In this document: piece by piece, positions 1 through 64,000 of the stretch
Layout: the number at the start of each line of letters is the position of its first letter
Position numbering within the stretch: position 1 is the stretch's first letter
NCBI RefSeq assembly: GCF_000712295.1
Contig: NZ_JMKI01000038.1
Span: forward strand, 1 to 64,000
Source: Synergistes jonesii
GTDB taxonomy: Bacteria > Synergistota > Synergistia > Synergistales > Synergistaceae
Length of the DNA: 64,000 nt
Reading direction: 5' to 3'
Program-made: the position numbers and the translations under genes
Notes under the pieces: model-generated
The model's database searches: none
What the model was told of the DNA's origin: nothing
The model's input: only the letters and a program-made list of their open reading frames with translations

Positions 1-497
1 GGCAGCGGCCGGTTCTGCCATTCTTTGGCAATCGGCAGAATTCGATCCGTCATTCGCGAAATCATTTCAGCAGAGGCATCCACACCGTAGATAGACTGCA
101 GGTGAGCCGAGATATCCCGGGTCGTCATGCCTTTTGCATACATGGACAGGACCTGATCCTCTATATTTGAGATATCGGTCTGGTTCTTTTTGACTGACTG
201 CGGTTCGAAGTCACCCTTGCGGTCTCTGGGGACGTCGATCGGGATATCTCCGGCCGAAGAGGTGACTGTTTTAGGGCTGTAGCCGTTGCGGCTGTCATCT
301 GTATGCTTGTTCTTGTAGTCATATTTGCTGTAACCGAGATGGTCATCCATCTCGGCTTCCAGCATCTGCTGGATCGTATCTCCGAGAAGATCCCTCAGCA
401 TAGCCTGTACGTCCTGGGCGTCTTCCGGTTTGTAGTGGGAAAGGAGACTCTGAATAAGCGCTTTTCTTTCCGGTGTCAGTTTTCTCTGTCTTGCCAT
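1..497 (-). CDS. IS256-family transposase, N-terminal part (runs off left edge)
   Basis: This is the minus-strand reading frame starting ATG at 497 and open to base 1. Translation begins MARQRKLTPERKALIQSLLS and contains the IS256/mutator signature stretch MLEAEMDDHLGYSKYDYKN and GDIPIDVPRDRKG, so the first ~165 residues of the DDE transposase are present. The rest, including most catalytic acidic residues, lies outside the window. The Shine-Dalgarno AGGAGG sits 8 nt upstream of the ATG, inside an 11-bp inverted repeat, which may limit translation. The adjacent right-hand end is probably near 590, where an IS256-like terminal sequence is visible. Completeness cannot be judged from here. Confidence 0.85.
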   Translation of the reverse strand, partial: MARQRKLTPERKALIQSLLSHYKPEDAQDVQAMLRDLLGDTIQQMLEAEMDDHLGYSKYDYKNKHTDDSRNGYSPKTVTSSAGDIPIDVPRDRKGDFEPQSVKKNQTDISNIEDQVLSMYAKGMTTRDISAHLQSIYGVDASAEMISRMTDRILPIAKEWQNRPL

Positions 498-505
498 AAA
501 AATAT

Positions 506-544
506 CCTCCTGGATTGAATTTATCTTAACACCAATCCAGGAGG
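506..544 (-). promoter_or_regulatory. Hairpin sequestering the IS256 transposase ribosome binding site
   Basis: Perfect 11-bp inverted repeat: arms 506-516 and 534-544, 17-nt loop. On the transposase mRNA the 3' arm contains the AGGAGG Shine-Dalgarno placed 8 nt before the ATG. Folding of the leader would hide the ribosome binding site. This is a known strategy by which IS elements prevent expression from read-through transcripts, but here it is inferred from sequence only. Confidence 0.6.
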
Positions 545-561
545 CTTGCTTTCTTCTCTAT

Positions 562-590
562 GGAGTTTACACAGAATTTGTTATACTCTC
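562..590. repeat. Probable IS256-type right terminal inverted repeat
   Basis: The sequence gagtttacacagaatttg, continuing to the ctctc at 590, lies upstream of the IS256 transposase where the element end is expected. It resembles terminal repeats of IS256-type elements, and a related sequence recurs at 3078-3105. The left end is outside the window, so the pairing cannot be confirmed. Confidence 0.4.
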
Positions 591-618
591 GGCAATTTAT
601 ACATTTTCCCCGATATAG

Positions 619-1160
619 TCATTCAACTTGTATGCAATAACGCAGGGCGGAATCGAATGACGGCATATATTTCATTACGCCCTGCATGCATCTCTTCAAA
701 GCAGACCGACAATGTTCGATCGGGTTCAGCTCCGGTGAGTAAGGTGGCAGGAATATTACTTTATGCCTAAAACCGTTTGCTATGTTTTCAACTTTCTTCT
801 TGCGATGGAACGACGCGTTGTCCATTATTATCGTGCTGCCTTTTGACAACTCCGGACATAAAAAGTCTCGGAACCACGCTTCAAACAGTTCTCCGTCCAT
901 AGTGCCGTCGTACTGCATCGGAGCCGCCAGTACACCGCGGATCAATGCGGCGGCTATTCCCGTGCGCCTGTATTTACGTCCGCTCACTTTACCGTAAACC
1001 GGAGCCCCACGCAGGGACCATGCCCGCTGCCTGTAGATATATCTGTCTATACCAGTTTCGTCTATATATGCGATCGTATCAGGCGGTATATCTTTGATTT
1101 TATCCAGATACTCCGCTACTTTTCGGGCGTCTTGTTCTTTATATGTTACGCTCTTTTTTT
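619..1160 (-). CDS. IS630 transposase, orfB / DDE catalytic part (expressed by -1 frameshift)
   Basis: This is the DDE_3-type catalytic domain. Reading through the A7G run at 1154-1160 in the -1 frame gives a continuous product. It contains TIAYIDETGIDRYIYRQRAW (first Asp region), STIIMDNASFHR (second Asp) and FLPPYSPELNPIEHCRSALK (catalytic Glu region), which are the hallmark IS630 motifs. An ATG at 987 starts only the distal part of this domain, so the frameshift product is the likely active form. Downstream of the domain the frame ends at 619, within the left inverted repeat. Confidence 0.8.
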
Positions 1161-1475
1161 CTTCGTATAATTCATTCTTTTCAGCGCTTTCGATACGGCG
1201 GCCTTGGAGCAGCCGAATATTTCCGCCGCTTCTTTAAGATAGGCGTTCGGACGTTCCCGAAGAAATTCTTCAAGCTTCTTAGGGTCTATCTTTCTGAAAT
1301 ACTTCCTTCGCGGCTTGTCCTGGAAATCGCCCTGCTCGTCCAGCATCTTTTTCCAACGGCACAGCGCACATGTCCCGACGTTGAAGACTTTCGACGTCTC
1401 TCTGTAGGAGTGTCCGTCAAGTATGTATTTTATAGCGCGTTCTCTGAGGTCTTTAGAATATATACTGTCATGAAT
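1146..1475 (-). CDS. IS630 transposase, orfA / helix-turn-helix part
   Basis: This is the N-terminal DNA-binding half of the IS630 transposase. It contains LRERAIKYILDGHSYRETSK (first HTH) and a second HTH region (KEAAEIFGCSKAAVSKALKR). The frame ends TAA at 1146-1148, directly after the slippery A7G. Homology extends upstream of the first in-frame ATG (1346) to about 1475, but no ATG/GTG/TTG occurs there after the in-frame stop at 1488-1490. The start is therefore uncertain: possibly a non-standard ATT at 1475, or a decayed start. The boundary is my estimate. Confidence 0.65.
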   Translation of the reverse strand: MHDSIYSKDLRERAIKYILDGHSYRETSKVFNVGTCALCRWKKMLDEQGDFQDKPRRKYFRKIDPKKLEEFLRERPNAYLKEAAEIFGCSKAAVSKALKRMNYTKKKRA

Positions 1476-1536
1476 ATAGGATACACCTTATCGTTATTCT
1501 TATATGGTTAATGGACTATAAAATAAATCAAGAGCC

Positions 1537-1552
1537 CGAGAAGGCAGGAATC
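1537..1552. repeat. Target-site duplication, left copy (16 bp)
   Basis: The sequence cgagaaggcaggaatc is repeated exactly at 2963-2978, immediately outside the two ends of the ISNCY-type element. Long target duplications are a feature of IS1202-like elements. The exact match suggests a recent insertion. Confidence 0.75.
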
Positions 1553-2962
1553 TGTCAATAACCAGAGAAAATGTCACTCTAATTGTTCTGAGAAAATGTC
1601 ACCCCCTCCCTGTTTGTGTGTTATTATATATGCTAGGGTTGATTTTAAATCCACCCCGCCAGGGGTGGTCCGAAGCAGGCTTGTGTGGTGACACAGCGCC
1701 TGCTTTCTTTTTCACGCCTACATCGATCGCTTTTTGCGCCCTAAACACCTTCTTCATTAGGACTGGCATGCCGTTTTGTATGACGTAAACGGCCCCGTCA
1801 AAGGTTTCCCTGACTTCCAGTATTCTTCCACGAACAAATACGGGGCTCTTTTCATCCTCTGGAGTATATATCTCCCCTTTGTATGATATGGTATTCCCCC
1901 CGCCGGCCCTTCTCGTGTCCCTTATGGAGAAAACAAGTCCGAGATCGATGCTTCTGTCAAAAGGCATGCAGGCGCTACCGTCCTCATGCGGCAGCACTGC
2001 AAACCTGCGGTTATAGTCGCTGATAAAACCTTCCGCTATCATCTTATTAGCGTCAGCGATGTTTGTGATGGATGAAAACCTCAATTCGGCGATGAGCCTG
2101 TCCTGAAATGTATTCCAGAGCCTTTCTATACGTCCCTTGGCCTGAGGGCTGTGCGCCGTTATCTGCTTTATACCAAGCTCATACAGCGCCTTGCCGAAGT
2201 TTGACAGCGGCAGCTCCGTTCCGCTCAAAATCTCATCGTCGGTCAACTCCTTGGGCGAACGGAATATAGTATGGCGGTCGCTGTATATGGACAGAGGCAA
2301 TCCATATGCAAGCATCCCTTGTTCCAGCGCCGCGGCATAGCCGCGCATACATTCAGTTTCAGTAAAGAACGCCCCTGTAACGACCCCTGTCGCATCGTCT
2401 ATATATGCGTGCAAAGTTGCATATCCGTGTTCTTCACCAAACCACTTGTGTCTGCTTGCATCGGTCTGCCACATAATACCGGCGGTCGTCTTCCTTGGAC
2501 GCGGCCGGTGCTGTTTTGCTTTATGCTTCACCGCCTTCTTGCTCTTTATACCGGCTCCTTTAAGCACACGGAACACCGAAGAACGGCTCACAGACATTCC
2601 CTCCGCTTCGTTCAGGCGTTCAGTGAAATGAGAGAAATTATAGTCAAAATACCTCCCCTCAAACAGCTCGACAATCCTCGTTTTAACCTCATCTGAAAGA
2701 GCGTGCCTCGGCTTCCGTCCCGCGTTTCCATGCACCATCCCCCTTGCGCCGTTTCTGGCAAAGCTGGCTTTTAGCCTTATGATTTGTCTTATAGAAATAC
2801 CAAGCTGTTCAGATGCCTCACCATTAGTCACTAAGCCTGATGACGCGGCTCCTATAATCCTTACCCTTCTCGCTTCATCGTTTGTCATACTCATCATGAT
2901 CTGCCTCATAGTGACATTATCTCAGAACGATTAGAGGGTGACATTATCACAGAACAACAACA
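1553..2962 (-). mobile_element. ISNCY/IS1202-like insertion sequence, 1410 bp
   Basis: The element starts TGT at 1553 and ends ACA at 2962. The two ends are imperfect inverted repeats that share the block AATGTCAC about 18-25 bp in. A second copy of the same block (GTTCTGAGA.AATGTCAC) follows about 20 bp further inside each end, giving a two-tier repeat typical of a transposase-binding array. It is flanked by exact 16-bp direct repeats (1537-1552 and 2963-2978) and contains a single intact transposase gene. Confidence 0.75.
1599..2909 (-). CDS. ISNCY (IS1202-like) transposase
   Basis: 436-residue DDE transposase. An N-terminal helix-turn-helix (residues ~15-60, SEQLGISIRQIIRLKASFA) is followed by a linker ending in GRKPRHALSDEVK. 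An rve-type catalytic core follows, with IMWQTDASRHKWFG (first Asp), PLSIYSDRHTIF (second Asp) and HSPQAKGRIERLWNTFQDRL (catalytic Glu). The C-terminal beta-rich tail (~330-436) matches the layout of this group. Several in-frame ATGs cluster at the start (residues 1, 5, 6, 8). GAGG lies 6 nt before the second, so the true start may be 2897 or 2894. The gene starts just inside the right terminal repeat. It appears intact and potentially active. Confidence 0.85.
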   Translation of the reverse strand: MRQIMMSMTNDEARRVRIIGAASSGLVTNGEASEQLGISIRQIIRLKASFARNGARGMVHGNAGRKPRHALSDEVKTRIVELFEGRYFDYNFSHFTERLNEAEGMSVSRSSVFRVLKGAGIKSKKAVKHKAKQHRPRPRKTTAGIMWQTDASRHKWFGEEHGYATLHAYIDDATGVVTGAFFTETECMRGYAAALEQGMLAYGLPLSIYSDRHTIFRSPKELTDDEILSGTELPLSNFGKALYELGIKQITAHSPQAKGRIERLWNTFQDRLIAELRFSSITNIADANKMIAEGFISDYNRRFAVLPHEDGSACMPFDRSIDLGLVFSIRDTRRAGGGNTISYKGEIYTPEDEKSPVFVRGRILEVRETFDGAVYVIQNGMPVLMKKVFRAQKAIDVGVKKKAGAVSPHKPASDHPWRGGFKINPSIYNNTQTGRG

Positions 2963-2978
2963 CGAGAAGGCAGGAATC
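2963..2978. repeat. Target-site duplication, right copy (16 bp)
   Basis: Exact copy of the 16-bp sequence at 1537-1552. Together they bracket the ISNCY-type element. Confidence 0.75.
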
Positions 2979-3077
2979 TTGACTCTTGTAAGAATGTCTG
3001 TTATTTTCAAGGCAGGTGGACACAGTCAGAAGCTGTGCCTCAGCTGTGATTTGACCGCCCTGTTCTGCGCCGGTGCG

Positions 3078-3105
3078 GGGGTTACACGGAATTTAGGATA
3101 GACTC
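3078..3105. repeat. Solo IS256-like terminal sequence
   Basis: The segment ggttacacggaatttagg, continuing to gactc at 3105, aligns without gaps to the IS256-type end at 562-590 (about 19 of 27 positions identical by eye) in the same orientation. The 2979-3224 stretch around it carries no recognisable gene. It may be the decayed end of another IS256-type copy. Confidence 0.35.
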
Positions 3106-3126
3106 AATAAGTTCAGAGCCGGGTTT

Positions 3127-3148
3127 CGAATGCCGCATCGGCGGCATT
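3127..3148. terminator. Hairpin downstream of purA (weak terminator candidate)
   Basis: The inverted repeat aatgccgc / gcggcatt with a 4-nt loop lies about 75 bp after the purA stop. There is no clear T-run on the minus strand, so its role as a terminator is uncertain. Confidence 0.3.
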
Positions 3149-3224
3149 ACGGGAAGCAAAAACGCGGAAGTCCGGTCAGTCAGCCGGCGTCACGCGCGTG
3201 TATGCCAGCCGCGGAATTTATAAT

Positions 3225-4544
<1,320 letters not shown>

Positions 4545-4573
4545 TTATTGACAATTATCTAAAAAACTGCTGT

Positions 4574-4602
4574 ATTGTAATCTATGTTGCCTCGGTCGGC
4601 AA
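4574..4602 (-). promoter_or_regulatory. Sigma70-type promoter of purA
   Basis: Minus strand: -35 TTGCCG (4597-4602), 17-bp spacer, -10 TACAAT (4574-4579), about 65 nt upstream of the purA start. The match is good, but no transcription start is known. Confidence 0.55.
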
Positions 4603-4606
4603 TAGT

Positions 4607-4861
4607 TTATCCGTAAATTTTGACGTTTCTCAGCGCTAATTTTTTGCCGCGCGACATCTTCTTTATCGCGGCTTCCCGCGACATCGCTTCTTCCTTCGTG
4701 GCGAATCCTTCGCAGTAGAAGAGTTCGACGGGAAGGCGCCCCTTCGTGTATTTCGCGCCGCGACCGGCGTTGTGCGCGGCCAGGCGCTTTCGCAGGTCGT
4801 TGGTCCAGCCTGCGTAGAGCGTGCCGTCGGCACAGCGCAGTATGTACGCGTAAGCCGTCAT
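4607..4861 (-). CDS. GIY-YIG domain protein (UPF0213/YhbQ-like)
   Basis: 84-residue single-domain protein. [19 protein letters not shown] carries the YIL...YAG form of the GIY-YIG motif, followed by RKRLAAHN and the conserved [15 protein letters not shown]. It ends with the family's [17 protein letters not shown] helix. The length fits the stand-alone UvrC-N-like YhbQ/UPF0213 group, proposed to act on DNA but poorly characterised. The start ATG at 4861 overlaps the stop of the upstream membrane-protein gene (ATGA), indicating translational coupling. A longer frame to 5203 exists but is not protein-like upstream of 4861. Confidence 0.88.
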
Positions 4862-5178
4862 AGCGTGTACGTGCCGGGCGCGTTTTTGTCCAGCATGTCG
4901 CCTCTTCTTCCGATGTCGAACAGCGCGCGCAGAAAATCCCAGAAGCCGCTTTCCCCGAGATCGACTATGGCGCCTACGATATCTGAAAAAAGCCAGTAGC
5001 TCAGCCCGGTGAACGCCGACAGGTGCGCGGCGCACTCGGGGAGGCTCTCCGGCACCACATATTCGAGCGCGCCGAGCGGATACGGCAGAGAATCCCACGA
5101 TAAGCGCCGCGCCGCGGTAACGGCCCCGGCTATTACGACGGCGATGAGAATCGTGGCCAGGATTTTTCTCTCTTTCAT
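4858..5178 (-). CDS. Small membrane-anchored protein of unknown function
   Basis: 106 residues. The N-terminus has a basic start (MKERK) and a hydrophobic segment ([18 protein letters not shown], ~5-22) resembling a signal anchor. The rest is mildly hydrophobic with no motif I recognise. It sits between glmS (48 bp upstream) and the GIY-YIG gene (4-bp overlap). No convincing Shine-Dalgarno precedes the ATG, so it may depend on coupling or leaderless-type initiation. Codon use is like the neighbours. Confidence 0.6.
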
Positions 5179-5193
5179 CTGATTTTAGCTGAA

Positions 5194-5214
5194 CGGAGGG
5201 CAAGGAGCCCTCCG
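5194..5214 (-). terminator. Hairpin between glmS and the membrane-protein gene
   Basis: Perfect 8-bp stem (cggagggc / gccctccg, 5-nt loop) just after the glmS stop, followed by only a weak T-rich stretch. It could be a partial terminator or an mRNA-processing/stabilising hairpin. Confidence 0.35.
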
Positions 5215-5226
5215 ACTCCGTCGCTT

Positions 5227-7053
5227 TTACTCCACCGTGACGCTTTTCGCCAGGTTACGCGGCATGTCTATATCGCAGCCGCGCTGGCGCGCGATGTAGT
5301 AAGCGAAGAGCTGCAGCGGTATCACCGCTACGAACGGGTAAAGCTCCGGCTCGGTCTCCGGCGTGAAGATTATATGGCTCGTGTAGTGCCTTATTTCTTC
5401 GTCGCTCTCGGTCGCTATCGCTATGATCGGCGACCTGCGCGCCATCGACTCTTCGATGTTGGAGACCGTCTTCTCCCAAAGGCCGTTCTTCGGCACGAGG
5501 GCGACGACCGGCAGCTCTTTGTCGAGCAGCGCTATGGGCCCGTGCTTCATCTCTCCGGCGGGGTATGCCTCCGCGTGCAGGTAGGAGATCTCTTTCAGCT
5601 TGAGAGCGCCCTCAAGCGCCGGCGGGTATGCAAGTCCGCGCCCGATGAAGAAGAAGCCGCGCGCGTCGGCGAAGTCGCGCGCAAGCGCTTCGATCTCCCT
5701 TTCCTTCGAGAGAATCGTCGCGAGTTTGCCGGGTATGTCCATCAAAGCGGAGATAAGGCGCCTCTCCGACGCCGGTGAGAGCTCTCCGCGCAGCTTCGCG
5801 AGATACATTCCGAGAAGCGTCAGCGCCGTGATCTGCGCGGTGAAGGTCTTGGTGGCGGCGACGCCGATCTCCGGCCCGGCCGGCGTGATGATCGCTTCGC
5901 CGACCTCTCGGTGGATCGTAGAGCCGCGCACGTTCGTTATGACGAGGCATCTTGCGCCGCGGTTCTTGGCAAGCCGGGCCGCGTGCAGCGTGTCGGCCGT
6001 CTCGCCGGACTGAGAGACGAATATCGCGAGCGTCTCTTCGTCTATCGGGATGTTCCTGTATCTATATTCGGAGGCTACCTCCGTGCGTATCTCAAAATTG
6101 CCGAGCGTCTCCATGATACGGGCCGCCGCAGCCGTCGCGTAATGCGACGTGCCGCAGGCGACGAAGTGGATTTTCTTCCATTTTTCCGTCTCCTCCGGCG
6201 TCCACGCAAGCTCGTGGCTCAGATCGACCTTCTCGCCTGCGATGCGCCCGAGCAGCGTATGAGCCACGACGTCTGGCTGCTCGTGTATCTCTTTCAGCAT
6301 GAAGTGCGGATATTCGCCGCGGTTCGTCATCGCGGCGTCCCAATCGAGATGCATAGGCTTCTTTTCGTGAGGGGCGCCGGAGAAATCGTAGAATTCGCAA
6401 CCCTCTCTCGTTATGCGCGCTATTTCGTCGTCGTCCATGAACCAGACGTCGCGCGTGTATTCGAGCAGCGCCGTCGGATCGGAGGCGCAGAAGCCCTCGC
6501 CCTTCGCGTGCCCCACGACGAGCGGCGAGCCCTTGCGCGCGGTCCATATTTCGTTCGGCCTGTCGTAGAACATTATAACGAGCGCGAAAGCGCCGCGAAT
6601 CCTCTTCGTAAGCTTCACGATGGCCCCTTTCGGGTCTCCGTCGTAGACGTAGCCGAGATACTGCACGGCCGATTCCGTGTCCGTCTCCGTGTGGAAGGCT
6701 ATGCCGCGCGCCTCGAGGTCGGTGCGTATCTCGCGCGCGTTTTCTATTATGCCGTTGTGGACCAGCACGACTCTGTTGTCGCTTGAAATATGGGGGTGGG
6801 CGTTCCTCTCGGAGACGCCTCCGTGAGTCGCCCAGCGCGTATGCCCTATACCGAGCTCTCCGGTGAAATTCGCCTTCGCGACCTTTTCGGCGAGGACGGA
6901 GACTCTGCCCGTAGTGCGGATCTCCTGTATCTCGCCGCCCTTTATCACCGCTATCCCCGCGGAATCATAACCGCGGTATTCATGCTTCGCAAGGCCGTCA
7001 AGAATTATTTTCGCGGCCTCCTTGCAGCCTATATAACCCATAATCCCGCACAT
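5227..7053 (-). CDS. glmS: Glutamine-fructose-6-phosphate aminotransferase (isomerising)
   Basis: Makes glucosamine-6-phosphate from fructose-6-phosphate and glutamine, the entry to UDP-GlcNAc, peptidoglycan and lipid A. The ~608-residue protein has an N-terminal class II glutaminase domain, with MCGIMGYIG placing the nucleophile Cys at position 2, then EYRGYDSAG and [12 protein letters not shown]. Two SIS sugar-isomerase domains follow ([21 protein letters not shown]) and the C-terminus [13 protein letters not shown] is conserved. I start at the ATG at 7053 so that Cys is residue 2. The ATG at 7065 would add four residues and bury it. AGGA lies 11 nt upstream. No glmS ribozyme was recognised upstream. 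Confidence 0.96.
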
Positions 7054-7164
7054 TCTAAGAATCATCCTTTCGCGGCTGATAAGCGTTACTTATTCTATAA
7101 CATTATCACGACAAACATAAAGTCTTTTGCGGGAAGAACTAACTTTTACAGCCGCAGGAGGATA

Positions 7165-8190
7165 TCACAGCCAGCGCAGGGCCGCATATTGGAACGCAAG
7201 AAAAACTTCGCGCGAAGGGTAAAGTTCGCGGCAGAGCGCGGCGCCGCCCGGCACGCGCGCCCTGATCATAAAGCCTCCGGCGTCCGCCGATACGAGCACC
7301 GACGACAGAGCGCGCTCAAGCGTCATATGCACGATGCGGGCGCAAATCACGTTGACGCGCTCTTCTTCGGCTGGTCTGCTCGTAAGAATCCGGACATCTT
7401 GGGCGCCGAGCGCGGCGGCCGAAGGCTCTCCCGAAAGAGGAGGCGCCGTGAATATCGCCTGCCCTCCGGGGAAGAGGCGCGCCGCGCGCCCCTCCGCGAT
7501 AGTCCATCCTCCCTGAAATATATTTTCCGCGCCTACCGCCACGCGACCGCGGTAAAGGCTCACGACCTCGCTGGACATCTCATAGAGCCACGCTAAGTCG
7601 TGCGTAGCGGCGATCACCGCGACGCCGTGGTCCTTCGCTTCCATAACGGCGGCTTCCATTATCAGCTGCGCGCTCCTCTCGTCCACGTTCGCGGTAGGCT
7701 CGTCGAGCAGCAGCACGCGCGGGCGCAGGGCGAGCCGCGCGGCCAGAGCGACGCGCTGCACCTCTCCGCCGGAAAGCTGATACCACTGGCGCGACGCGAA
7801 TTTTTTCGGATCGAGCCCCACCCTGGCGAGGCTCTCTTTCACTCTGCCGTCTATCTCCGAAGCGCCGATATTTCCGCGCAGTCTCAACCCGAAAGCGATA
7901 TTTTCATATACGGAGCGGCTGAGCAGGTAGGAATCCTGAAGAAGATAGGTTACCTCGCGGCGAAGCGCGCTTTCGCGTCCGGCGGCGGGGCTGCCGCGGT
8001 AGAGCAGCGTGCCGTCGTCGTAGGGCAGCAGAAAAGAGAGTATCTTAAGCAGCGTCGATTTGCCGCTGCCGTTGGGGCCGACGAGCCCCGTTATGCCGGA
8101 GCCCTCTATCGTCAAATCGGCGATGTCGAGGCCGGGCGTTCCCCTTCCATAGCTCTGTTTAAGGTCGTGTATCTCATAAAGCGGCGTCAT
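7165..8190 (-). CDS. tupC: ABC transporter ATP-binding protein, tungstate/molybdate type
   Basis: 341 residues. The ATPase domain has Walker A GPNGSGKST (~38-46), Q-loop LLQDSYLL, signature LSGGEVQRVALAARL and Walker B VLLLDEPTANVD, with the H-loop in AATHDLAW. The ~110-residue C-terminal extension may be a substrate-sensing regulatory domain. It is the last gene of the operon, after the third binding protein, and would energise the single permease TupB. The ribosome site is weak. Tungstate rather than molybdate is inferred from TupA-like partners and the AOR locus in the same window; the sequence alone cannot separate them. Confidence 0.82.
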   Translation of the reverse strand: MTPLYEIHDLKQSYGRGTPGLDIADLTIEGSGITGLVGPNGSGKSTLLKILSFLLPYDDGTLLYRGSPAAGRESALRREVTYLLQDSYLLSRSVYENIAFGLRLRGNIGASEIDGRVKESLARVGLDPKKFASRQWYQLSGGEVQRVALAARLALRPRVLLLDEPTANVDERSAQLIMEAAVMEAKDHGVAVIAATHDLAWLYEMSSEVVSLYRGRVAVGAENIFQGGWTIAEGRAARLFPGGQAIFTAPPLSGEPSAAALGAQDVRILTSRPAEEERVNVICARIVHMTLERALSSVLVSADAGGFMIRARVPGGAALCRELYPSREVFLAFQYAALRWL

Positions 8191-8251
8191 GAAAAATTAC
8201 CACGGTAAAGGCGGCGTACCTCCGTTTAGGACGGCGCGCCGCCTTCTGCGT

Positions 8252-9217
8252 TTACTTCTTCTTTCTTCTCAAGATAATGAGCGGGATTACGGCGGCAAGC
8301 GCGGCGCCGCACGGCGCGGCGCTGCAGCCCGAGCCGCCGCCGTCGTGAGCCGTGCCGGTCAGCGGTATCTGATGCACGGCCTCGGCGTATTTCTGAGTCT
8401 GCGAGTCTAAGAGATAGTCAAGGAATTTCTGCGCCTCTGCGCTGACGTCGTTTCTCGTTATCGCGTAGAGATAGCGCGACACGGGATACTCGCGGGACGG
8501 ACCCTCTTTAAGCCGTTCGTAGTTAGTCAGCGCCACTATGTCCACGCTGCCGGCCCGATAGGCCTCCGATTCCATTATATAATACATGCTGTCAAAGCCT
8601 ATCGCCCATTTGTTTTCATCCCGCGCGATGAGAGCGGACATATCTTTCGGCGCCCTGCCGTAGCCTACGTCGTCCGACGCGTTCCCCTTTATCACGAGGT
8701 CTTTCCAAATTATGTACTTGCCGTCGCTCTCGCTGGTGGAATAGACGTCTATCGGAATATCGGGGCTGATCGATTCGTCAAGTTCGTGCCAATTCGTTAT
8801 TTTCCCCGTGTATATGCCGTGGAGCTGGTCGAGCGTCATTTTTTTCACCGGATTGTCCCTGTGCACTATAGGCGGGATAGCGTCTATCACAAACGGCGTC
8901 TGAGAGAAGAGCACGCCGGCGGCTTCCGCGTCAGAGAGCGCCCGCAGCACTTCTTCGTTGTCGAGCTCGGAAAGCTGCCACGTCGAAAGCGCTATGTCGC
9001 AGCTATCATTCTGTGCGAGAGCTATTATCGCGGTGTTTTTATTATATTTGCTCTTGTTGATCGTCACATCAGCGCTACTCTCATAGGCTTTGAGCGCGGC
9101 TTTCGGGAACCACTGCGCGACGTCGGAGCCCGCGACGTATACGTGCGCGTCGGCCGGCGCGGAAAGCGCCGCGATCGCTATAAACAGCAGGATTACCGCT
9201 TTAAGAGCGCGTTTCAT
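8252..9217 (-). CDS. PstS-like substrate-binding protein with Synergist-CTERM-like tail
   Basis: 321 residues. A signal peptide (~1-24, ending APADAH) precedes a periplasmic binding fold of the phosphate/PstS type (GSDVAQWFP; later LDQLHGIYTGKITNWHEL, typical of PBP_like_2). The C-terminus after ~292 is GGGSGCSAAPCGAALAAVI followed by a short hydrophobic stretch and RRKKK. This three-part tail resembles the Synergist-CTERM/GlyGly-CTERM surface-sorting signals, so the protein may be membrane- or surface-anchored rather than free. It is encoded between the second binding protein and the ATPase, with GGGAGGG as ribosome site. The ligand is unknown, and its presence in a tungstate-type operon is unusual. 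Confidence 0.75.
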   Translation of the reverse strand: MKRALKAVILLFIAIAALSAPADAHVYVAGSDVAQWFPKAALKAYESSADVTINKSKYNKNTAIIALAQNDSCDIALSTWQLSELDNEEVLRALSDAEAAGVLFSQTPFVIDAIPPIVHRDNPVKKMTLDQLHGIYTGKITNWHELDESISPDIPIDVYSTSESDGKYIIWKDLVIKGNASDDVGYGRAPKDMSALIARDENKWAIGFDSMYYIMESEAYRAGSVDIVALTNYERLKEGPSREYPVSRYLYAITRNDVSAEAQKFLDYLLDSQTQKYAEAVHQIPLTGTAHDGGGSGCSAAPCGAALAAVIPLIILRRKKK

Positions 9218-9255
9218 TCGAAGCCCTCCCTTTCATCTCTCCGCACAGCGGAAAT

Positions 9256-10104
9256 TTATTTGCCGTGCTTTTTATTCCATTCGTCGGAGTTCGGGAAAAA
9301 GAGCGGCTCCCCGTACTCACTGACCTTGAAGTCCTTTATTATCGTCTGAGCCTCGTCGCCGCAGAGCCAGTCGACAAATTTTACGGCCTCGGCGTTGTTC
9401 ACCTTCGGGAATCTCTTCGGGCTGACCTCTATGGCGGCGATAAGGTTGAGAAGTATCGGATCGCCTTCCACGAGCGGGACTATCTTTATGCCGCTTCTCC
9501 TGGTAAGATAGGTCGCCCTGTCCATCAGAGTATAGGCGCCGCGCTTATCGGCAAAAATCGTCGTGGGGCCGTTGCCCAGCTTGCCGAGCGAAAAGACCGT
9601 GTACCATTCGTCCATTTCAGCGTCGGGAGAAATGCCTGCGGCCCGCCATACCTTCATTTCCGCCACATGTGTGCCGGACATGTCTCCGCGGCTGATAAAC
9701 GGAGCCTTCGCTTCCGCTATCTTTTTAAGGGCCTCCGCCGCCGATTTCATCCCTTTGATTCCCGCGGGGTCCCCTTCGGGGCCGAGGATCACAAAGTCGT
9801 TATACATGAAATCCCTGCGGTTCTGTCCGTAGCCTTCCGCTATAAACCGGTCTTCAAGAGCTCGCGCGTGAACGACGACGAGGTCGAAATTCCCCGTCTT
9901 CGCCTTCTCCAGCGTCGCGCCCGTGCCGGCCTTTTCAATGACGAATTCCGTTCCCGTCTTGGCCTTGTAGTTGTCGGCAAGAAGCGGGATTATGCCAGCG
10001 TCCACCGGTCCTATCGTACTTGAAAGCCTGATCGTGCCGGCGAAGGCCGGCGCACAGATAAGAAGAAAGACGACGGCCGCGATAAATCTTTTAATTTTTT
10101 TCAT
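9256..10104 (-). CDS. TupA-like oxyanion-binding protein, divergent paralogue
   Basis: 282 residues with a clear signal peptide (MKKIKRFIAAVVFLLICAPA, cleavage near AFA-G). The fold matches the TupA/PBP_like_2 group: MYNDFVILGPEGDPAGIKG and FISRGDMSGTHVAEMKVW mirror the neighbouring TupA. The ligand-contacting TTTSTxxTGLL block near the mature N-terminus is replaced by LSSTIGPVDAGIIPLL, so ligand preference may differ. It lies 22 bp after tupB. It could be a second tungstate/molybdate receptor or an unrelated oxyanion receptor sharing the permease. Confidence 0.75.
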   Translation of the reverse strand: MKKIKRFIAAVVFLLICAPAFAGTIRLSSTIGPVDAGIIPLLADNYKAKTGTEFVIEKAGTGATLEKAKTGNFDLVVVHARALEDRFIAEGYGQNRRDFMYNDFVILGPEGDPAGIKGMKSAAEALKKIAEAKAPFISRGDMSGTHVAEMKVWRAAGISPDAEMDEWYTVFSLGKLGNGPTTIFADKRGAYTLMDRATYLTRRSGIKIVPLVEGDPILLNLIAAIEVSPKRFPKVNNAEAVKFVDWLCGDEAQTIIKDFKVSEYGEPLFFPNSDEWNKKHGK

Positions 10105-10126
10105 AACGTGAAAGCACCATCCTCAT

Positions 10127-10822
10127 TTAATTTTGTGTCCTGCGGCGCAGGAAAGACAACGATATGTTAAGCAGCAGCGATATAAGTATCAGAATCACGC
10201 CAAGCGCGATTCCCAGCGCGAAGTCGCCCTTGCCCGTCTCAAGCGTTATGGCAGTAGTTATGGTCCGCGTGTGCCATTTGATATTGCCGCCGAGCATCAT
10301 CGCCGAGCCGACCTCGCCGACGATGCGCCCAAGCGCCGTGAGAGCCGCGGTGAGAATCAGAAATCGGGCTTCCCACAGGCTCGCCGCGGCGAGCCTCGCG
10401 CCCGACGCGCCGAGGGTCAGGAGCGTCTGACGCAGACGGCAGTCGAGCCCTTCGACAGCGGAGGCGGTGTAAGCCGCTACGATAGGCGTGCCCAATATCA
10501 CCTGCCCTATAGCCATTCCTTCGACGGTAAAGAGGAGCTCCCAGCCGCCGAGAGGCCCGCGGCGCGAAATGAACGCATAGACCAGAAGGCCGATCACGAC
10601 GGTAGGCAGCGCAAGAAGCGTATCGGTCGCGGCGCGCACGGCACGCTTGCCTGGAAAGCTAAAATAGCCGAGCGCGAAGCCGAGCGGAAGTCCAAGCGCC
10701 AAGATCGCCGCCATAGAAAGGGCGGTCAAGCGCAGAGTGGTGGCGAGAATGACCATCGTCTCCTCGTCCTGCGCGTACAGAAGCCTGAAAGCCTGCACAA
10801 ATCCGCGGGCGATAAAATCCAT
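10127..10822 (-). CDS. tupB: Tungstate-type ABC transporter permease
   Basis: 231-residue integral membrane protein with about five to six hydrophobic segments. The EAA-type loop reads LGASGARLAAASLWEARFLI and is followed by ALTALGRIVGEVGSAMMLGG, both characteristic of TupB/WtpB/ModB permeases. It would form the homodimeric pore used with TupC. It lies 83 bp after tupA, and a strong intrinsic terminator separates the two, so expression probably depends on read-through. A G-rich ribosome site precedes the ATG. Confidence 0.85.
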   Translation of the reverse strand: MDFIARGFVQAFRLLYAQDEETMVILATTLRLTALSMAAILALGLPLGFALGYFSFPGKRAVRAATDTLLALPTVVIGLLVYAFISRRGPLGGWELLFTVEGMAIGQVILGTPIVAAYTASAVEGLDCRLRQTLLTLGASGARLAAASLWEARFLILTAALTALGRIVGEVGSAMMLGGNIKWHTRTITTAITLETGKGDFALGIALGVILILISLLLNISLSFLRRRTQN

Positions 10823-10856
10823 ATAGCAACCCCCCGGTTCAGCCGTTATCCGTCAT

Positions 10857-10891
10857 AAAAAACGGACAGGCGCTTCTGCGCGTCTGTCCGT
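10857..10891 (-). terminator. Intrinsic terminator between tupA and tupB
   Basis: On the minus strand the arms ACGGACAG and CTGTCCGT enclose an inner GCGC-agaa-GCGC helix and are followed by a T6 tract (10857-10862). This strong Rho-independent terminator lies right after the tupA stop. It would make tupA mRNA more abundant than the distal genes, a common arrangement for binding-protein genes. Confidence 0.75.
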
Positions 10892-10905
10892 CGACGAAAG
10901 CCGGT

Positions 10906-11757
10906 TTAATGCCCGTAGCGCGTTTCGGCTTCGGGGAAGAAGAGCTGCTTGCCTTCGACCTTGAAGTCCGCTATATCCTTCTGGACCTTTGAAGAGGTGA
11001 TCCAGTCGATATACTTGAGCGCGAGGTCGTACTTAACGTTCGGGTGCTTCATCGGGCTGACCGCCATCACGCTGTACCTGTTGAGCAGCTCCTTGTCGCC
11101 TTCGCAGATGATCACGAGGCCCTTTCTGCCCTCAAGCCCCGCCTCATACTTTATGAACGTGCCGCGGTCGGAGAGGGCGTAGCCGTTCTGTTCGTCTGCG
11201 ATGTTTATCGTCTTGAGCATCCCCTGTCCCGTCTGCACGTACCAATCCGCCTTGTCGAAGTCCTTAACGCCCGCCCTTTCGAGCAGCTTAAGCTCCGCCG
11301 TGTGAGTGCCTGATTTATCGGCGCGGCTGACGAGCTTCTGTTTTTTGGCGGCTATCGCGGCGAAGGCCTGCACGACCGGCTTGCCCTTGACGCCGGCCGG
11401 GTCGTTCGCGGGGCCGATGAGGACGAAGTCATTGTACATGACCTTGCGGCGGTTCACCCCCGCGCCCTCCTCCATGAACCTATCCTCCTGCGAAGGCGAG
11501 TGAGTCAGGACGACGTCCACGTCGCCGTTGCGCCCGTATTCGAGAGCCTTGCCGGTACCTACCGAGACCCACTGGATCTCTATGCCGGTATCCTTCAAAA
11601 GGATAGGAGCGAGATAATCAAGAAGGCCGGTGTTGTCCGTGCTCGTAGTGGTGGCCATACGAAGCACGGGCGCTTTCGCCGTCGCGAACGAGCCGAAGAC
11701 AAGCAGGCAGGCGACAAGGCACAGCGCGATAATGGAACTCTTTCTGCTGATACGCAT
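10906..11757 (-). CDS. tupA: Tungstate-binding protein TupA
   Basis: 283 residues from the ATG at 11757, preceded by GGAGGG. A signal peptide (RKSSIIALCLVACLLVFGS, cleavage near ATA-K) leads a mature domain beginning MATTTSTDNTGLL, the TTTSTxxTGLL oxyanion-binding motif of TupA. YNDFVLIGPANDPAGVKG and SRADKSGTHTAELKL, also family motifs, follow. The frame extends to 11847 but that segment lacks a ribosome site and precedes the signal peptide. It is first in the operon, behind a long structured leader, and is followed by a strong terminator. Confidence 0.88.
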   Translation of the reverse strand: MRISRKSSIIALCLVACLLVFGSFATAKAPVLRMATTTSTDNTGLLDYLAPILLKDTGIEIQWVSVGTGKALEYGRNGDVDVVLTHSPSQEDRFMEEGAGVNRRKVMYNDFVLIGPANDPAGVKGKPVVQAFAAIAAKKQKLVSRADKSGTHTAELKLLERAGVKDFDKADWYVQTGQGMLKTINIADEQNGYALSDRGTFIKYEAGLEGRKGLVIICEGDKELLNRYSVMAVSPMKHPNVKYDLALKYIDWITSSKVQKDIADFKVEGKQLFFPEAETRYGH

Positions 11758-11850
11758 GGGTAAAAACCCTCCTCGTGTAATTTGTGCCGCATTGCGGCCA
11801 TAATAAAACCCGCGCGGCAGGGAGGAAGGAAAAGAACGTTCACGCACTTT

Positions 11851-11935
11851 CGCTATCCCCTTTCCATCACGGGAGACGGCCCCGTTTCCAAGGCCGCCCT
11901 AACGACCGCCTTCCATAGCCGGAAGGCCGTAGGAA
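11851..11935 (-). ncRNA. Second structured leader element, Moco-riboswitch-like
   Basis: In the tupA leader this minus-strand stretch contains GGAAACG-GGGCCGTCTCCC and then GGAAAGGGGATAGCG. It parallels GGAAACGCGGCGGCCTCCC...GGAAAGGAGAAGGGC in the Moco riboswitch at 12174-12284. A perfect 7-bp hairpin (arms 11908-11914 and 11921-11927) precedes it. I could not find a convincing closing P1 helix, so it may be a diverged second aptamer or chance similarity. Confidence 0.35.
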
Positions 11936-12003
11936 GAACAGTTTCAGGGACGTTATGACGCATACGCTTCGCCGCAGGCCAGGCAAAAACCTGCGACGCC
12001 GTT

Positions 12004-12033
12004 ATTGTACACTATCACGGCGCGCTATTTCAA
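12004..12033 (-). promoter_or_regulatory. Internal promoter for tupA
   Basis: Minus strand: -35 TTGAAA (12028-12033), 18-bp spacer, -10 TACAAT (12004-12009). It lies between the riboswitch/terminator and tupA. If active it would give a ~240-nt leader that bypasses the upstream riboswitch but keeps the 11851-11935 structure. Confidence 0.5.
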
Positions 12034-12122
12034 TACGTACAAAATATATACAATGAAATTAGGCGAGGAATGTTGGGGGCATTCCTCGCAGAAGTGGAGA
12101 GTTGTTGTGTTTAAAACGTTCC

Positions 12123-12164
12123 TGATAAATAAACGAGCCGTACCCCTTTGTACAGAGCACGGCC
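12123..12164 (-). terminator. Terminator hairpin after the Moco riboswitch
   Basis: On the minus strand GCCGTGC pairs with GTACGGC (7 bp with one G-T wobble, 13-nt loop), followed by TCGTTTATTTAT. Its position just 3' of the aptamer suggests the expression platform. The T-tract is interrupted, so efficiency is uncertain. Confidence 0.45.
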
Positions 12165-12173
12165 CCCGATAAG

Positions 12174-12284
12174 CAGAGCAGCCCTTCTCCTTTCCAAAGG
12201 GAGGCCGCCGCGTTTCCTCGACGACCCTGTCGGCAGGAGAGCCATGGATCACCTTCTTTAGGCTCGGCTGCTCGGAGAATCATT
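12174..12284 (-). ncRNA. Molybdenum/tungsten cofactor (Moco) riboswitch
   Basis: The minus-strand RNA has an 8-bp closing helix, GAGCAGCC (12266-12273) with GGCTGCTC (12176-12183). Inside it are GAGCC...GGCTC, a CCTG-ccga-CAGG hairpin, the block CGAGGAAACGCGGCGG, and CCTCCC-tttGGAAA-GGAG. The sequence blocks and helix order match my recollection of the Moco RNA motif found upstream of molybdenum/tungsten genes. The only downstream gene on this strand is tupA, about 420 nt away, consistent with control of oxyanion import by cofactor. A covariance search was not possible here. Confidence 0.75.
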
Positions 12285-12379
12285 TTTTATCATTGTCGTT
12301 TATGGTACAATAAATGCTGGAAAAAGACAAGCGCTAAAAGCTTTTTTGCAGAATTTTATGCCGAAATGGGGGCGATAGC

Positions 12380-13057
12380 ATGACTACACTGCGCATCCCG
12401 CCCAACATTCCCAAGCCGACGCTTGAAGAGATGAGGGCATGTCCTATCATAAAACAGTTCGACGACCTCGGAATATGGTTCGGCATCAACCCGCCGTGCA
12501 TCGACGCTCGCGAGATGGTCCTCCACATCTCCGACACGCCTCAGACTATGTACCATTATCTGCGTAGAGCCCTGCGCAGATTGAAGCCGGCGTGGATAGT
12601 CCACACTGGGGACTTCGTCGACAATGTGAAGCTGGAAAAACGCCCGGGGTTGATCGACCTCTATCGCAAAAAAATCAAAGATTTTTTTGCGATTCTCGAC
12701 GAAGAGGATTACGGCGCGATCGTCGTCACCGGAAATCACGACGACGTCCCCACGCTCCTTTCGTACAGGCACAACCCTTCAGTACAGATTTGGACCACCC
12801 CAGGTTCCTTCTCGCTGGGAAAATTTTCCTTCCGCGCGGGGCACACCTATGAGGACGTCATGACGGAGCCTGCGCAGTATAACCTCTACGGGCACAACAT
12901 GGTGCATCCCTCCGGTGTAGGCGCCAACGGCAATATGTACCTGAACGGACTGCAGGCAATGTACCTTATCCACATATACAGCGGCGAAGTGACCGCTATC
13001 CCCTATCCGCCGGGGACGGACGACGCGCGGCTCCAGCGCAGGCGGGTCTCGCTGTAG
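12380..13057 (+). CDS. Calcineurin-like metallophosphoesterase
   Basis: 225 residues. The metallophosphoesterase signature is present in degenerate but complete order: LHISDTP (DxH variant, Asp), HTGDFVDN (GDxxDN), VTGNHDD (GNHD) and a late RAGHTYED/GHNMVHP pair supplying metal-binding His. There is no signal peptide, so it is cytosolic. The 43-bp spacing to the next gene suggests a two-gene operon with an uncharacterised protein. The substrate is unknown; related families act on nucleotides or phosphodiesters. The first DxH reads D-T-P, so one metal ligand may differ. Confidence 0.75.
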   Translation: MTTLRIPPNIPKPTLEEMRACPIIKQFDDLGIWFGINPPCIDAREMVLHISDTPQTMYHYLRRALRRLKPAWIVHTGDFVDNVKLEKRPGLIDLYRKKIKDFFAILDEEDYGAIVVTGNHDDVPTLLSYRHNPSVQIWTTPGSFSLGKFSFRAGHTYEDVMTEPAQYNLYGHNMVHPSGVGANGNMYLNGLQAMYLIHIYSGEVTAIPYPPGTDDARLQRRRVSL

Positions 13058-13100
13058 GGGATCGCGGACAAAAAGAGGCAAAAAAGGGAGGCAAGACAAA

Positions 13101-14129
13101 ATGATATCTCTGATAAGGTCGGGGCCGGAAGCCATAGCCATGAAGATATCGGAACAAGTCACTGAGATCCGTCACAAGTTGAGCGCCTGGGGGGCGCTCA
13201 TATCGCTGGACCCGGAGAGTTCGCTTAAAAAATACGGGCCGGCGCGCAGGCTGGTCTTTCTGCGGATACAAGCGGAAGACGAAAGCATCGACGAAACATA
13301 CGTCTCCGAGAACCCTCTTGAAATGCTGCTGGCGACGCTGATAAACAGCCGCGTCTCAAGCGGCGTGGAGAGCATCGGCGTAATGCCCGGCTATGTGATG
13401 ATGAGGCTGATGGGAGATATCGAGCGCGGCATCCGCGCCATACAAAAAGACCTCGGCGGCGAGATAATCGATTCTCGCCCCTTCTATCGCCCAGATATTC
13501 CCGGTACCTCCTCCATCGTCTACTTCACGCCCAAGTCGCTGGCGAAGTCGATACAGGAATACGACATATACCATAAGTCGCTGCTCGTCTCCGCGCGCTC
13601 CAAAGACGCCATCCTCCAGTACCTTTCCCTGCGCGGGATCGAATACCTCGGCACAGCGCTCGGCACGCCGGACTGGAACGACGTTGAAATAAGGATATGC
13701 GATTCCGACAAGCTCTTCGAGCTTCACCGCCAGAGACTGCTCACAGTCATACAGGGACTGCAGATGGGCATGGTCCTTGAGGAAAAATGGGAGCAGGAGC
13801 GGGCGCTGACGCGGCGGACGCTGCCGGTCTACATGATGAAGCTCTACACGCCTTTCGACGTACAGACGATAAAAAAGCTGGCCATGGGGCTAGAATACGA
13901 TGACAACGGGCAGCGCTTCGTAGATTTCGACGTATACCACAACGACCGGAAGATATCGGCGTTCACAGAGCTCAATAAATTCCCCGGCAAAACGCGCAAC
14001 GATATTGGAATCATGAACCGCAACGAAGTAATGAAGAATATCGACATCGATTCGATGAACGAGCTGATGCGGCTGGAAGCGGAAATCGAAAGAGAGCGCA
14101 AAAAGCGTCCGGGCGAAGTATCGGGGTAA
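13101..14129 (+). CDS. Hypothetical protein, possibly Synergistota-restricted
   Basis: 342 residues, not recognised. It is soluble, with no signal peptide or membrane segment. Blocks that look ordered are SGVESIGVMPGYVMMRLMGD (~88-107), PGTSSIVYFTPKSLAKSIQE and ARSKDAILQYLSLRGIEYLG. The C-terminal ~30 residues form a charged, probably coiled helix (MNELMRLEAEIERERKKR). GGAGG precedes the ATG. It follows the phosphoesterase gene by 43 bp with the same codon style, so a shared function is possible. No function is assigned. Confidence 0.75.
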   Translation: MISLIRSGPEAIAMKISEQVTEIRHKLSAWGALISLDPESSLKKYGPARRLVFLRIQAEDESIDETYVSENPLEMLLATLINSRVSSGVESIGVMPGYVMMRLMGDIERGIRAIQKDLGGEIIDSRPFYRPDIPGTSSIVYFTPKSLAKSIQEYDIYHKSLLVSARSKDAILQYLSLRGIEYLGTALGTPDWNDVEIRICDSDKLFELHRQRLLTVIQGLQMGMVLEEKWEQERALTRRTLPVYMMKLYTPFDVQTIKKLAMGLEYDDNGQRFVDFDVYHNDRKISAFTELNKFPGKTRNDIGIMNRNEVMKNIDIDSMNELMRLEAEIERERKKRPGEVSG

Positions 14130-14748
14130 AATAATTCAAAAAAAGAGAAGCGCGCTTCCTTTTTGAAAAATGAAGGCGCGTTTCTCGTCCTCGCGCCGCC
14201 TGCATAAATAAAACGAAAGAGCCGAGCTCTCGCTCCGAGCTTTACACCCTAACGGCGGCGTATTTTACGCAATTATAGCTTCCGCGCGAAAACGCACGGT
14301 ATTGGTACGGCAAATTCTCTGAAGTTCATTATTTATATAAAGCGCCCCATGGAATTGGCTGTGTTTATTTTTTCGCAACCTTCCACCGTAAATTATTAAA
14401 ATATTATTTTTACACGCCTGATCAATAGACTTTTGTTCTATTTATATCGACATTTTTGGCCTATAACTTTCTGTAACCAATATATCGAAAAATTAAATAT
14501 ATAATTTTTAAAAATTTTATATATAATCTTTTATGAAATTTAATATTGCTATTTAAAATAAATGATGATAAACTAAGTCATGACGCCAGAAATCGTTCAA
14601 CGACAAATTATTTAGCGAGTTTTTTTAACAAGATTTTTAAATCTGAGAGGAAAGGAGAAGGCGTCACGCATTAACGCTCAATGCGACGACGCGTGATGGG
14701 GAGAGACCCAATTTCATCATTTTAATTATCGAAAGCGAGGTAATAAGT
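14130..14748. other. Gene-free AT-rich region with a structured leader for the NSS gene
   Basis: No open frame of note. 14147-14164 holds a short GC-palindrome followed by T5, a weak terminator candidate for the upstream gene. From ~14380 to 14640 the sequence becomes strongly AT-rich, in sharp contrast with the GC-rich surroundings. From 14640 to 14735, just before the transporter, there are nested inverted repeats (tcacgc/gcgtga; gcatt/aatgc) and a TGGG-gagaga-CCCA hairpin, suggesting a structured 5' leader. I could not match it to a known riboswitch class. Confidence 0.4.
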
Positions 14749-16251
14749 ATGGCGGAAATCAAAAAAAGCGGCGAACAGTTCGGCAGCCGTTTGGGGCTTA
14801 TCGCCGCGATGCTTGGGATGGCCGTGGGAACTGGCAACATATGGAGATTCCCTCGCGAGGTCGCCAGCAACAACGGCGGTGCATTTATCCTTATGTGTTT
14901 CCTGGCTCTGTTCATCTGGGCGGTTCCGCTCATCTGCGCGGAATCCGTCTTCGGGAAAAAATCGAGAATGGCGAACGCCGGCGGCTTCAAAACTATGCTC
15001 GGCGAAAAATATACCTGGATGGGGACTTTCACGGCGCTTACCAACGCGTTCCTGGGGGCGTACTACGTGGTCGTCGTCGGCTGGTGCCTCAAGTACCTCG
15101 TAATCATCCTGACCGGCTTTCTCTCGACGGTGAGGGAGGGCGGCGTGGAAGTCACGACGCAGTATTTCAACAACTTCGCGCTGACTCCTCCCAGCTATGA
15201 ATCGTGGGTCTGGTTCATCGTAGGCATCGCGATATGCTCGATAGCCGTCTTCCGCGGCATACAGGGCGGCATAGAGACGGCCAACAAGGTAATGATCCCG
15301 ATGGTCTTCATACTGCTGGCGTTTCTTTTCGTCAGGGTGCTCTTCATACCGGGCGCGATGAAGGGGCTCGAGTTTATGTACCACGTGGACGTAAAGGACT
15401 TCGGCAACCCGCGCATATGGCTCGCCGCCTTCACCCAGGCGGCCTGGTCGTCTGGCGCGGGCTGGGGTATGTTCCACATCTACTATATATACTCCGCCAA
15501 GGATGAAGACATCGAGCTCAACGCCTTCACCGCGACGTTCGGCGATATGGTGGCCGCAATGCTCGCCGGCATGGTGGTGCTGCCCACGGTCTTCGCCCTC
15601 GCCCCGAACCCGGAGGCGGTTAAGGAAGTGCTGGGCTCCGGCGCCAACGGGCTTACCTTCATCCACTTGACGAACCTCTTCGCGCATACCTCGGGAGGCT
15701 TTGTAATGGGGGCGCTCTTCTTCCTGGCGCTCCTCTCCGCGGCGGTAAGCTCCGTCATCGCGATGATCGAGACGGGGACGCGCAACCTTATAGACATGGG
15801 ATTCCCGCGCGCGAAGGCCACGCTCTGCACGGCTCTCTTCTTCGCGGTCGTCGGCTCCTACTCGGCCCTCGACAACCGCTTCTTCAACAACCAGGACATG
15901 GTGTGGGGCGTAGCGCTGTTGATGGTCGGCCTCCTCTACTCGATCGGCTCCATGAAATACGGCGTGGAAAAGCTTTGGAACGAAGACATATCGCCCTGCT
16001 CCGACATTCAGGTGAAGTGGATGTGGTCGGTCATCAAGTTCTTCCCGTTCGAGTTCGCTTTCGTCTGGGGCTGGTGGATGTGGGACGCCAAATCATGGTA
16101 TCCAGGCGAGTGGTTCAAGTTTTGGCCGCCTACGCAGTATCAGTATACCCCGGGCGTAATGGTGGTCGAGTGGGCGCTGGTGTTCGCAGTATGTCTCCTG
16201 CTCAACGGTTTCCTTTCGAAACGGCTAATTTACAGCAACAAGATAGACTGA
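14749..16251 (+). CDS. Sodium-dependent transporter, NSS (SNF/SLC6) family
   Basis: 500-residue inner-membrane symporter with about 11-12 hydrophobic helices. GLIAAMLGMAVGTGNIWRFP at ~15-34 is the TM1 Na+/substrate-binding unwound region of LeuT-type transporters, and NNGGAFIL follows. NSS members import amino acids with Na+. The companion small protein downstream points to the MetP-type subgroup (methionine/alanine and other neutral amino acids), but the substrate cannot be read from the sequence. It has AGGT before the ATG and a structured AT-rich leader. A strong terminator closes the two-gene operon. Confidence 0.92.
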   Translation: MAEIKKSGEQFGSRLGLIAAMLGMAVGTGNIWRFPREVASNNGGAFILMCFLALFIWAVPLICAESVFGKKSRMANAGGFKTMLGEKYTWMGTFTALTNAFLGAYYVVVVGWCLKYLVIILTGFLSTVREGGVEVTTQYFNNFALTPPSYESWVWFIVGIAICSIAVFRGIQGGIETANKVMIPMVFILLAFLFVRVLFIPGAMKGLEFMYHVDVKDFGNPRIWLAAFTQAAWSSGAGWGMFHIYYIYSAKDEDIELNAFTATFGDMVAAMLAGMVVLPTVFALAPNPEAVKEVLGSGANGLTFIHLTNLFAHTSGGFVMGALFFLALLSAAVSSVIAMIETGTRNLIDMGFPRAKATLCTALFFAVVGSYSALDNRFFNNQDMVWGVALLMVGLLYSIGSMKYGVEKLWNEDISPCSDIQVKWMWSVIKFFPFEFAFVWGWWMWDAKSWYPGEWFKFWPPTQYQYTPGVMVVEWALVFAVCLLLNGFLSKRLIYSNKID

Positions 16252-16287
16252 CGGCCCTTTTTCGGCAGCTAAGGAGGAGGATTTTGA

Positions 16288-16386
16288 ATGTGGAAGCTTA
16301 ATATGGCTGTATGCATCGCGATAGGGTTCGGCTGCTTCGGCTGGGCTATGTGGAAAACGATCACCGCGGAGAAAAAGAAGAAGTAA
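16288..16386 (+). CDS. MetS-like small subunit of the NSS transporter
   Basis: 32-residue protein starting MWKLNMAVCIAIGFGC. It is one transmembrane helix (AVCIAIGFGCFGWAMW) followed by a short tail ending in EKKKK. A perfect AAGGAGGAGG ribosome site lies 8 nt upstream, 36 bp after the transporter stop. In Corynebacterium the NSS transporter MetP needs the tiny membrane protein MetS, and this gene has the same size, topology and position. The assignment rests on context and topology, not on sequence motifs. Confidence 0.75.
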   Translation: MWKLNMAVCIAIGFGCFGWAMWKTITAEKKKK

Positions 16387-16415
16387 GGCTAAAAATAGTA
16401 AGGCCATAACTTTGC

Positions 16416-16454
16416 GGCAGGGGGAGGAAGAGTTCGCCTTCCCCTGCCCTTTTC
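16416..16454 (+). terminator. Intrinsic terminator of the NSS operon
   Basis: Stem ggcagggggagg with ccttcccctgcc (12 bp, one wobble) and 10-nt loop, followed by cttttc. It lies 30 bp after the small-subunit stop. Confidence 0.8.
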
Positions 16455-16488
16455 ATCTCAAAGCCGGCGGCAAAAAAATTTACAAGGC

Positions 16489-16519
16489 TTGTATTTTCTT
16501 AAATCTATCGTAATATAAT
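16489..16519 (+). promoter_or_regulatory. Possible promoter of trkA-trkH
   Basis: TTGTAT (16489-16494), 19-bp spacer, TATAAT (16514-16519). The -10 is perfect but the spacer is long. It lies 43 bp before the trkA start. Confidence 0.4.
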
Positions 16520-16561
16520 TACTGATTTGTTGATACAGCCGCGAAGGGACTGAGGGGCGTT

Positions 16562-17935
16562 TTGAGAATCGTTCTTGTGGGCGCCGGAGAAGTTGGCTAC
16601 AGCGTCGCGAAAAATCTGTCGGCGGACGGACACGACATAGTTATAATCGAGGAAAACAACGAGAGGGCGGACCGCGCGGAAAGCACTCTCGACGTCATGG
16701 TCGTCCGCGGGAACGGCGCGCGCCCGAGCGTCCTAGCCAAAGCGGGGATAGCCCAGGACGGCACGGAAGTTTCGATGCTGATAGCCTGCACCAACAGGGA
16801 CGAGGTCAACCTTATGGCCTGCTGGATAGCCAAGCGGATGGGGGTGCCGCACGTCATCGCACGCGCGGTCGGGCTGGAGTTCACCGACAACGAAGGCTGG
16901 GCCCGCGGGCTGGGTATAGATATGCTGGTCTCTCCCGAGCGCTCCGTCGCAAAGGAGATCGAAGAGCTTCTTGAAGTCCGCTCCGCGATACACGCGAACG
17001 AAATAGCCGGGGGACGCGCCGGCATCTACGTCTTCCGCATTGCTCAGGAATCCCCGCTCGTCGACCTGTCGCTGCTCGAAATGCGCAGAGACAATCCCCA
17101 GCTCGTCATGCTCGTCGTATGCATAAAGCGCGGCGAAGAATCCTTCGTGCCTAGGGCGTCGGAGAGGCTACAGCAGGGCGACGTATGCTACACCGTATGC
17201 TACCGCTCGACGGTCCTCGAAGTCGAGCGCCTCTTCCAGCCGAAAAAATCAAAAAAGCTGAAAAAGGTCTTCATCGTCGGAGCGGGCAAGGTCGGCTTTC
17301 AGACCGCGGCGCGCCTTCTCTCGCATATCCGCGGCATCGACCTCAGGATAATCGACCTTGAGAGGACGAAATGCGAAAAGCTCGCCGGAGAGCTGCCCGA
17401 CGCGATGCTGCTCTGCGCGGACGGCTCCGATACGGAATTCCTGCGCATGGAAGGCATCGCCGAGGCCGACGGCTACGTCGCCGCGACGGACCACGACGAA
17501 ACGAATCTGATGCTCGCGGTCCTCGCCAAGACGCTCGGCGCCTCGAAGAGCATAGCGGTCGTCCAACGCCCGACATATCTTGAAATGACGAGCCACATAC
17601 CCGTCGACGCGATAGTCAACAGGAACCAGACCCTTGCCGACGCGATAACGCGCAGCGTCCGCTACCCGGGCTCTTCGCGCGTCCTCACGGTAATGGAGGA
17701 GATAAGCGCCGAGGCGGTCGAGATAACGATACCGCCCAAAGCCTCGGCCGCCGGCAAAAGCCTGATAGAGCTGCGTATGCCTCAGGGCTCTATAATCGGG
17801 CTCCTCGAACGCAACAACGAGATGTTCATACCGACGGGGCACACGGTATTGAATGCCGGGGATAAGATCGTCCTCTTCGGCACAGCATCGGTGATAAACG
17901 CTGCGATGCGCCCCTTCGGAGAGGAAAAGCTTTGA
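16562..17935 (+). CDS. trkA: Trk K+ transport regulatory subunit TrkA
   Basis: 457-residue peripheral protein that gates the TrkH channel by binding NAD(H)/nucleotides. It has two tandem RCK (Rossmann) units. The first opens with IVLVGAGEVGYSVAKNLS (~3-20), the second with VFIVGAGKVGFQTAARLL (~235-252), each followed by a TrkA-C domain. Length and two-fold layout match E. coli-type TrkA. The start is TTG (16562) with GAGGGG upstream, and no ATG alternative preserves the first beta strand. The stop overlaps the trkH start by 4 nt (TTGA), so the pair is coupled. Confidence 0.94.
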   Translation: MRIVLVGAGEVGYSVAKNLSADGHDIVIIEENNERADRAESTLDVMVVRGNGARPSVLAKAGIAQDGTEVSMLIACTNRDEVNLMACWIAKRMGVPHVIARAVGLEFTDNEGWARGLGIDMLVSPERSVAKEIEELLEVRSAIHANEIAGGRAGIYVFRIAQESPLVDLSLLEMRRDNPQLVMLVVCIKRGEESFVPRASERLQQGDVCYTVCYRSTVLEVERLFQPKKSKKLKKVFIVGAGKVGFQTAARLLSHIRGIDLRIIDLERTKCEKLAGELPDAMLLCADGSDTEFLRMEGIAEADGYVAATDHDETNLMLAVLAKTLGASKSIAVVQRPTYLEMTSHIPVDAIVNRNQTLADAITRSVRYPGSSRVLTVMEEISAEAVEITIPPKASAAGKSLIELRMPQGSIIGLLERNNEMFIPTGHTVLNAGDKIVLFGTASVINAAMRPFGEEKL

Positions 17936-19383
17936 ACTATAAAATAGTCGCACGCTTCTTGTCGATACTTGCGTTTACGATAACCGCCTCTCTCATCTTC
18001 CCCCTTTTCTGGGCCCTCGCCGACGGCACGGAGGACGCTTCCGCCTTTTTCCTTTCCGCCTTAGTGGGAACAGCTATATCCGCCGCCTTTTTCATTTTGG
18101 GAAAAGGAGCGAAAAAGGAGGACCTCGGCTCGCGCGAAGCAATAGCCGGAGTAGCGTTTTCCTGGGTAGTGGCTTCGCTGATAGGCTGTATGCCCTACAT
18201 CTTCAGCGGCTACATCCCTTCCTTCACAGACGCCTACTTCGAGGCGATGTCGGGTTTCACGACGACCGGAGCGACGGTAATGCGCGACATCGAGCCTGTG
18301 CCGCGCGGCATACTGATGTGGAGGGCGCAGACGCAGTGGCTCGGCGGCATGGGCATCGTCGTCCTAGTGATAGCGATGCTTCCCCTGCTCGGCGTGAACA
18401 TGACGCAGCTTTTCAAAGCTGAAAGCCCTGGCCCGAGCCTGGAAAAGACATATCCGCGGATCGCCGAGATGGCTGTGATGCTCTGGCGCCTTTACATGGG
18501 GCTGACCGTCGTAAGCGCTCTGCTGCTCGTCGCCGGCGGCATGACCTTATATAACGCGATAGCGCACACCTTCGCCGCCGTATCGACCGGCGGCTTCTCC
18601 ACCCACAACGCAAGCGTAGCCTACTACGATTCCGCGTATATCGACTACGTACTCACGTTCGTAATGTTCATAGCCGGCGCGAATTTCAACCTGCACTTAG
18701 CGGCGCTGCGGGGAAGGAGCTTCAGGCCGTATAAAGATTCCGAATTCCATTTTTACACGGCGGTCGCGCTGGGCGCCACTCTAATGATCTGCGCGGTCCT
18801 CCTGCGCGACGGCGTATTCAAAAACTTCTTCCAGGCATTGCGCTATTCTCTCTTCCAGGTCGTAAGCATCATGACGACGACGGGCTTCGTCACCGCGGAC
18901 TACGGCAAGTGGCCCATGTTTACGCAGCTGACTCTGCTCGCGCTGATGCTGCTCGGAGGCTGCGCCGGCTCAACGGCCGGAGCTATCAAATGCGTCCGCT
19001 TTCAAGTCGTGATAAAAGAATCTATCGCGGAGCTCAAAAAAATGATTCACCCGAACGCGGTCGTCGCGATATTCCAGAGCAACGGCACCGCGAATCCCTC
19101 TATGGTGGCCTCTTCAGCCTGCTTCATCGCCACCTTCATCATAATATGGGGCGTCTCCTCTCTCGCCGTCAGCCTCTGCGGCAACGACATCGTGACCTCG
19201 ATAAGCGCGGTCTCCGCCACTCTGTGCAACGTCGGCCCCGGACTCGCCGACGTCGGGCCCGTATGCAACTTCGCCGAGCAGAGCGCCTTCGCGAAATGGA
19301 TATACACATTCGATATGCTCTGCGGAAGACTTGAGCTCTATACCGTGCTGGTGCTCTTCAGCAGGGATATGTGGAGAAAGTAA
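17932..19383 (+). CDS. trkH: Trk K+ uptake channel subunit TrkH
   Basis: 483-residue membrane protein with about ten to twelve hydrophobic segments. The selectivity-filter/P-loop signatures are visible: MSGFTTTGATV (first repeat), FAAVSTGGFSTHN (second), VSIMTTTGFVTADYGKWP (third) and a fourth degenerate loop near SATLCNVGPGLADVGP. GGCAGSTAGAIKCVR is the conserved gating/intramembrane segment. It starts at TTG 17932 overlapping trkA. With TrkA it makes a K+ uptake system driven by the proton/sodium gradient. Confidence 0.93.
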   Translation: MNYKIVARFLSILAFTITASLIFPLFWALADGTEDASAFFLSALVGTAISAAFFILGKGAKKEDLGSREAIAGVAFSWVVASLIGCMPYIFSGYIPSFTDAYFEAMSGFTTTGATVMRDIEPVPRGILMWRAQTQWLGGMGIVVLVIAMLPLLGVNMTQLFKAESPGPSLEKTYPRIAEMAVMLWRLYMGLTVVSALLLVAGGMTLYNAIAHTFAAVSTGGFSTHNASVAYYDSAYIDYVLTFVMFIAGANFNLHLAALRGRSFRPYKDSEFHFYTAVALGATLMICAVLLRDGVFKNFFQALRYSLFQVVSIMTTTGFVTADYGKWPMFTQLTLLALMLLGGCAGSTAGAIKCVRFQVVIKESIAELKKMIHPNAVVAIFQSNGTANPSMVASSACFIATFIIIWGVSSLAVSLCGNDIVTSISAVSATLCNVGPGLADVGPVCNFAEQSAFAKWIYTFDMLCGRLELYTVLVLFSRDMWRK

Positions 19384-19400
19384 AGCCCTCTCGGATATTC

Positions 19401-19409
19401 TTATCCACA
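19401..19409 (+). promoter_or_regulatory. DnaA box upstream of nrdJ
   Basis: Perfect TTATCCACA 9-mer. It pairs with an oppositely oriented copy at 19438-19446. Two perfect boxes in a 170-bp promoter region suggest DnaA control of ribonucleotide reductase, as known for E. coli nrdAB. Confidence 0.5.
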
Positions 19410-19419
19410 ATTTATTAAC

Positions 19420-19435
19420 ACGCTACCGATAGTGT
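19420..19435. promoter_or_regulatory. NrdR box 1
   Basis: acgctaccgatagtgt matches the 16-bp NrdR consensus acaCwAtATaTwGtgt at 12 positions. It is one of two boxes spaced 31 bp centre to centre (three helical turns), the classic NrdR arrangement. Confidence 0.65.
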
Positions 19436-19437
19436 TT

Positions 19438-19446
19438 TGTGGATAA
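19438..19446 (-). promoter_or_regulatory. DnaA box between the NrdR boxes
   Basis: TGTGGATAA, a perfect DnaA box on the minus strand. It lies exactly in the 15-bp gap between the two NrdR boxes. Confidence 0.5.
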
Positions 19447-19450
19447 GTTG

Positions 19451-19466
19451 TCAATAGATATAGTGT
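19451..19466. promoter_or_regulatory. NrdR box 2
   Basis: tcaatagatatagtgt matches the NrdR consensus at 13 of 16 positions. NrdR is the Zn-ATP-cone repressor of ribonucleotide reductase genes. Its own gene is not in this window. Confidence 0.65.
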
Positions 19467-19473
19467 TTTTCGC

Positions 19474-19502
19474 TTTTCAAAATCAAGAATAATTGTTATC
19501 AT
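19474..19502 (+). promoter_or_regulatory. Possible nrdJ promoter
   Basis: TTTTCA (19474-19479), 17-bp spacer, TATCAT (19497-19502). It lies just downstream of the NrdR boxes and about 65 bp before the nrdJ start. Confidence 0.4.
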
Positions 19503-19568
19503 AGCCTTAGTCACGGATTTGCCCCGTACGTTATATAAAATGGCTTTATTTTGGAGGTCTCCGTCATC

Positions 19569-21278
19569 ATGATCATTAAACCTGCGTTCAGCCAATCGGC
19601 GAGGGATATTCTACGCGACCGTTACCTATGGCGCGACGAAAACAGAAATCCCATTGAGAAGCCTGAAGAGATGCTGCGGCGCGTGGCGACGCACGTCGCC
19701 GGGGCGGAGCGCACGCTTCCCCTTCAGTACAAATGGGCCGATGAGTTCTACGAGATCATGGCGAAGCTGCTCTTCATGCCCAACAGTCCGACCCTTATGA
19801 ACGCCGGGCGCCCGTCGCCGCACGGGCAGCTCGCCGCCTGCTTCGTCGTCGGCGTAGAGGATTCGATGGACAGCATCTGCGAGGCTCTGCGCAAGCAGAT
19901 GCTGATACACAAGAGCGGCGGCGGCACCGGCTTCAATTTCTCAAAGCTGCGCAGCGAGGGCGCCAAGGTAAACAGCACCAACGGGCGCGCTTCCGGCCCG
20001 GTCTCCTTCATGGGGCTTTTCGACAAGGCGACGGAGACCGTCCAGCAGGGCGGCATGCGGCGCGGCGCGAACATGGGCATATTGAACATAGACCACCCCG
20101 ACATCAGAAAGTTCATCCATTGCAAGGACAAGGACGGCACGATCACGAACTTCAACATCTCGGTTGGCGTATCCGACAGCTTCATGAAGAAGGCCGAAGA
20201 AAACCCCTGCGGCGATGAAGCGGCGCTGCTTGCGGAGATAGCGGATTCGGCGTGGCGCACTGGCGATCCCGGCATCATATTCCTCGACGCGATAAACCGC
20301 GGCAACACCACGCCGGAGCTCGGAGAGCTGACTGCGACGAACCCCTGCGGAGAATCGCCTCTTTACCCGAACGAGGCCTGCAACCTCGGCTCGATAAACC
20401 TTTCGCTGCTGGTCAGGGACGGCGAGTTCGACTACGAGACGCTGCGCGGCGTCGCCGCCGTCGCGGCGCGCTTCCTCGACGACGTGATAGAGATAAACGA
20501 CTACCCGCTGCCGGAGATATCGCAGGCTGTGAAGCAGACGCGCAAGATAGGGCTCGGCGTGATGGGATGGGCGGACTTGCTCTTCAGGCTGCGCGTGCCT
20601 TACGACAGCGAAGAGGCATTGGCGCTCGCGGAAAATATTATGAGGACGATTCGCGAGACGGCGTGCGAGACGTCTGTCGAACTCGGCAGGGAAAAGGGCG
20701 TGCCTGAGACGCTGGCGCACCTCGGACGCCGCAACGCGACTCTGACCTGCATCGCCCCGACGGGGACGATCGCGCTGCTCGCCGGCTGCTCCTCCGGCAT
20801 CGAGCCGCTCTTCGCGCTCGAACACACGCGCGTGCGCACCCAAATAGACGGCAAAAAGGTCGTCATGAAGCAGGTGAACCGCTGCTACGAAGAGGCGAGG
20901 AAGGAAGGCCTCGACGAAGAGACGATGAAGAAGGTCTTCGTCACGTCGCACGACATTTCGCCGGCCGCGCACGTGCGCATGCAGGGGAGCTTTCAGAAAT
21001 ATACCGACCTTGCGGTGTCGAAGACGATCAACCTGCGGCACGAATGCGGAGTGAAGGATGTGATAGGCGCCTACACCCTCGCATGGAAGGAAGGCTGCAA
21101 GGGCATAACGATATACCGCGACGGCTCTAAGCAGAGCCAGGTCCTCTACACAAAAGAAGACGAAGAAAAAGCCCTTGAAAAGAGCGCCCAAGAAAACGCG
21201 CGAATCGAGAAAAAAGAAAAAAACGCGCTCCCGCCCTCCGCTGCAAAGCCGCGCTTCGTTCTGAAGAGATCCTATTAG
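19569..21278 (+). CDS. nrdJ: Adenosylcobalamin-dependent (class II) ribonucleotide reductase
   Basis: 569 residues from the ATG at 19569, with TGGAGGT upstream. The TTG at 19551 lies in that ribosome site and is not the start. The reductase barrel is clear: MPNSPTLMNAG, KSGGGTGFNFSKLR, RRGANMGILNIDHPDI, the catalytic NPCGESPLYPNEACNLGSINL region with the thiyl-radical Cys, and APTGTIALLAGCSSGIEP. It reduces ribonucleotides using AdoCbl, needing no oxygen. The N-terminus lacks an ATP cone. The C-terminus ends in a Lys/Glu-rich, Pro-containing tail without the CxxC pair usually used for re-reduction. It is controlled by NrdR/DnaA sites. Confidence 0.93.
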   Translation: MIIKPAFSQSARDILRDRYLWRDENRNPIEKPEEMLRRVATHVAGAERTLPLQYKWADEFYEIMAKLLFMPNSPTLMNAGRPSPHGQLAACFVVGVEDSMDSICEALRKQMLIHKSGGGTGFNFSKLRSEGAKVNSTNGRASGPVSFMGLFDKATETVQQGGMRRGANMGILNIDHPDIRKFIHCKDKDGTITNFNISVGVSDSFMKKAEENPCGDEAALLAEIADSAWRTGDPGIIFLDAINRGNTTPELGELTATNPCGESPLYPNEACNLGSINLSLLVRDGEFDYETLRGVAAVAARFLDDVIEINDYPLPEISQAVKQTRKIGLGVMGWADLLFRLRVPYDSEEALALAENIMRTIRETACETSVELGREKGVPETLAHLGRRNATLTCIAPTGTIALLAGCSSGIEPLFALEHTRVRTQIDGKKVVMKQVNRCYEEARKEGLDEETMKKVFVTSHDISPAAHVRMQGSFQKYTDLAVSKTINLRHECGVKDVIGAYTLAWKEGCKGITIYRDGSKQSQVLYTKEDEEKALEKSAQENARIEKKEKNALPPSAAKPRFVLKRSY

Positions 21279-21293
21279 AAAGAAAAATATAGA

Positions 21294-21327
21294 AGCCGGC
21301 GCGCCGTTCGGGCGCGCCGGCTTTTCT
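21294..21327 (+). terminator. Intrinsic terminator of nrdJ
   Basis: Stem agccggcgcgcc / ggcgcgccggct with a short loop, followed by tttt. It lies 15 bp after the nrdJ stop. Confidence 0.85.
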
Positions 21328-21373
21328 GCCTGTTATTTCTCTGCGGCGGATCTCATTTACGTTTCAACTGATT

Positions 21374-22123
21374 TTACATTGCGTAATGTCCGCCTACATA
21401 CTCCGTGGGGTTCAGCGCGCTTTCGTAATGCCTTATCATCGTTATAAAGTCAAAAACGGGAAGCCCCGTATGGCGGTGGACCGCCGCGGCGAAGGGCGGC
21501 AAGTCGCTGCATTCGAGCTGTATCGCGGCCACCTCGGGGTTTTCGGCGAGCATTTTGTCGCAGACCTCGAGTATTTCGCGCTCTATGACGTCCGTGTCCA
21601 TCGTCCCCTTTTCTTCGAGCACGGAGGAGCGGAACTCGTACTTATCCTCCATCCCGTAAAGGACGACGGGCATATCGGGAGTTATGCCGACGCTGCGCAG
21701 ATGGCGGTCGGTCATCACGGAGGCGTTTGCCGAGATTATCCCGACCTTTTTGCCCCGCTTCAATGTGCGCACGATGAAGGGGACCTGAAGCATGCTCGAC
21801 ATTAATACCGGTATATCGACGGAATCGGCTATCTCCTGCTGAAAAAGCGCCATGAAGCCGCAGGCTCCCGTTATCGCGCGCACTCCCTCGGCCTCAAGTT
21901 TCTGCGCGCCTTCTATGAAGGGGGCCAGCAGGGCGGGGTCGCGCTGATTGAGAAGCCGGTCGATCGACGCGCCGCGCACCTCGTGGTAGCGCACCGGAAA
22001 GGGGAATGTCGTCGCGTTTCCGACATTCCCCGGGACGCAGGGATAGGCCGCGTCGAGTATGAGTATTCCGATAGGCTCCCCATCCCAGGAGCGCGATTTT
22101 GATTTGATCTTATAAAAAGGCAT
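21374..22123 (-). CDS. Aspartate/glutamate/hydantoin racemase-family protein
   Basis: 249 residues. Asp/Glu racemase superfamily features are the two catalytic-type Cys contexts, AITGACGFMALFQ (~80-92) and IQLECSDLPPFA (~200-211), plus VGIISANASVMT between them. This places it with PLP-independent racemases and hydantoin racemases that use two Cys as acid/base pair. The exact substrate is unknown. A GGGGGAGAAG ribosome site precedes the ATG at 22123. It is monocistronic, convergent with nrdJ. In an amino-acid fermenter it could interconvert D/L amino acids. Confidence 0.8.
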   Translation of the reverse strand: MPFYKIKSKSRSWDGEPIGILILDAAYPCVPGNVGNATTFPFPVRYHEVRGASIDRLLNQRDPALLAPFIEGAQKLEAEGVRAITGACGFMALFQQEIADSVDIPVLMSSMLQVPFIVRTLKRGKKVGIISANASVMTDRHLRSVGITPDMPVVLYGMEDKYEFRSSVLEEKGTMDTDVIEREILEVCDKMLAENPEVAAIQLECSDLPPFAAAVHRHTGLPVFDFITMIRHYESALNPTEYVGGHYAM

Positions 22124-22447
22124 ATCTTCTCCCCCTTAAAAGCTCGTGATGTTGTGTAATTTAGCATAGATAATATATATATGTCAATAATACAAAAGAA
22201 AAATATAAAATTTTACAAAATCAACATAAATATCCACAGTTTAAGCGGTATTTTCTTCAACATATATGGGAGAGCAAGCCAAGCGGCTGAGGATACTTCC
22301 CGATTTAAAAGGGTTTAATGACGGACGCCATCATCTGCAAAAAGTTAAGAGCTATACGCCGAAGCCGGCGCGCGCAAACGGCGCGTCGGCCTTTTCGTGC
22401 GGCGTTATAGGCCGCATATTTGAAATTTTTACAGCGTCCGAATTGAA
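22124..22447. other. Gene-free region with an orphan plus-strand terminator
   Basis: The region is AT-rich near 22150-22260 (probable promoter of the racemase gene). It becomes more mixed to 22360, then holds a strong plus-oriented hairpin with T-run (22364-22395). No credible plus-strand protein frame ends before this terminator. A short transcript of roughly 100 nt is possible. Confidence 0.4.
22364..22395 (+). terminator. Orphan intrinsic terminator
   Basis: Stem gccggcgcgc (22364-22373) with gcgcgtcggc (22381-22390, one mismatch), then cttttc. It is oriented plus, but no plus-strand gene is upstream within 1 kb except nrdJ, which has its own terminator. Confidence 0.5.
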
Positions 22448-22816
22448 TCAGTCCGCCGATTCGTCGTCTTTTCTGAGCGCGGTCGGCGGCAGTTCTACTA
22501 CCTCGCCTGCCTCTTCCATATCCTTCTCACTCGCGGCCACGTTCGTGGCGTCGCTGTAACTGCGCGCCGTCGAGAAACCGTTCGGAGGCTCTTCCGCGTA
22601 TATCCTGCGCCGCTCGTGCGCTTCCGGCTCTTCGTCCGCAGCGTCGTCCGGCAGCCTGTGCTCCATTGAAATGTAGGATATCCCGCCCGTCAGGATTTTG
22701 TAGATTAGCAATAGGCAGAGAATCACGCCGACTACGCCGACGATGAGAATCATCGCCGGAAAGGCGAGGCCGAATACAAAGGTCCCCATCAGCAGGATCA
22801 AGATAAACCACAGCAT
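22448..22816 (-). CDS. Small membrane protein of unknown function
   Basis: 122 residues. Two adjacent hydrophobic segments (~1-20 LWFILILLMGTFVFGLAFPA and ~21-42 ILIVGVVGVILCLLLIYKIL) are followed by a ~75-residue acidic, disordered tail (DAADEEPEAHERRR...). It is 18 bp after rlmN with GAGGAAG as ribosome site, so likely in the same transcript. No family is recognised. Confidence 0.7.
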   Translation of the reverse strand: MLWFILILLMGTFVFGLAFPAMILIVGVVGVILCLLLIYKILTGGISYISMEHRLPDDAADEEPEAHERRRIYAEEPPNGFSTARSYSDATNVAASEKDMEEAGEVVELPPTALRKDDESAD

Positions 22817-22834
22817 GCTTTATCTTCCTCGATT

Positions 22835-24496
22835 CTATGGTTTTTTGCCGCGCGCGGACTTCTTCGGGCGGAGATAAAACTTCCAGAACGCACTGTCGGC
22901 GTCCGCAGCGCCGCGCCCGGCGCCGTTTTTCGCTTTGCCGCGCGGCCGCTGGCGAGAAGAATCTTTTTCCGGCGCGCAACTTCCGCTTTTACGCGGCCGA
23001 CGCGTGTCGAATTTTTCCGCGCGCGCTTCTGCGTAGCCGTGCTTCGCGGCTACGCCGCGTTCGAAATGATTTTCTTCTTCGCGCCGCGTCCTGTGGTCTT
23101 GGCGGGCTTCGTCCGTCTTTCCTCCGCGGCGGAGTTCAGCGTGCTCGTCTCTGCTCCTCGCTCCGAGGGGCGTCTCAAAATCGCGCGCGTTACCACGGCC
23201 GCCGCGCTTTTCTCCAAAGTTCGGGGCGCCGTAACTTTTTTCGCCGGCCGGTCGCTGCGCACGGACGCGTTTGCCTGGATACGCGACGAAGCCGCCAGAG
23301 GGGCTGAAAGCTTTTTTCTTTTCATTCGCGCGGAGCGCGGGAAAATCTTTTTTCGCGCCCTTTACGCGCGCGGCACTTTTTTCTTTCCATTCGTCGCTCT
23401 TATCGACGCGCGGCGGCACGGCGGCCTTCGCGAGCGTGCGGGCTCCGCCTTCGGGCGCCGCCTCTCCGCCATGCGCTTTGCGGCGCAGCTGTCCGCACGC
23501 GGCGTCGATGTCCGCGCCGCGCTCGGAGCGAATCTCGCACTCGAAGCCGGCGCTCTCGAGCACGCTGCGGAAGCGCAGCACATCCTCGGCCTTCGGCTTT
23601 TCGCAGCGTCCGGCGACGTCGTTCGCAGGAATCAGGTTGACGAAGACGTGTATGCCTTTTAGGTAGCGTACTAGTTCTCTCGCTCGCTCGACGCCGTCGT
23701 TGACGCCGCCGAAAAGCGCGTATTCTATCGTTATGCGGTCGCCCGTGGCGGCCTGATATTTCTGCATCGCGTCGCGCAGCTCGGAGGCCGGGTACGTCTG
23801 GTTGACGGGCATCAGCAAGCTCCTCAGCTCGTCGTCGGCCGCGTGCAGCGAAACCGCGAGGCGCACGCCGAGCCCCGACGCCGCAAGCTCTTCGATGCCG
23901 GGTATGACGCCGGAGGTTGATATAGTGATGTGGCGTCTTCCGAGATTGCGCATTTTGGGATCGTTGAGCATCCTCACGGATTTAAGGACGGAATCCACGT
24001 TCAGAAGGGGCTCCCCCATCCCCATATAGACGACGTTGTTGATTTCGCGCCCTATCTGTTTCTCGGCCGCGAGCAACTGCCCGGCGATCTCGCCGGCGCT
24101 GAGGTTGCGAGCGAACCCAGAGAGCCCCGTCGCGCAGAAGGAGCAATGCAGCGGGCAGCCGACCTGCGTCGATACGCAGAGCGTAAGGCGGTCGCCCTCC
24201 TTTATCAGCACAGATTCGACCGTCTCTCCGTCGCGAAGCCGCCACAGAAATTTTTTCGTGCCGTCGCGCGAGCGCTGTTCGCGCACAAGCGCAGGGCAGG
24301 CGAAATCCAGCTTCTCGGCCAGCTCGGCGCGCAGCTCCTTCGAGAGATTCGTCATCTCGGCCGGGTCGCAGACGCGCTTTTGCCAGAGCCAGCCGCATAT
24401 CTGTCCGGCCCTGAATTTGGGCTCCCCGAGCGACTCCGTGATATATTTTTCCCATTCGCCGAAATCAAAATCGAGCGCGTATTTTTTTTCTGCCAT
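22835..24496 (-). CDS. rlmN: 23S rRNA (adenine2503-C2)/tRNA A37 methyltransferase RlmN with long basic C-terminal extension
   Basis: Radical-SAM dual-specificity methyltransferase. The catalytic core (~1-345) has CVSTQVGCPLHCSFCATG with the CxxxCxxC cluster motif, the GEPLLNVDSVL region, ITISTSGVIPGI, AVSLHAADDELR and the late Cys in ADIDAACGQL that forms the methyl-carrying intermediate. Standard RlmN ends there. Here the frame continues ~200 residues rich in Lys, Arg, Gly, Glu and Ala with no predicted fold. The ATG at 24496 (MAEKKYALDF) has GGAAG upstream; a GTG at 24508 is the alternative. The tail might help bind RNA. Confidence 0.9.
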   Translation of the reverse strand: MAEKKYALDFDFGEWEKYITESLGEPKFRAGQICGWLWQKRVCDPAEMTNLSKELRAELAEKLDFACPALVREQRSRDGTKKFLWRLRDGETVESVLIKEGDRLTLCVSTQVGCPLHCSFCATGLSGFARNLSAGEIAGQLLAAEKQIGREINNVVYMGMGEPLLNVDSVLKSVRMLNDPKMRNLGRRHITISTSGVIPGIEELAASGLGVRLAVSLHAADDELRSLLMPVNQTYPASELRDAMQKYQAATGDRITIEYALFGGVNDGVERARELVRYLKGIHVFVNLIPANDVAGRCEKPKAEDVLRFRSVLESAGFECEIRSERGADIDAACGQLRRKAHGGEAAPEGGARTLAKAAVPPRVDKSDEWKEKSAARVKGAKKDFPALRANEKKKAFSPSGGFVAYPGKRVRAQRPAGEKSYGAPNFGEKRGGRGNARDFETPLGARSRDEHAELRRGGKTDEARQDHRTRREEENHFERGVAAKHGYAEARAEKFDTRRPRKSGSCAPEKDSSRQRPRGKAKNGAGRGAADADSAFWKFYLRPKKSARGKKP

Positions 24497-24557
24497 CGAC
24501 GCTTCCACTCTTTCAATCGAAGCGCCGGGCCGAATAGCGGTCCGGCGCGAAATATTT

Positions 24558-25166
24558 TTATTTGCAGTGTTCGACGTAGGCGGCGATCGTTTCGACCGCG
24601 CCTTCGATTCCTACCTTATCCGTGTTGACGCAGAGGTCGTAGTCTTCCATGCGCCCCCATCTCTTATCGGTGTAGAACTCATGATATTTCGCGCGTTTCT
24701 TGTCGACGTCGATGACGCGCTTTTTTATCTCTTCGCGCGTGAAGCTGAGACCTTCGGGGATCATCGACATTTTTCTGTTGACGCGGGCTTCCAGGCTGCC
24801 GTATACGAAGCAGTTGACGGGGTTCATGTTGCGCAGGATGTAGTCCGCGCAGCGCCCTACGACGACGCACGGGCCGCGCTCAGCGAGGGTCCTTATCAGC
24901 TTCGACTGTCCCTTGTAGATGAGGTCCGACGGAAGGTCCTGATAGAAAACTGGCATAGAAAAGCCCGGCATGACAGGACACATCGGCGGCGAGCATTTTT
25001 CTTCGTTCGCCTCGATGAAGTCGGCGTTGTACTTCCCGTCCTTCGCAAGCATATCGACGAGCTCTTTGTCGTAAAACTTTACGCCGAGCTTCTGCGCAAG
25101 CTTCATCCCGACTTCGTGCCCGCCGCTCCCGAACTGTCTGCTTATCGTTATTATCTTCTTTTCCAT
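24558..25166 (-). CDS. Cytidylate kinase-like family protein
   Basis: 202 residues of the cytidylate-kinase-like group (Pfam 13189 type). The P-loop variant ITISRQFGSGGHEVGMKLA (~6-24) is followed by FYDKELVDMLA, the VVVGRCADYILR strand and FVYGSLEARVNR. A Lid-like RVIDVDKKRAKYHEFYTDKRW region follows. Members are often found in anaerobes and their natural substrate is not established; it is not the canonical Cmk. AAAGGA lies upstream and a TATAAT at 25202-25207 may be its -10. Confidence 0.82.
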   Translation of the reverse strand: MEKKIITISRQFGSGGHEVGMKLAQKLGVKFYDKELVDMLAKDGKYNADFIEANEEKCSPPMCPVMPGFSMPVFYQDLPSDLIYKGQSKLIRTLAERGPCVVVGRCADYILRNMNPVNCFVYGSLEARVNRKMSMIPEGLSFTREEIKKRVIDVDKKRAKYHEFYTDKRWGRMEDYDLCVNTDKVGIEGAVETIAAYVEHCK

Positions 25167-25243
25167 GCCCTTCAGTCCTTTCTTGCCGTTGATTTTGATA
25201 TATTATACCGTGAATTCAGCCGAAGATATAAAAGCGAAAAAAA

Positions 25244-25993
25244 TTATTTTCGCGCGCGTGCTACGAGTGCTGCGAATATCGCGCGCTGTACTGGGTCGCA
25301 TCCTGCTAAGCACTCGGGGTGCCACTGCACGCCGAGCGCAAATTTCTTCGACGGGAAGAATATCGCCTCGACGACGCCGCCTTCGGCTTCGGCGGCGGCT
25401 TCCACGCCTTCCCCGAGCCGTCCGACCGCCTGATGGTGCATCGAGTTGACGCTCATTACGCCGCTGCGCCCCGCGAAGAGCTCCGGCCGCAACAGCCTGA
25501 CGTCGTGGACGTACCCCTTCATGACGTCGGGCCTGCGGTGCAGCGCAAATTTTTCGTCTACGTCGGGCAGGTGCTGTATCAGCGTGCCGCCGGCCGCCGC
25601 GTTGAGCATCTGGCAGCCTCGGCATATCCCCAGCACCGGCTTGTCGGCAGCGAGCACGGCGCGGCAGAGCGGAAGCTCGAAGGCGTCGCGCTCCGCGTCG
25701 GGCGCTACGCTGCCGCAGTCCCCTTCGCCGTAAAACGACGGCGTTATATCGCTGCCTCCGCTGAAGAGGAAGGCGTCGAAGCGTTCGAGCAGCGAGCTTA
25801 TCTCCGCTTCGCCGTCCGACGCGGAAAGAAGCGCCGGCACTCCTCCCGCTGCGCGCACGCCGGAAATTATTTTTTCCGTAAGGCGCGCCAGCAGCCAGAA
25901 GTATTCGAGCTCTTCCCTCTCCATCGCCTTGAGCTCTATTTCGGAATAGCAATGTTTGAAAGGTACTGATGCAATCGCTATCAGCGGCCTCAT
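25244..25993 (-). CDS. Class I glutamine amidotransferase-like hydrolase (peptidase C26, PuuD-like)
   Basis: 249 residues. It shows FLFSGGSDITPSFYGE, the nucleophile elbow PVLGICRGCQMLNAAAGG (Cys ~121) and the catalytic His-Glu in GVQWHPECLAG. These are hallmarks of the gamma-glutamyl-gamma-aminobutyrate hydrolase (PuuD) group that cleaves gamma-glutamyl amides. It starts at ATG 25993 with GGGGAGG upstream and lies 33 bp after ugd, so it may be the distal gene of the arn transcript. The actual substrate is unknown. Confidence 0.85.
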   Translation of the reverse strand: MRPLIAIASVPFKHCYSEIELKAMEREELEYFWLLARLTEKIISGVRAAGGVPALLSASDGEAEISSLLERFDAFLFSGGSDITPSFYGEGDCGSVAPDAERDAFELPLCRAVLAADKPVLGICRGCQMLNAAAGGTLIQHLPDVDEKFALHRRPDVMKGYVHDVRLLRPELFAGRSGVMSVNSMHHQAVGRLGEGVEAAAEAEGGVVEAIFFPSKKFALGVQWHPECLAGCDPVQRAIFAALVARARK

Positions 25994-26026
25994 AGCCCGC
26001 CTCCCCGCCGCGCAAGGGGACGCGGC

Positions 26027-27364
26027 TCAGCCGCGCCCCTTGGGGGTCATGTTCCTGCCGATGCAGTAATATTCAAAGCCGAGCGAGCGCATCCTGCACG
26101 GGTCGCAGATGTTGCGCCCGTCGAAAACGATTTTCCTCTTCATCAAAGCGCCGAGCCTTTGCCAGTCGGCGTCCTTGAATTCCTGCCACTCCGTGACGAT
26201 CGCCGCGCAATCCGCGCCGGAAAGCAGCGTTTCGACGTCCGGCGCGTACTTCACGACCGAAGGCAGCAGCTTTTTGGCTTCAGCCATCGCGATCGGGTCG
26301 TAGGCGCGCACCGACGCGCCGCAGTTCAGCAATCCGTGAATCAGCGTCCGCGACGGGGCCTCGCGCATATCGTCGGTCCGAGGCTTGAAGGAGAGCCCCA
26401 TGATAGCGGCTGTGAGGCCCTCCATCTCGGCGCCGAAGCGCACGCGCATCATCATATGCAGCTGCTGCTTCTGCTTGCGGTTCACCTTGCCCACCGCGGA
26501 GGCCATCGTCATGTCGAGCCCCTGAGCCTCGCCTATGCAGCAGAGCGCCTGCACGTCCTTAGGGAAGCATGAGCCGCCGTATCCACAGCCGGCGTCGAGG
26601 AAAAATTCGCCGATCCTGCGGTCGGAGGCCATCCCCCTTTTCACCGAGAGCACGTCGGCTCCGACCCTGTCGCAGAGCTGCGCTATCTCGTTCATAAAGC
26701 TGATGCGCGCCGCGAGCATAGTGTTAGCGGCGTACTTCGTTATCTCGGCGGAGGCGGGGTCCATGAAGATTATCCTGCTTTCGTCGGCGAAGGGGAGGTA
26801 CAGTTCGCGCATCACGGCGCGCGCCTCTTCGCTCGCCGCGCCTATCACGACGCGGTCGGGATGAAGGCAGTCCTCTATCGCCATTCCCTCCTTGAGGAAC
26901 TCCGGATTCGAGAGCACCTCGAGGTCTATCTTTTCCATGCCGCGTTCGCGCAGATGATTCTTTATGCGGCGGCAGAGCAGTGTCCCCGTGCCGACCGGCA
27001 CGGTCGATTTGACGACGATGCGGCAGGAATGGGTGAGGGCCGACGCTATGCCGTCGACCGCCGCGAGCACCTGCGCTAAGTCGGCTCGCCCGTCGTCGGC
27101 CGGCGGCGTGCCGACCGCGATGAAGCAGAGCTGCGTACCGTCGAGCCCGTCCTTTATATCGGTGGAGAATGAGAGGCGCCCTGCGCGCACATTTTTTTCG
27201 ATAAGCTCGCCGAGCCCCGGCTCATAGATGGGGCAGACGCCGCCCTTCAGCTTGGCCACGCGTTCCTCGTCTATATCCACGCAGCAGACTTTATTTCCCT
27301 TTTCGGCAAAGCAGGTGCCGGTGACGAGGCCGACGTAGCCCGTCCCTACGACGCAGATGTCCAT
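26027..27364 (-). CDS. ugd: UDP-glucose 6-dehydrogenase
   Basis: Oxidises UDP-glucose to UDP-glucuronate with 2 NAD+, the precursor step for UDP-L-Ara4N. 445 residues: N-terminal Rossmann MDICVVGTGYVGLVTGTCFA, KSTVPVGTG, the SNPEFLKEG block, catalytic Cys in CGYGGSCFPKDVQAL (~258-272), and C-terminal GLSFKPRTDDMREAPS. It is the last arn gene, 13 bp after the arnE/F-like gene, with AGGAG upstream. Its presence here makes the operon self-sufficient from UDP-glucose. Confidence 0.95.
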   Translation of the reverse strand: MDICVVGTGYVGLVTGTCFAEKGNKVCCVDIDEERVAKLKGGVCPIYEPGLGELIEKNVRAGRLSFSTDIKDGLDGTQLCFIAVGTPPADDGRADLAQVLAAVDGIASALTHSCRIVVKSTVPVGTGTLLCRRIKNHLRERGMEKIDLEVLSNPEFLKEGMAIEDCLHPDRVVIGAASEEARAVMRELYLPFADESRIIFMDPASAEITKYAANTMLAARISFMNEIAQLCDRVGADVLSVKRGMASDRRIGEFFLDAGCGYGGSCFPKDVQALCCIGEAQGLDMTMASAVGKVNRKQKQQLHMMMRVRFGAEMEGLTAAIMGLSFKPRTDDMREAPSRTLIHGLLNCGASVRAYDPIAMAEAKKLLPSVVKYAPDVETLLSGADCAAIVTEWQEFKDADWQRLGALMKRKIVFDGRNICDPCRMRSLGFEYYCIGRNMTPKGRG

Positions 27365-27377
27365 ATATTAATTTCTC

Positions 27378-27752
27378 CTAACTTTGCGCCGCGAGCATGG
27401 TTATCCCCGCGATGATGAGAGCCATGCCACCGACGCGCATTAAAGTTATATTCTCGTGGAATATGAAAAAGCCTATCACAAGCAGCAGAAGGTAGACGAC
27501 GCCGGACATCAGCGGATAGGCGAAGGTCAGTTCGGCTCGCGAAAGTGCGGCGGCCATGAAGAAGAAAGAGGCCCCGAAGAGCGAAAGCCCGAGCGCTATC
27601 CACGGGTTCAGCGCGATTTTCAGGAATGCGCCGACCACGCCGGAAGAGAGCAGGTCGCCGCGCCCCCCGTAGGCGTGCTTCATGACGCTGCTGCCGAGCG
27701 CGTTCGTCGCGGCGGAGGCGAGTATCAGCGCGAGTGTCGTTTTTTCGATCAT
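27378..27752 (-). CDS. EmrE-like undecaprenyl-aminoarabinose flippase subunit (ArnE/ArnF-type)
   Basis: 124 residues from the ATG at 27752, with GGAGG upstream. Four hydrophobic helices of the small-multidrug-resistance/DMT fold are evident: TLALILASAATNALGS, PWIALGLSLFGASFFFMAA, FAYPLMSGVVYLLLLVIGFF and GMALIIAGITMLAA. LSRAELTFAYPLMSG resembles ArnE/ArnF. E. coli needs both subunits; only one gene is present, so it may act as a homodimer. It starts one base after the arnD stop. A longer frame to 27791 overlaps arnD and lacks support. Confidence 0.82.
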   Translation of the reverse strand: MIEKTTLALILASAATNALGSSVMKHAYGGRGDLLSSGVVGAFLKIALNPWIALGLSLFGASFFFMAAALSRAELTFAYPLMSGVVYLLLLVIGFFIFHENITLMRVGGMALIIAGITMLAAQS

Positions 27753-27753
27753 T

Positions 27754-28653
27754 CTATCGCTCCTCCGCGGGGATTTCCTGCTGGAGCGCAAGTCTGCCGG
27801 CGCGCCCTTCGAGCTTGCCCGCGACTATAGCGCAGCGCGGGAGCGGCGCTTCCTTCGCGTATTCGCCGAGAGTATGGAATTCGACGCCGAGCGCGCGCGC
27901 CATGTTCAGGAAATTTTCCAAGAGCGTGAGCTTCGATATCCCCTCCATCTCGGCGTGGAGCGTCAGCACGTTCCATTCCTTGTCCATCCCGTCGAGCCAT
28001 GCTTTGGGCAGAGTCACGTCGTTTATGCCGGGGAGCCCGTAGATTTCGTCCATCGTCGGCAGCGTGGTGGGTATCTGCGGCACGCGGTAGTCCCGCCCCT
28101 CGAAGCGCGGCAGAAAAGGCGAAAAGCCGCGCACGTCGCTCGCCCACGCGACGCCGAGCTCCTGTTCGGCTTCCAGCACCGCGCGGGATACCTGCCAGCC
28201 GGGCGCGGCCACTATATCAGGATCGCGGCCGCATATCCCGGCGTAAAGCGCGCGCGCCTTTTCGTAGAGCGAGAGATATTCCTCCTTCGATACTCCGCCG
28301 AGGCGGTCCTGCAGGTAAACGTGGTCCCAGGCGTGCACGCCGGTCTCGTGCCCCTCGTCGTACGCGCGGCGCAGGATCGAGGGGTCAGACGGCACTATCA
28401 GCGGCGCCGGCAGAAGCGTGCCGTACATAAGGGTCTTCCATCCGTAGGTCGAAGGCGCTTTCGTGCGCAGCATCTTCGAGACGAAGCCCGGGCGGAATAT
28501 CCTTCTTATCGCTTTGCCGGAGTTATCCGGGCCGAAGGAGAAGAATATGCTTGCGCGTATACGATGTTTCGCGAAGAGGTCGAGAAGGCGCGGCACGCCG
28601 CAGGTGTAGCCGCGCAGGGTATCGACGTCTACCTTCAACGCGAGGCGGGACAT
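27754..28653 (-). CDS. arnD: 4-deoxy-4-formamido-L-arabinose-phosphoundecaprenol deformylase
   Basis: Polysaccharide-deacetylase (NodB) fold enzyme that removes the formyl group from undecaprenyl-phosphate-L-Ara4FN. 299 residues: ALKVDVDTLRGYTCGVPRL at the N-terminus (Asp-containing metal motif), ETGVHAWDHVYLQD (HxxxH-type motif), IVAAPGWQ and a late TLHAEMEG. Length and motif order match ArnD. Its stop/start is coupled with the neighbouring dehydrogenase gene (1-bp overlap at 28653). Confidence 0.92.
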   Translation of the reverse strand: MSRLALKVDVDTLRGYTCGVPRLLDLFAKHRIRASIFFSFGPDNSGKAIRRIFRPGFVSKMLRTKAPSTYGWKTLMYGTLLPAPLIVPSDPSILRRAYDEGHETGVHAWDHVYLQDRLGGVSKEEYLSLYEKARALYAGICGRDPDIVAAPGWQVSRAVLEAEQELGVAWASDVRGFSPFLPRFEGRDYRVPQIPTTLPTMDEIYGLPGINDVTLPKAWLDGMDKEWNVLTLHAEMEGISKLTLLENFLNMARALGVEFHTLGEYAKEAPLPRCAIVAGKLEGRAGRLALQQEIPAEER

Positions 28654-29684
28654 TAATTATCCTCGTGCTCGGCGTACCAGGCGATCGTCCTGTTCAGAAG
28701 CTCGTGCATACCGGTCTTCGGCTTCCAGCCGAGCTTCTGCTCCATCTTTTTGACGGAGGGCACTCTGTTCTGCATGTCGTCGTAGCTCTTGCCGTAATAC
28801 GCGGCCGACGGGATTATCTCGAGCACGGTGTTTTCCGCGGCCTCGCGGAATTTGGGGAATTTCTTCGCCTCGTCTATAACCAGCTCGGCGAGCTCCTTAA
28901 CAGAGTAGTTGTTCGCCGGGTTGCCTATGTTGAATATCTCGTCGTCGGCGCGGTTGTTTTTATTTTCGATTATCTTCATGAGACCTTCGACGCCGTCGCC
29001 CACCCATGTGAAGCTGCGGCGCTGCTCCCCGCCGTTGACGAGGGAGACCTTGCGGCGGTGTATCACGTCGTAGAGTATCTGAGTAACCGAGCGCGCCGAA
29101 TGGTTTTCCGCGTCCTTGAAGGTGTCGAGGCGCGGGCCTATCCAGTTGAACGGGCGGAAAAGCGTGTACTGCAGGCCCTGCTCCTGTCCGTAGGCGACTA
29201 TCATGCGGTCCATCATCTGCTTCGAGCAGCTGTATATCCAGCGCATCTTAACGATAGGGCCGACGATCAGCGGGCTTTCGTCCTCCTTGAGCTCGGCGTC
29301 TCCACTCATGCCGTAGACCTCGGAGGTCGACGGGAAAATTATCCTCTTGCCGTACTTGGCGCAGAGGCGCACCATTTTCAGATTCTGTTCAAAGTCGAGC
29401 TCGAACGTCCAAACGGGTTTTTTGATGTAATAGGCCGGTTTCGCTATCCCGGCGAGCGGAATGACGACGTCCGCCTTTATAACTTCCTCTTCAAGCTCTT
29501 TGTCGGCCTTGAAGATGTCTCCCTTGCGGAACGTGAAGTGGCTCCTGCACTCATAGGGCAGCAGATTGCTCTCCGATATGTCGAAGCCGCTCACGTGCCA
29601 ATCCGTCTTCGTCAGTATGCTTTCCAGAAGATGCGTTCCAATGAAGCCGTTGACTCCCGTAACGAATAGTTTCACCGCAGACAC
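28653..29684 (-). CDS. UDP-glucuronate decarboxylase (ArnA C-terminal domain as a separate protein)
   Basis: Oxidative decarboxylase making UDP-4-keto-pentose. 343 residues of the extended SDR family: LFVTGVNGFIGTHLLES (NAD+ motif), PLAGIAKPAYYIKKP, FPSTSEVYGMSG containing the Ser-Glu pair important in ArnA, and the YxxxK motif in WIYSCSKQMMDR. In enterobacteria this is the C-terminal half of bifunctional ArnA. Here it is a stand-alone gene overlapping the formyltransferase gene by 13 bp. Confidence 0.92.
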   Translation of the reverse strand: MSAVKLFVTGVNGFIGTHLLESILTKTDWHVSGFDISESNLLPYECRSHFTFRKGDIFKADKELEEEVIKADVVIPLAGIAKPAYYIKKPVWTFELDFEQNLKMVRLCAKYGKRIIFPSTSEVYGMSGDAELKEDESPLIVGPIVKMRWIYSCSKQMMDRMIVAYGQEQGLQYTLFRPFNWIGPRLDTFKDAENHSARSVTQILYDVIHRRKVSLVNGGEQRRSFTWVGDGVEGLMKIIENKNNRADDEIFNIGNPANNYSVKELAELVIDEAKKFPKFREAAENTVLEIIPSAAYYGKSYDDMQNRVPSVKKMEQKLGWKPKTGMHELLNRTIAWYAEHEDN

Positions 29685-30550
29685 TCCCCTTCCTCTCCGC
29701 CTTCGGGCTGGATGCTCAGAATTTTAAGAAGGCCCGCCCCGGTGCCGACGACGAGCGGACGGTAGGAAACGATCTCTCCCGGCTTCGCCTCGCCTTCGAT
29801 CGGGCGCGCCCGCCATATATAATACTTTCTCCCGCCGATATAAGCAAACGCCCCGGGGAAGGGATGCGTCACGGCCCTGACGAGGTTGTAGATTTCCACG
29901 GCGCTCCTGTTCCAGTCTATTCGGCCGTCTTCCGGACGGCGGCGGCCGAAATAGGTCGCCTCCGCTTCGTTTTGCGGGACGCGCGGCGCCGTGCCCGCTT
30001 CGAGCTCCGGCAGCTTTCTCGCGATTATCTTCCGCGCCGCCTCCGCGACCTTCATGAAAACGTCGTGAGCGCTGTCGGTGAATTTTATCTCCACCGCCTC
30101 GCGGTCTACTATGTCGCCGCGGTCGGCCTTTTCGGTCATTACGTGCAGCGTCGCGCCGGTCTTTGTCTCGCCGTTCAGCACGGCCCAGTTCACGCAGGCG
30201 CGGCCGCGGTACTTCGGCAGCAGCGCGCCGTGCATGTTGTAGGCTCCGAGGCGCGGGGCTTCGAGGATTTTTTTCGGTATCATCGCGCGGTAGTAGAATG
30301 AGAAGACGAGCTCCGCCCCGAGCGATCTGTAAAGCTCTATCTCGGCTTCGTCGAGCTTCTTCGGCGCCCACACCGGCACGCCATTTTTCAGCGCGATGTC
30401 CCTGACGGAACGGAACCATATCTCTTCGTCAGGGTCGTCATCGTGAGTGAAAACTCCGGCGACGTTCGCGCCCAACCTGAGGAGCTCCTCAAGACATAGA
30501 CAGCCGACCTCGCTGTAGGCGAAGAGGACTATGCGCGGCCTGTCCGTCAT
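29672..30550 (-). CDS. UDP-4-amino-4-deoxy-L-arabinose formyltransferase (ArnA N-terminal domain as a separate protein)
   Basis: N10-formyltetrahydrofolate-dependent formyltransferase. 292 residues. The catalytic Asn-His pair is in GAYNMHGALLPKYRGRACVN (~101-120) and the catalytic Asp in EKADRGDIVDRE (~140-151), matching the ArnA N-domain/Fmt family. The C-terminal beta domain (Formyl_trans_C) contains ATYFGRRRPEDGRIDW. It overlaps arnC by 4 bp and the decarboxylase by 13 bp. Splitting ArnA into two overlapping genes keeps stoichiometry without fusion. Confidence 0.92.
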   Translation of the reverse strand: MTDRPRIVLFAYSEVGCLCLEELLRLGANVAGVFTHDDDPDEEIWFRSVRDIALKNGVPVWAPKKLDEAEIELYRSLGAELVFSFYYRAMIPKKILEAPRLGAYNMHGALLPKYRGRACVNWAVLNGETKTGATLHVMTEKADRGDIVDREAVEIKFTDSAHDVFMKVAEAARKIIARKLPELEAGTAPRVPQNEAEATYFGRRRPEDGRIDWNRSAVEIYNLVRAVTHPFPGAFAYIGGRKYYIWRARPIEGEAKPGEIVSYRPLVVGTGAGLLKILSIQPEGGEEGECLR

Positions 30551-31509
30551 TCGCCGTTTCCTTCGTATTCGTAGACCTTCCTAACAGCGTAGCGCGGCCT
30601 TCTGCTCACCTCGCGGTAGATGCGCCCTATGTACTCCCCTATTATCCCCAGAGCAAAGAGCGTTATGCCGCTGACGATGAACTGCGCGGCCTCGAAGGCC
30701 TGTTCTATGAAGGACTGCCAGGTGCCGACGCCGAGCAGCAGGCGGCGTACGAACATGTAAAGAAGGAAGAGGAAGGAAAGGGCCGAGAGCAACATCCCCG
30801 CCATCGTCACGAGCTGGAGCGGCACTAGGGAGAAGCTCGTCATTAGGTCGAAGTTCAGCCTTATCAGCTGGAAGAGGCCGTACTTCGATTCGCCGAGCTC
30901 ACGCTCGCGGTGCGCGACGGGGATTTCTATCGGGTTGACCGCGAATTTCTGCGCGAGCGCCGGGATGAAGGTCGTCGTCTCCCTGCTCTCGTTGATGATG
31001 TCTATTATGCGCCTGTCGTAGCCGCGGAGCATACAGCCGTAGTCCTGTATGTGCAGCTTGGCGATCCTGTTCGTGATTTTGTTGACGCACTTGGACGCGG
31101 CCCTGCGGAATATCGGGTCGCGCCGGCCGACTCTGTATGTGCCGACGACGTCGTGCCCCTCGTCCATCTCCTTCAGCAGCTTCGGAATCTCCTCCGGCGG
31201 ATTCTGAAGGTCCGCGTCGAGCGTGACTATTTTTTCTCCCCTAGCGTAGTCGAAGCCGGCCATTATCGCCATATGCTGGCCGAAATTCGCGCCGAGGTCT
31301 ATTACGCGCACCCCGCGGCGCTTTTCACAGAAGCCGCGCAGAATAGAAAGGGTGGCGTCGCGGCTGCCGTCGTTTATGAATATTACCTCGAAGGAGCGGC
31401 CGAGATTTTCCACGACCGGCCACAGCTCGTCAAAAAGCTTATGCAGCGACTCCTCCTCGTTGTAGGCGGGAATGACTATCGATACTTCGACTTTTTTTTC
31501 TTCCGTCAT
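30547..31509 (-). CDS. arnC: Undecaprenyl-phosphate Ara4FN transferase
   Basis: Family 2 glycosyltransferase that loads L-Ara4FN onto undecaprenyl phosphate at the inner membrane. 320 residues: SIVIPAYNEEESLHKLFDEL, the VTLDADLQNPPEEIPKL nucleotide/metal motif (DxD), a central GYDRRIIDIINES, and two C-terminal membrane helices (LVTMAGMLLSALSFLFLLYM and the ITLFALGIIGEYIGRIYREV segment). It matches ArnC/PmrF in length and order and is coupled to arnB by a 4-bp overlap. Confidence 0.92.
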   Translation of the reverse strand: MTEEKKVEVSIVIPAYNEEESLHKLFDELWPVVENLGRSFEVIFINDGSRDATLSILRGFCEKRRGVRVIDLGANFGQHMAIMAGFDYARGEKIVTLDADLQNPPEEIPKLLKEMDEGHDVVGTYRVGRRDPIFRRAASKCVNKITNRIAKLHIQDYGCMLRGYDRRIIDIINESRETTTFIPALAQKFAVNPIEIPVAHRERELGESKYGLFQLIRLNFDLMTSFSLVPLQLVTMAGMLLSALSFLFLLYMFVRRLLLGVGTWQSFIEQAFEAAQFIVSGITLFALGIIGEYIGRIYREVSRRPRYAVRKVYEYEGNGE

Positions 31510-32669
31510 AGGCGGCAGACCTCTTTAACGGCGCGGACGACGTCGTGCGCGTCTTCGTCGATCATCGCCGGAAATAGCGGCAGAGAGACGATTCTGTCGG
31601 AGACGTACTCCGCCTCGGGCAGAGAGCCGCGCCCCATGCCCGTGATCCCTCCGTAACAGCTGAAGAGATGCAGTGCCTGATAGTGCAGCGCCGTGCCGAT
31701 GTTCCGTTCCTTCATCCGCGCGATGAATTCGTCGCGGCTGAAGCCGAGGAGGTCGATGTCGACGAAGGGCGTGAATATGTGCCACGAATGCTTATGCGCC
31801 CACGGCGCCGGTTTCGGCAGGATTATGCCGGGAACGTCAGCGAGCTCCCTCATATAGAACGCAACGATCCGCGCGCGGCGCCTGTTGAAATTCTCCAGCT
31901 CCGGCAGCTGCGAGTTGCCGATCGCGGCCTGAATGTCCGTCATCGTGTATTTCAGCCCCGGGAAGAATATGTCGTAGTTGGCGCTGCCCTTCGCCGCGTA
32001 GCGGTTCCACGCGCCCCTGGACATCCCGTTCTGGCGCAGCATCATTATTTTTTCGGCGAGATCTTCGTCCTGCGTGCAGACCATGCCGCCCTCGCCCGTC
32101 GTGATGTTCTTCGTCGGGTGGAAGCTGAATACGGACAAGCGGCGCGCGCCCCTGTCGGCCCCTATCCTGCGCCCCTTGTACTCCGCCCCCAGGGCGTGGG
32201 CCGCGTCCTCCACGACGGCGAGGCCGTGGGCGTCAGCGATCGCCTCTATCTCGTCCATATCGCACGGCGTTCCGGCGAAGTGCACCGGCATGACGGCCTT
32301 CGTCTTTTTCGTGACCGCGCGCTCTATATTTTCCGGCACTATGTCGAGAGTCTCCCTGTCTATGTCTGCGAATACCGGTTTCGCGCCGGTGAAGAGTATC
32401 GCGTTGGCCGTTGCGGCGAAGGTCATGGGGGTAGTTATAACCTCGTCGCCGGCGCCTATCCCCAGCGCAGTCAGCGCGCAGTGCAGCCCCGCCGTCGCGG
32501 AATTCACCGCGAGCGCGTAGCTCGCGCCGACGTATCCGGCAAAATTTTTCTCGAAGAGTATCGTCTTGGGCCCCATCGTGAGCCAGCCGCTGCGGATAGA
32601 ATCGGCCACGTCGGCTATCGCTTCCTCGCTCACGCTCGGCCTCGCAAAAGGCAGAAATTCTTTTCTCAT
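31506..32669 (-). CDS. arnB: UDP-4-amino-4-deoxy-L-arabinose aminotransferase
   Basis: PLP enzyme of the DegT/DnrJ/EryC1 family that aminates the 4-keto sugar using glutamate. 387 residues: LPFARPSVSEEAIADV start, VNSATAGLHCAL (PLP phosphate), VEDAAHALGAEYKG, and the Schiff-base Lys in SVFSFHPTKNITTGEGGMV (~187). It is followed by GYKYTMTDIQAAIG-type sequence (LKYTMTDIQAAIGNSQL). Its start is adjacent to the arnT stop. Confidence 0.93.
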   Translation of the reverse strand: MRKEFLPFARPSVSEEAIADVADSIRSGWLTMGPKTILFEKNFAGYVGASYALAVNSATAGLHCALTALGIGAGDEVITTPMTFAATANAILFTGAKPVFADIDRETLDIVPENIERAVTKKTKAVMPVHFAGTPCDMDEIEAIADAHGLAVVEDAAHALGAEYKGRRIGADRGARRLSVFSFHPTKNITTGEGGMVCTQDEDLAEKIMMLRQNGMSRGAWNRYAAKGSANYDIFFPGLKYTMTDIQAAIGNSQLPELENFNRRRARIVAFYMRELADVPGIILPKPAPWAHKHSWHIFTPFVDIDLLGFSRDEFIARMKERNIGTALHYQALHLFSCYGGITGMGRGSLPEAEYVSDRIVSLPLFPAMIDEDAHDVVRAVKEVCRL

Positions 32670-34340
32670 TTATTCCCTGCGCTCCTCCCTGTTGAAGAGA
32701 ACGACATATTTCCCGACGTCGAAGCGCTTCGCCGCGCGAATTTTCCCCTTCGGGAAAAGGTATTCAAGCCTATCGCCGTTCTTCACGACAAGTATAAAGC
32801 TTTTCTTGCCGCTATTCCACTGGGGCATAAACTCCTCCTTCGTAAGGAACCAGCCCCTTCCCTCCGGCTGCGCCGCGCCGTATTCGAGCTCGCCGGGGGA
32901 GCCGACCATCATCACGCGGCGCTTAGTGTAAAAAGGTATGCCCTGCAACACCTCGTCGAAGGCGGCTATCGTCTCGCTCCCCTCCGATTCCTTCATTATC
33001 AGCTCGGAGACGTCTCTCATGGTGCGCTGAGGCGCTACGATGCCGTAAATGCCCTCTATCCCCCATACGAAGAGCAGCGAGCAGAGGACGAGCGCCCTTA
33101 TCGCCGGCTTGAAGCCCCTTCCGCCGCGCGAAGTGTAGTACCAGGCCGCGGCCGGCATCGCTATCAGCGCGAAGCCGGTCTTCGCAGCGACCGGCAGCGC
33201 GTCGGCCGCGGCGATCTCTTTACCTACGAAGGAATAGACGAGGAGCGCGACCCCCAGCAGCCCGTTGAATAGCGCCAGCGTCGGCAGAGCGAAGCCGTGC
33301 CACTCCTTATCCTCGAACATCCTGAAGACGTCCGCGCCGATCAGTATCGCGAGCGGCGGGACGCAGGGGACGATATAGGGGACGAGCTTTGAATCGGAGA
33401 AGGAGAAAAAGAGCAATATCACGGCGAACCAGCTCAACAGATATACTACGGCGCGGCGCTCCCCGCCGCCGCGCGGCGAGCGCACGACGCTCCCTTTACC
33501 AAAGAGCGCGAAGAGGAAGGCCGTCCACGGCACGAGCGCGGCGGGAATCAGCGGGAAGAAGAACCAAAAAGGCTCGTAGCGCCCGTGCATCTTCGTCGCG
33601 TAGCGAACGAAATGCTCGCGTACGAAGAAGAAATTGAAAAAGTCTGGATTGTCTCTGCAAACGAGATAAAACCACGGCGCCCCCGCCGCGAAAAATAAAA
33701 TTATCCCCGGCAGCCAGAGCGGCTTATAAAAAAGCTTCCACTGCCTCGTCGCTATAATGTAGCAGAAGATCGCCGTGCCCGGCAGCACTACGCCGACCAG
33801 CCCCTTCGTAAGCAGAGCCATCGCGCAGGAAAAATAAAAAAGCAGATAATACTTTTTCTCTTCCTTGACGTGCGCTATATAGAAGGAGACGAAGGCGAGC
33901 GTAAGAAAAAAGGACAGCGGCATGTCCGTTATGTTTATCGTGCCTATCGCAAAATACAAGAGCGAGGTCGCGGCGACCACGCCGGCAAGGAAGCCCGCGG
34001 CGCGGCCGTAGATGAAAGCTCCCAACACCGCGGCGGCCGCCGCGCCTCCGAGCGCGCAGAGCGCGCAGCCGATGCGCGCAGCGAATTCGTTCTCTCCGAA
34101 GAGGTGGAAGGCGGCTGCGTTCATCCAGTAGAGAAAGGCCGGCTTCTCAAAATATTTCACGTAGTTGAGCGTCGGCGTTATATAATTACCGCTCTCGATC
34201 ATCTCCCGCGGGATCTCCGCATAGCGTCCCTCGTCGGGCTCCATCAGAGGATAGGAACCGAGCGGAGCTATATATATAAGAAGCAGAGCCGCAATGGAGG
34301 CGGCAAAAAACAGATTTCTGCGAAATATCGGGGAAAACAC
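32670..34340 (-). CDS. arnT: Lipid A 4-amino-4-deoxy-L-arabinose transferase (ArnT-type GT83)
   Basis: Transfers L-Ara4N from undecaprenyl phosphate to lipid A at the outer face of the inner membrane. 556 residues, about 12 membrane helices. The first periplasmic loop has PLMEPDEGRYAEIPREMIES, the conserved acidic region of ArnT/PMT glycosyltransferases, followed by NYVKYFEKPAFLYWMNAAAF. A soluble C-terminal domain (~430-556) ends the protein. The start is GTG 34340 with AGAGGTG upstream. It is the first gene of the arn operon, whereas in enterobacteria arnT follows arnD. Confidence 0.9.
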   Translation of the reverse strand: MFSPIFRRNLFFAASIAALLLIYIAPLGSYPLMEPDEGRYAEIPREMIESGNYITPTLNYVKYFEKPAFLYWMNAAAFHLFGENEFAARIGCALCALGGAAAAAVLGAFIYGRAAGFLAGVVAATSLLYFAIGTINITDMPLSFFLTLAFVSFYIAHVKEEKKYYLLFYFSCAMALLTKGLVGVVLPGTAIFCYIIATRQWKLFYKPLWLPGIILFFAAGAPWFYLVCRDNPDFFNFFFVREHFVRYATKMHGRYEPFWFFFPLIPAALVPWTAFLFALFGKGSVVRSPRGGGERRAVVYLLSWFAVILLFFSFSDSKLVPYIVPCVPPLAILIGADVFRMFEDKEWHGFALPTLALFNGLLGVALLVYSFVGKEIAAADALPVAAKTGFALIAMPAAAWYYTSRGGRGFKPAIRALVLCSLLFVWGIEGIYGIVAPQRTMRDVSELIMKESEGSETIAAFDEVLQGIPFYTKRRVMMVGSPGELEYGAAQPEGRGWFLTKEEFMPQWNSGKKSFILVVKNGDRLEYLFPKGKIRAAKRFDVGKYVVLFNREERRE

Positions 34341-34608
34341 CCGGCAACGGCACCTCTTTTTTCACGGCAGCCCGCGCACTGCGCGGCAGCGCGAGTCATC
34401 CTCATCAAACTCAATAATAATACACCACGGCGCGAATTAAAAAAATAAACGCAAGGCGCGGCCTTCCGTTTTTTGCGGCGTTGTTACAAAACATTTACAT
34501 ACTCGAAGCGTTCCGCCGGGGAAAAAGCCGCCGCGCGTCTCTTCCGTGCAACGGCTTTAAAATCCCAGCGGCGAGCGGCGCGGCAAAAGGCGCCGCCGGC
34601 CGCCGCGT

Positions 34609-35991
34609 CTATTTGGAGCCGCCCGCTATCCCGCGCTCCTCCGGCGTGCCGGGAACGAGGTTGTCGCACAGCGCCGCCAATATCCCGGCCACCGCCATTG
34701 GCGTCTTGAGGACGGCCCAGATCATGCCGCCAAACGTAGTGCCGAGCGCGCCTGCGAAGAGCGCCTGGTTCGGCTCGACCCATCCGGGGAGCCCGAGCGC
34801 CATCAAGAACGCGAAGCCGACAATAAGCACGTTGCGCTGGCTGCCCATGTCGGCGCGCATCAAGTTCTGTATGCCGAGCGCGCCGATCGTGCCGAAGAGC
34901 GTGATATAAGCGCCGCCGATAACGGGCGTCGGCATCGTCGCGATGAGGGCGCCGAGTTTACCTATCAGCGAGAGCAGTATCAGAATAACGGCGCCGGCGC
35001 GCACGACGTAGCGGCTCGCCACGCCGGTAAGGCCGATGAGTCCGATGTTTTCAGTGTAGGAGGTCGTAGCCACGGAGCCGAGCAGCCCCGAGAGTGCACA
35101 CATCGCTCCCTCGACGCCGATGCCGCGGTTGATCTGCTCCGGCGTAGGGTCGTCGATGCCGGCCGCGTAGGAGCAGTTGTGGTAGTCGCCGATAGATTCG
35201 ATCATCACGCAGAAGAAGCCGGCCGCGATAGCACCTATCGCCAACCCCGAAAGCTTGGGGGCGCCCCACGGCATGAAGAGCTTGTAGCGGAACCACGGCG
35301 CGTCGTAGACGCTCTGCAGGTCGATGTAGGCCGCGTGCCCCGGCGCGAAGGTTCCGGAGAGGGAGAGGAGGAGACAGAGCAGATACGCGATCACGACGGA
35401 GCTGAGTATTGCGAATATGTTGAAATATTTGTTTTTGCTGACAAGGCTGAAGAAGAAGACGAGCAGCACGACGAGCAGCGAGACCGGCCAGAAGTTCGCC
35501 GCGTTGTACTGAATGGCGGTCGGCGCGAGCGAGAAGCCTATCGCCATTATCGTAGGACCTATTACGACCGGCGTGATTATCCTTCTGACGCGTCCGATAA
35601 GCCTGCTGTAGCCGAGAAGCGAAAGGACGACGCCTCCGGCGATCAGCGCGCCGCCGACGTACTGCATAACCACGTCGGGACCCATCGCCTTATACGCGCC
35701 GATGATCGTCATGATAGGCGGGATGAAGCTGAAGCTCGAGCCCTGGACGATCGGGAGCCCCGAGCCGATCTTTGGGTGCGTCTGGAAGAGCGTCGCGATG
35801 CCCATGCTGAAATAAACGCATCCGATAAAGGCGCCGATCTGCGCTGTCGTCATGCCCATGGCCGGGCCGAGAACGAGGGGCACGAGCGTCGTAGCTCCGA
35901 AGAGCGTCAAAACGTGCTGCGCGCCGGCAAGTATCATAATAGGCAGCGGCGGGCGGTCGTCAATGCCGTAAACCAACTTTTTCTTTGCCAT
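34609..35991 (-). CDS. Nucleobase permease, NCS2 (uracil/xanthine, SLC23) family
   Basis: 460-residue membrane protein with ~12-14 hydrophobic helices. PIMILAGAQHVLTLFGATTL at the start and VPLVLGPAMGMT are typical of NCS2. FFCVMIESIGDYHNCSYAAG carries the substrate-site Glu motif (ESIGDY) and GLLGSVATTSYTENIGLIGL is the signature loop. NCS2 permeases import xanthine, uric acid, uracil or related bases with H+ or Na+. The ESIGDY form leans to purine/SLC23-type members. I use the ATG at 35991 with GGAGG upstream; the frame upstream is not conserved. Confidence 0.9.
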   Translation of the reverse strand: MAKKKLVYGIDDRPPLPIMILAGAQHVLTLFGATTLVPLVLGPAMGMTTAQIGAFIGCVYFSMGIATLFQTHPKIGSGLPIVQGSSFSFIPPIMTIIGAYKAMGPDVVMQYVGGALIAGGVVLSLLGYSRLIGRVRRIITPVVIGPTIMAIGFSLAPTAIQYNAANFWPVSLLVVLLVFFFSLVSKNKYFNIFAILSSVVIAYLLCLLLSLSGTFAPGHAAYIDLQSVYDAPWFRYKLFMPWGAPKLSGLAIGAIAAGFFCVMIESIGDYHNCSYAAGIDDPTPEQINRGIGVEGAMCALSGLLGSVATTSYTENIGLIGLTGVASRYVVRAGAVILILLSLIGKLGALIATMPTPVIGGAYITLFGTIGALGIQNLMRADMGSQRNVLIVGFAFLMALGLPGWVEPNQALFAGALGTTFGGMIWAVLKTPMAVAGILAALCDNLVPGTPEERGIAGGSK

Positions 35992-36236
35992 GTTGCACCT
36001 CCGAAGAATTTTTGCAAGCGGTTGCAAATTTATGCCGGAAAGTATTATAGGAGATTTATAGCGATTTGGCTACAGGGCGGCCTGGCAAATCGCGCGCCGT
36101 GCAAAAATCATTTTGCCGCGCAGCCGGCGCGTGATAAAATTATCGCGTAGACGCAAAAAGGGGCGCGCGCCGCGGCGGAGAGCAGAGCTCAGAAGGTGTC
36201 GCGCGTCAAAAATTTTTTCAGCGGAGGTCATCTGCC

Positions 36237-37847
36237 ATGAAATTCGATCCACTGCGCTATAAATATCCGTCGCGCCGCACTCTCGTATACGCTTCGCGCG
36301 GGATGGTCGCGACGACTCAGCCGCTCGCAGCTCAGGCCGGCGTAGAAGCGATGAGGCGCGGAGGCAACGCCGTCGACGCGGCGGTCGCGACCGCGGCGGC
36401 GCTCAGCGTGACGGAGCCGGTAAGCAACGGCATAGGCGGCGACGCCTTCGCAATAGTGTGGAGCGGCGGCAGGCTGCACGGGCTCAATTCGAGCGGCTGG
36501 GCGCCGGCGCTTACCGACGCGGAAAAGATTCGCGCGCGATACGGCGGCAGCATGCCGCTCTACGGATGGGATACCGTGACGGTGCCGGGCGCGCCGGCCG
36601 CCTGGGCGGCGCTCTCGGCGAAGTTTGGCAGGCTGCCGCTGACGGAGACGATAGAGCCCGCGATAGAATGCGCGGAAAACGGTTTTCCCGTCTCTCCGAC
36701 CGCGGCGCTGCTGTGGAAGAGGCGCATCGCCCTTATGAAGAAAGAGCTGCGCGGGGAAAAATTTTCTCATCTATTCGAGGCCTTCACTAACGACGGCGAG
36801 GCTCCGAAGGCCGGAGAGATATGGCGCTGCCGCGATCAGGCGCGGACGCTCGAAAAAATAGCCGCGACGGACGCCGAAGCGTTTTACCGCGGAGAGCTCG
36901 CCGAGAGGATAGACAAATTTTCACGGGAGAGCGGCGGCGCCCTCCGCGCCGACGACCTCGCCGCCTACGCGCCGGAATGGGTCGAACCGATATCGGTGAA
37001 TTACAACGGCTGCGACGTCTGGGAGATGCCGCCAAACGGGCAGGGGATCACGGCGCTTATGGCGCTGAACGTTTTGAAAAGGCTGCGGCTCGGAGAGCGC
37101 GACTGCACGCGGAGCTATCATCTGCAGATAGAGGCGCTCAAGCTCGCCTTCGCGGAATCTCTCGCCGAGGTCGCGGACAGCAGCTTCATGCGCAAAAAAG
37201 TATCGGAGATGCTCTCAGAGGAATTCGCTGCGCGTCAGGCGGCGCGCGTCGACGAGAAGAGAGCCGGGCTCTTCACATCCAAAGGCGGCGCGTCCGGCGG
37301 CACGGTCTACCTCGCGACGGCGGATGGAGAGGGCAATATGGTCTCCATGATTCAAAGCAACTACATCGGCTTCGGCTCGGGGCTCTGCGTCCCCGGTACC
37401 GGCATCGCGCTGCACGGTCGCGGGAATAATTTTTCTTTAGACGCCGAGCACCCGAACTGCATCGCGCCGCGCAAAAAGCCCTATCACACGATAATCCCAG
37501 GCTTCATAACAAAGGGTGGCCGCGCCGTCGGCCCCTTCGGTGTGATGGGGGCGTTCATGCAGCCGCAGGGACACGTGCAGCTGATCGCTAACATGACGGA
37601 CTTCGCGCTGAACCCCCAGGAAGCCCTCGACGCTCCGCGCTTCCAGTGGCTCTCGGGGAAAAAAGTCGCGCTCGAACAGGGCGTGCCCAACCATATACTC
37701 AAGGAGCTTGCCGATATGGGGCACGAGGTCAGGGTCGACGCCGACGGTACGTCGTACGGCCGCGGTCAGGCGATAATCCGCAGCGAGGGCGGCGCGCTCG
37801 CCGGAGCGACCGAGCCGAGGGCCGACGGATACGTCGCAGTTTTTTGA
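36237..37847 (+). CDS. Gamma-glutamyltransferase, apparently cytosolic
   Basis: 536 residues of the Ntn-hydrolase gamma-glutamyltransferase family. GMVATTQPLAAQAGVEAMRR starts the large subunit. The autoprocessing/nucleophile Thr is in SGGTVYLATADGEGNMVS (~355-372), followed by SNYIGFGSGLCVPGTG and GVMGAFMQPQGHVQ in the small subunit. Unlike periplasmic Ggt there is no signal peptide, so it may act inside the cell on gamma-glutamyl compounds, or belong to a related acylase/cephalosporin-acylase-type subgroup. A GGAGG site lies 8-9 nt before the ATG. It is monocistronic. Confidence 0.9.
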   Translation: MKFDPLRYKYPSRRTLVYASRGMVATTQPLAAQAGVEAMRRGGNAVDAAVATAAALSVTEPVSNGIGGDAFAIVWSGGRLHGLNSSGWAPALTDAEKIRARYGGSMPLYGWDTVTVPGAPAAWAALSAKFGRLPLTETIEPAIECAENGFPVSPTAALLWKRRIALMKKELRGEKFSHLFEAFTNDGEAPKAGEIWRCRDQARTLEKIAATDAEAFYRGELAERIDKFSRESGGALRADDLAAYAPEWVEPISVNYNGCDVWEMPPNGQGITALMALNVLKRLRLGERDCTRSYHLQIEALKLAFAESLAEVADSSFMRKKVSEMLSEEFAARQAARVDEKRAGLFTSKGGASGGTVYLATADGEGNMVSMIQSNYIGFGSGLCVPGTGIALHGRGNNFSLDAEHPNCIAPRKKPYHTIIPGFITKGGRAVGPFGVMGAFMQPQGHVQLIANMTDFALNPQEALDAPRFQWLSGKKVALEQGVPNHILKELADMGHEVRVDADGTSYGRGQAIIRSEGGALAGATEPRADGYVAVF

Positions 37848-37881
37848 AATTTCGCAAAATGTTTTGCGCCGAAATAAATTG

Positions 37882-37911
37882 TTGACGAAATGGCGCAACT
37901 TAGCGTATGAT
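37882..37911 (+). promoter_or_regulatory. Promoter of the mut operon
   Basis: TTGACG (37882-37887), 18-bp spacer, TATGAT (37906-37911), immediately before the cobalamin riboswitch. Confidence 0.6.
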
Positions 37912-37929
37912 TAACATAAATAAAAATAT

Positions 37930-38068
37930 TGCTGCAGAAAACGGGAATCGGGTGAAAATCCTGAACGGCCCCGCCACTGTAAGCCGCGACGAGATCGCAT
38001 TATGCCACTGGAATTTTCGGGAAGGCGCGATGGAGGATGAACGGCAAGCCAGGATACCATTCTGCACA
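37930..38068 (+). ncRNA. Cobalamin riboswitch (leader of mutA-mutB-meaB)
   Basis: The closing stem GCAGAA (37934-37939) pairs with TTCTGC (38060-38065). The core contains gggaatcgggtgaaaatcc, gaacggccccgccactgtaa and the B12 box-type aagccaggatacc, all standard cobalamin-aptamer blocks in order. The aptamer is followed by a linker and a strong terminator at 38142-38167, implying transcription attenuation when adenosylcobalamin is bound. Confidence 0.93.
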
Positions 38069-38141
38069 AAGTTGCGGCAATTCCTGCGCGGGCGGGGGTT
38101 GCTCAGTGCGTTTGCAGCAACTTGATCGCAGCAACTGTTAA

Positions 38142-38167
38142 GACCGCCCGCGGGCGGTCTTTTTTTA
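38142..38167 (+). terminator. Riboswitch-controlled terminator before mutA
   Basis: GACCGCCCGCGGGCGGTC palindrome (38142-38159) followed by T7, 36 bp before the mutA start. The G-rich segment near 38084-38100 (gcgcgggcgggggtt) could pair with the terminator 5' arm as antiterminator. Confidence 0.85.
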
Positions 38168-38202
38168 TGCCCGCGCAACTTTTAGGGAAGGGAAGCATTC
38201 GG

Positions 38203-40410
38203 ATGAACGAAACAGAGGTGAAGACGAGCGGATTCCCGCCGGTCTCTTTCGAAGAGTTCGCGCCGCCCAGCAAGGAGGAATGGCAGGGCGAAGCGGTAAC
38301 GGCCCTTAAGGGCGCGCCTTTCGAAAAACGCATGTACACCCGCACCTACGAAGGCATCACGCTGGAGCCGATCTACACGCGCGACGATCTCGAAAAGCTG
38401 CCGGGAGTCGACGGCCTGCCGGGCGAGGCGCCGTTTCTGCGCGGCACAAAGAGCGAGGGCTATATGGCGTCTCCCTGGGAGATAGCTCAGGGCTCGGCGA
38501 ACGTTCTGCCGCGCGAAGCCAACGAAGCGGTGAAGCACGAGCTCAAGAAGGGCGCTACCGTGCTGAGTTTTGAGCTCGACAAATGTACGAGGCTCGGGCT
38601 CGACCCAGATAAGGATCTCTTCAAAGGAGATTACCGCGGGCTTTCGCTCTCGACGCTGAAAGACGCCGACGAAATGCTCGACGGACTCGACTTCACGAAG
38701 ACTCCGCTGCAAATATACGCCGGAGCCTCGGCGGTCCCGCTGCTCGCGCTTACTGCGGCGCGCTCGCGCGCGCACGGAGAGAGAGAAAGGTTTAAAAGGG
38801 CGGCCGGCTGCATCGGCGCAGACCCGCTCGGGGAGCTTGCCGAGAACGGCGCTCTGCCGCTGCCGATCGACGAGCTCTACGACGAAATGGCCCTTGCGGC
38901 CAAATGGACGGAGAAGAACGCTCCTCAGCTGAAGACGCTGCTCGTTCGCGGCGACGCTTACCACAACGGCGGCGCTTCGGCGACGCAGGAGACGGGCTAC
39001 GCGATGAGCGCGGCTATAGCTTACATCAGAGCGATGCAGCTCCGCGGCATAGAGCCCGAAAAGAGCATTCCGCAGATAAAATTCAGCTTCTCGCTCGGCA
39101 CGAACTTCTTCATGGAGGTAGCGCGCCTGCGCGCTGCGAGGACGGTATGGGCGCAGGTAATCGAAGCGTTCGGCGTCGACGTGGAAAAGTACGGAAAGAT
39201 CGACATCTTCGCCCGCACTTCGCGCTTTACGCCGACAGTCTACGACCCCTACGTCAACATCCTGCGCTCGACGACGCAGGCGTTTTCCGGCGCGGTCGGC
39301 GGAGTCGACGCGATGCAGGTGACCTGCTTCGACGACGCCGTGCGCCCAGGAGGCGAGATTTCGCAACGCGTAGCGAGAAACATTCAGATAATGCTCCAGA
39401 CGGAGTTCGACATGCTTCAGCCGATAGACCCCTCCGGCGGTTCGTGGTACATCGAGCGCCTCACCTCTCAGTGCGCGAACGCTATACTCTCCGTGATACA
39501 GAAGGTCGAGAGCTACGGCGGCATGTACAGCGCGCTCAAAGCGGGCGGCGTGCAGGAGGATATAGAAAAAACTCTGAAGGAGCGCATGAAAAATCTCGCG
39601 ACCCGCAAGGACCGCGCGGTCGGTACGAATATGTATCCGAACACGCTGGAGAAACCCCTGGAAATTTCTTCGCCGAGAGGGGAGGCCCTCTACGAAGAAA
39701 GGTCTAAGGCCGTAGCGGAGTTCCGCGAGATGGCCGACGGGAAACACGCGGCGGAATGCCTCAAAAAAATCATGCGGACGCTTGACGACGGCGACGAAGG
39801 CTTTGTCGACGCGGTGATAGACGCATACATGGCGGGAGCCACGCTCGGCGACGTGAGAAAAACCCTCGACGACGGCTTCTGCGGCAGCGAAAGCGCCAAA
39901 GCGATAGGCGTCCACCGCTGGACCGAAGAATTCGAGGCGCTGCGCAAGAGGACCGAAGAATTCATGGAGAGCACAGGCAAAAGCATCCGCATATTCCTCG
40001 CGAACATGGGGCCTATCCCACAGCATAAAGCGCGCGCCGACTTCAGCACAGGCTTCATGGAAGTCGCGCACTTCGAAGTTCTGAAAAACAACGGCTTCCC
40101 GACGCCGGAAGAGGCGGCGAAGGCGGCCATAGAATCCGGAGCCGACGTCGCCGTGATATGCTCCAGCGACGACACTTATCCCGAGCTCGTCCCGTCGGTC
40201 GCGCGCGGCATAAAGAAAGCCGTGCCGAGCATGCGCGTCCTTCTTGCGGGAGCGCCGGCGCCGGAATTCAAAGATTCATACGTAGAGGCTGGAGTCGATG
40301 ATTTCATACACGTCAGGGCCAACTGTTACGAAATATTAAAGTCGATACAGGAGAGCGCGATAAACGCCGCGGAGCCCTGCAGAGGGGAGGAATCAAAATG
40401 CCGTTCGTAA
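38203..40410 (+). CDS. mutA: Methylmalonyl-CoA mutase, small (beta) subunit
   Basis: 735 residues from the ATG at 38203 with AGGGAAGGG upstream; the longer frame runs through the terminator. A TIM-barrel region includes [20 protein letters not shown] and [22 protein letters not shown]-terminal flavodoxin-like domain follows, in which the B12-binding DxHxxG is replaced ([14 protein letters not shown]). This is the usual state of the catalytically silent subunit that partners MutB. The operon converts methylmalonyl-CoA and succinyl-CoA into each other. The stop overlaps mutB by 13 bp. Confidence 0.92.
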
Positions 40411-42596
40411 ATCCTGACCTCACAAAGCTGAAGCTGAATATGGAGCCGAGGCACAGGCTCAGCTTCGAAGAATGGAAGCGCAGCGTGGAAGAAGAGACGG
40501 GAAAGCCTTTCGAAAGCCTGATGCACCGCACGATGGAACAGATAGACGTCGAACCGCTTTACACGGAGGCGGATTACGAGGGCATGAGCCACCTCAGCTA
40601 CATGGCGGGGCTGCCGCCCTTCCTGCGCGGGCCGTACCCTACGATGTATGTCACGCGTCCGTGGACGGTGCGTCAGTACGCGGGCTTCTCGACGGCCGAG
40701 GAGAGCAACGCCTTTTACAGGCGCAACCTTGCGGCCGGGCAGAAGGGGCTTTCGATAGCCTTCGACCTTGCGACGCACAGAGGCTACGACTCGGATCACC
40801 CGCGCGTGGTGGGCGACGTCGGAAAGGCGGGCGTCGCGGTCGATTCGATTCTCGACATGGAAATACTCTTCTCCGGCATTCCTTTAGGCCAGATGTCGGT
40901 CTCAATGACGATGAACGGCGCGGTCCTTCCTGTGCTCGCCTTCTATATCGTAGCGGCGGAGGAGCAGGGAGTCGACAAATCCATCCTCTCGGGCACGATT
41001 CAGAACGACATCCTTAAAGAGTTCATGGTGCGCAACACCTATATCTATCCGCCGGCGCCCTCGATGAGGATAATCGGCGACATATTCGCGTATACGTCGC
41101 GCAACATGCCGAAGTTCAACAGCATAAGCATTTCCGGCTACCATATGCAGGAAGCGGGAGCGACGGCGGACATAGAGCTCGGCTACACGCTCGCCGACGG
41201 CCTTGAATACATACGCACGGGACAGGCCGCGGGGCTCGGCGTCGACGACTTTGCGCCGCGCCTATCCTTCTTCTGGGCGATAGGCAAAAACTACTTCATG
41301 GAAGTCGCCAAGATGCGCGCCGGGCGCATGCTCTGGGCCAAGATAGTCAAGCAGTTCGGCCCTAAAAAGGCCAAGTCGATGGCGCTGCGCACGCATTCGC
41401 AGACCTCAGGCTGGAGCCTCACAGCGCAGGACCCCTTCAACAACGTCGCGCGCACCTGCATCGAAGCTATGGCCGCGGCGCTGGGGCATACGCAGTCGCT
41501 GCACACCAACGCACTCGACGAAGCGATAGCCCTGCCCACCGACTTCTCGGCGCGCATAGCGCGCAACACCCAGCTCTACATACAGGACGAAACGAGCGTC
41601 TGCAAGGTCATCGACCCGTGGGGCGGCTCCTACTACGTCGAAGCGCTGACCGACGAGCTGATACGCCGCGCCTGGGCGCATATACAGGAAGTCGAATCGC
41701 TCGGCGGAATGTCGAAGGCCATCGAGACCGGACTGCCGAAGATGCGCATCGAGGAGGCGGCGGCGCGCAGACAAGCGAGGATCGACTCAGGAAGCGAAAA
41801 GATAATCGGCGTCAACGCGCTGCAGCTCGAGCAGGAAGACCCGATCGACATACTCGAGGTAGACAACAGCGCGGTGCGCGAGGCTCAGATAGCCCGGCTC
41901 GCGAAGCTGCGCGCGAACAGGAAGCAGGAAGACGTCGACAGGTGGCTGGACGCGATAACGAAATCCGTCGAAACGGGCGAAGGCAACCTGCTCGAGCTCG
42001 CGGTCGAGGCGGCGCGCGCAAGGGCGAGCCTCGGAGAGATCTCCTACGCGATAGAAAAGGTGACGGGAAGGCATAAAGCGGTGATACGTTCCATATCTGG
42101 CGTTTATAGCAGCGAATTCGCGGAGGACGAAGTAATAGAAGAAGTCCGCAGGATGACGGATGAGTTCGAGGAACGCGAAGGGCGCCGTCCGCGCATCATG
42201 GTAGCGAAGATGGGACAGGACGGACACGACAGAGGAGCTAAGGTCGTAGCTACGGCTTACGCGGACATGGGCTTCGACGTGGACATCGGTCCGCTCTTCC
42301 AGACCCCTGAGGAAACGGCTCAGGACGCCGTGGACAACGATGTGCACATCGTCGGCATGAGCTCGCTCGCCGCCGGGCACAAAACGCTTCTGCCACAGCT
42401 CGTCGAGGAACTTAAAAAGCGCGGTAGAGGCGACATCATGGTCGTGGCCGGCGGCGTAATACCGGCTCAGGACTATCAGTTCCTCTACGACCACGGAGCC
42501 TCCGCGATATTCGGCCCCGGGACGGTGATCCCCGTCGCCGCGAAAGAGATGCTGACGATACTGAACAAGCGTCTCGCGACGAGAGTCAGCGCTTAA
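40398..42596 (+). CDS. mutB: Methylmalonyl-CoA mutase, large (alpha, B12-binding) subunit
   Basis: 732 residues. The substrate barrel contains [20 protein letters not shown] and [20 protein letters not shown], the family hallmark. The C-terminal B12 domain (~600-732) has [20 protein letters not shown] with the DxHxxG motif whose His ligates cobalt, and [17 protein letters not shown]. This is the catalytic subunit. GAGGGGAGG precedes the ATG. In an amino-acid/propionate-type metabolism it links succinyl-CoA to propionyl-CoA. No epimerase or decarboxylase gene is present in the window. Confidence 0.96.
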
Positions 42597-42598
42597 AA

Positions 42599-43765
42599 AT
42601 GGGGACAGAATCCCTCAGCGCGGCTAAGCGGACGGGGCGCCTCGAATGGCAGCCGGAGGACGCGGGTTCCGAATACGCCTGCTCCGTGATGCCGGGAGTG
42701 CCGCTTTCGCCGGACTGCAACGTACAGGCGCAGCGCGGCGGTCAGGCGCTCCCTTTGCGGAGCGCGCTCACTGCGGAGGATTACGCGAACGGGATAATCG
42801 CCGGAGACCGCGTCACGCTTTCGCGCGCGATCACGGTAATCGAGAGCAACGCGCCGAAGCACTTTGAATTGGGACAGGAAATCATCCAGAGGATACTGCC
42901 CTACAGCGGCGGGGCGATGCGCGTAGGGGTGACGGGCGTACCGGGCGCAGGGAAAAGCACTTTCATTGAAGCGTTCGGGACGTATCTGACGAAAAACGGG
43001 CACAAAGTCGCTGTGCTCGCGGTAGACCCTTCGAGCTCGCTTACAAGGGGCAGCATACTCGGAGACAAGACGCGCATGGAGAACCTTGCGCGGCAGAAAA
43101 ACGCTTTTATCAGACCCTCTCCCTCCGGCGGTTCGCTGGGCGGCGTCACGAGAAAAAGCCGCGAAACGATGCTGCTCTGCGAAGCTGCCGGCTACGACAC
43201 GATACTTGTGGAAACGGTGGGGGTCGGGCAAAGCGAAACGATGGTGCGCCAGATGGTCGATTACTTTCTCGTCATCGTCATCACAGGCGCCGGCGACGAG
43301 CTTCAGGGCATAAAAAAGGGAATAATCGAGCTGGCTGACAGCATACTCGTCAACAAAGCCGACGGCGACAACAAAATGAAGGCCCTGATGGCGCGCGCCG
43401 ATTACGAGCAGATACTCCACTATCTGCGCCAGCCTACCGAAGGCTGGAAGACGAAGGCATACACCTGTTCGTCGATCACCGGCGAAGGTATACCGGAGAT
43501 GTGGAGCGTAATAGAAGATTTCCGTGAGAACGTCACGAAGTCGGGAATCTTCATAAAGCGGCGCAAAGAACAAACAATCGAATGGGTCCGCGCGATGGCC
43601 GGCGAATATCTTCAAAACAGGATAGCCCGCTGCGCGGAGCTCACAAAATGCAGGGAAGAGATAGAAAGGAGAGTGATCGAGGGGGCAATTACTCCGACGT
43701 CTGCGGCCAAAGCGCTGACGGCGTCAATGGAAAGGCTGCTCTTCACAAACGCACGCGAAACATAA
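42599..43765 (+). CDS. meaB: MeaB/ArgK-type GTPase, methylmalonyl-CoA mutase chaperone
   Basis: G3E-family GTPase that gates cobalamin loading and protects the mutase. 388 residues. After a ~65-residue N-terminal segment, the G domain has Walker A VGVTGVPGAGKSTFIEAFG (~103-121), AVDPSSSLTRGSILGDKTRM, switch/Walker B VETVGVGQSE and the NKAD base motif (LVNKADGD). A C-terminal helical dimerisation region follows. The ATG is 2 bp after the mutB stop with little ribosome site of its own, so translation is probably coupled. The unusual N-terminal ~50 residues could include mis-assigned start sequence. Confidence 0.93.
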   Translation: MGTESLSAAKRTGRLEWQPEDAGSEYACSVMPGVPLSPDCNVQAQRGGQALPLRSALTAEDYANGIIAGDRVTLSRAITVIESNAPKHFELGQEIIQRILPYSGGAMRVGVTGVPGAGKSTFIEAFGTYLTKNGHKVAVLAVDPSSSLTRGSILGDKTRMENLARQKNAFIRPSPSGGSLGGVTRKSRETMLLCEAAGYDTILVETVGVGQSETMVRQMVDYFLVIVITGAGDELQGIKKGIIELADSILVNKADGDNKMKALMARADYEQILHYLRQPTEGWKTKAYTCSSITGEGIPEMWSVIEDFRENVTKSGIFIKRRKEQTIEWVRAMAGEYLQNRIARCAELTKCREEIERRVIEGAITPTSAAKALTASMERLLFTNARET

Positions 43766-43800
43766 CGGACTGAAAAACCACACACACTGTCAAATCCAAG

Positions 43801-43835
43801 GCGGCGCGCGTCGGTCCGCACAACCGGCGCGCCGC
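43801..43835 (+). terminator. Probable terminator of the mut operon
   Basis: Perfect 9-bp stem gcggcgcgc / gcgcgccgc with 17-nt loop, 35 bp after the meaB stop. A T-rich stretch follows only after ~20 nt, so confidence is moderate. Confidence 0.4.
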
Positions 43836-43940
43836 GGCCGAGGAAAAGCTTATAAGGTTTTATTATTTTTTATTTTTGCGGCACAACGGCGGCCGAAGCA
43901 CAATTCCTGCGCGGAAGGCCGCGGTAGAACAAGCTATCTT

Positions 43941-43972
43941 GGCGGGATAGCGCAGTATCCCGCCTTCTTGGA
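43941..43972 (+). terminator. Hairpin with short T-rich tail
   Basis: Perfect stem ggcgggat (43941-43948) / atcccgcc (43957-43964), 8-nt loop, followed by ttctt. Confidence 0.45.
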
Positions 43973-43989
43973 TAGAGCCGTCTCTCCTT

Positions 43990-44026
43990 AAGCGCTCCGC
44001 CGGCTTCGTCAGCCGGCGGAGCGCTT
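43990..44026. repeat. Perfect 16-bp inverted repeat
   Basis: aagcgctccgccggct and its exact complement separated by tcgtc. The very stable hairpin has no clear T-run on either strand. It is followed about 55 bp later by the btuB promoter. Confidence 0.6.
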
Positions 44027-44082
44027 CCATTTCATAAACGTCCCGCTCCTTCCCCCGGCTTGCATCAGCGGCGTCGCGCCAT

Positions 44083-44111
44083 TTGACAAATAACGGGGGC
44101 AATGATATTTT
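44083..44111 (+). promoter_or_regulatory. Promoter of the B12 receptor operon
   Basis: Perfect -35 TTGACA (44083-44088), 17-bp spacer, -10 TATTTT (44106-44111), just upstream of the riboswitch. Confidence 0.55.
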
Positions 44112-44124
44112 TTATACTGTAAAA

Positions 44125-44278
44125 GTTGAATATTTTCTGCGGAGTATGGGAATCCGGTCAAAAGCCGGAACGGCCCCTGCCGCCGTGATCGGGACGAAAG
44201 CGCATAATGCCATTGCATACAGCGAGAAGGCGCGCGATTAGGATGAACGTAAGTCGGAAAACCTGCTGCGGAGAACTT
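44125..44278 (+). ncRNA. Cobalamin riboswitch (leader of the BtuB-like receptor)
   Basis: The core blocks are present in order: tatgggaatccggtcaaaag, ccggaacggcccctgccgcc, gtgatcgggacg, and the B12-box region taagtcggaaaacctgctg. The layout is the same as the aptamer at 37930-38068. It sits 100 nt before the TonB-dependent receptor start. Confidence 0.93.
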
Positions 44279-44317
44279 GGCTTTAGCGCGCAGGAGGTGC
44301 GGGGCAGCGGCTGACCG

Positions 44318-44383
44318 TGAGAACGATACGCGGGAGACGATGCGAAATCCTCCCGCGTATATTTATTCACGGAGGTCGTTCTC
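44318..44383 (+). promoter_or_regulatory. Expression-platform hairpin before btuB
   Basis: Inner stem atacgcgggag (44326-44336) with ctcccgcgtat (44350-44360), then atttatt, resembling a terminator. Outer sequences gagaacga and tcgttctc (44376-44383) can also pair and would enclose the GGAGG ribosome site, just before the TTG start. Either terminator or ribosome-site occlusion could be the readout. Confidence 0.65.
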
Positions 44384-46369
44384 TTGCGACACAAAGCGCG
44401 CGTCATTTCATTTTTCATCGCCTTATCGCTTATCTGCACGGCTCCGCCTTACGCCGGCGAGGGCGCGGCTGAAGAGATTCAGCTGCCGGAGGAAGAGGTG
44501 ACGGCGGCGGCGGAAGAAGACGCATCTCTCTTATCCCCCGGCACTGTCTCCGTGGTCAGGCCCGAAGAGATGGAGGGCGAGCACAAAAACCTGCCGGAGC
44601 TGTTGAAAGAAGTTCCCGGCCTTCACGTCGTCGAGAGCAAGGGGCGCGGCGCCTACACTGTCGCGTCGGTGCGCGGCAGCACCGCCGCCGAGGTCTCCGT
44701 CTTCGTCGACGGGGTCCTGATGAATTTAGGCGGGGAATCTGCAGTAGACCTCTCGGCGATTCCCACGGCGAACGTCGAGAGGATAGAAATCTATCGCGGC
44801 TATGTCCCGGCGCGCTTCGCCGGAGCGTCGATGGGCGGCGTGATAAACATCATAACGAAGACGCCCGACAAGGCCGGCGGAGCCCTCTCACTGGGCGCGG
44901 GCTCCTACGGCAAATTCAATACGAGCCTCTCCTACGCTATGCCGCTCGGCGGCGGCTCTTTCTTTATCGGGGCGAATTACGAGCGCTCGGACGGCGACTT
45001 CGAATACACGAACGACAACAATACCCCCTACACGCCGGAGGATGATTACAGGGCGAAGCGCCAGAACAACGGCTATAAAAATTCCGACGTCCTGCTCAAA
45101 TGGAAAAACGACGACTGGTCGGCGCGCTTCGGCTGGAAGCGCAGCGACCGCGACCTTCCGTACGCCGCGCCCGGCGCGGACAGGGACGACAGCCCACAGG
45201 GCGCGCAGCTCGACACGAAACAGACCGACTTCTCGATCTCGCGCCGTTTCAAAAGCGGCGCCGTCGACTGGGGGATAAAGGCCGAATATCTGCATCAGAA
45301 TAAAAAGTACGACGACGAGGAGAACGTCCTTGGAGGCTGGGGCGAGCAGCACAACGAGTACGCGACGGACAGGTATGGATTTGCGATAGACGGCGCGTGG
45401 CGGCTCGGAGAAAACCACCTCGTCGAATTCTTAGCAGATTATTCAAAAGAAAAGCTGAGGGCGGAGGGAGACATCGTCACGACCTTCGGCGGGACTTCCG
45501 ATTTCCGCAGAGAGGCGGCCGACGTGCAGCTGCAGGACACTATAAGCCTCAGCAAAGACGGCACTCTGACCTTCACGCCCATCGTACGCTGGAACATGTG
45601 GGGCGGCGACGGCGAATTTTCCTTCGGCGCGGCCCTCTCCAAGGAGCTGCCGCGCGGCTGGACGATCAGGGCCTCGGGCGGCAGCTACAACAGGGCCCCC
45701 AACCTCTACGAGCTCTACGGCGACGGCGCCTTCGTCAGACCGAACGAAAATCTCGGCTGGGAGGACGGCAGCCAGTGGGACCTCGGCGTATCTTGGAAGG
45801 GAAAGCTCGCGGGCGCCGACGCCTCCGCTTCGCTGACCTACTTCGGACGCCGTTCGAACGACCTCATCGAATTCGTCATGACGAGCCCGCGCTACGGGCA
45901 GTACATAAACATAGGCAAGGCCCGCGTTAACGGCATAGAGTTCGAGGGGCGCGCCGCGTGGGACAAATGGGACGTGAAGCTCTCGGCGACGTGGACCGAC
46001 GCCAAGAACGCCACCGAGGACTACCGCGAGGAACAGCCTCTGCCGAACAGGCCGGAGTGGGAGGGCTACCTGCGCCTTTCAAGAAAGTTCCTGAAGGACG
46101 ACGCCGCGACGGCCTTCGCCGAGCTGCGCTATATCGGAGAGAACTACTACGACACGGCGGGTTCGATCAAGATGGACGACCTCTTCACCGTCGGCGTGGG
46201 GCTGCACTGGCGCATAAGGGAAAGGCTGAAGCTGACGCTCGGCGTCGACGACATATTCGACGAAGGGCCGGAATTGAAGATGTACTCGGTCAAAAACGGA
46301 CCGGAAAGGACCATGTGGTATCCGCTTCAGGGACGTACATTTTACGCGACCTTAACGTGGGAATTTTAG
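44384..46369 (+). CDS. TonB-dependent outer-membrane receptor, probable cobalamin transporter (BtuB-like)
   Basis: 661 residues. The signal peptide (RVISFFIALSLICTAPPYAG) is followed by a plug domain: LPELLKEVPGLHVVESKGRG, GSTAAEVSVFVDGVLMN, VERIEIYRGYVPARFAGASM and GGVINIITKTP. A ~22-strand barrel with aromatic strand ends follows, ending in FYATLTWEF with terminal Phe, as outer-membrane barrels require. The start is TTG 44384 with GGAGG 8 nt upstream. Control by a cobalamin riboswitch supports B12 or a corrinoid as ligand. It needs TonB-ExbBD, which is not in the window. Confidence 0.9.
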   Translation: MRHKARVISFFIALSLICTAPPYAGEGAAEEIQLPEEEVTAAAEEDASLLSPGTVSVVRPEEMEGEHKNLPELLKEVPGLHVVESKGRGAYTVASVRGSTAAEVSVFVDGVLMNLGGESAVDLSAIPTANVERIEIYRGYVPARFAGASMGGVINIITKTPDKAGGALSLGAGSYGKFNTSLSYAMPLGGGSFFIGANYERSDGDFEYTNDNNTPYTPEDDYRAKRQNNGYKNSDVLLKWKNDDWSARFGWKRSDRDLPYAAPGADRDDSPQGAQLDTKQTDFSISRRFKSGAVDWGIKAEYLHQNKKYDDEENVLGGWGEQHNEYATDRYGFAIDGAWRLGENHLVEFLADYSKEKLRAEGDIVTTFGGTSDFRREAADVQLQDTISLSKDGTLTFTPIVRWNMWGGDGEFSFGAALSKELPRGWTIRASGGSYNRAPNLYELYGDGAFVRPNENLGWEDGSQWDLGVSWKGKLAGADASASLTYFGRRSNDLIEFVMTSPRYGQYINIGKARVNGIEFEGRAAWDKWDVKLSATWTDAKNATEDYREEQPLPNRPEWEGYLRLSRKFLKDDAATAFAELRYIGENYYDTAGSIKMDDLFTVGVGLHWRIRERLKLTLGVDDIFDEGPELKMYSVKNGPERTMWYPLQGRTFYATLTWEF

Positions 46370-46414
46370 GGCGGCGCGGCCGCTTTGAAATAAAAAACAC
46401 AGGAGGGGTTTTAA

Positions 46415-47695
46415 ATGTTTAAGAAACGCGGGCTTTTGGCATTGGTTCTGGCGCTGTGCATGGCGCTGGCGGTATCGCCGGCTATGGCGGGCATCCTCTA
46501 CACGGCGTCGACCAACTGGAACACCGACAGATTCGGCATAATCAAGGACAGCGAGGCGCCGACGAAGGACGTCGTAACGAACCTCGGCGGCTCCGCCGGC
46601 TCGGGAGTCTTCTCGTTCAACAACGCGGAATGGAAATCGCGCATCGCGATAAGCCAGTACCCCGCAACGGCCAACGACACCGTCTGGTTCTACGACCCTA
46701 CGACGACGGACTGGTCGGCTCCTCTCAAGGAAGCGACGTCGCCCGTGAAAAACGTACACCACATGGAGGCCGGCGGGAAATATCTCTACGCGGCAGGCTA
46801 TGACGACGCGACGGTAGGCCGCTTCGACATGACGTCGGACGCTTTTGCGCCGGACTCCAAGATCTACACCTATACGCCGGCCGACGCCGGCTACACGGCT
46901 CACGCTGAGCGCATAGCGACGTATAACGGCGGCGTTTACGCGATATTCGCCGCGAGCAAAGGCAATTACCCGAACTACGAATACGCGCCGCACAAGATCA
47001 TAAAGTTCTCCGAAGATCTCACGCCCGCGGCGAGCGCCGACTTAAAGGGCAAGAACATCGACGGCGCCAACGTCGGCGCAACGATCCGCATAGGAGGAAG
47101 CCTCTACGTCGCGTCGATCGGCGGCAACCAGGATACCACGGGGCTCTTCAACACCGATTCGATGATCGAGAAGGTGAACCTCGACACGCTGGCTTCCGAA
47201 ACGCTTATCACCGCTTCAAAGGCCGCTGAGAAGGACGGCTCGTGGGGCAGCAATTTCTACGGCCTCGCACACGACGGAAACAGGATATATATCTTAGCCG
47301 CCTGCTGGAACGGCAGCTGGCCGGAATCCGGCAGGGATAACGTCGTAATCTACGAAACGAACGCGGAAAAGCTCGACGGCGGCGACATCGGGAACAAAAT
47401 AGCGACGCTCAGCACAAAGACCGGCTACAGCCTCGGCATCGAATACGACAGCGCGGCGAAGCTGCTCTGGGTATCCGCCGGCGACAGCGTCTACAAATAC
47501 GACGGCTCGGCTTTCACGGAGTACGACAGCACGGCGCTCGGCGGAGAGATGGCTAAGTTCGCGACGCTCACCGCTTCCGGCGTGACGCCTTCCGGCGACG
47601 GCGGCGGCGGCGGCGGATGCAACGGCGGCTTGGGCGTTCTCGCTCTCGTCGCGCTTCTGCCTCTTCTCGTCGCAAAGCGCGGCAAAAAGAAATAA
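46415..47695 (+). CDS. Secreted repeat protein (possible beta-propeller) with Synergist-CTERM-like tail, in the B12-uptake operon
   Basis: 426 residues. The signal peptide (LLALVLALCMALAVSPAMAG) precedes ~370 residues with repeating short beta-strand units, such as KYLYAAGYDDATVGRFDM, GGVYAIFAASKG, GSLYVASIGGNQ and NRIYILAACWNG. These suggest a propeller. The tail after ~395 is GDGGGGGGCNGGLGVLAL followed by a hydrophobic stretch and RGKKK, a Gly-rich/Cys/hydrophobic/basic sorting signal. It lies 45 bp after btuB with AGGAGGGG upstream, so is likely under the same riboswitch. Placement recalls Bacteroides BtuG, a surface propeller that hands B12 to BtuB, but homology is not shown. Confidence 0.75.
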   Translation: MFKKRGLLALVLALCMALAVSPAMAGILYTASTNWNTDRFGIIKDSEAPTKDVVTNLGGSAGSGVFSFNNAEWKSRIAISQYPATANDTVWFYDPTTTDWSAPLKEATSPVKNVHHMEAGGKYLYAAGYDDATVGRFDMTSDAFAPDSKIYTYTPADAGYTAHAERIATYNGGVYAIFAASKGNYPNYEYAPHKIIKFSEDLTPAASADLKGKNIDGANVGATIRIGGSLYVASIGGNQDTTGLFNTDSMIEKVNLDTLASETLITASKAAEKDGSWGSNFYGLAHDGNRIYILAACWNGSWPESGRDNVVIYETNAEKLDGGDIGNKIATLSTKTGYSLGIEYDSAAKLLWVSAGDSVYKYDGSAFTEYDSTALGGEMAKFATLTASGVTPSGDGGGGGGCNGGLGVLALVALLPLLVAKRGKKK

Positions 47696-47780
47696 AGGCC
47701 GATAACGATTTGCATCCGCACAACAAGCGGGTGTGAAGCTCTTTCCATAATGGGGCGCCCGCGGCGCCCCTCAGAAAGAG

Positions 47781-47816
47781 GAGGCGGGCTTCCGAATTTT
47801 CGGACGAGCCCGCCTC
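47781..47816. terminator. Bidirectional terminator between the B12 operon and the flavin protein
   Basis: Stem gaggcgggct / agcccgcctc with an inner tccga/tcgga helix, flanked by T-rich sequence on the plus side (atttgctttgtttttt). It lies between convergent genes. Confidence 0.75.
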
Positions 47817-47843
47817 ATTTGCTTTGTTTTTTCTCCGCGTCCT

Positions 47844-48242
47844 TTAGAATTTTACCGTTTTCGGCGCCGCAGTGAACGAATAGAACGTCGCCGTCGCATC
47901 CTTCAGATAAAGGACCTCGCCGACTCCGTCCTCCTCGGAGTAGAGCTTCCGCAGCTCCGGGTTCTCGTCGAGCATATGGCGGCGCGCTTCGACCCTGCCG
48001 TCATGTACGACCGTCGCCGCGACGCGCAGCCACTTCGCGCCGTCCTTTGAGGTCGTGCAGAGCTCTATTTTCGGGTTAGCCGTCATCTGCTTATAAACGG
48101 GCTTGACGTTCCCCGTCTGAAGATAGAGCTTACCCTCGAACAGCGCGACTACGCCGAAGGGACGCACCCTCGGCTGGTCGCCGTCCATCGTCGCCACGTA
48201 AAAGACAGGATTTTCTTTCAAAAATTTGTAGACTTCTTCCAT
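47844..48242 (-). CDS. Pyridoxamine 5'-phosphate oxidase-family flavin protein
   Basis: 132 residues. Split-barrel FMN-binding fold: VYKFLKENPVFYVATMDGDQ, PRVRPFGVVALFEGKLYLQT and NPKIELCTTSKDGAKWLRV are typical of small PPOX-family proteins in anaerobes. These are often annotated as pyridoxamine-phosphate oxidase-related but have unknown substrates. The ATG at 48242 has AAGGAG 8 nt upstream; the TTG two codons earlier is less likely. It is monocistronic. Confidence 0.85.
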   Translation of the reverse strand: MEEVYKFLKENPVFYVATMDGDQPRVRPFGVVALFEGKLYLQTGNVKPVYKQMTANPKIELCTTSKDGAKWLRVAATVVHDGRVEARRHMLDENPELRKLYSEEDGVGEVLYLKDATATFYSFTAAPKTVKF

Positions 48243-48390
48243 TGTCAACGCTCCTTAACAAAGTATTTTTATCAATTTTACACCATCGACGGCGCGGCGC
48301 CCGCCGAAACAGAGGCGCCCGCCGCGGCGTTTCCTCCCGAAGCGACGGACGACGCGCGCCTTCGCGAATATTTCGACGATCCGACTGGGA

Positions 48391-48424
48391 GAAAAAGAGG
48401 GCGCCCCCGAGAGAGCGCCTTCCT
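48391..48424 (-). terminator. Terminator of the ferredoxin-hcp operon
   Basis: On the minus strand GGCGC...GCGCC hairpin followed by CTCTTTTTCTC, 27-60 bp after the hcp stop. Confidence 0.6.
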
Positions 48425-48450
48425 TGATATTGCGCGCGATTTCGCCGCGC

Positions 48451-50040
48451 TTAAGCGAGCAGCTTTTTCAGATCCTCTTCAGGCGTCGATATGGGCGCTA
48501 TGCCGTAATGTTCGACGAGGAAGTTCAACACGTTAGGCGAGACGAACGCCGGGAGCGACGGTCCGAGCAGGATGTTCTTTATGCCTAAGTGCAGCAGCGT
48601 AAGAAGGATGCACACCGCTTTCTGCTCGTACCATGAGAGGACGAGCGACAGCGGCAGCTCGTTCACGCCGCATTTGAACGCGTCGGCGAGCGCCGTCGCG
48701 ACGCGCAGCGCGCTGTAGGCGTCGTTGCACTGCCCCATGTCGAGAAGCCTCGGGATGCCGCCGATATCGCCGAGGTCGAGGTCGTTGAAGCGGTACTTCC
48801 CGCAGGCGAGCGTAAGGATTATCGTATCCTTCGGCGCCTTCTCCACAAATTCGGTGTAGTAGTTGCGTCCCGGCTTCATACCGTCGCAGCCGCCGACGAG
48901 GAAGAAGTGCTTCACCGCGCCGGATTTGACCGCGTCGATCACCGCGCCGGCGACCGAGAGCACAGCGTCGTGCCCGAAGCCGGTCGTCGTGCATTTGCCT
49001 CCGTTGATTCCCGTGAATTCCTTGTCCTCGGCGTAGCCGCCGAGTTCGAGCGCCTTCTGGATCACCGGCGTGAAATCCTTTTCGGCGCCGATGTGCGTCA
49101 GGCCGGGGAAGGAGACGACTTCCGTCGTGAAAACGCGGTCGGAGTACGACGGACGCGGCGGCATGAGGCAGTTGGTAGTGAATAGGATCGGCGCCGGGAT
49201 GCCGTCGAACTCCTTCTGCTGATTCTGCCAGGCGGTGCCGAAGTTGCCCTTAAGATGCGGATATTTTTTGAGCTCGGGATAGGCGTTCGCCGGCAGCATT
49301 TCGCCGTGCGTGTAGACGTTGACGCCTTTATCCTTCGTCTGTTCGAGCAGCATAGCGAGGTCGCGCAGGTCGTGCCCGGTAATGACGATAAAGGGTCCCT
49401 TCTCCACCTTGAACGATACCTGAGTAGGCTCGGGCTTTCCGAAGGTCTCCGTGTTGGCCCTGTCCAAAAGCTCCATGCAGGCGAAGTTGACCTCGCCGAC
49501 CTTCAACACGAGCGGCAGCAGAGCATCCATAGTCTCCTCTTTCGCAACGGCAACAAGCGCTTCGTAGAAGAAATTCTTGACCTTCCTGTCGACGTAGCCG
49601 AGCACGTACGCGTGATAGGCGTAGGCCGCCATGCCGCGCAGCCCGAAGAGTATCAGCGATTTGAGCGAGCGGATGTCCGCGTCGGCGTCCCAGAGCGCCT
49701 TCATGTCGTACTCTTCGGCGCCGCCGCATCCGCCGCAGCCGTGCGAGCAGGAGGGAGCGAGCGCGGCCGTCGCGCGGCGCACCTCGGCTGTCAGCTCCGC
49801 TATCGAGCCATTGTCGAAATTCACGTTCGTCACCGTCGTGAAGAGCCCTTCGAGCATCAGCCTGTCCGTATCGGCGTTAGGCCCGTACTTCTCCACCGCC
49901 AGCGACATTCCGATAAGCGCGCCGGTCAGTTCATCCTGAAGCCCGGCCGTATCGAATTTCTTCCCGCATACCCCGTTCACAGTGCAGCCCGTGCCCCCCG
50001 CCGTCTGCTCGCACTGAAAGCAAAACATTTTCCCGTTCAT
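48451..50040 (-). CDS. hcp: Hybrid cluster protein (hydroxylamine reductase)
   Basis: 529 residues from the ATG at 50040, with GAGGAGG upstream; the frame above it is not conserved. The N-terminal cluster motif MFCFQCEQTAGGTGCTVNGV gives CxxC...C, with GVCGK following. The hybrid-cluster ligands appear in the second half: ILFTTNCLMPP, GINGGKCTTTGFGHDAVLS, ILTLACGKYRF and PRLLDMGQCNDAYSALRVA. Hcp acts as NO reductase or S-nitrosylase and can reduce hydroxylamine, so it protects anaerobes from nitrosative stress. It is 59 bp after the ferredoxin gene and opposite the Crp/Fnr regulator. Confidence 0.96.
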   Translation of the reverse strand: MNGKMFCFQCEQTAGGTGCTVNGVCGKKFDTAGLQDELTGALIGMSLAVEKYGPNADTDRLMLEGLFTTVTNVNFDNGSIAELTAEVRRATAALAPSCSHGCGGCGGAEEYDMKALWDADADIRSLKSLILFGLRGMAAYAYHAYVLGYVDRKVKNFFYEALVAVAKEETMDALLPLVLKVGEVNFACMELLDRANTETFGKPEPTQVSFKVEKGPFIVITGHDLRDLAMLLEQTKDKGVNVYTHGEMLPANAYPELKKYPHLKGNFGTAWQNQQKEFDGIPAPILFTTNCLMPPRPSYSDRVFTTEVVSFPGLTHIGAEKDFTPVIQKALELGGYAEDKEFTGINGGKCTTTGFGHDAVLSVAGAVIDAVKSGAVKHFFLVGGCDGMKPGRNYYTEFVEKAPKDTIILTLACGKYRFNDLDLGDIGGIPRLLDMGQCNDAYSALRVATALADAFKCGVNELPLSLVLSWYEQKAVCILLTLLHLGIKNILLGPSLPAFVSPNVLNFLVEHYGIAPISTPEEDLKKLLA

Positions 50041-50099
50041 CCTTATTTCCTCCTCATTTTTGATATGTGAAGCAAAATGATTTTTCGCGCCGAATGCGC

Positions 50100-50795
50100 T
50101 TATTCCTCTATTTCGCCGTTTATCCCGAGCGTCACGACCTGCCACGGGATAAATTTTCCGCTCGCCTGCAGCGCCTTCTTTGCGGCCGCCTCGATGCCGC
50201 CGCAACAGGGCACCTCCATCCTGACGACCGTCACGCTCTTTATATCGTTCTCCGCGATGATCTCCGCCAGCTTCTCCGAATAATCGACGCCGTCCAGCTT
50301 CGGGCAGCCTATCAGCGTCACGCGCCCCTTTATGAAGCGCTCGTGAAAGTCCGCCCTCGCGAACGCCGTGCAGTCCGCGGCGATCAGCAGCTTCGCGCCG
50401 TTAAAATACGGCGCGTTCACCGGCGCTAACTTTATCTGCACAGGCCACTGGGAGAGGCGCGAGGCGACGCCGCTTTCGCGCACCCGAGGCTCCGCCTCTT
50501 CTTCGCGCTCTATGGCGCGGGAGCGCGCGCCCGGGCAGCCGAAGGGCATTCCCCCCTTCTCCGCTTTAGCGGCGCTCACCGCGGCGCTGTCGTAGGGTTT
50601 CGCTTCGCGCTCGACGAAGCTTATGGCTCCCGTCGGGCACTGCGGCAGGCAGTCGCCGAGGCCGTCGCAGTAGTCGTCGCGCACCAGCTTCGCCTTCCCC
50701 CCCACCATCGCTATGGCGCCCTCATGGCACGCTTCGGCGCAGGCTCCGCAGCCGTTGCATTTTTCTTCATCTATCTCGATTATCCTTCTTCTCAC
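50100..50795 (-). CDS. 4Fe-4S ferredoxin-domain protein, Hcp partner
   Basis: About 231 residues from GTG 50795 (GGGGAAG upstream); an ATG at 50831 lacks a good ribosome site. The N-terminal ferredoxin domain has two clusters: CNGCGACAEACHEGA and CDGLGDCLPQCPTGA (the latter with altered spacing). A ~100-residue C-terminal domain has single Cys motifs, LIAADCTAFA, VTLIGCPKLDG and MEVPCCGGIEAAA. The same architecture is common next to hcp in anaerobes, and it probably passes electrons to Hcp. Likely co-transcribed with hcp. Confidence 0.85.
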   Translation of the reverse strand: MRRRIIEIDEEKCNGCGACAEACHEGAIAMVGGKAKLVRDDYCDGLGDCLPQCPTGAISFVEREAKPYDSAAVSAAKAEKGGMPFGCPGARSRAIEREEEAEPRVRESGVASRLSQWPVQIKLAPVNAPYFNGAKLLIAADCTAFARADFHERFIKGRVTLIGCPKLDGVDYSEKLAEIIAENDIKSVTVVRMEVPCCGGIEAAAKKALQASGKFIPWQVVTLGINGEIEE

Positions 50796-50826
50796 GACGA
50801 AACACTTCCCCAAAAAAATTCTTTCT

Positions 50827-50855
50827 TGCATCGACGATAAGAGAATACTACAATG
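50827..50855 (+). promoter_or_regulatory. Promoter of the Crp/Fnr regulator gene
   Basis: TTGCAT (50827-50832), 17-bp spacer, TACAAT (50850-50855), 50 bp before the regulator start and overlapping the 5' region of the divergent ferredoxin gene. A palindrome-like tcgtaattacaacga follows at 50872-50886 and may be an operator. Confidence 0.55.
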
Positions 50856-50905
50856 GTTGCGGCGAGTCTGTCGTAATTACAACGAAATCGGAGAAAAAAT
50901 AAAAA

Positions 50906-51568
50906 ATGAGGGAAAACATCGACGTAATAAAAAATTCGCGGCTTTTCGCCGGCATCGCCGAGGAGAGCATAGCGGCGATGCTGAACTGTCTCTCGGTAAG
51001 ATGCGAAAAATTTTCCAAGAACGACTTCATCATGCGAGACGGGAAGCATACCGATTCGCTGGGCATGCTGCTCTCCGGCGCGGCGCTCGTGATACGAGAG
51101 GACTACATGGGCAACAGGAACATCATCGCCAACGTCGCCCCGGGAGAAATATTTGCGGAGAGCTACGTATGCGCGGAGGGCGCTCCGCTCGGCGTCAGCG
51201 TCACCGCCGCCAAGCCTTCGTCGGTGATGTTCCTCGGCGCGCGCCGCGTGCTCTCCGTCTGCTCCTCCGCCTGCGAATTCCATCTGCGCATCGTGCGCAA
51301 CCTGCTCTCCGTGCTCGCCGAAAAAAATCTCAGCTTCAGCGACAAGCTGACGCACGTCGCCTACCGTACCATCCGCGGCAAGGTGCTCTCATACCTCCAC
51401 GCACGCTCGCAGGCCGCCGGCGCGGACGAATTCGAGATTCCCTTCGACAGGCAGGAGCTCGCAGACTATCTCTTCGTCGACAGAAGCGCGCTCTCGGCGG
51501 AGCTCGGCAAACTGCGCGCCGAAGGGCTGATCGATTTCCGCAAAAACCGCTTCTCGCTCAAGCGCTGA
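50906..51568 (+). CDS. Crp/Fnr-family regulator, HcpR-like
   Basis: 220 residues. The N-terminal cyclic-nucleotide-binding-like beta-roll includes GKHTDSLGMLLSGAALVIRE and NVAPGEIFAESYVCAEGA. A C-terminal winged helix follows: FDRQELADYLFVDRSALSAE (recognition HTH) and LRAEGLIDFRKNRF. It is divergently placed from ferredoxin-hcp, the classic location of HcpR, a nitrosative-stress sensor of anaerobes. GGAG lies 12 nt upstream of the ATG. The ligand (possibly heme/NO) cannot be deduced. Confidence 0.88.
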   Translation: MRENIDVIKNSRLFAGIAEESIAAMLNCLSVRCEKFSKNDFIMRDGKHTDSLGMLLSGAALVIREDYMGNRNIIANVAPGEIFAESYVCAEGAPLGVSVTAAKPSSVMFLGARRVLSVCSSACEFHLRIVRNLLSVLAEKNLSFSDKLTHVAYRTIRGKVLSYLHARSQAAGADEFEIPFDRQELADYLFVDRSALSAELGKLRAEGLIDFRKNRFSLKR

Positions 51569-51611
51569 CGTGCGGCCTGATGTATAATTCCGATGAAGTG
51601 GAGTGATTCAC

Positions 51612-52370
51612 ATGTATTCGACGGACAAAACGGAAAAGTGGTTCGACTCCTACGTCGACGGCTTCAGGAAGGATGGGAGGCTGCTGCCGCTTCAGGAACT
51701 GAAAAGAAAGCACAGCAGAAGGGTCATGGCGCTGGCCTGCGCGATCGCCGAGTCGCTCGAATGGAACGAGGAGAACGACGCCTGGTTCGCCCACGCGGCG
51801 GGCCTGCTGCACGACACCGCGCGCTTTTCTCAGTGCCGCGACTTCGGCACCTTCTCGGACCGTGCGAGCTTCGACCACGGAGACAGGGGCGCGGAGATAC
51901 TGGACGCGGAATTCGACTGGGAAGGCATAGCCGACGCGGACAGGAAAAAACTTCTGACCGCGGTACGCTGCCATAATAAGATAGAGATACCTTCAAACAT
52001 GCCCCTTTCGACGTACCGCTGGTGCGCCCTCGTGCGCGACGCCGACAAGATAGACGTCTACCGCTTCATACAGCATAGCATAGAAAAAGGGAACATCTCC
52101 GAAGTGCTGCCGCGGCACGGGAAGGCCGCGGAGATTTCTCCGCAGCTCGTCGAAGAAGTGCGCGAAAGGGGGCGCGGCTCCTACGAGAACGCGCACTCTC
52201 TGCAGGACTTCCGATTGGTACAGCTGACGTGGGCCCTCGACCTGAACTATCCCGTCTCAGCCGTCACGCTGAGAGAAGAGGGCGTTTTCGACAAAATAGC
52301 GGAAGAGCTGAAGGGCTTCGGCATAGACGACGTCGTCGAAGCGCTGATGAGAAAAATCAACGGGATGTAA
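51612..52370 (+). CDS. HD-domain phosphohydrolase
   Basis: 252 residues. The HD signature is complete: KRKHSRRVMAL (first His), HAAGLLHDTARFSQ (HD), HGDRGAEI and the later VRDADKIDVYRFI (Asp). A RFSQ...SFDHGDRG insertion is typical of the group often annotated as predicted HD-superfamily hydrolase. There is no signal peptide. The substrate is unknown, probably nucleotides or phosphodiesters. I start at ATG 51612 with GGAG 8 nt upstream rather than at GTG 51603. It is 43 bp after the regulator gene and may share its transcript. Confidence 0.85.
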   Translation: MYSTDKTEKWFDSYVDGFRKDGRLLPLQELKRKHSRRVMALACAIAESLEWNEENDAWFAHAAGLLHDTARFSQCRDFGTFSDRASFDHGDRGAEILDAEFDWEGIADADRKKLLTAVRCHNKIEIPSNMPLSTYRWCALVRDADKIDVYRFIQHSIEKGNISEVLPRHGKAAEISPQLVEEVRERGRGSYENAHSLQDFRLVQLTWALDLNYPVSAVTLREEGVFDKIAEELKGFGIDDVVEALMRKINGM

Positions 52371-52382
52371 AGATGAGAAAAC

Positions 52383-52416
52383 AAAAAACGGCGCCAGCGC
52401 GCCGCTTTTTTGTTTT
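52383..52416. terminator. Bidirectional terminator between HD gene and rubredoxin
   Basis: aaaaaacggcg...cgccgctttttt hairpin flanked by A-run and T-run, so it can act on both strands. The two genes converge here. Confidence 0.75.
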
Positions 52417-52426
52417 GCTGATTTTT

Positions 52427-52579
52427 TTATTCGAACATATCCTTGCCGACGCCGCAGACGGGGCAGACCCAGCCTTCGGGGATGTCTTCGAAGGCCGTGC
52501 CCGGAGCTATTCCGTTGTCGGGGTCGCCTATTTCGGGATCATATACATAACCGCATACCGTGCAGACGTATTTCTTCAT
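52427..52579 (-). CDS. Rubredoxin
   Basis: 50 residues, with both iron-binding knuckles: [20 protein letters not shown] (CxxCGY) and [15 protein letters not shown] (CPxCGxxKDxFE). [11 protein letters not shown] between them is typical. This is a one-iron electron carrier in the cytosol, commonly used in oxygen or peroxide detoxification by anaerobes. GGAGGAGAGG precedes the ATG and its own promoter lies at 52628-52655. It is a short gene, easily missed. Confidence 0.96.
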
Positions 52580-52627
52580 GAAAAACCTCTCCTCCTGAGA
52601 TATTAGGGCCTTCCAAAACCCGTTTTA

Positions 52628-52655
52628 ATTATATCTATTTTTAATTAAAAATCAA
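52628..52655 (-). promoter_or_regulatory. Promoter of rubredoxin
   Basis: Minus strand: -35 TTGATT (52650-52655), 16-bp AT-rich spacer, perfect -10 TATAAT (52628-52633). It overlaps the end of the upstream peptidase gene. Confidence 0.65.
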
Positions 52656-53743
52656 ATACTAAAAAATTCCTGCGGCAGATCGGCTGTCAGCCGCTCCGCT
52701 CCGTCCCTCGTTATGAGGTAGTCGTCTTCCAGCCGCATCCCTCCGAAGCCCGGAATGTAGAGCCCCGGCTCTACCGTAACGACGTCTCCGTCGCGCAGCG
52801 AGTCGTTGCGGCGCGGCGAAAGGCAGGGCGCCTCGTGTATCTCGAGCCCGAAGGAGTGCCCGAGGCTGTGAGTGAAGTACTCTTCTTTACCTGCGGCTCT
52901 GAATATCCCCGCCGCTTTTTCGTGCGCGGCCATTCCGGAAACTCCGGCGCGCAGCATCGCGGCGGCTTCGCCGTGAGCCTTCGCGATCAGGGAGTGGAGA
53001 GCGCGCGCTTCGGGGCCCGGCTCGCCTATCGAAAAGTTCCTCGTGATGTCGCAGAAGTATCCGTTCCAGCGCGCGCCGAAGTCCACCGTGACCCACTCTC
53101 CCCTTTCCATCGGCTTGTCGCCGGCGCGGCCGTGAGGCATCACGCTGCGGACGCCGGAGGCTACGATCATGTCGAAGCCTGGCGCGCCGCCGGCCGCGCA
53201 GATGTTGTAGTTGAGCAGGGCTTCGAATTCTTTTTCCCTCATCCCCGCGCCGCTTTGCGCGAGCGTGTCGATAAAGGCCTTCGCACCTATCGCGGCGGCC
53301 TTTTTTATCGCGCGGATCTCGCCGTCGTCCTTTTTCCGGCGCAGCTCGCGTATTATCTCGCCGCCGTCCTCGGCCTGCGCTCCGGAAAGCGAAAGCAGCT
53401 CCTCCCACGTCCTATGAAAGGTCTTTTCCTCTTCGCAGAGTATTTTTTCAACGCCGCGCCTCTTCAGCTCTTCGGCCGCGTCCTTCACGGCGCCCTCCTT
53501 TATCCCGCATATCCTATGCGGGGACTGCTCTTTCCCCTGAGCCGAATAGCGCCCGTCGAGATAGAGCTCGCCCTCTCCGTCCGAATATACGACGAGCGCG
53601 CCGGAGGTCCCGCGAAATCCGCTCAAGTAGAAGAGGCTCTCCCAATTCGCGCCCTCGTCCGCTATTGCGACGAAAGCGTCCGCACGGCGCTCGCGCAGCC
53701 TTTCGGCAAGCTTTTCGGTGCGGCGCAGTATGTTATCGCACAT
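52652..53743 (-). CDS. Xaa-Pro aminopeptidase-type metallopeptidase (M24B)
   Basis: 363 residues. The N-terminal creatinase-like domain (~1-125) precedes the pita-bread catalytic domain. The dinuclear metal ligands appear in order: VTVDFGARWNGYFCDITRNF (two Asp), HSLGHSFGLEIHEAP (His), VVTVEPGLYIPGFGG (Glu) and MRLEDDYLIT (Glu). It removes N-terminal residues ahead of proline or similar dipeptides in the cytosol, useful for peptide fermentation. Last gene of the five-gene operon, overlapping the previous gene by 11 bp. Confidence 0.93.
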   Translation of the reverse strand: MCDNILRRTEKLAERLRERRADAFVAIADEGANWESLFYLSGFRGTSGALVVYSDGEGELYLDGRYSAQGKEQSPHRICGIKEGAVKDAAEELKRRGVEKILCEEEKTFHRTWEELLSLSGAQAEDGGEIIRELRRKKDDGEIRAIKKAAAIGAKAFIDTLAQSGAGMREKEFEALLNYNICAAGGAPGFDMIVASGVRSVMPHGRAGDKPMERGEWVTVDFGARWNGYFCDITRNFSIGEPGPEARALHSLIAKAHGEAAAMLRAGVSGMAAHEKAAGIFRAAGKEEYFTHSLGHSFGLEIHEAPCLSPRRNDSLRDGDVVTVEPGLYIPGFGGMRLEDDYLITRDGAERLTADLPQEFFSI

Positions 53744-54740
53744 TTTCTTTGCCCATCTTCAAAAGGCGCCAGAGCTCTTCTTTCGGCTCCGGCAGTGGAT
53801 AATCGAGCCGCGCGCCCATGCTCCCCGCGACGGCGGCGTCTATCCCCGCACCCTTCAGCTCCGCGAGCGCGGCGTTTACAGAATTCTCCGGGAGGACGGC
53901 CAGCAGCGCGCCGGACGCTATCAGCCGCAGCGGGTCGAAGCCGAGCTTTTCCGCCGCGCGCTTAGTCAGCCGATGGACGGGGACGCAGCTCTCGTCGACC
54001 TCCGCGCGAAGGCCGCAGAGCGTGCATATCTCGCCGAGGCCGCCGGAAAAGCCCCCCTCCGTCGGGTCGTGCATGAATTTGGCGTATTTGCGCAGTATGC
54101 GCGACTCGGGCAGCACGGAGGTCATCTCCGCCCACGAGAGCACTTGGGAAATTTCCCCTTCGCTCATGAAGGGCGACAGGAGCTCCGGTCGGTCCGCCGC
54201 GACTATCGACATCCCCTCTATGCCTATGTGTTTCGTGACTATCAGCACGTCGCCCTGGGATATGTCAGAGGCGCGCATCACTCTATCGGCGCAGCCTACG
54301 AGCGCTCCCATTATCACGGGGCGGTCGTAGCGGTCATTGAATTCGGTGTGCCCGCCGGCGACCGCTATCCCTTCGGCGCGGCACTCTTCGTCTATCTCGC
54401 GCATTATGCGCGCCGCGCCCTCTTCCCCCATCGACGGGGGCAGCACGAGAGTGACCGCGAGGTAGGCCGGCTCTCCGCCCTTCGACGCTATATCGTTGGC
54501 GTTTATGCGCACGAGCAGGCGTCCGGCGCCGCGCTCCGCTCCGACTATCGGATCAGAGGCGAAGACCATATATTTCCCCTCCGGCCATCTGATGACGGCC
54601 GCGTCCTCGCCGACGCCCGGGCCGATGAGCAGCTCGGAGCGCTCTAAGCCTTTGTAGGAGAGCACGCTGCGCTTCAGCGCCGCCGGCGAGAGCTTGCCGG
54701 ATGGGAGTTCCTTTTCACACTGGTTATCCACGTCTATCAT
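53733..54740 (-). CDS. AIR synthase-related protein (PurM/HypE superfamily)
   Basis: 335 residues with the ATP-grasp-like PurM fold. The N-terminal domain has GPGVGEDAAVIRWPEGKYMV, the NANDIASKGGEPAYLAVT glycine/Asp loop and VAGGHTEFNDRYDRPVI. The C-terminal domain has MHDPTEGGFSGGLGEI. The motifs resemble HypE and HypE-like stand-alone AIR synthase proteins more than PurM. No hydrogenase-maturation genes are nearby, so it is probably a HypE-like paralogue of unknown substrate. It overlaps queH by 17 bp and the peptidase by 11 bp. Confidence 0.8.
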   Translation of the reverse strand: MIDVDNQCEKELPSGKLSPAALKRSVLSYKGLERSELLIGPGVGEDAAVIRWPEGKYMVFASDPIVGAERGAGRLLVRINANDIASKGGEPAYLAVTLVLPPSMGEEGAARIMREIDEECRAEGIAVAGGHTEFNDRYDRPVIMGALVGCADRVMRASDISQGDVLIVTKHIGIEGMSIVAADRPELLSPFMSEGEISQVLSWAEMTSVLPESRILRKYAKFMHDPTEGGFSGGLGEICTLCGLRAEVDESCVPVHRLTKRAAEKLGFDPLRLIASGALLAVLPENSVNAALAELKGAGIDAAVAGSMGARLDYPLPEPKEELWRLLKMGKENVR

Positions 54741-55299
54741 CTCTGTTTCGCAAAGCCGCGCCGTTCGACGAAAAGGCGCAGCCGCAGTAGTTCTGCCTGT
54801 AAAGGCCGAGTTCCTTCGAGCGCACGACCGAACGCCGGAAGCCGTCGTTTTTGCGCCACACTCTTTCGAGCCATACGAGCCCGTGAGCGGCGGCCGTGCG
54901 CGCGCCGATCCCGTTTATCAGCCCGACGTCCTTGTGCGGGCTTATCGTGAGCGTCGTGCAGAGGTGCGTGAAGCCGTTTGCCGCGCCGTACTCCGCGGCC
55001 GCCTCCAGCTGCAGCGCGAAGCACTTCGCGCAGCGCCTGCCGCGCTCCGGCTCGTCCTCCAGTCCGCGCACGGCGTCGAACCACGCCTTCGCGTCGTACG
55101 GTGCGAAAAACACTTCGCCGCGCTCCTTTTCCGCAAGAGTCCTCAGCGCCGCGGCGCGCCTTTCGTACTCTTCGCGCGGCTGTACGTTGCCGCCGTAAAA
55201 GTAGCCGGCCGCGTCGTAACCCTCTTCGAGGAGGGCGGGCCACGGTATCGTCGCGTCCGGCGCGCAGCATATATGAAGGAGCAGTTTTCCGCCGCTCAA
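54724..55299 (-). CDS. queH: Epoxyqueuosine reductase QueH
   Basis: 191 residues of the former DUF208 family, which reduces epoxyqueuosine to queuosine in tRNA. Conserved Cys motifs are LLLHICCAPDA (~6-16), RRCAKCFALQLE and LYRQNYCGCAFS, the iron-cluster and catalytic set of QueH. The start is TTG 55299, overlapping the trmI stop by 4 nt (TTGA). The neighbouring tRNA methyltransferase gene makes a small tRNA-modification pair within the operon. Confidence 0.92.
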   Translation of the reverse strand: MSGGKLLLHICCAPDATIPWPALLEEGYDAAGYFYGGNVQPREEYERRAAALRTLAEKERGEVFFAPYDAKAWFDAVRGLEDEPERGRRCAKCFALQLEAAAEYGAANGFTHLCTTLTISPHKDVGLINGIGARTAAAHGLVWLERVWRKNDGFRRSVVRSKELGLYRQNYCGCAFSSNGAALRNRDDRRG

Positions 55300-56162
55300 C
55301 CTTCCGCCTCTTCCTCCGCCGCCCCGCCGTCCGGAGCTTCGCCGGCTACGGCGGGCTCGGCCGCGTCAGGCTCTTTATCCGGCTCGGCCTCCGCCGGCGG
55401 CAGGGTCTTGGCCGCGAATATCAGATAGCCCGTGTGCCCGACCATCACATCCATCGGGCGGATCCTGTTCGGCTCCGTCTTGTAGTAGCGGAGGAGTATC
55501 TCAAGCACCTGCGCGTCGGCGAAGCCGAAATCCTGAAGAGCGCGCAGCGTTTCGGATATCTGATTCGCCGTCGGCACGAGTATCCCCAGGCGATTGCCGG
55601 GAGACAGCGCCTCGTAAGCTTTGTCGACGTAGTCCCAGGGGTTAGGCACGTCGAGGAAGACGGCGTCGGCGCCGCGCTCCTTGAAGCCTTCGTCGAGAGA
55701 GCGCACGTTGAACTCTATCCTGTGGGCGACGCCCCACTTCTCGGCGTTCTTTCTCGCAAGCTCGGAAAATTCCGGCCGCCGGTCGTATGTGCAGACCCTT
55801 CCGCCGTCGCCGACGAAATGCGCGAAGGCGCAGCAAAGGCTGCCGGAGCCGGTGCCGCATTCGACGACGGTGCAGCCGGGGAAGATGTTCAGATGCTCGA
55901 TGATGAAGCCGGACTCCTTCGGGAAGACTATCTGCGTCTGCCTCTTTATGCGGCGCGTGTATTCGCCGAGCGTCGGGCGCAGCAGATAGTAGAGCTCGCC
56001 CTTGGGCGTGCGGAGCCCTTCGCCGAAGTCGTGCAGCATAAGATCGGAATGTTTCAGCTCGCCGAAGTGAGTCCCCTGAACCATCCCGTGCCGCATCCTT
56101 ACGAGGAAGCTGTCCCCCTTCTTCGGGTGCCAGATGAGTACGAGCTCGCCCTCCTGAATCAT
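55296..56162 (-). CDS. trmI: tRNA (adenine-N1)-methyltransferase, TrmI/GCD14 family
   Basis: Methylates A57/A58 of tRNA. 288 residues. The small N-terminal beta domain (~1-75) is followed by a Rossmann SAM-binding core: FPGCTVVECGTGSGSLCCAF (motif I), VCTYDRRPEFSELARKNAEK and the catalytic-region DAVFLDVPNPWDYVD. A Glu/Ala-rich disordered C-terminal tail of ~40 residues is an add-on. It overlaps the transketolase gene by 4 bp and queH by 4 bp. Confidence 0.92.
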   Translation of the reverse strand: MIQEGELVLIWHPKKGDSFLVRMRHGMVQGTHFGELKHSDLMLHDFGEGLRTPKGELYYLLRPTLGEYTRRIKRQTQIVFPKESGFIIEHLNIFPGCTVVECGTGSGSLCCAFAHFVGDGGRVCTYDRRPEFSELARKNAEKWGVAHRIEFNVRSLDEGFKERGADAVFLDVPNPWDYVDKAYEALSPGNRLGILVPTANQISETLRALQDFGFADAQVLEILLRYYKTEPNRIRPMDVMVGHTGYLIFAAKTLPPAEAEPDKEPDAAEPAVAGEAPDGGAAEEEAEG

Positions 56163-58093
56163 TTAAGGATTTCCCTGACCGCCGCCGCTATCCCCTCGGC
56201 GCAGAGCCCCATGTCGGCGAGCACGTCCGTGTTGCGCCCAGAGAGGCCGTAGCGCGTGACGCCCATGCTTTTGATCTTCAGCGCTTTGCCGGCGCGCGCG
56301 AACGCGGCGGCCGCGATATTGCCTATGCCCGTCTGCGCGTTGTGGTCTTCGCAGCTGACTAATGGCATATCCCCGACCTCCGCGAAAAGCCGCTCCTTAT
56401 CCATCGTCAGAGGCGTCGCGCAGTGCAGCACCTTGACGCTTATCCCCTCTTCGGCTAAGGCTTCCGCCGCTTCGACGGCGCGCCCGGCCAGATGCCCCAT
56501 CGCAAGCACGACGGCGTCCTTGCCGCCGCGGAGCAGGTCTATCTTCCCGTCGCGGAATTCGTAATCCCCGCCGTAGAAAGGCTCGCCCTTTTCGTCGAGA
56601 ATCACCGGAAGCGGGCTGCGCCCCATAGCGAGGCAGATGTTGCCGGGCTGCGCGAGCATCCAGCGCGTCGCGCGGTCCGTCTGATTCGGGTCGGCGGGCA
56701 CGACGACGTTCCAGCCGTACGTGTTCGCGAAGAGGCCGACATAGTCGATGCACTGGTGAGTCATGCCGTCTTCTCCCACGTCGAGGCCGGTGTGGGTGAG
56801 GACCGTTTTCACCCCGGCGCGGTTGATGTCGTTCAGCCTCTGCTGGTTGTAGACCTCGTCGCTGCCGAATACTCCGAAGTCGGCCCACACCGAGACTACC
56901 CCGGCGGCCGACGCAGCGCCGGCCGCGGTCGCGGTCGCGTGCTCCTGAATGCCGGCTTCGATGAAGTTCTCCGGGCAGGCCTTCGCAAAGCCGTCGACCC
57001 TCACGGAGCCCGCGAGGTCGCAGTCGAATACGAGGATGGGCGTCGAGCCCGGCTTTTTATAGTTGAGCTCCCCCACCTCCGCGAGGGTCCTTCCGAACGC
57101 CCAGCGGTTGTCCTTTTTGTCTTCCTTCGTGTAGGTGTGCGGCCTGCCGGTGCAGAGCACGGGCTTTTCATGCGTCACACTGCGCCCCTTCGGCATCGCG
57201 CCTTTGCGCTCTTCGAGCAGCGCGTCAAACAGCGAAACGTCGCTCCCGAGCTCCTTCAGCGCCTGCTCCAACTTCTCTCCGGCGGCCGGCTTCCCATGGT
57301 AATCGGCGACGTCCTCCATGAAGGAGACGCCTTTGCCCATCGTCGTTTTGCAGAGCACGACGGCGGGAACGGCGGAATTTTTCGCTTCCTTAAGCGCCTT
57401 ATATATCTCACAGCAGTCGTGCCCGCGGCATTTTATCACGCGCCATCCGTCGGCCGCCCAGAGCGCGGGGATGTCGGCGGGCATGACCTCTTCCAGACGG
57501 CCGCTTATCTGTATGTCGTTCCAGTCGACGATCGCCGTAAGGTTGGTCAGCTTTTCCTTCATCGCGATTCTGCGCGCCTCGGCGAGCTGCCCCTTTACCT
57601 GTTCGCCGTCGCCCATCACTACCCACGTGTGATAGTTAGAGCCGCGCGCGCGGGCCGCGAGCGCGAAGCCTACGCCGGCGGCCAGCCCCTGTCCGAGGTT
57701 GCCGGTGCCCCAGTCGACGCCGGGGACGCAGCGCTCGACGTGACCCTGATAAGGGCTGCCCGCGCGGCGGAAGTTCGCCGCCATCTCATGCGCCGGAAAG
57801 AAGCCGTACTCGGCCAGCGCCGCGTAAAAGCCCGCCGACGTATGCCCGTGGCTCACGACGATGCGGTCGCGTTCAGGCGAATCGGCGAGCTCGGGCGACA
57901 CGTTGGCCGCGCCGAGCAGCGTGATATAAATATCCATAGACGAAAGCGCTCCGGCGGGATGCCCGCTCTTCGCCGCCGACGTCGCCGCGACGGCCCACAC
58001 GCGCGCGTCGCGCGCCGCTTCGCGAAGCTCGGCGGCGCCGGCTTCGCTGATCGCTTCCGCCTTGAAATTTCGTATCTCTTCCGTTAGCTTCAT
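56159..58093 (-). CDS. tkt: Transketolase
   Basis: Thiamine-diphosphate enzyme of the non-oxidative pentose phosphate pathway. 644 residues, full-length. The N-terminal domain has SAAKSGHPAGALSSMDIYIT, VVSHGHTSAGFYAAL, and the ThDP/Mg motif GDGEQVKGQLAEARRIA...VDWND. The Pyr domain has NFIEAGIQEHATATAAGAA (catalytic Glu) and a C-terminal Tkt_C domain follows. GAGGAG precedes the ATG. It is the first gene of the coupled operon. In anaerobes without a complete oxidative branch it supplies pentoses. Confidence 0.93.
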   Translation of the reverse strand: MKLTEEIRNFKAEAISEAGAAELREAARDARVWAVAATSAAKSGHPAGALSSMDIYITLLGAANVSPELADSPERDRIVVSHGHTSAGFYAALAEYGFFPAHEMAANFRRAGSPYQGHVERCVPGVDWGTGNLGQGLAAGVGFALAARARGSNYHTWVVMGDGEQVKGQLAEARRIAMKEKLTNLTAIVDWNDIQISGRLEEVMPADIPALWAADGWRVIKCRGHDCCEIYKALKEAKNSAVPAVVLCKTTMGKGVSFMEDVADYHGKPAAGEKLEQALKELGSDVSLFDALLEERKGAMPKGRSVTHEKPVLCTGRPHTYTKEDKKDNRWAFGRTLAEVGELNYKKPGSTPILVFDCDLAGSVRVDGFAKACPENFIEAGIQEHATATAAGAASAAGVVSVWADFGVFGSDEVYNQQRLNDINRAGVKTVLTHTGLDVGEDGMTHQCIDYVGLFANTYGWNVVVPADPNQTDRATRWMLAQPGNICLAMGRSPLPVILDEKGEPFYGGDYEFRDGKIDLLRGGKDAVVLAMGHLAGRAVEAAEALAEEGISVKVLHCATPLTMDKERLFAEVGDMPLVSCEDHNAQTGIGNIAAAAFARAGKALKIKSMGVTRYGLSGRNTDVLADMGLCAEGIAAAVREILK

Positions 58094-58294
58094 TTAGAAA
58101 AACTCCTCTCAATTTTTCAAAGAGAACTTAATGATCAACCGTCCCTTATCATTTTACAGCCAAATCGCGCAGCTGTGGATATTTTATACGGCTATTTGGA
58201 CATTCGCTTGGGCATTCCTGCTTATTTATGTCGCGCGAAAGCCTAGTTCGTTGTAGAATAACGATATATTTTCCTGCGGGCAGGAGGAATCACA

Positions 58295-59242
58295 TTGCGA
58301 ATCTTAGCCGCTCTGCTTTTAGACGCCATCTTCGGCGACCCGCGGCGGCTGCCGCATCCGGTGGTCTTTGTGGGTCGTCTGATATCGTTTTGCGAAAAAA
58401 TTTTTTATACGAGGGGAAATAACGCAAAGGAAAAGGGATTCCTCTTCTGCGCCGCAGTGACGCTCGCCACGGCGGCCGCGCTCTTCGTTATACTCGGCGC
58501 GGCGGGCTTGGTTTCCCCGTGGCTCAGGAGCGCGCTTGAAATATATCTGATCTACGCGGCGATAGCGTTCAAATCGCTGAAGGACGAATCTCTGCCCGTG
58601 GCGCGCGCGCTTGCGTCCGGCGAACTCGAACGCGCGCGCCGGCAGCTCGGGCGGATCGTAGGGCGCGACACGGAACGCCTCGACGAGGCCGGCGTGGTAC
58701 GCGCCTGCGTCGAGACGATAGCCGAAAGCTACGTCGACGGCGTCGTCTCGGTACTCTTCTGGGCCTCCGTCGGCGCCTTCTTCGGGCAGGCGGCGCTCTT
58801 TGCGTGGATATTCAAGGCGTCGAACACGATGGACTCGATGGTCGGCTACGACGACGAGCGCTATCGCGACTTCGGGTACGCAGCGGCAAAGTTCGACGAC
58901 GCGATGAACTTCCTGCCGGCGCGCTTAGGCGCTGCCGCGGCGATTGCCGGCGGCGCCATGGCCGGCATGGATTACAGGCGCGCGTGGAGAATCTTCCTGC
59001 GCGACAGGCTGGAACATAAAAGCCCGAACAGCGCGCACGCTGAGAGCGTATTCGCGGGGCTGCTCGGCATCCGCCTCGGAGGCGGCGCGTACTACGGCGG
59101 CGAGTGGGAGGCACGCCCCTTCCTCGGCGACGACCTGCGCAGCCCCGAACCGAACGACATCCTGCGCGCGCAGCATATTTTGAATCTTTCGGTCGCGGTA
59201 TGCGCGTTCGCGATCCTCGCGCTCGCAAGAGGGGCCGCGTAA
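58295..59242 (+). CDS. cbiB: Adenosylcobinamide-phosphate synthase
   Basis: Membrane enzyme that attaches the aminopropanol (phosphate) linker to adenosylcobyric acid. 315 residues with about five hydrophobic segments: LLLDAIFGDPRRLPHPVVFV (N-terminal signature), ACVETIAESYVDGVVSVLFW, ASNTMDSMVGYDDERYRDFG and HKSPNSAHAESVFAGLLGIR are the CbiB/CobD(Pseudomonas) motifs. The start is TTG 58295 with AGGAGG 8 nt upstream. It overlaps cobD by 1 bp. No cobalamin riboswitch was found before this operon, unlike the other two B12 loci. Confidence 0.94.
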   Translation: MRILAALLLDAIFGDPRRLPHPVVFVGRLISFCEKIFYTRGNNAKEKGFLFCAAVTLATAAALFVILGAAGLVSPWLRSALEIYLIYAAIAFKSLKDESLPVARALASGELERARRQLGRIVGRDTERLDEAGVVRACVETIAESYVDGVVSVLFWASVGAFFGQAALFAWIFKASNTMDSMVGYDDERYRDFGYAAAKFDDAMNFLPARLGAAAAIAGGAMAGMDYRRAWRIFLRDRLEHKSPNSAHAESVFAGLLGIRLGGGAYYGGEWEARPFLGDDLRSPEPNDILRAQHILNLSVAVCAFAILALARGAA

Positions 59243-60249
59243 TGGAATTCCGGCTACACGGCGCGAACCCGCTGAAATTATACGAGCTCTTCGGCGTCGA
59301 GCCTCCGGCAAAAATCTACGACTTCAGCACGAATACGAACGCGGCGCCGCAGAGGGGCGGCTTCTCGCCGAATTTGCGCGAAGCGGTCGAGGATTACCCC
59401 GACGACGAATGCGCGGCGCTGCGCGCGCTCCTTTCGGCCAACTTCGGCGTGGAAAAAGAAAACCTCCTCGTCACGAGTGGCTCGAACGAGGCGATATACA
59501 TCATCGCCTCCTACGCCGCGGCGCGCGAGAACTTTATACTCCAGCCCGTCTACGGCGAATATCTGCGCGCCCTTTCGGCGTTCGGCGCGAAGACGCGCAA
59601 TATTTTCAGCCTACCCGCGGAATTTCCGGAAGGAAGCGCCGTCTGGCTCTGCAATCCCTGCAACCCTACGGGGGAGTTCATCCCCGACGCGGAAATTTAC
59701 CGCACGGCGGACGGCAATCCAAACGTATTTTTCGTGATCGACGAAGCCTACCGGGATTTCATATGGACGGAGGAGGAACTTCTGCCGCTTGAGCAGCGGC
59801 CGAACGTAATAAGGCTGCGCTCGCTGACGAAAATTTACGACATGTGCGGCGCGCGCGCCGGCTGCGTCGCCGCCGACGAAAAAATCCTTTCGCGCCTCCG
59901 GCGGCGGCAGCCGAGCTGGAGCGTCGGCGGGCTCGCGCAACAGGCGGCGCTCTTCTTCGCAGCGGACGACGATCTCGTACCGCGGACGAAAAAATATTAC
60001 TCCAAAGAGATGCCGCGCCTGATCTCCGCTCTGAACTCCGCAGGCTTCCGCACGTTGCCGACCTCGGTAAATTATTTCCTGACCGAGATAGAGGACGATG
60101 AAAAATTCATCCGCTTCCTGCTCGAACGCGGCTGTGTCGTGCGCCACACGCGCAACTTCCCAAGCCTCGACGGCCGCTTCGTGCGCATAGCGGCGCGCCG
60201 CGCGGAAGAGAATGACGTGCTGATCGCAGCGATAAAAGAATACCGATAA
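59242..60249 (+). CDS. cobD: Threonine-phosphate decarboxylase-type aminotransferase (CobD)
   Basis: PLP enzyme producing aminopropanol phosphate for the cobalamin nucleotide loop. 335 residues. YDFSTNTNAAPQRGG matches the family start, VTSGSNEAIYIIASY and NPCNPTGEFIPD bind PLP, FVIDEAYRDFIWTEE carries the PLP Asp, and the Schiff-base Lys is in RSLTKIYDMCGARAGC. It could instead be a histidinol-phosphate aminotransferase paralogue, but direct coupling to cbiB (stop-start overlap TAATG) strongly favours CobD. A strong terminator follows. Confidence 0.9.
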   Translation: MEFRLHGANPLKLYELFGVEPPAKIYDFSTNTNAAPQRGGFSPNLREAVEDYPDDECAALRALLSANFGVEKENLLVTSGSNEAIYIIASYAAARENFILQPVYGEYLRALSAFGAKTRNIFSLPAEFPEGSAVWLCNPCNPTGEFIPDAEIYRTADGNPNVFFVIDEAYRDFIWTEEELLPLEQRPNVIRLRSLTKIYDMCGARAGCVAADEKILSRLRRRQPSWSVGGLAQQAALFFAADDDLVPRTKKYYSKEMPRLISALNSAGFRTLPTSVNYFLTEIEDDEKFIRFLLERGCVVRHTRNFPSLDGRFVRIAARRAEENDVLIAAIKEYR

Positions 60250-60273
60250 AAGTTTCGCTTTAATAACGAGAAA

Positions 60274-60305
60274 AAGAAGGGGCCGCTCTAGAGCTGCCCC
60301 TTCTT
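60274..60305. terminator. Bidirectional terminator between cobD and the AOR operon
   Basis: Perfect 10-bp stem aagaaggggc / gccccttctt with 12-nt loop, A-rich on the left and ttcttc on the right. It lies between convergent transcripts. Confidence 0.75.
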
Positions 60306-60328
60306 CAAAGCTGAACCTCGGCGCACGT

Positions 60329-60526
60329 TTAGCCGCCGCTGATGTTGTGGATGACCTGCACGTTCGCGCCGTCGGGGATTCTCGTCTCGCCGTAGCGCGC
60401 CCTGTCTATCGCGCTGTCGTTTACCCATACGGAGAGCATCTTGAATTTGAAATTTTTTTCGTCGAGCAGATCCTTTACCGTCAGCCCCTCTTTCCAAGGC
60501 GATTTATCCCCGTTCACCGTTATCAT
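60329..60526 (-). CDS. MoaD/ThiS-like sulfur-carrier protein
   Basis: 65 residues with the ubiquitin-like beta-grasp layout and the C-terminal Gly-Gly needed for thiocarboxylate activation (…VIHNISGG). KEGLTVKDLLDEKNFKFKML and RIPDGANVQVIH are typical strands/helix. It is 28 bp after the AOR gene. In this context it probably supplies sulfur for the tungsten/molybdenum pterin dithiolene, as MoaD-like genes often accompany AOR. A ThiS role cannot be excluded. Confidence 0.85.
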   Translation of the reverse strand: MITVNGDKSPWKEGLTVKDLLDEKNFKFKMLSVWVNDSAIDRARYGETRIPDGANVQVIHNISGG

Positions 60527-60554
60527 GCGCGGCTCCTTCCTTTCATTAAATGGG

Positions 60555-62741
60555 TTAATCCTCGAACTCGTCCTCCGGCTTCAGATGCTTCTTGAGAAGC
60601 TCCACGACCGCGGGATAGTCTATGCCGAGGCGTTTCACCGTAGCAAGCGTCGGGATTCCGTTCTTGTTCCAGCCGCGGCGCTTGTAGACGGCCAGTTTCA
60701 GCTGCTCCCACTGCTTCCTGCGGTGCTTCTGCAGCAGGGCGATCTTCTCCTTGACGGAAAGCCCCTCGATACTCTCGCCGAATTCCTTCAGCTTCTCGTC
60801 GAAGTACTCGGGGCGCTCCATCCACTCGTCCTCCCACACGGGACCGAGCCCGCGGTCCGGGGCTTCGTGATACTTCGCTGTGCCCTTGCCCATGCGCAGG
60901 TTGAAGATTCTCTCGAAATTATAGACCTTCTCGGACTGTTCGATCATCCCATCGCGCGTCAGATGCCTGCCGGTGATCGCCTCGAAGATGTCGAGGTAAT
61001 TCTGCAAATGCTCCGGCACACGCGCCGCTTCGATGCCCTTATACTTCATGCCGTTGTCCGCCGGCTCGATATCGTTCCACGGCAGCTTGCAGAGCCCCTG
61101 CAGCGAGAACCAGAGGCGGAAGTTCGGGAAGAAGAAGAGCGCCTCGGCCTTGTCCTCGTAGGTCGGCAGCTGTTTGTTGACCATATCCATGAATATCAGC
61201 CACGCCTCGTCGTGCTGCGGCCCCTTAAGCGTGAGGAAGTAGCCGCCCCACTGAGCTATCGACTCCTGGCAGCGGTACTCGGAGGCCTCGAGCCCCTGAC
61301 AGACCATGCCTATCTTCTTCATCGTAGCGAGGTCGGCTCCGTAATGCTCTGCGAAATATTCGCGCGCTTCCTCTATGCCGCGCCCGCAGGCTATCGCAAA
61401 TTCGTCGGAGCCGTGCGCTATGCGGTGCAGAAGCTCCATTATATCGTCCTTGTTGCCGAAATTCAGGTCGAGACCGTGCGTATTCTCTTTGTTGATCAGA
61501 CCAAGCTCGTAGCACTCACAGACGAACGCCATGCCCGTGCCGAGTGAGATAGTGTCGAGTCCGTAATGATCGGCGTAAAAGTTCGCCTCTATCGTCCAGA
61601 TCGGATCGAATACGCCGAGGTTCGAGCCGAGCCCAGCCGCCGTCTCATACTCCGGCCCGTCGACTATGACCTCTCTGCCCTTCCATGGGCCGGTCTTAAG
61701 GCGAAAGTGGTCGACGCCCTTCGCACAAGCGAGCGAGCAGCCGTACCAGCAGCCGTCGGCCATGCCCTGTGTGAAGAGCTTTATATAGGCAGAAGAGCTG
61801 ATATTATCGATATCCTTATGGCAGCCGAACTTATAATTGTTCACCGGCAGAAGATTGTAGGCGTCCATTATTTCGGTGAGGTGCGCGGTGCCGGCGGAGC
61901 GCATCTTGCACTGTTTGTCGTCGAGGTCGTGGATGCGCTTGTGCAGGCTCGCGCCGCAGCGCTGAATCGTTTTGATGTCTACGGGGTCGTTCTCCGCTCC
62001 TGTAAAATGCGTGCGCTTCACGACTATCGCGACGACGCCCTTGTCGTAGAGCACCGTGCCGCCGCCGCCGCGTCCCGCTTGTTTAAGGCGCACGGCTTTG
62101 CGGCGGACGTCGTAGAAGCTGAAATCCATGCCCCCCCAGTAGCTCGTGCGCGCTCCTATGCCGGTCGACACTACGGAGATGGTGCGTTTGTCGGGCTCGT
62201 CCTTCGCAAAATACTCGTGAAGCTCCTCAGAGACCGCGTACGCGTTGATGTCTGGGAGGTTTGATTCGAATATCTGGACCTTGTGGCCGTCGCCGTCGAT
62301 AAAAACGACAACGGGCCTGTCGGCCTTCCCCTGCAGCTCCATCGCGTCGAAGCCGGAGAACTTCAGGAAAGGCGCGAAATATCCGCCGGCGTTGCTGTTA
62401 TAAGTCTGCTTCGTCGCCGGAGAGAGGAACACCGAATAGCACTTCCCCGCGCCCGGGTACTGCGTGATGCCGCAGAAAGGGCCGCCGGCGATGACTATTT
62501 CGTTCTCCGGGTCGTCCCATTTAGTCTTTTCCGTAACGGCGTCCCAGAGCAGCTTGAGGCCAAAGCCGCGTCCCCCTGTGAATTTTTCTATCATATCGTC
62601 CGAAACGGAACGCTTTTCGAATTTGTAACTGCCGTCCCTGTTTCCTAGCCCGACGTAAAGAGTCTCGCGGGAATATCCGTGGTGTATTTTAGCCGGTTCG
62701 TACGACCATTCGGCAAGAAGTTTCATTGGCGTTTTCGACAT
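60555..62741 (-). CDS. Tungsten-dependent aldehyde:ferredoxin oxidoreductase family protein
   Basis: 728 residues from ATG 62741 (AGGAGG upstream); the frame upstream overlaps the ferredoxin gene. AOR N-domain features are VGLGNRDGSYKFEKRSV, FTGGRGFGLKLLWD and AGGPFCGITQYPGAGKCYSV. The 4Fe-4S ligand region is DGCWYGCSLACAKGVDHF, with ACGRG and RCQESIAQWGG Cys sites later. AORs of about 600 residues oxidise aldehydes to acids; this one is ~100 residues longer, closer to larger AOR subfamilies. Neighbouring polyferredoxin and MoaD-like genes suggest a complete module. The substrate is unknown (aldehydes from amino acids are plausible). Confidence 0.9.
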   Translation of the reverse strand: MSKTPMKLLAEWSYEPAKIHHGYSRETLYVGLGNRDGSYKFEKRSVSDDMIEKFTGGRGFGLKLLWDAVTEKTKWDDPENEIVIAGGPFCGITQYPGAGKCYSVFLSPATKQTYNSNAGGYFAPFLKFSGFDAMELQGKADRPVVVFIDGDGHKVQIFESNLPDINAYAVSEELHEYFAKDEPDKRTISVVSTGIGARTSYWGGMDFSFYDVRRKAVRLKQAGRGGGGTVLYDKGVVAIVVKRTHFTGAENDPVDIKTIQRCGASLHKRIHDLDDKQCKMRSAGTAHLTEIMDAYNLLPVNNYKFGCHKDIDNISSSAYIKLFTQGMADGCWYGCSLACAKGVDHFRLKTGPWKGREVIVDGPEYETAAGLGSNLGVFDPIWTIEANFYADHYGLDTISLGTGMAFVCECYELGLINKENTHGLDLNFGNKDDIMELLHRIAHGSDEFAIACGRGIEEAREYFAEHYGADLATMKKIGMVCQGLEASEYRCQESIAQWGGYFLTLKGPQHDEAWLIFMDMVNKQLPTYEDKAEALFFFPNFRLWFSLQGLCKLPWNDIEPADNGMKYKGIEAARVPEHLQNYLDIFEAITGRHLTRDGMIEQSEKVYNFERIFNLRMGKGTAKYHEAPDRGLGPVWEDEWMERPEYFDEKLKEFGESIEGLSVKEKIALLQKHRRKQWEQLKLAVYKRRGWNKNGIPTLATVKRLGIDYPAVVELLKKHLKPEDEFED

Positions 62742-62754
62742 GTCGGTTCCTCCT

Positions 62755-63153
62755 CTAAGCCTTCGCGGGCACATTGATCAATTCAAGCGCGCCGGTCGGG
62801 CATTTGCGCGCGCAAATGCCGCAGGCGATGCACTTGAAGGGCTCCGTCTGCTTGTCGCCGTCGAAGAACATCGAAGCGGCGGGACAGTAGCCGACGCACA
62901 TAAGGCACGACGTGCACTTTTCTTTCCGCAGCTGCACCACACCGTTCGCGTCGCGCTCGAGCGCCTGAGTCGGGCAGACCGCCATGCAGGCTCCGCACTG
63001 CGAGCATATGTTGACGCTCACGAAGCCCGTGTTGTTAAGTATCTTAACGCGCGAAAGCTCCGGCGACTTTTCCTTGAAATACGCCGTAGAGCACGCCTCC
63101 ATACATGCGCCGCATTCGACGCACTTCTCGGCGTTTACATGCATGATCCTCAC
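62755..63153 (-). CDS. Four-cluster ferredoxin (AOR electron-transfer subunit)
   Basis: 132 residues from GTG 63153, with GGAGGG at ideal spacing. The earlier GTG start at 63168 lies within that site. Four CxxCxxCxxxC motifs are visible: CVECGACMEAC, CSQCGACMAVC, CTSCLMCVGYC and CIACGICARKC, giving up to four 4Fe-4S clusters. It resembles HycB/AOR small-subunit polyferredoxins and would carry electrons from AOR. It is the first gene of the operon; its stop is 13 bp before the AOR start. Confidence 0.93.
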   Translation of the reverse strand: MRIMHVNAEKCVECGACMEACSTAYFKEKSPELSRVKILNNTGFVSVNICSQCGACMAVCPTQALERDANGVVQLRKEKCTSCLMCVGYCPAASMFFDGDKQTEPFKCIACGICARKCPTGALELINVPAKA

Positions 63154-63433
63154 GAAAGATCCCTCCACTGTGTTTTATTTTTTTAAGATGCGCAGGCGCG
63201 GCAAAGCGTCCGAGCACCTTCCCCAATAACAGAATTGTAACACGGAGGAAGTGGTTGTGCCTACTATTATTCACTTATGTTTATGGAAAAATTAAAAATT
63301 TTTTTGAAAATTCCTTGCGCGCGTACATTTTCAAATTGCGATAACGAATTGCGCAGCTGTCGCCCGTAGATTAGAAAAGTTCACCGTGCGACGACGGGCG
63401 CACCCCATCCTATTTATTTTGCACGCGGTATTC

Positions 63434-63668
63434 TTAGCTCACAAATCGTTTTTCAACGAAAGGGTTTTCTGTGGAGAAGAGCATCGCCTGGTAGCGGAGG
63501 GTGAATGCCGCTATGTCTCCCAGTCTGTAACTTTCGGCGCTCTCCTGAATGTCTATTATCATGTGGTCGCTGCTTGCTCCGAGGATTTTTATTCCAGCGT
63601 CGTCGGGGATGAGTTTGTACGCATCGCCAAGGTGGATTCGTTTAGATCCGCATGAAGGTCTGACCGTG
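63434..63668 (-). pseudogene. C-terminal remnant of an alanine/ornithine racemase-family gene
   Basis: A minus-strand frame without a start codon reads VRPSCGSKRIHLGDAYKLIP, then DDAGIKILGASSDHMIIDIQ, YRLGDIAAFTLRYQAMLFST and ENPFVEKRF before TAA at 63434. The GxKILGASSDHxIxD block and the C-terminal tail match the end of PLP-dependent alanine/ornithine (YhfX/Orr-type) racemases. An in-frame stop precedes the fragment near 63680, and the barrel domain with the catalytic Lys is absent. About 78 codons remain, so this is a truncated relic. Confidence 0.6.
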
Positions 63669-63689
63669 TTGTATAATATTCAATACAAC
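63668..63689. promoter_or_regulatory. Palindromic operator overlapping the GntR promoter
   Basis: GTTGTAT (63668-63674), 8-bp centre, ATACAAC (63683-63689): a perfect 7-bp inverted repeat. TATAAT at 63672-63677, a likely -10, lies inside it. FadR/GntR regulators bind such short palindromes, so autoregulation is likely. The position is 77 bp before the GntR start. Confidence 0.55.
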
Positions 63690-63765
63690 GCACTATTTAA
63701 GTAAAAAAACAGCCGACTTTAAAGGAAAGTATCTTTTTAAAACAAAAACACAGGAGGCGGATCCT

Positions 63766-64000
63766 TTGTACAGGCGGGACAGTATAGATGCTTCTGAGAA
63801 AAAATCGGAGAGTCTCTCCAGTTACGTCTACGAAGCGATAAAAAAGAAGATAATCAATGGCGAGCTGGCGCCCGGCAAGCAGTTGATGGACAGGGCGCTC
63901 GCTACCGAAATGGGAGTCAGTCGCACCCCAATACGCGACGCACTGAAACGCCTTTCACAGGAGGGCTGGGTGTTGTGGCGCGAGCATAGGGGAATCGTCG
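63766..64000 (+). CDS. GntR-family transcriptional regulator (N-terminal part, runs off right edge)
   Basis: Start TTG 63766 with AGGAGG 8-9 nt upstream. The visible 78 residues form a GntR winged helix: SSYVYEAIKKKIINGELAPG, QLMDRALATEMGVSRTPIRD and ALKRLSQEGWVLWREHRGIV. The spacing and the R-TPIRDAL core place it in the FadR/FCD-type subgroup, where the C-terminal domain senses small organic acids. That domain lies beyond the window. Confidence 0.9.
   Translation, partial: MYRRDSIDASEKKSESLSSYVYEAIKKKIINGELAPGKQLMDRALATEMGVSRTPIRDALKRLSQEGWVLWREHRGIV

Follow-up and report, generated by a model that had tools for sequence, protein, structure and literature searches.

The locus described here lies in a stretch of 64,000 nucleotides of DNA from the gut bacterium Synergistes jonesii (the window), and is probably a riboswitch-controlled two-gene corrinoid uptake unit of the BtuBG type, in which a BtuB-like receptor is paired with a C-terminally anchored lid distantly homologous to BtuG. 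A cobalamin riboswitch precedes the pair, linkage to such riboswitches is found across the phylum, receptor and partner are inherited together, the profile of the partner family is of propeller type with BtuG1 as its nearest solved match, and the family universally carries a C-terminal sorting tag. The most likely role of the partner is that of a putative B12-capturing lid for the receptor, for which we infer B12 binding, surface exposure and docking. The features of the locus are as follows.

44083..44111, + strand: promoter-like site, TTGACA-17-TATTTT with TG before the -10 (consensus scan, 10/12 matches; consensus only)
44100..44284, + strand: cobalamin riboswitch aptamer RF00174, complete, 1-189 (cmscan 77.1 bits, E 2.9e-17)
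44297..44388, + strand: expression-platform hairpin, whose 3' arm pairs with part of the Shine-Dalgarno stretch of the receptor (cacGGAGGt)
44384..46369, + strand: BtuB-like TonB-dependent receptor, 661 aa, TTG start (Pfam Plug and barrel)
46401..46406, + strand: Shine-Dalgarno sequence AGGAGG of the second gene (read from the sequence)
46415..47695, + strand: putative BtuG-like lid gene, 426 aa, P0001 (open reading frame; family in 52/167 Synergistota genomes)
46415..46489, + strand: N-terminal signal peptide, residues 1-25, cleavage near AMA/G, no lipobox (read from the sequence)
46481..47590, + strand: beta-propeller-like domain, residues 23-392, the conserved family domain (profile against the PDB; hhalign against BtuG1)
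47606..47689, + strand: Synerg-CTERM sorting tag, with Gly-rich stretch, Cys402, hydrophobic helix and basic end (TIGR04564)
47781..47832, + strand: candidate intrinsic terminator, GAGGCGGGC...GCCCGCCTC, then a T-rich tail (by eye)

Locus and riboswitch

A preliminary description of the window had placed a cobalamin riboswitch 5' of a TonB-dependent receptor, with a second gene 45 bp on, and both statements hold. The aptamer score is well above the RF00174 gathering score of 31.5 bits for the covariance model, the receptor has Plug and TonB_dep_Rec domains, and the coordinates of the reading frames give a gap of 45 bp between the receptor stop and the partner start. The RNA from 44285 to 44400 folds with an energy of -57.8 kcal/mol (z -5.7 against shuffled sequences), and the expression-platform region is largely kept in a second Synergistes genome. 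Because the hairpin masks part of the receptor's Shine-Dalgarno stretch, translational control of the receptor is likely, the switching itself being presumed. At the other end, the candidate terminator, which does not appear in a terminator scan with a loop limit of 8, is followed by a convergent gene, and together these suggest a two-gene unit.

There are eight cobalamin riboswitches in the S. jonesii genome (2.74 Mb), three of which stand in front of a receptor-partner pair (on contigs C38, C31 and C53). Another precedes BtuC- and BtuD-type ABC transporter genes, and yet another (locus L059) precedes cbiK, with cbiD further on.

The receptor

The receptor has a plug at residues 51-153 (Pfam Plug, 1.2e-18) and a barrel at residues 230-622 (Pfam TonB_dep_Rec, 2.5e-37). 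Its top NCBIfam model is TonB-B12 (TIGR01779), at 163 bits against an equivalog cut-off of 600 bits, and it is therefore termed BtuB-like here. The best PDB matches are structures of E. coli BtuB (E 8e-24), and phmmer scores it at 87 bits with E. coli BtuB and 38 bits with Bacteroides BtuB.

The partner protein and its anchor

P0001 had been described as a signal-peptide protein with a Gly-rich, Cys-containing, hydrophobic and basic C-terminus. This end proves to be a Synerg-CTERM tag, scoring 30.4 bits against the TIGR04564 cut-off of 22.5 bits. Outside the signal peptide and the tag, the domain of approximately 370 aa matches no Pfam family, a single-sequence search of the PDB with P0001 gave no match, and Pfam searches with all family members gave only scattered weak kelch matches and no family. 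The protein is nevertheless 76% identical over its full length in a second Synergistes genome and recognisable in 52/167 genomes, so that the reading frame is more than chance.

The spread of the family was surveyed with profile searches using the 370-aa domain, in 167 Synergistota genomes that were at least 80% complete. The 52 genomes with a member include three from a family outside the order, and on this sequence evidence the 426-aa protein may be taken as the founder of a family. The nearest named relative, a metagenome-assembled Synergistes genome recovered from the abomasum of a water buffalo, is of the same genus as the source genome. Related loci were found neither among viral contigs nor among plasmids.

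All of the family domains are acidic, with a net charge of -15 for P0001 and a range of -5 to -45 among the complete ones. The tag is strict (Gly/Ser-Cys-hydrophobic) in 44 of the 48 complete members and variant in the other four. An N-terminal lipobox-like motif is absent from every member, which bears out the earlier remark that the anchoring signal differs from that of BtuG.

Relation to BtuG

A profile built from 40 trimmed family members was searched against all PDB chains. The best match was BtuG1 of Bacteroides thetaiotaomicron (8ptd/8ptf, 2.5e-11; 8blw_B, 8e-11; over the stretch read, 8ptd and 8blw_B are the same sequence save for one residue). The other significant matches were designed kelch propellers and KLHL20, followed by a weak match to DFPase, and these are all propellers; the repeated short beta-strand units noted previously are in keeping with this match to beta-propeller repeats. 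With hhalign, the match to BtuG1 has a probability of 95% over 129 collinear columns. It is worth adding that a phmmer search with BtuG1 reaches BtuG3 at no better than 4e-5, so that the known BtuG family is itself very divergent.

The reverse search agrees. When BtuG1 was run against 1,717 open reading frames from the fetched loci, the best 14 matches were all family members, and the family made up 42 of the 46 matches overall although it forms 3% of the set. BtuG1 reached 44.7 bits, and 200 shuffled versions of it at most 8.9 bits.

The alignment with BtuG1 (approximately 130 columns) rests on the motif GKN...gkLYVaslGG...vDl, which is typical of YncE-like propeller repeats. A common propeller ancestor with BtuG is supported by these comparisons; since the motif is common to YncE-like propellers, descent of a B12 site is not implied. 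The preliminary description had raised the possibility of a BtuG counterpart in Synergistota, and left room for convergence. The first suggestion gains support, both from the profile match and from the co-occurrence described below. For the second, the reciprocal profile evidence makes remote homology likelier than convergence, although the binding site itself may have arisen convergently. Homology to BtuG is seen at the profile level only, and the gene adjoins a btuB-like gene under a corrinoid riboswitch, as btuG does. As no member has an N-terminal lipobox with a lipoprotein export signal, we have not filed the protein as BtuG, and name it a BtuG-like lid.

Whether the protein folds as a propeller had been posed as a question for structure prediction. 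Profile evidence points to a beta-propeller, but the AlphaFold2 models, made from a two-sequence alignment of P0001 and one relative (L079), are too poor to add to this (pLDDT 44.6, or 50.3 when trimmed; pTM 0.42-0.53). Foldseek lists from these low-pLDDT models were discarded, the first consisting mostly of propellers with TM of 0.25 or less and the second of mixed folds.

Pairing of receptor and partner

The preliminary description had made its proposal depend on co-occurrence with B12-regulated receptors in related genomes, and this was found. Of 68 strong receptor homologues, 57 have a partner gene at most 2.5 kb away on the same strand, in either gene order. Among the 11 unpaired receptors, several run into a contig end (for example G037 C6, G050 C159, G031 C208 and G081 C177), one (G017 C74) retains a truncated partner where its contig starts, and one (G050 C34) has a broken partner alongside. 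A few receptors truly have no neighbouring lid within their contig (for example G028 C166 and G040, and also G023 C1), and the lid is therefore dispensable for some receptors of the family.

Receptor and partner are each found in 52 of the 167 genomes. Both are present in 48, each occurs alone in 4, and neither is present in 111 (Fisher 3e-32, a value that is overstated because the genomes are related to one another). The distances in the receptor and partner trees are closely correlated (Mantel r 0.91 for 34 pairs; permutation maximum 0.27), and where one genome has paralogous pairs, both trees place each of them with its counterpart pair from other genomes. The pair thus travels as a unit. 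Neighbouring genes are normally co-inherited, so that the matched trees speak for a travelling unit and not for contact.

This bears on the first alternative, namely a partner that scavenges corrinoids in the manner of BtuH or BtuJ, either bound to the surface or shed, and concentrates B12 near the cell with no docking on the receptor. For several members the gene immediately follows a riboswitch and the available contig shows no receptor gene next to it, further large Synerg-CTERM proteins are encoded in the same operons, and B. thetaiotaomicron provides a precedent in its non-lid B12-binding lipoproteins (PMC8941943, PMC12751083). However, a free scavenger accords poorly with the near 1:1 pairing, the strict adjacency to one receptor lineage and the tightly matched trees, and among solved structures the closest relative is a lid, not BtuH. 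We regard this alternative as unlikely.

Linkage to cobalamin riboswitches

Riboswitch linkage was assessed in 12 genomes with full riboswitch lists, comparing 24 family members with 48 other Synerg-CTERM proteins. An RF00174 riboswitch lies within 10 kb upstream on the same strand for 20 of the 24 and for 6 of the 48 (Fisher 5e-9), and these figures reject a mere general clustering of Synerg-CTERM genes. Within 3 kb, the count is 17 of the 24, where 0.1 would be expected. The remaining four members comprise one that is 11.3 kb downstream of a riboswitch in a same-strand gene run, and three on short contigs. The six other Synerg-CTERM proteins near a riboswitch all adjoin family members in the same neighbourhoods.

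In the wider set of fetched loci, a riboswitch is present for 35 of 50 family members. The spacing from riboswitch to partner is mostly bimodal, being either 60-400 nt or approximately 2.1-2.6 kb, the latter corresponding to one receptor gene. Two gene orders occur, riboswitch-receptor-partner in the clade of the S. jonesii locus and riboswitch-partner-receptor elsewhere. Three divergent members (L086-L088) have neither a riboswitch nor a receptor nearby.

These counts also weigh against the partner being simply a co-regulated surface protein, whether structural, adhesive or enzymatic, that takes no part in B12 uptake as a ligand binder. The Synerg-CTERM tag occurs on numerous proteins, many of them with generic repeat domains, and the residues of any binding site in the partner are presumptive. 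However, other Synerg-CTERM proteins do not share the riboswitch linkage to anything like the same extent, and BtuG1 is the best solved match in both search directions, which makes such a role quite improbable.

Cobalamin riboswitches also control the transport of cobalt and of precursors, and the cbiK and cbiD genes behind another riboswitch suggest that the organism may make or remodel corrinoids. That the pair imports a related substrate in place of B12 (incomplete corrinoids, other cobamides, or a cobalt or nickel chelate), as the low TIGR01779 score might allow, is nonetheless the least probable reading, given that the best family and PDB matches of the receptor are B12 receptors; it also overlaps with uptake of B12 through a lid, in that BtuG binds cobinamide and cobalamins alike (PMC10404256).

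Proposed mechanism

The mechanism proposed for the lid is drawn by analogy with BtuBG (PMC10404256). At low intracellular B12, the riboswitch would let receptor and partner be made. Sec would export the partner, its C-terminal Synerg-CTERM tag would retain it, with probable modification and cleavage at Cys402, and it would then reach the outer surface. Here corrinoids could be captured by the acidic beta-propeller, which would also cap the BtuB-like receptor, and the receptor would pass B12 on for TonB-driven import and then to BtuCD.

A wider proposal, for which we see the case as evenly balanced, is that propeller lids on B12 receptors are a cross-phylum design and no invention peculiar to Bacteroidetes, with the Synergistota branch being anciently diverged, nearly always paired with one BtuB lineage, and carrying a processed C-terminal Cys tag. 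If this is true, the capture of B12 with the help of a lid has a longer history, or is more mobile, than has been supposed. It would also assign a role to a so far unannotated family of surface proteins, whose pair in Synergistota is detectable by profiles only, and would provide the first function-linked substrate class for the Synerg-CTERM sorting route.

Comparison with known systems

Searches of an open-access library turned up nothing on BtuG-like proteins in Synergistota, nor anything on the Synerg-CTERM tag. By BlastP at 1e-10, an eLife study found BtuG homologues only in Bacteroidetes (PMC6143338).

E. coli BtuB (TIGR01779, PRK10641) shares the receptor architecture and is the best family and PDB match, but works without a lid protein, and the Synergistes receptor falls below its equivalog cut-off. 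Bacteroides BtuB is the more distant of the two by phmmer score. BtuH and BtuJ/DUF4465 have in common with the partner that they are accessory surface proteins linked to B12 riboswitches; the partner family matches propellers only, with no match seen to either of these families.

MYXO-CTERM proteins, the substrates of myxosortase, resemble Synerg-CTERM proteins in having a C-terminal Cys motif, a transmembrane helix and a basic tail, although the two are different tag families. In the case of MYXO-CTERM proteins, a CPBP protease makes the cut, lipidation is predicted at the invariant Cys, and export uses type II secretion (PMC11980579). The S. jonesii genome encodes one CPBP protease and two secretins, which are the types of part used by the MYXO-CTERM pathway. 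Their presence fits a route of this kind and proves nothing about it.

The closest comparison is with BtuBG of B. thetaiotaomicron, for which structures are available of BtuG1 (8BLW, 8PTD; the BtuB1G1 complex is 8BLW, PMC10404256), BtuG2 (8BMX, 3DSM) and BtuG3 (8P97). Both systems have a cobalamin riboswitch, a btuB-like receptor gene adjoining a gene for a secreted acidic protein, a beta-propeller as predicted for the Synergistota partner, and several paralogous pairs per genome, and the partner shows profile and reciprocal sequence similarity to BtuG1. The net charge of BtuG2 is -18, and its negative face is where B12 is captured (PMC10404256). The systems differ in phylum, and in that single-sequence similarity of the partner is too weak for a PDB or Pfam match. 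BtuG has a seven-bladed beta-propeller domain, and the profile matches of the partner are to propellers, with BtuG1 first. BtuG has an N-terminal lipobox, and the partner has the C-terminal Cys tag in its place. The hinge of BtuG is formed by its N-terminal lipid and linker, so that with a C-terminal Cys tag replacing the lipid the hinge of the putative lid would have to sit at the opposite end of the protein, and the pair offers a clean test of lid function when the lid is tethered from its other end.

Other riboswitches and gene neighbourhoods

In the window, a second cobalamin riboswitch and the genes behind it lie just upstream of the receptor unit (riboswitch, BtuB-like receptor and its BtuG-like partner, the probable lid), and this neighbourhood recurs in the Synergistota genomes G016, G021 and G030.

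37886-38083, cobalamin riboswitch
38122-43765, putative genes for both subunits of methylmalonyl-CoA mutase and for a GTPase of the MeaB type

The window also holds, on the minus strand at 11841-12289, a tandem pair of RF01055 molybdenum/tungsten cofactor riboswitches about 200 bp apart.

Cobalamin riboswitches also precede large secreted proteins of a second class, often upstream of the receptor-lid pair. Their N-termini begin with sequences like WIESADxxWYE or SWTPDTSWYDD, and they contain GLUG repeats, PKD-like repeats and, in one confirmed case, Synerg-CTERM. These are possibly further B12-regulated surface proteins.

L039:9897-14345 (S. jonesii, contig C53)
L061:4407-8741 (S. jonesii, contig C37)
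L045:12541-16993
L042:5673-15333

On S. jonesii contig C31, a longer B12 gene run extends, at L040:10279-16653, into Synerg-CTERM proteins of 378, 532 and 280 residues and a pair of secreted proteins that resemble flavin reductases (252 and 280 residues); corrinoids are perhaps reduced at the surface.

In two genomes, BtuC-type permease genes are adjoined by a TIM-barrel protein of a xylose-isomerase-like family.

L062:3570-4364, AP_endonuc_2
L051:304-1089, start resembling that of L062

Receptors without lids and lids with extensions

A more distant, riboswitch-linked BtuB-like receptor is found in other Synergistota, in G076 (C1:1157496-1159681) and G027 (C10:75913-78183), in whose genomes no lid was found; this is the classic lidless arrangement.

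Some lids carry 150-750 additional residues between propeller and C-terminal tag, with no Pfam match.

L040:8406-10175
L044:10988-12760
L047:7201-9006
L050:7252-9762
L074:2369-5917

These are comparable to BtuG1 of Bacteroides thetaiotaomicron, to which a B12-binding BtuH domain is fused.
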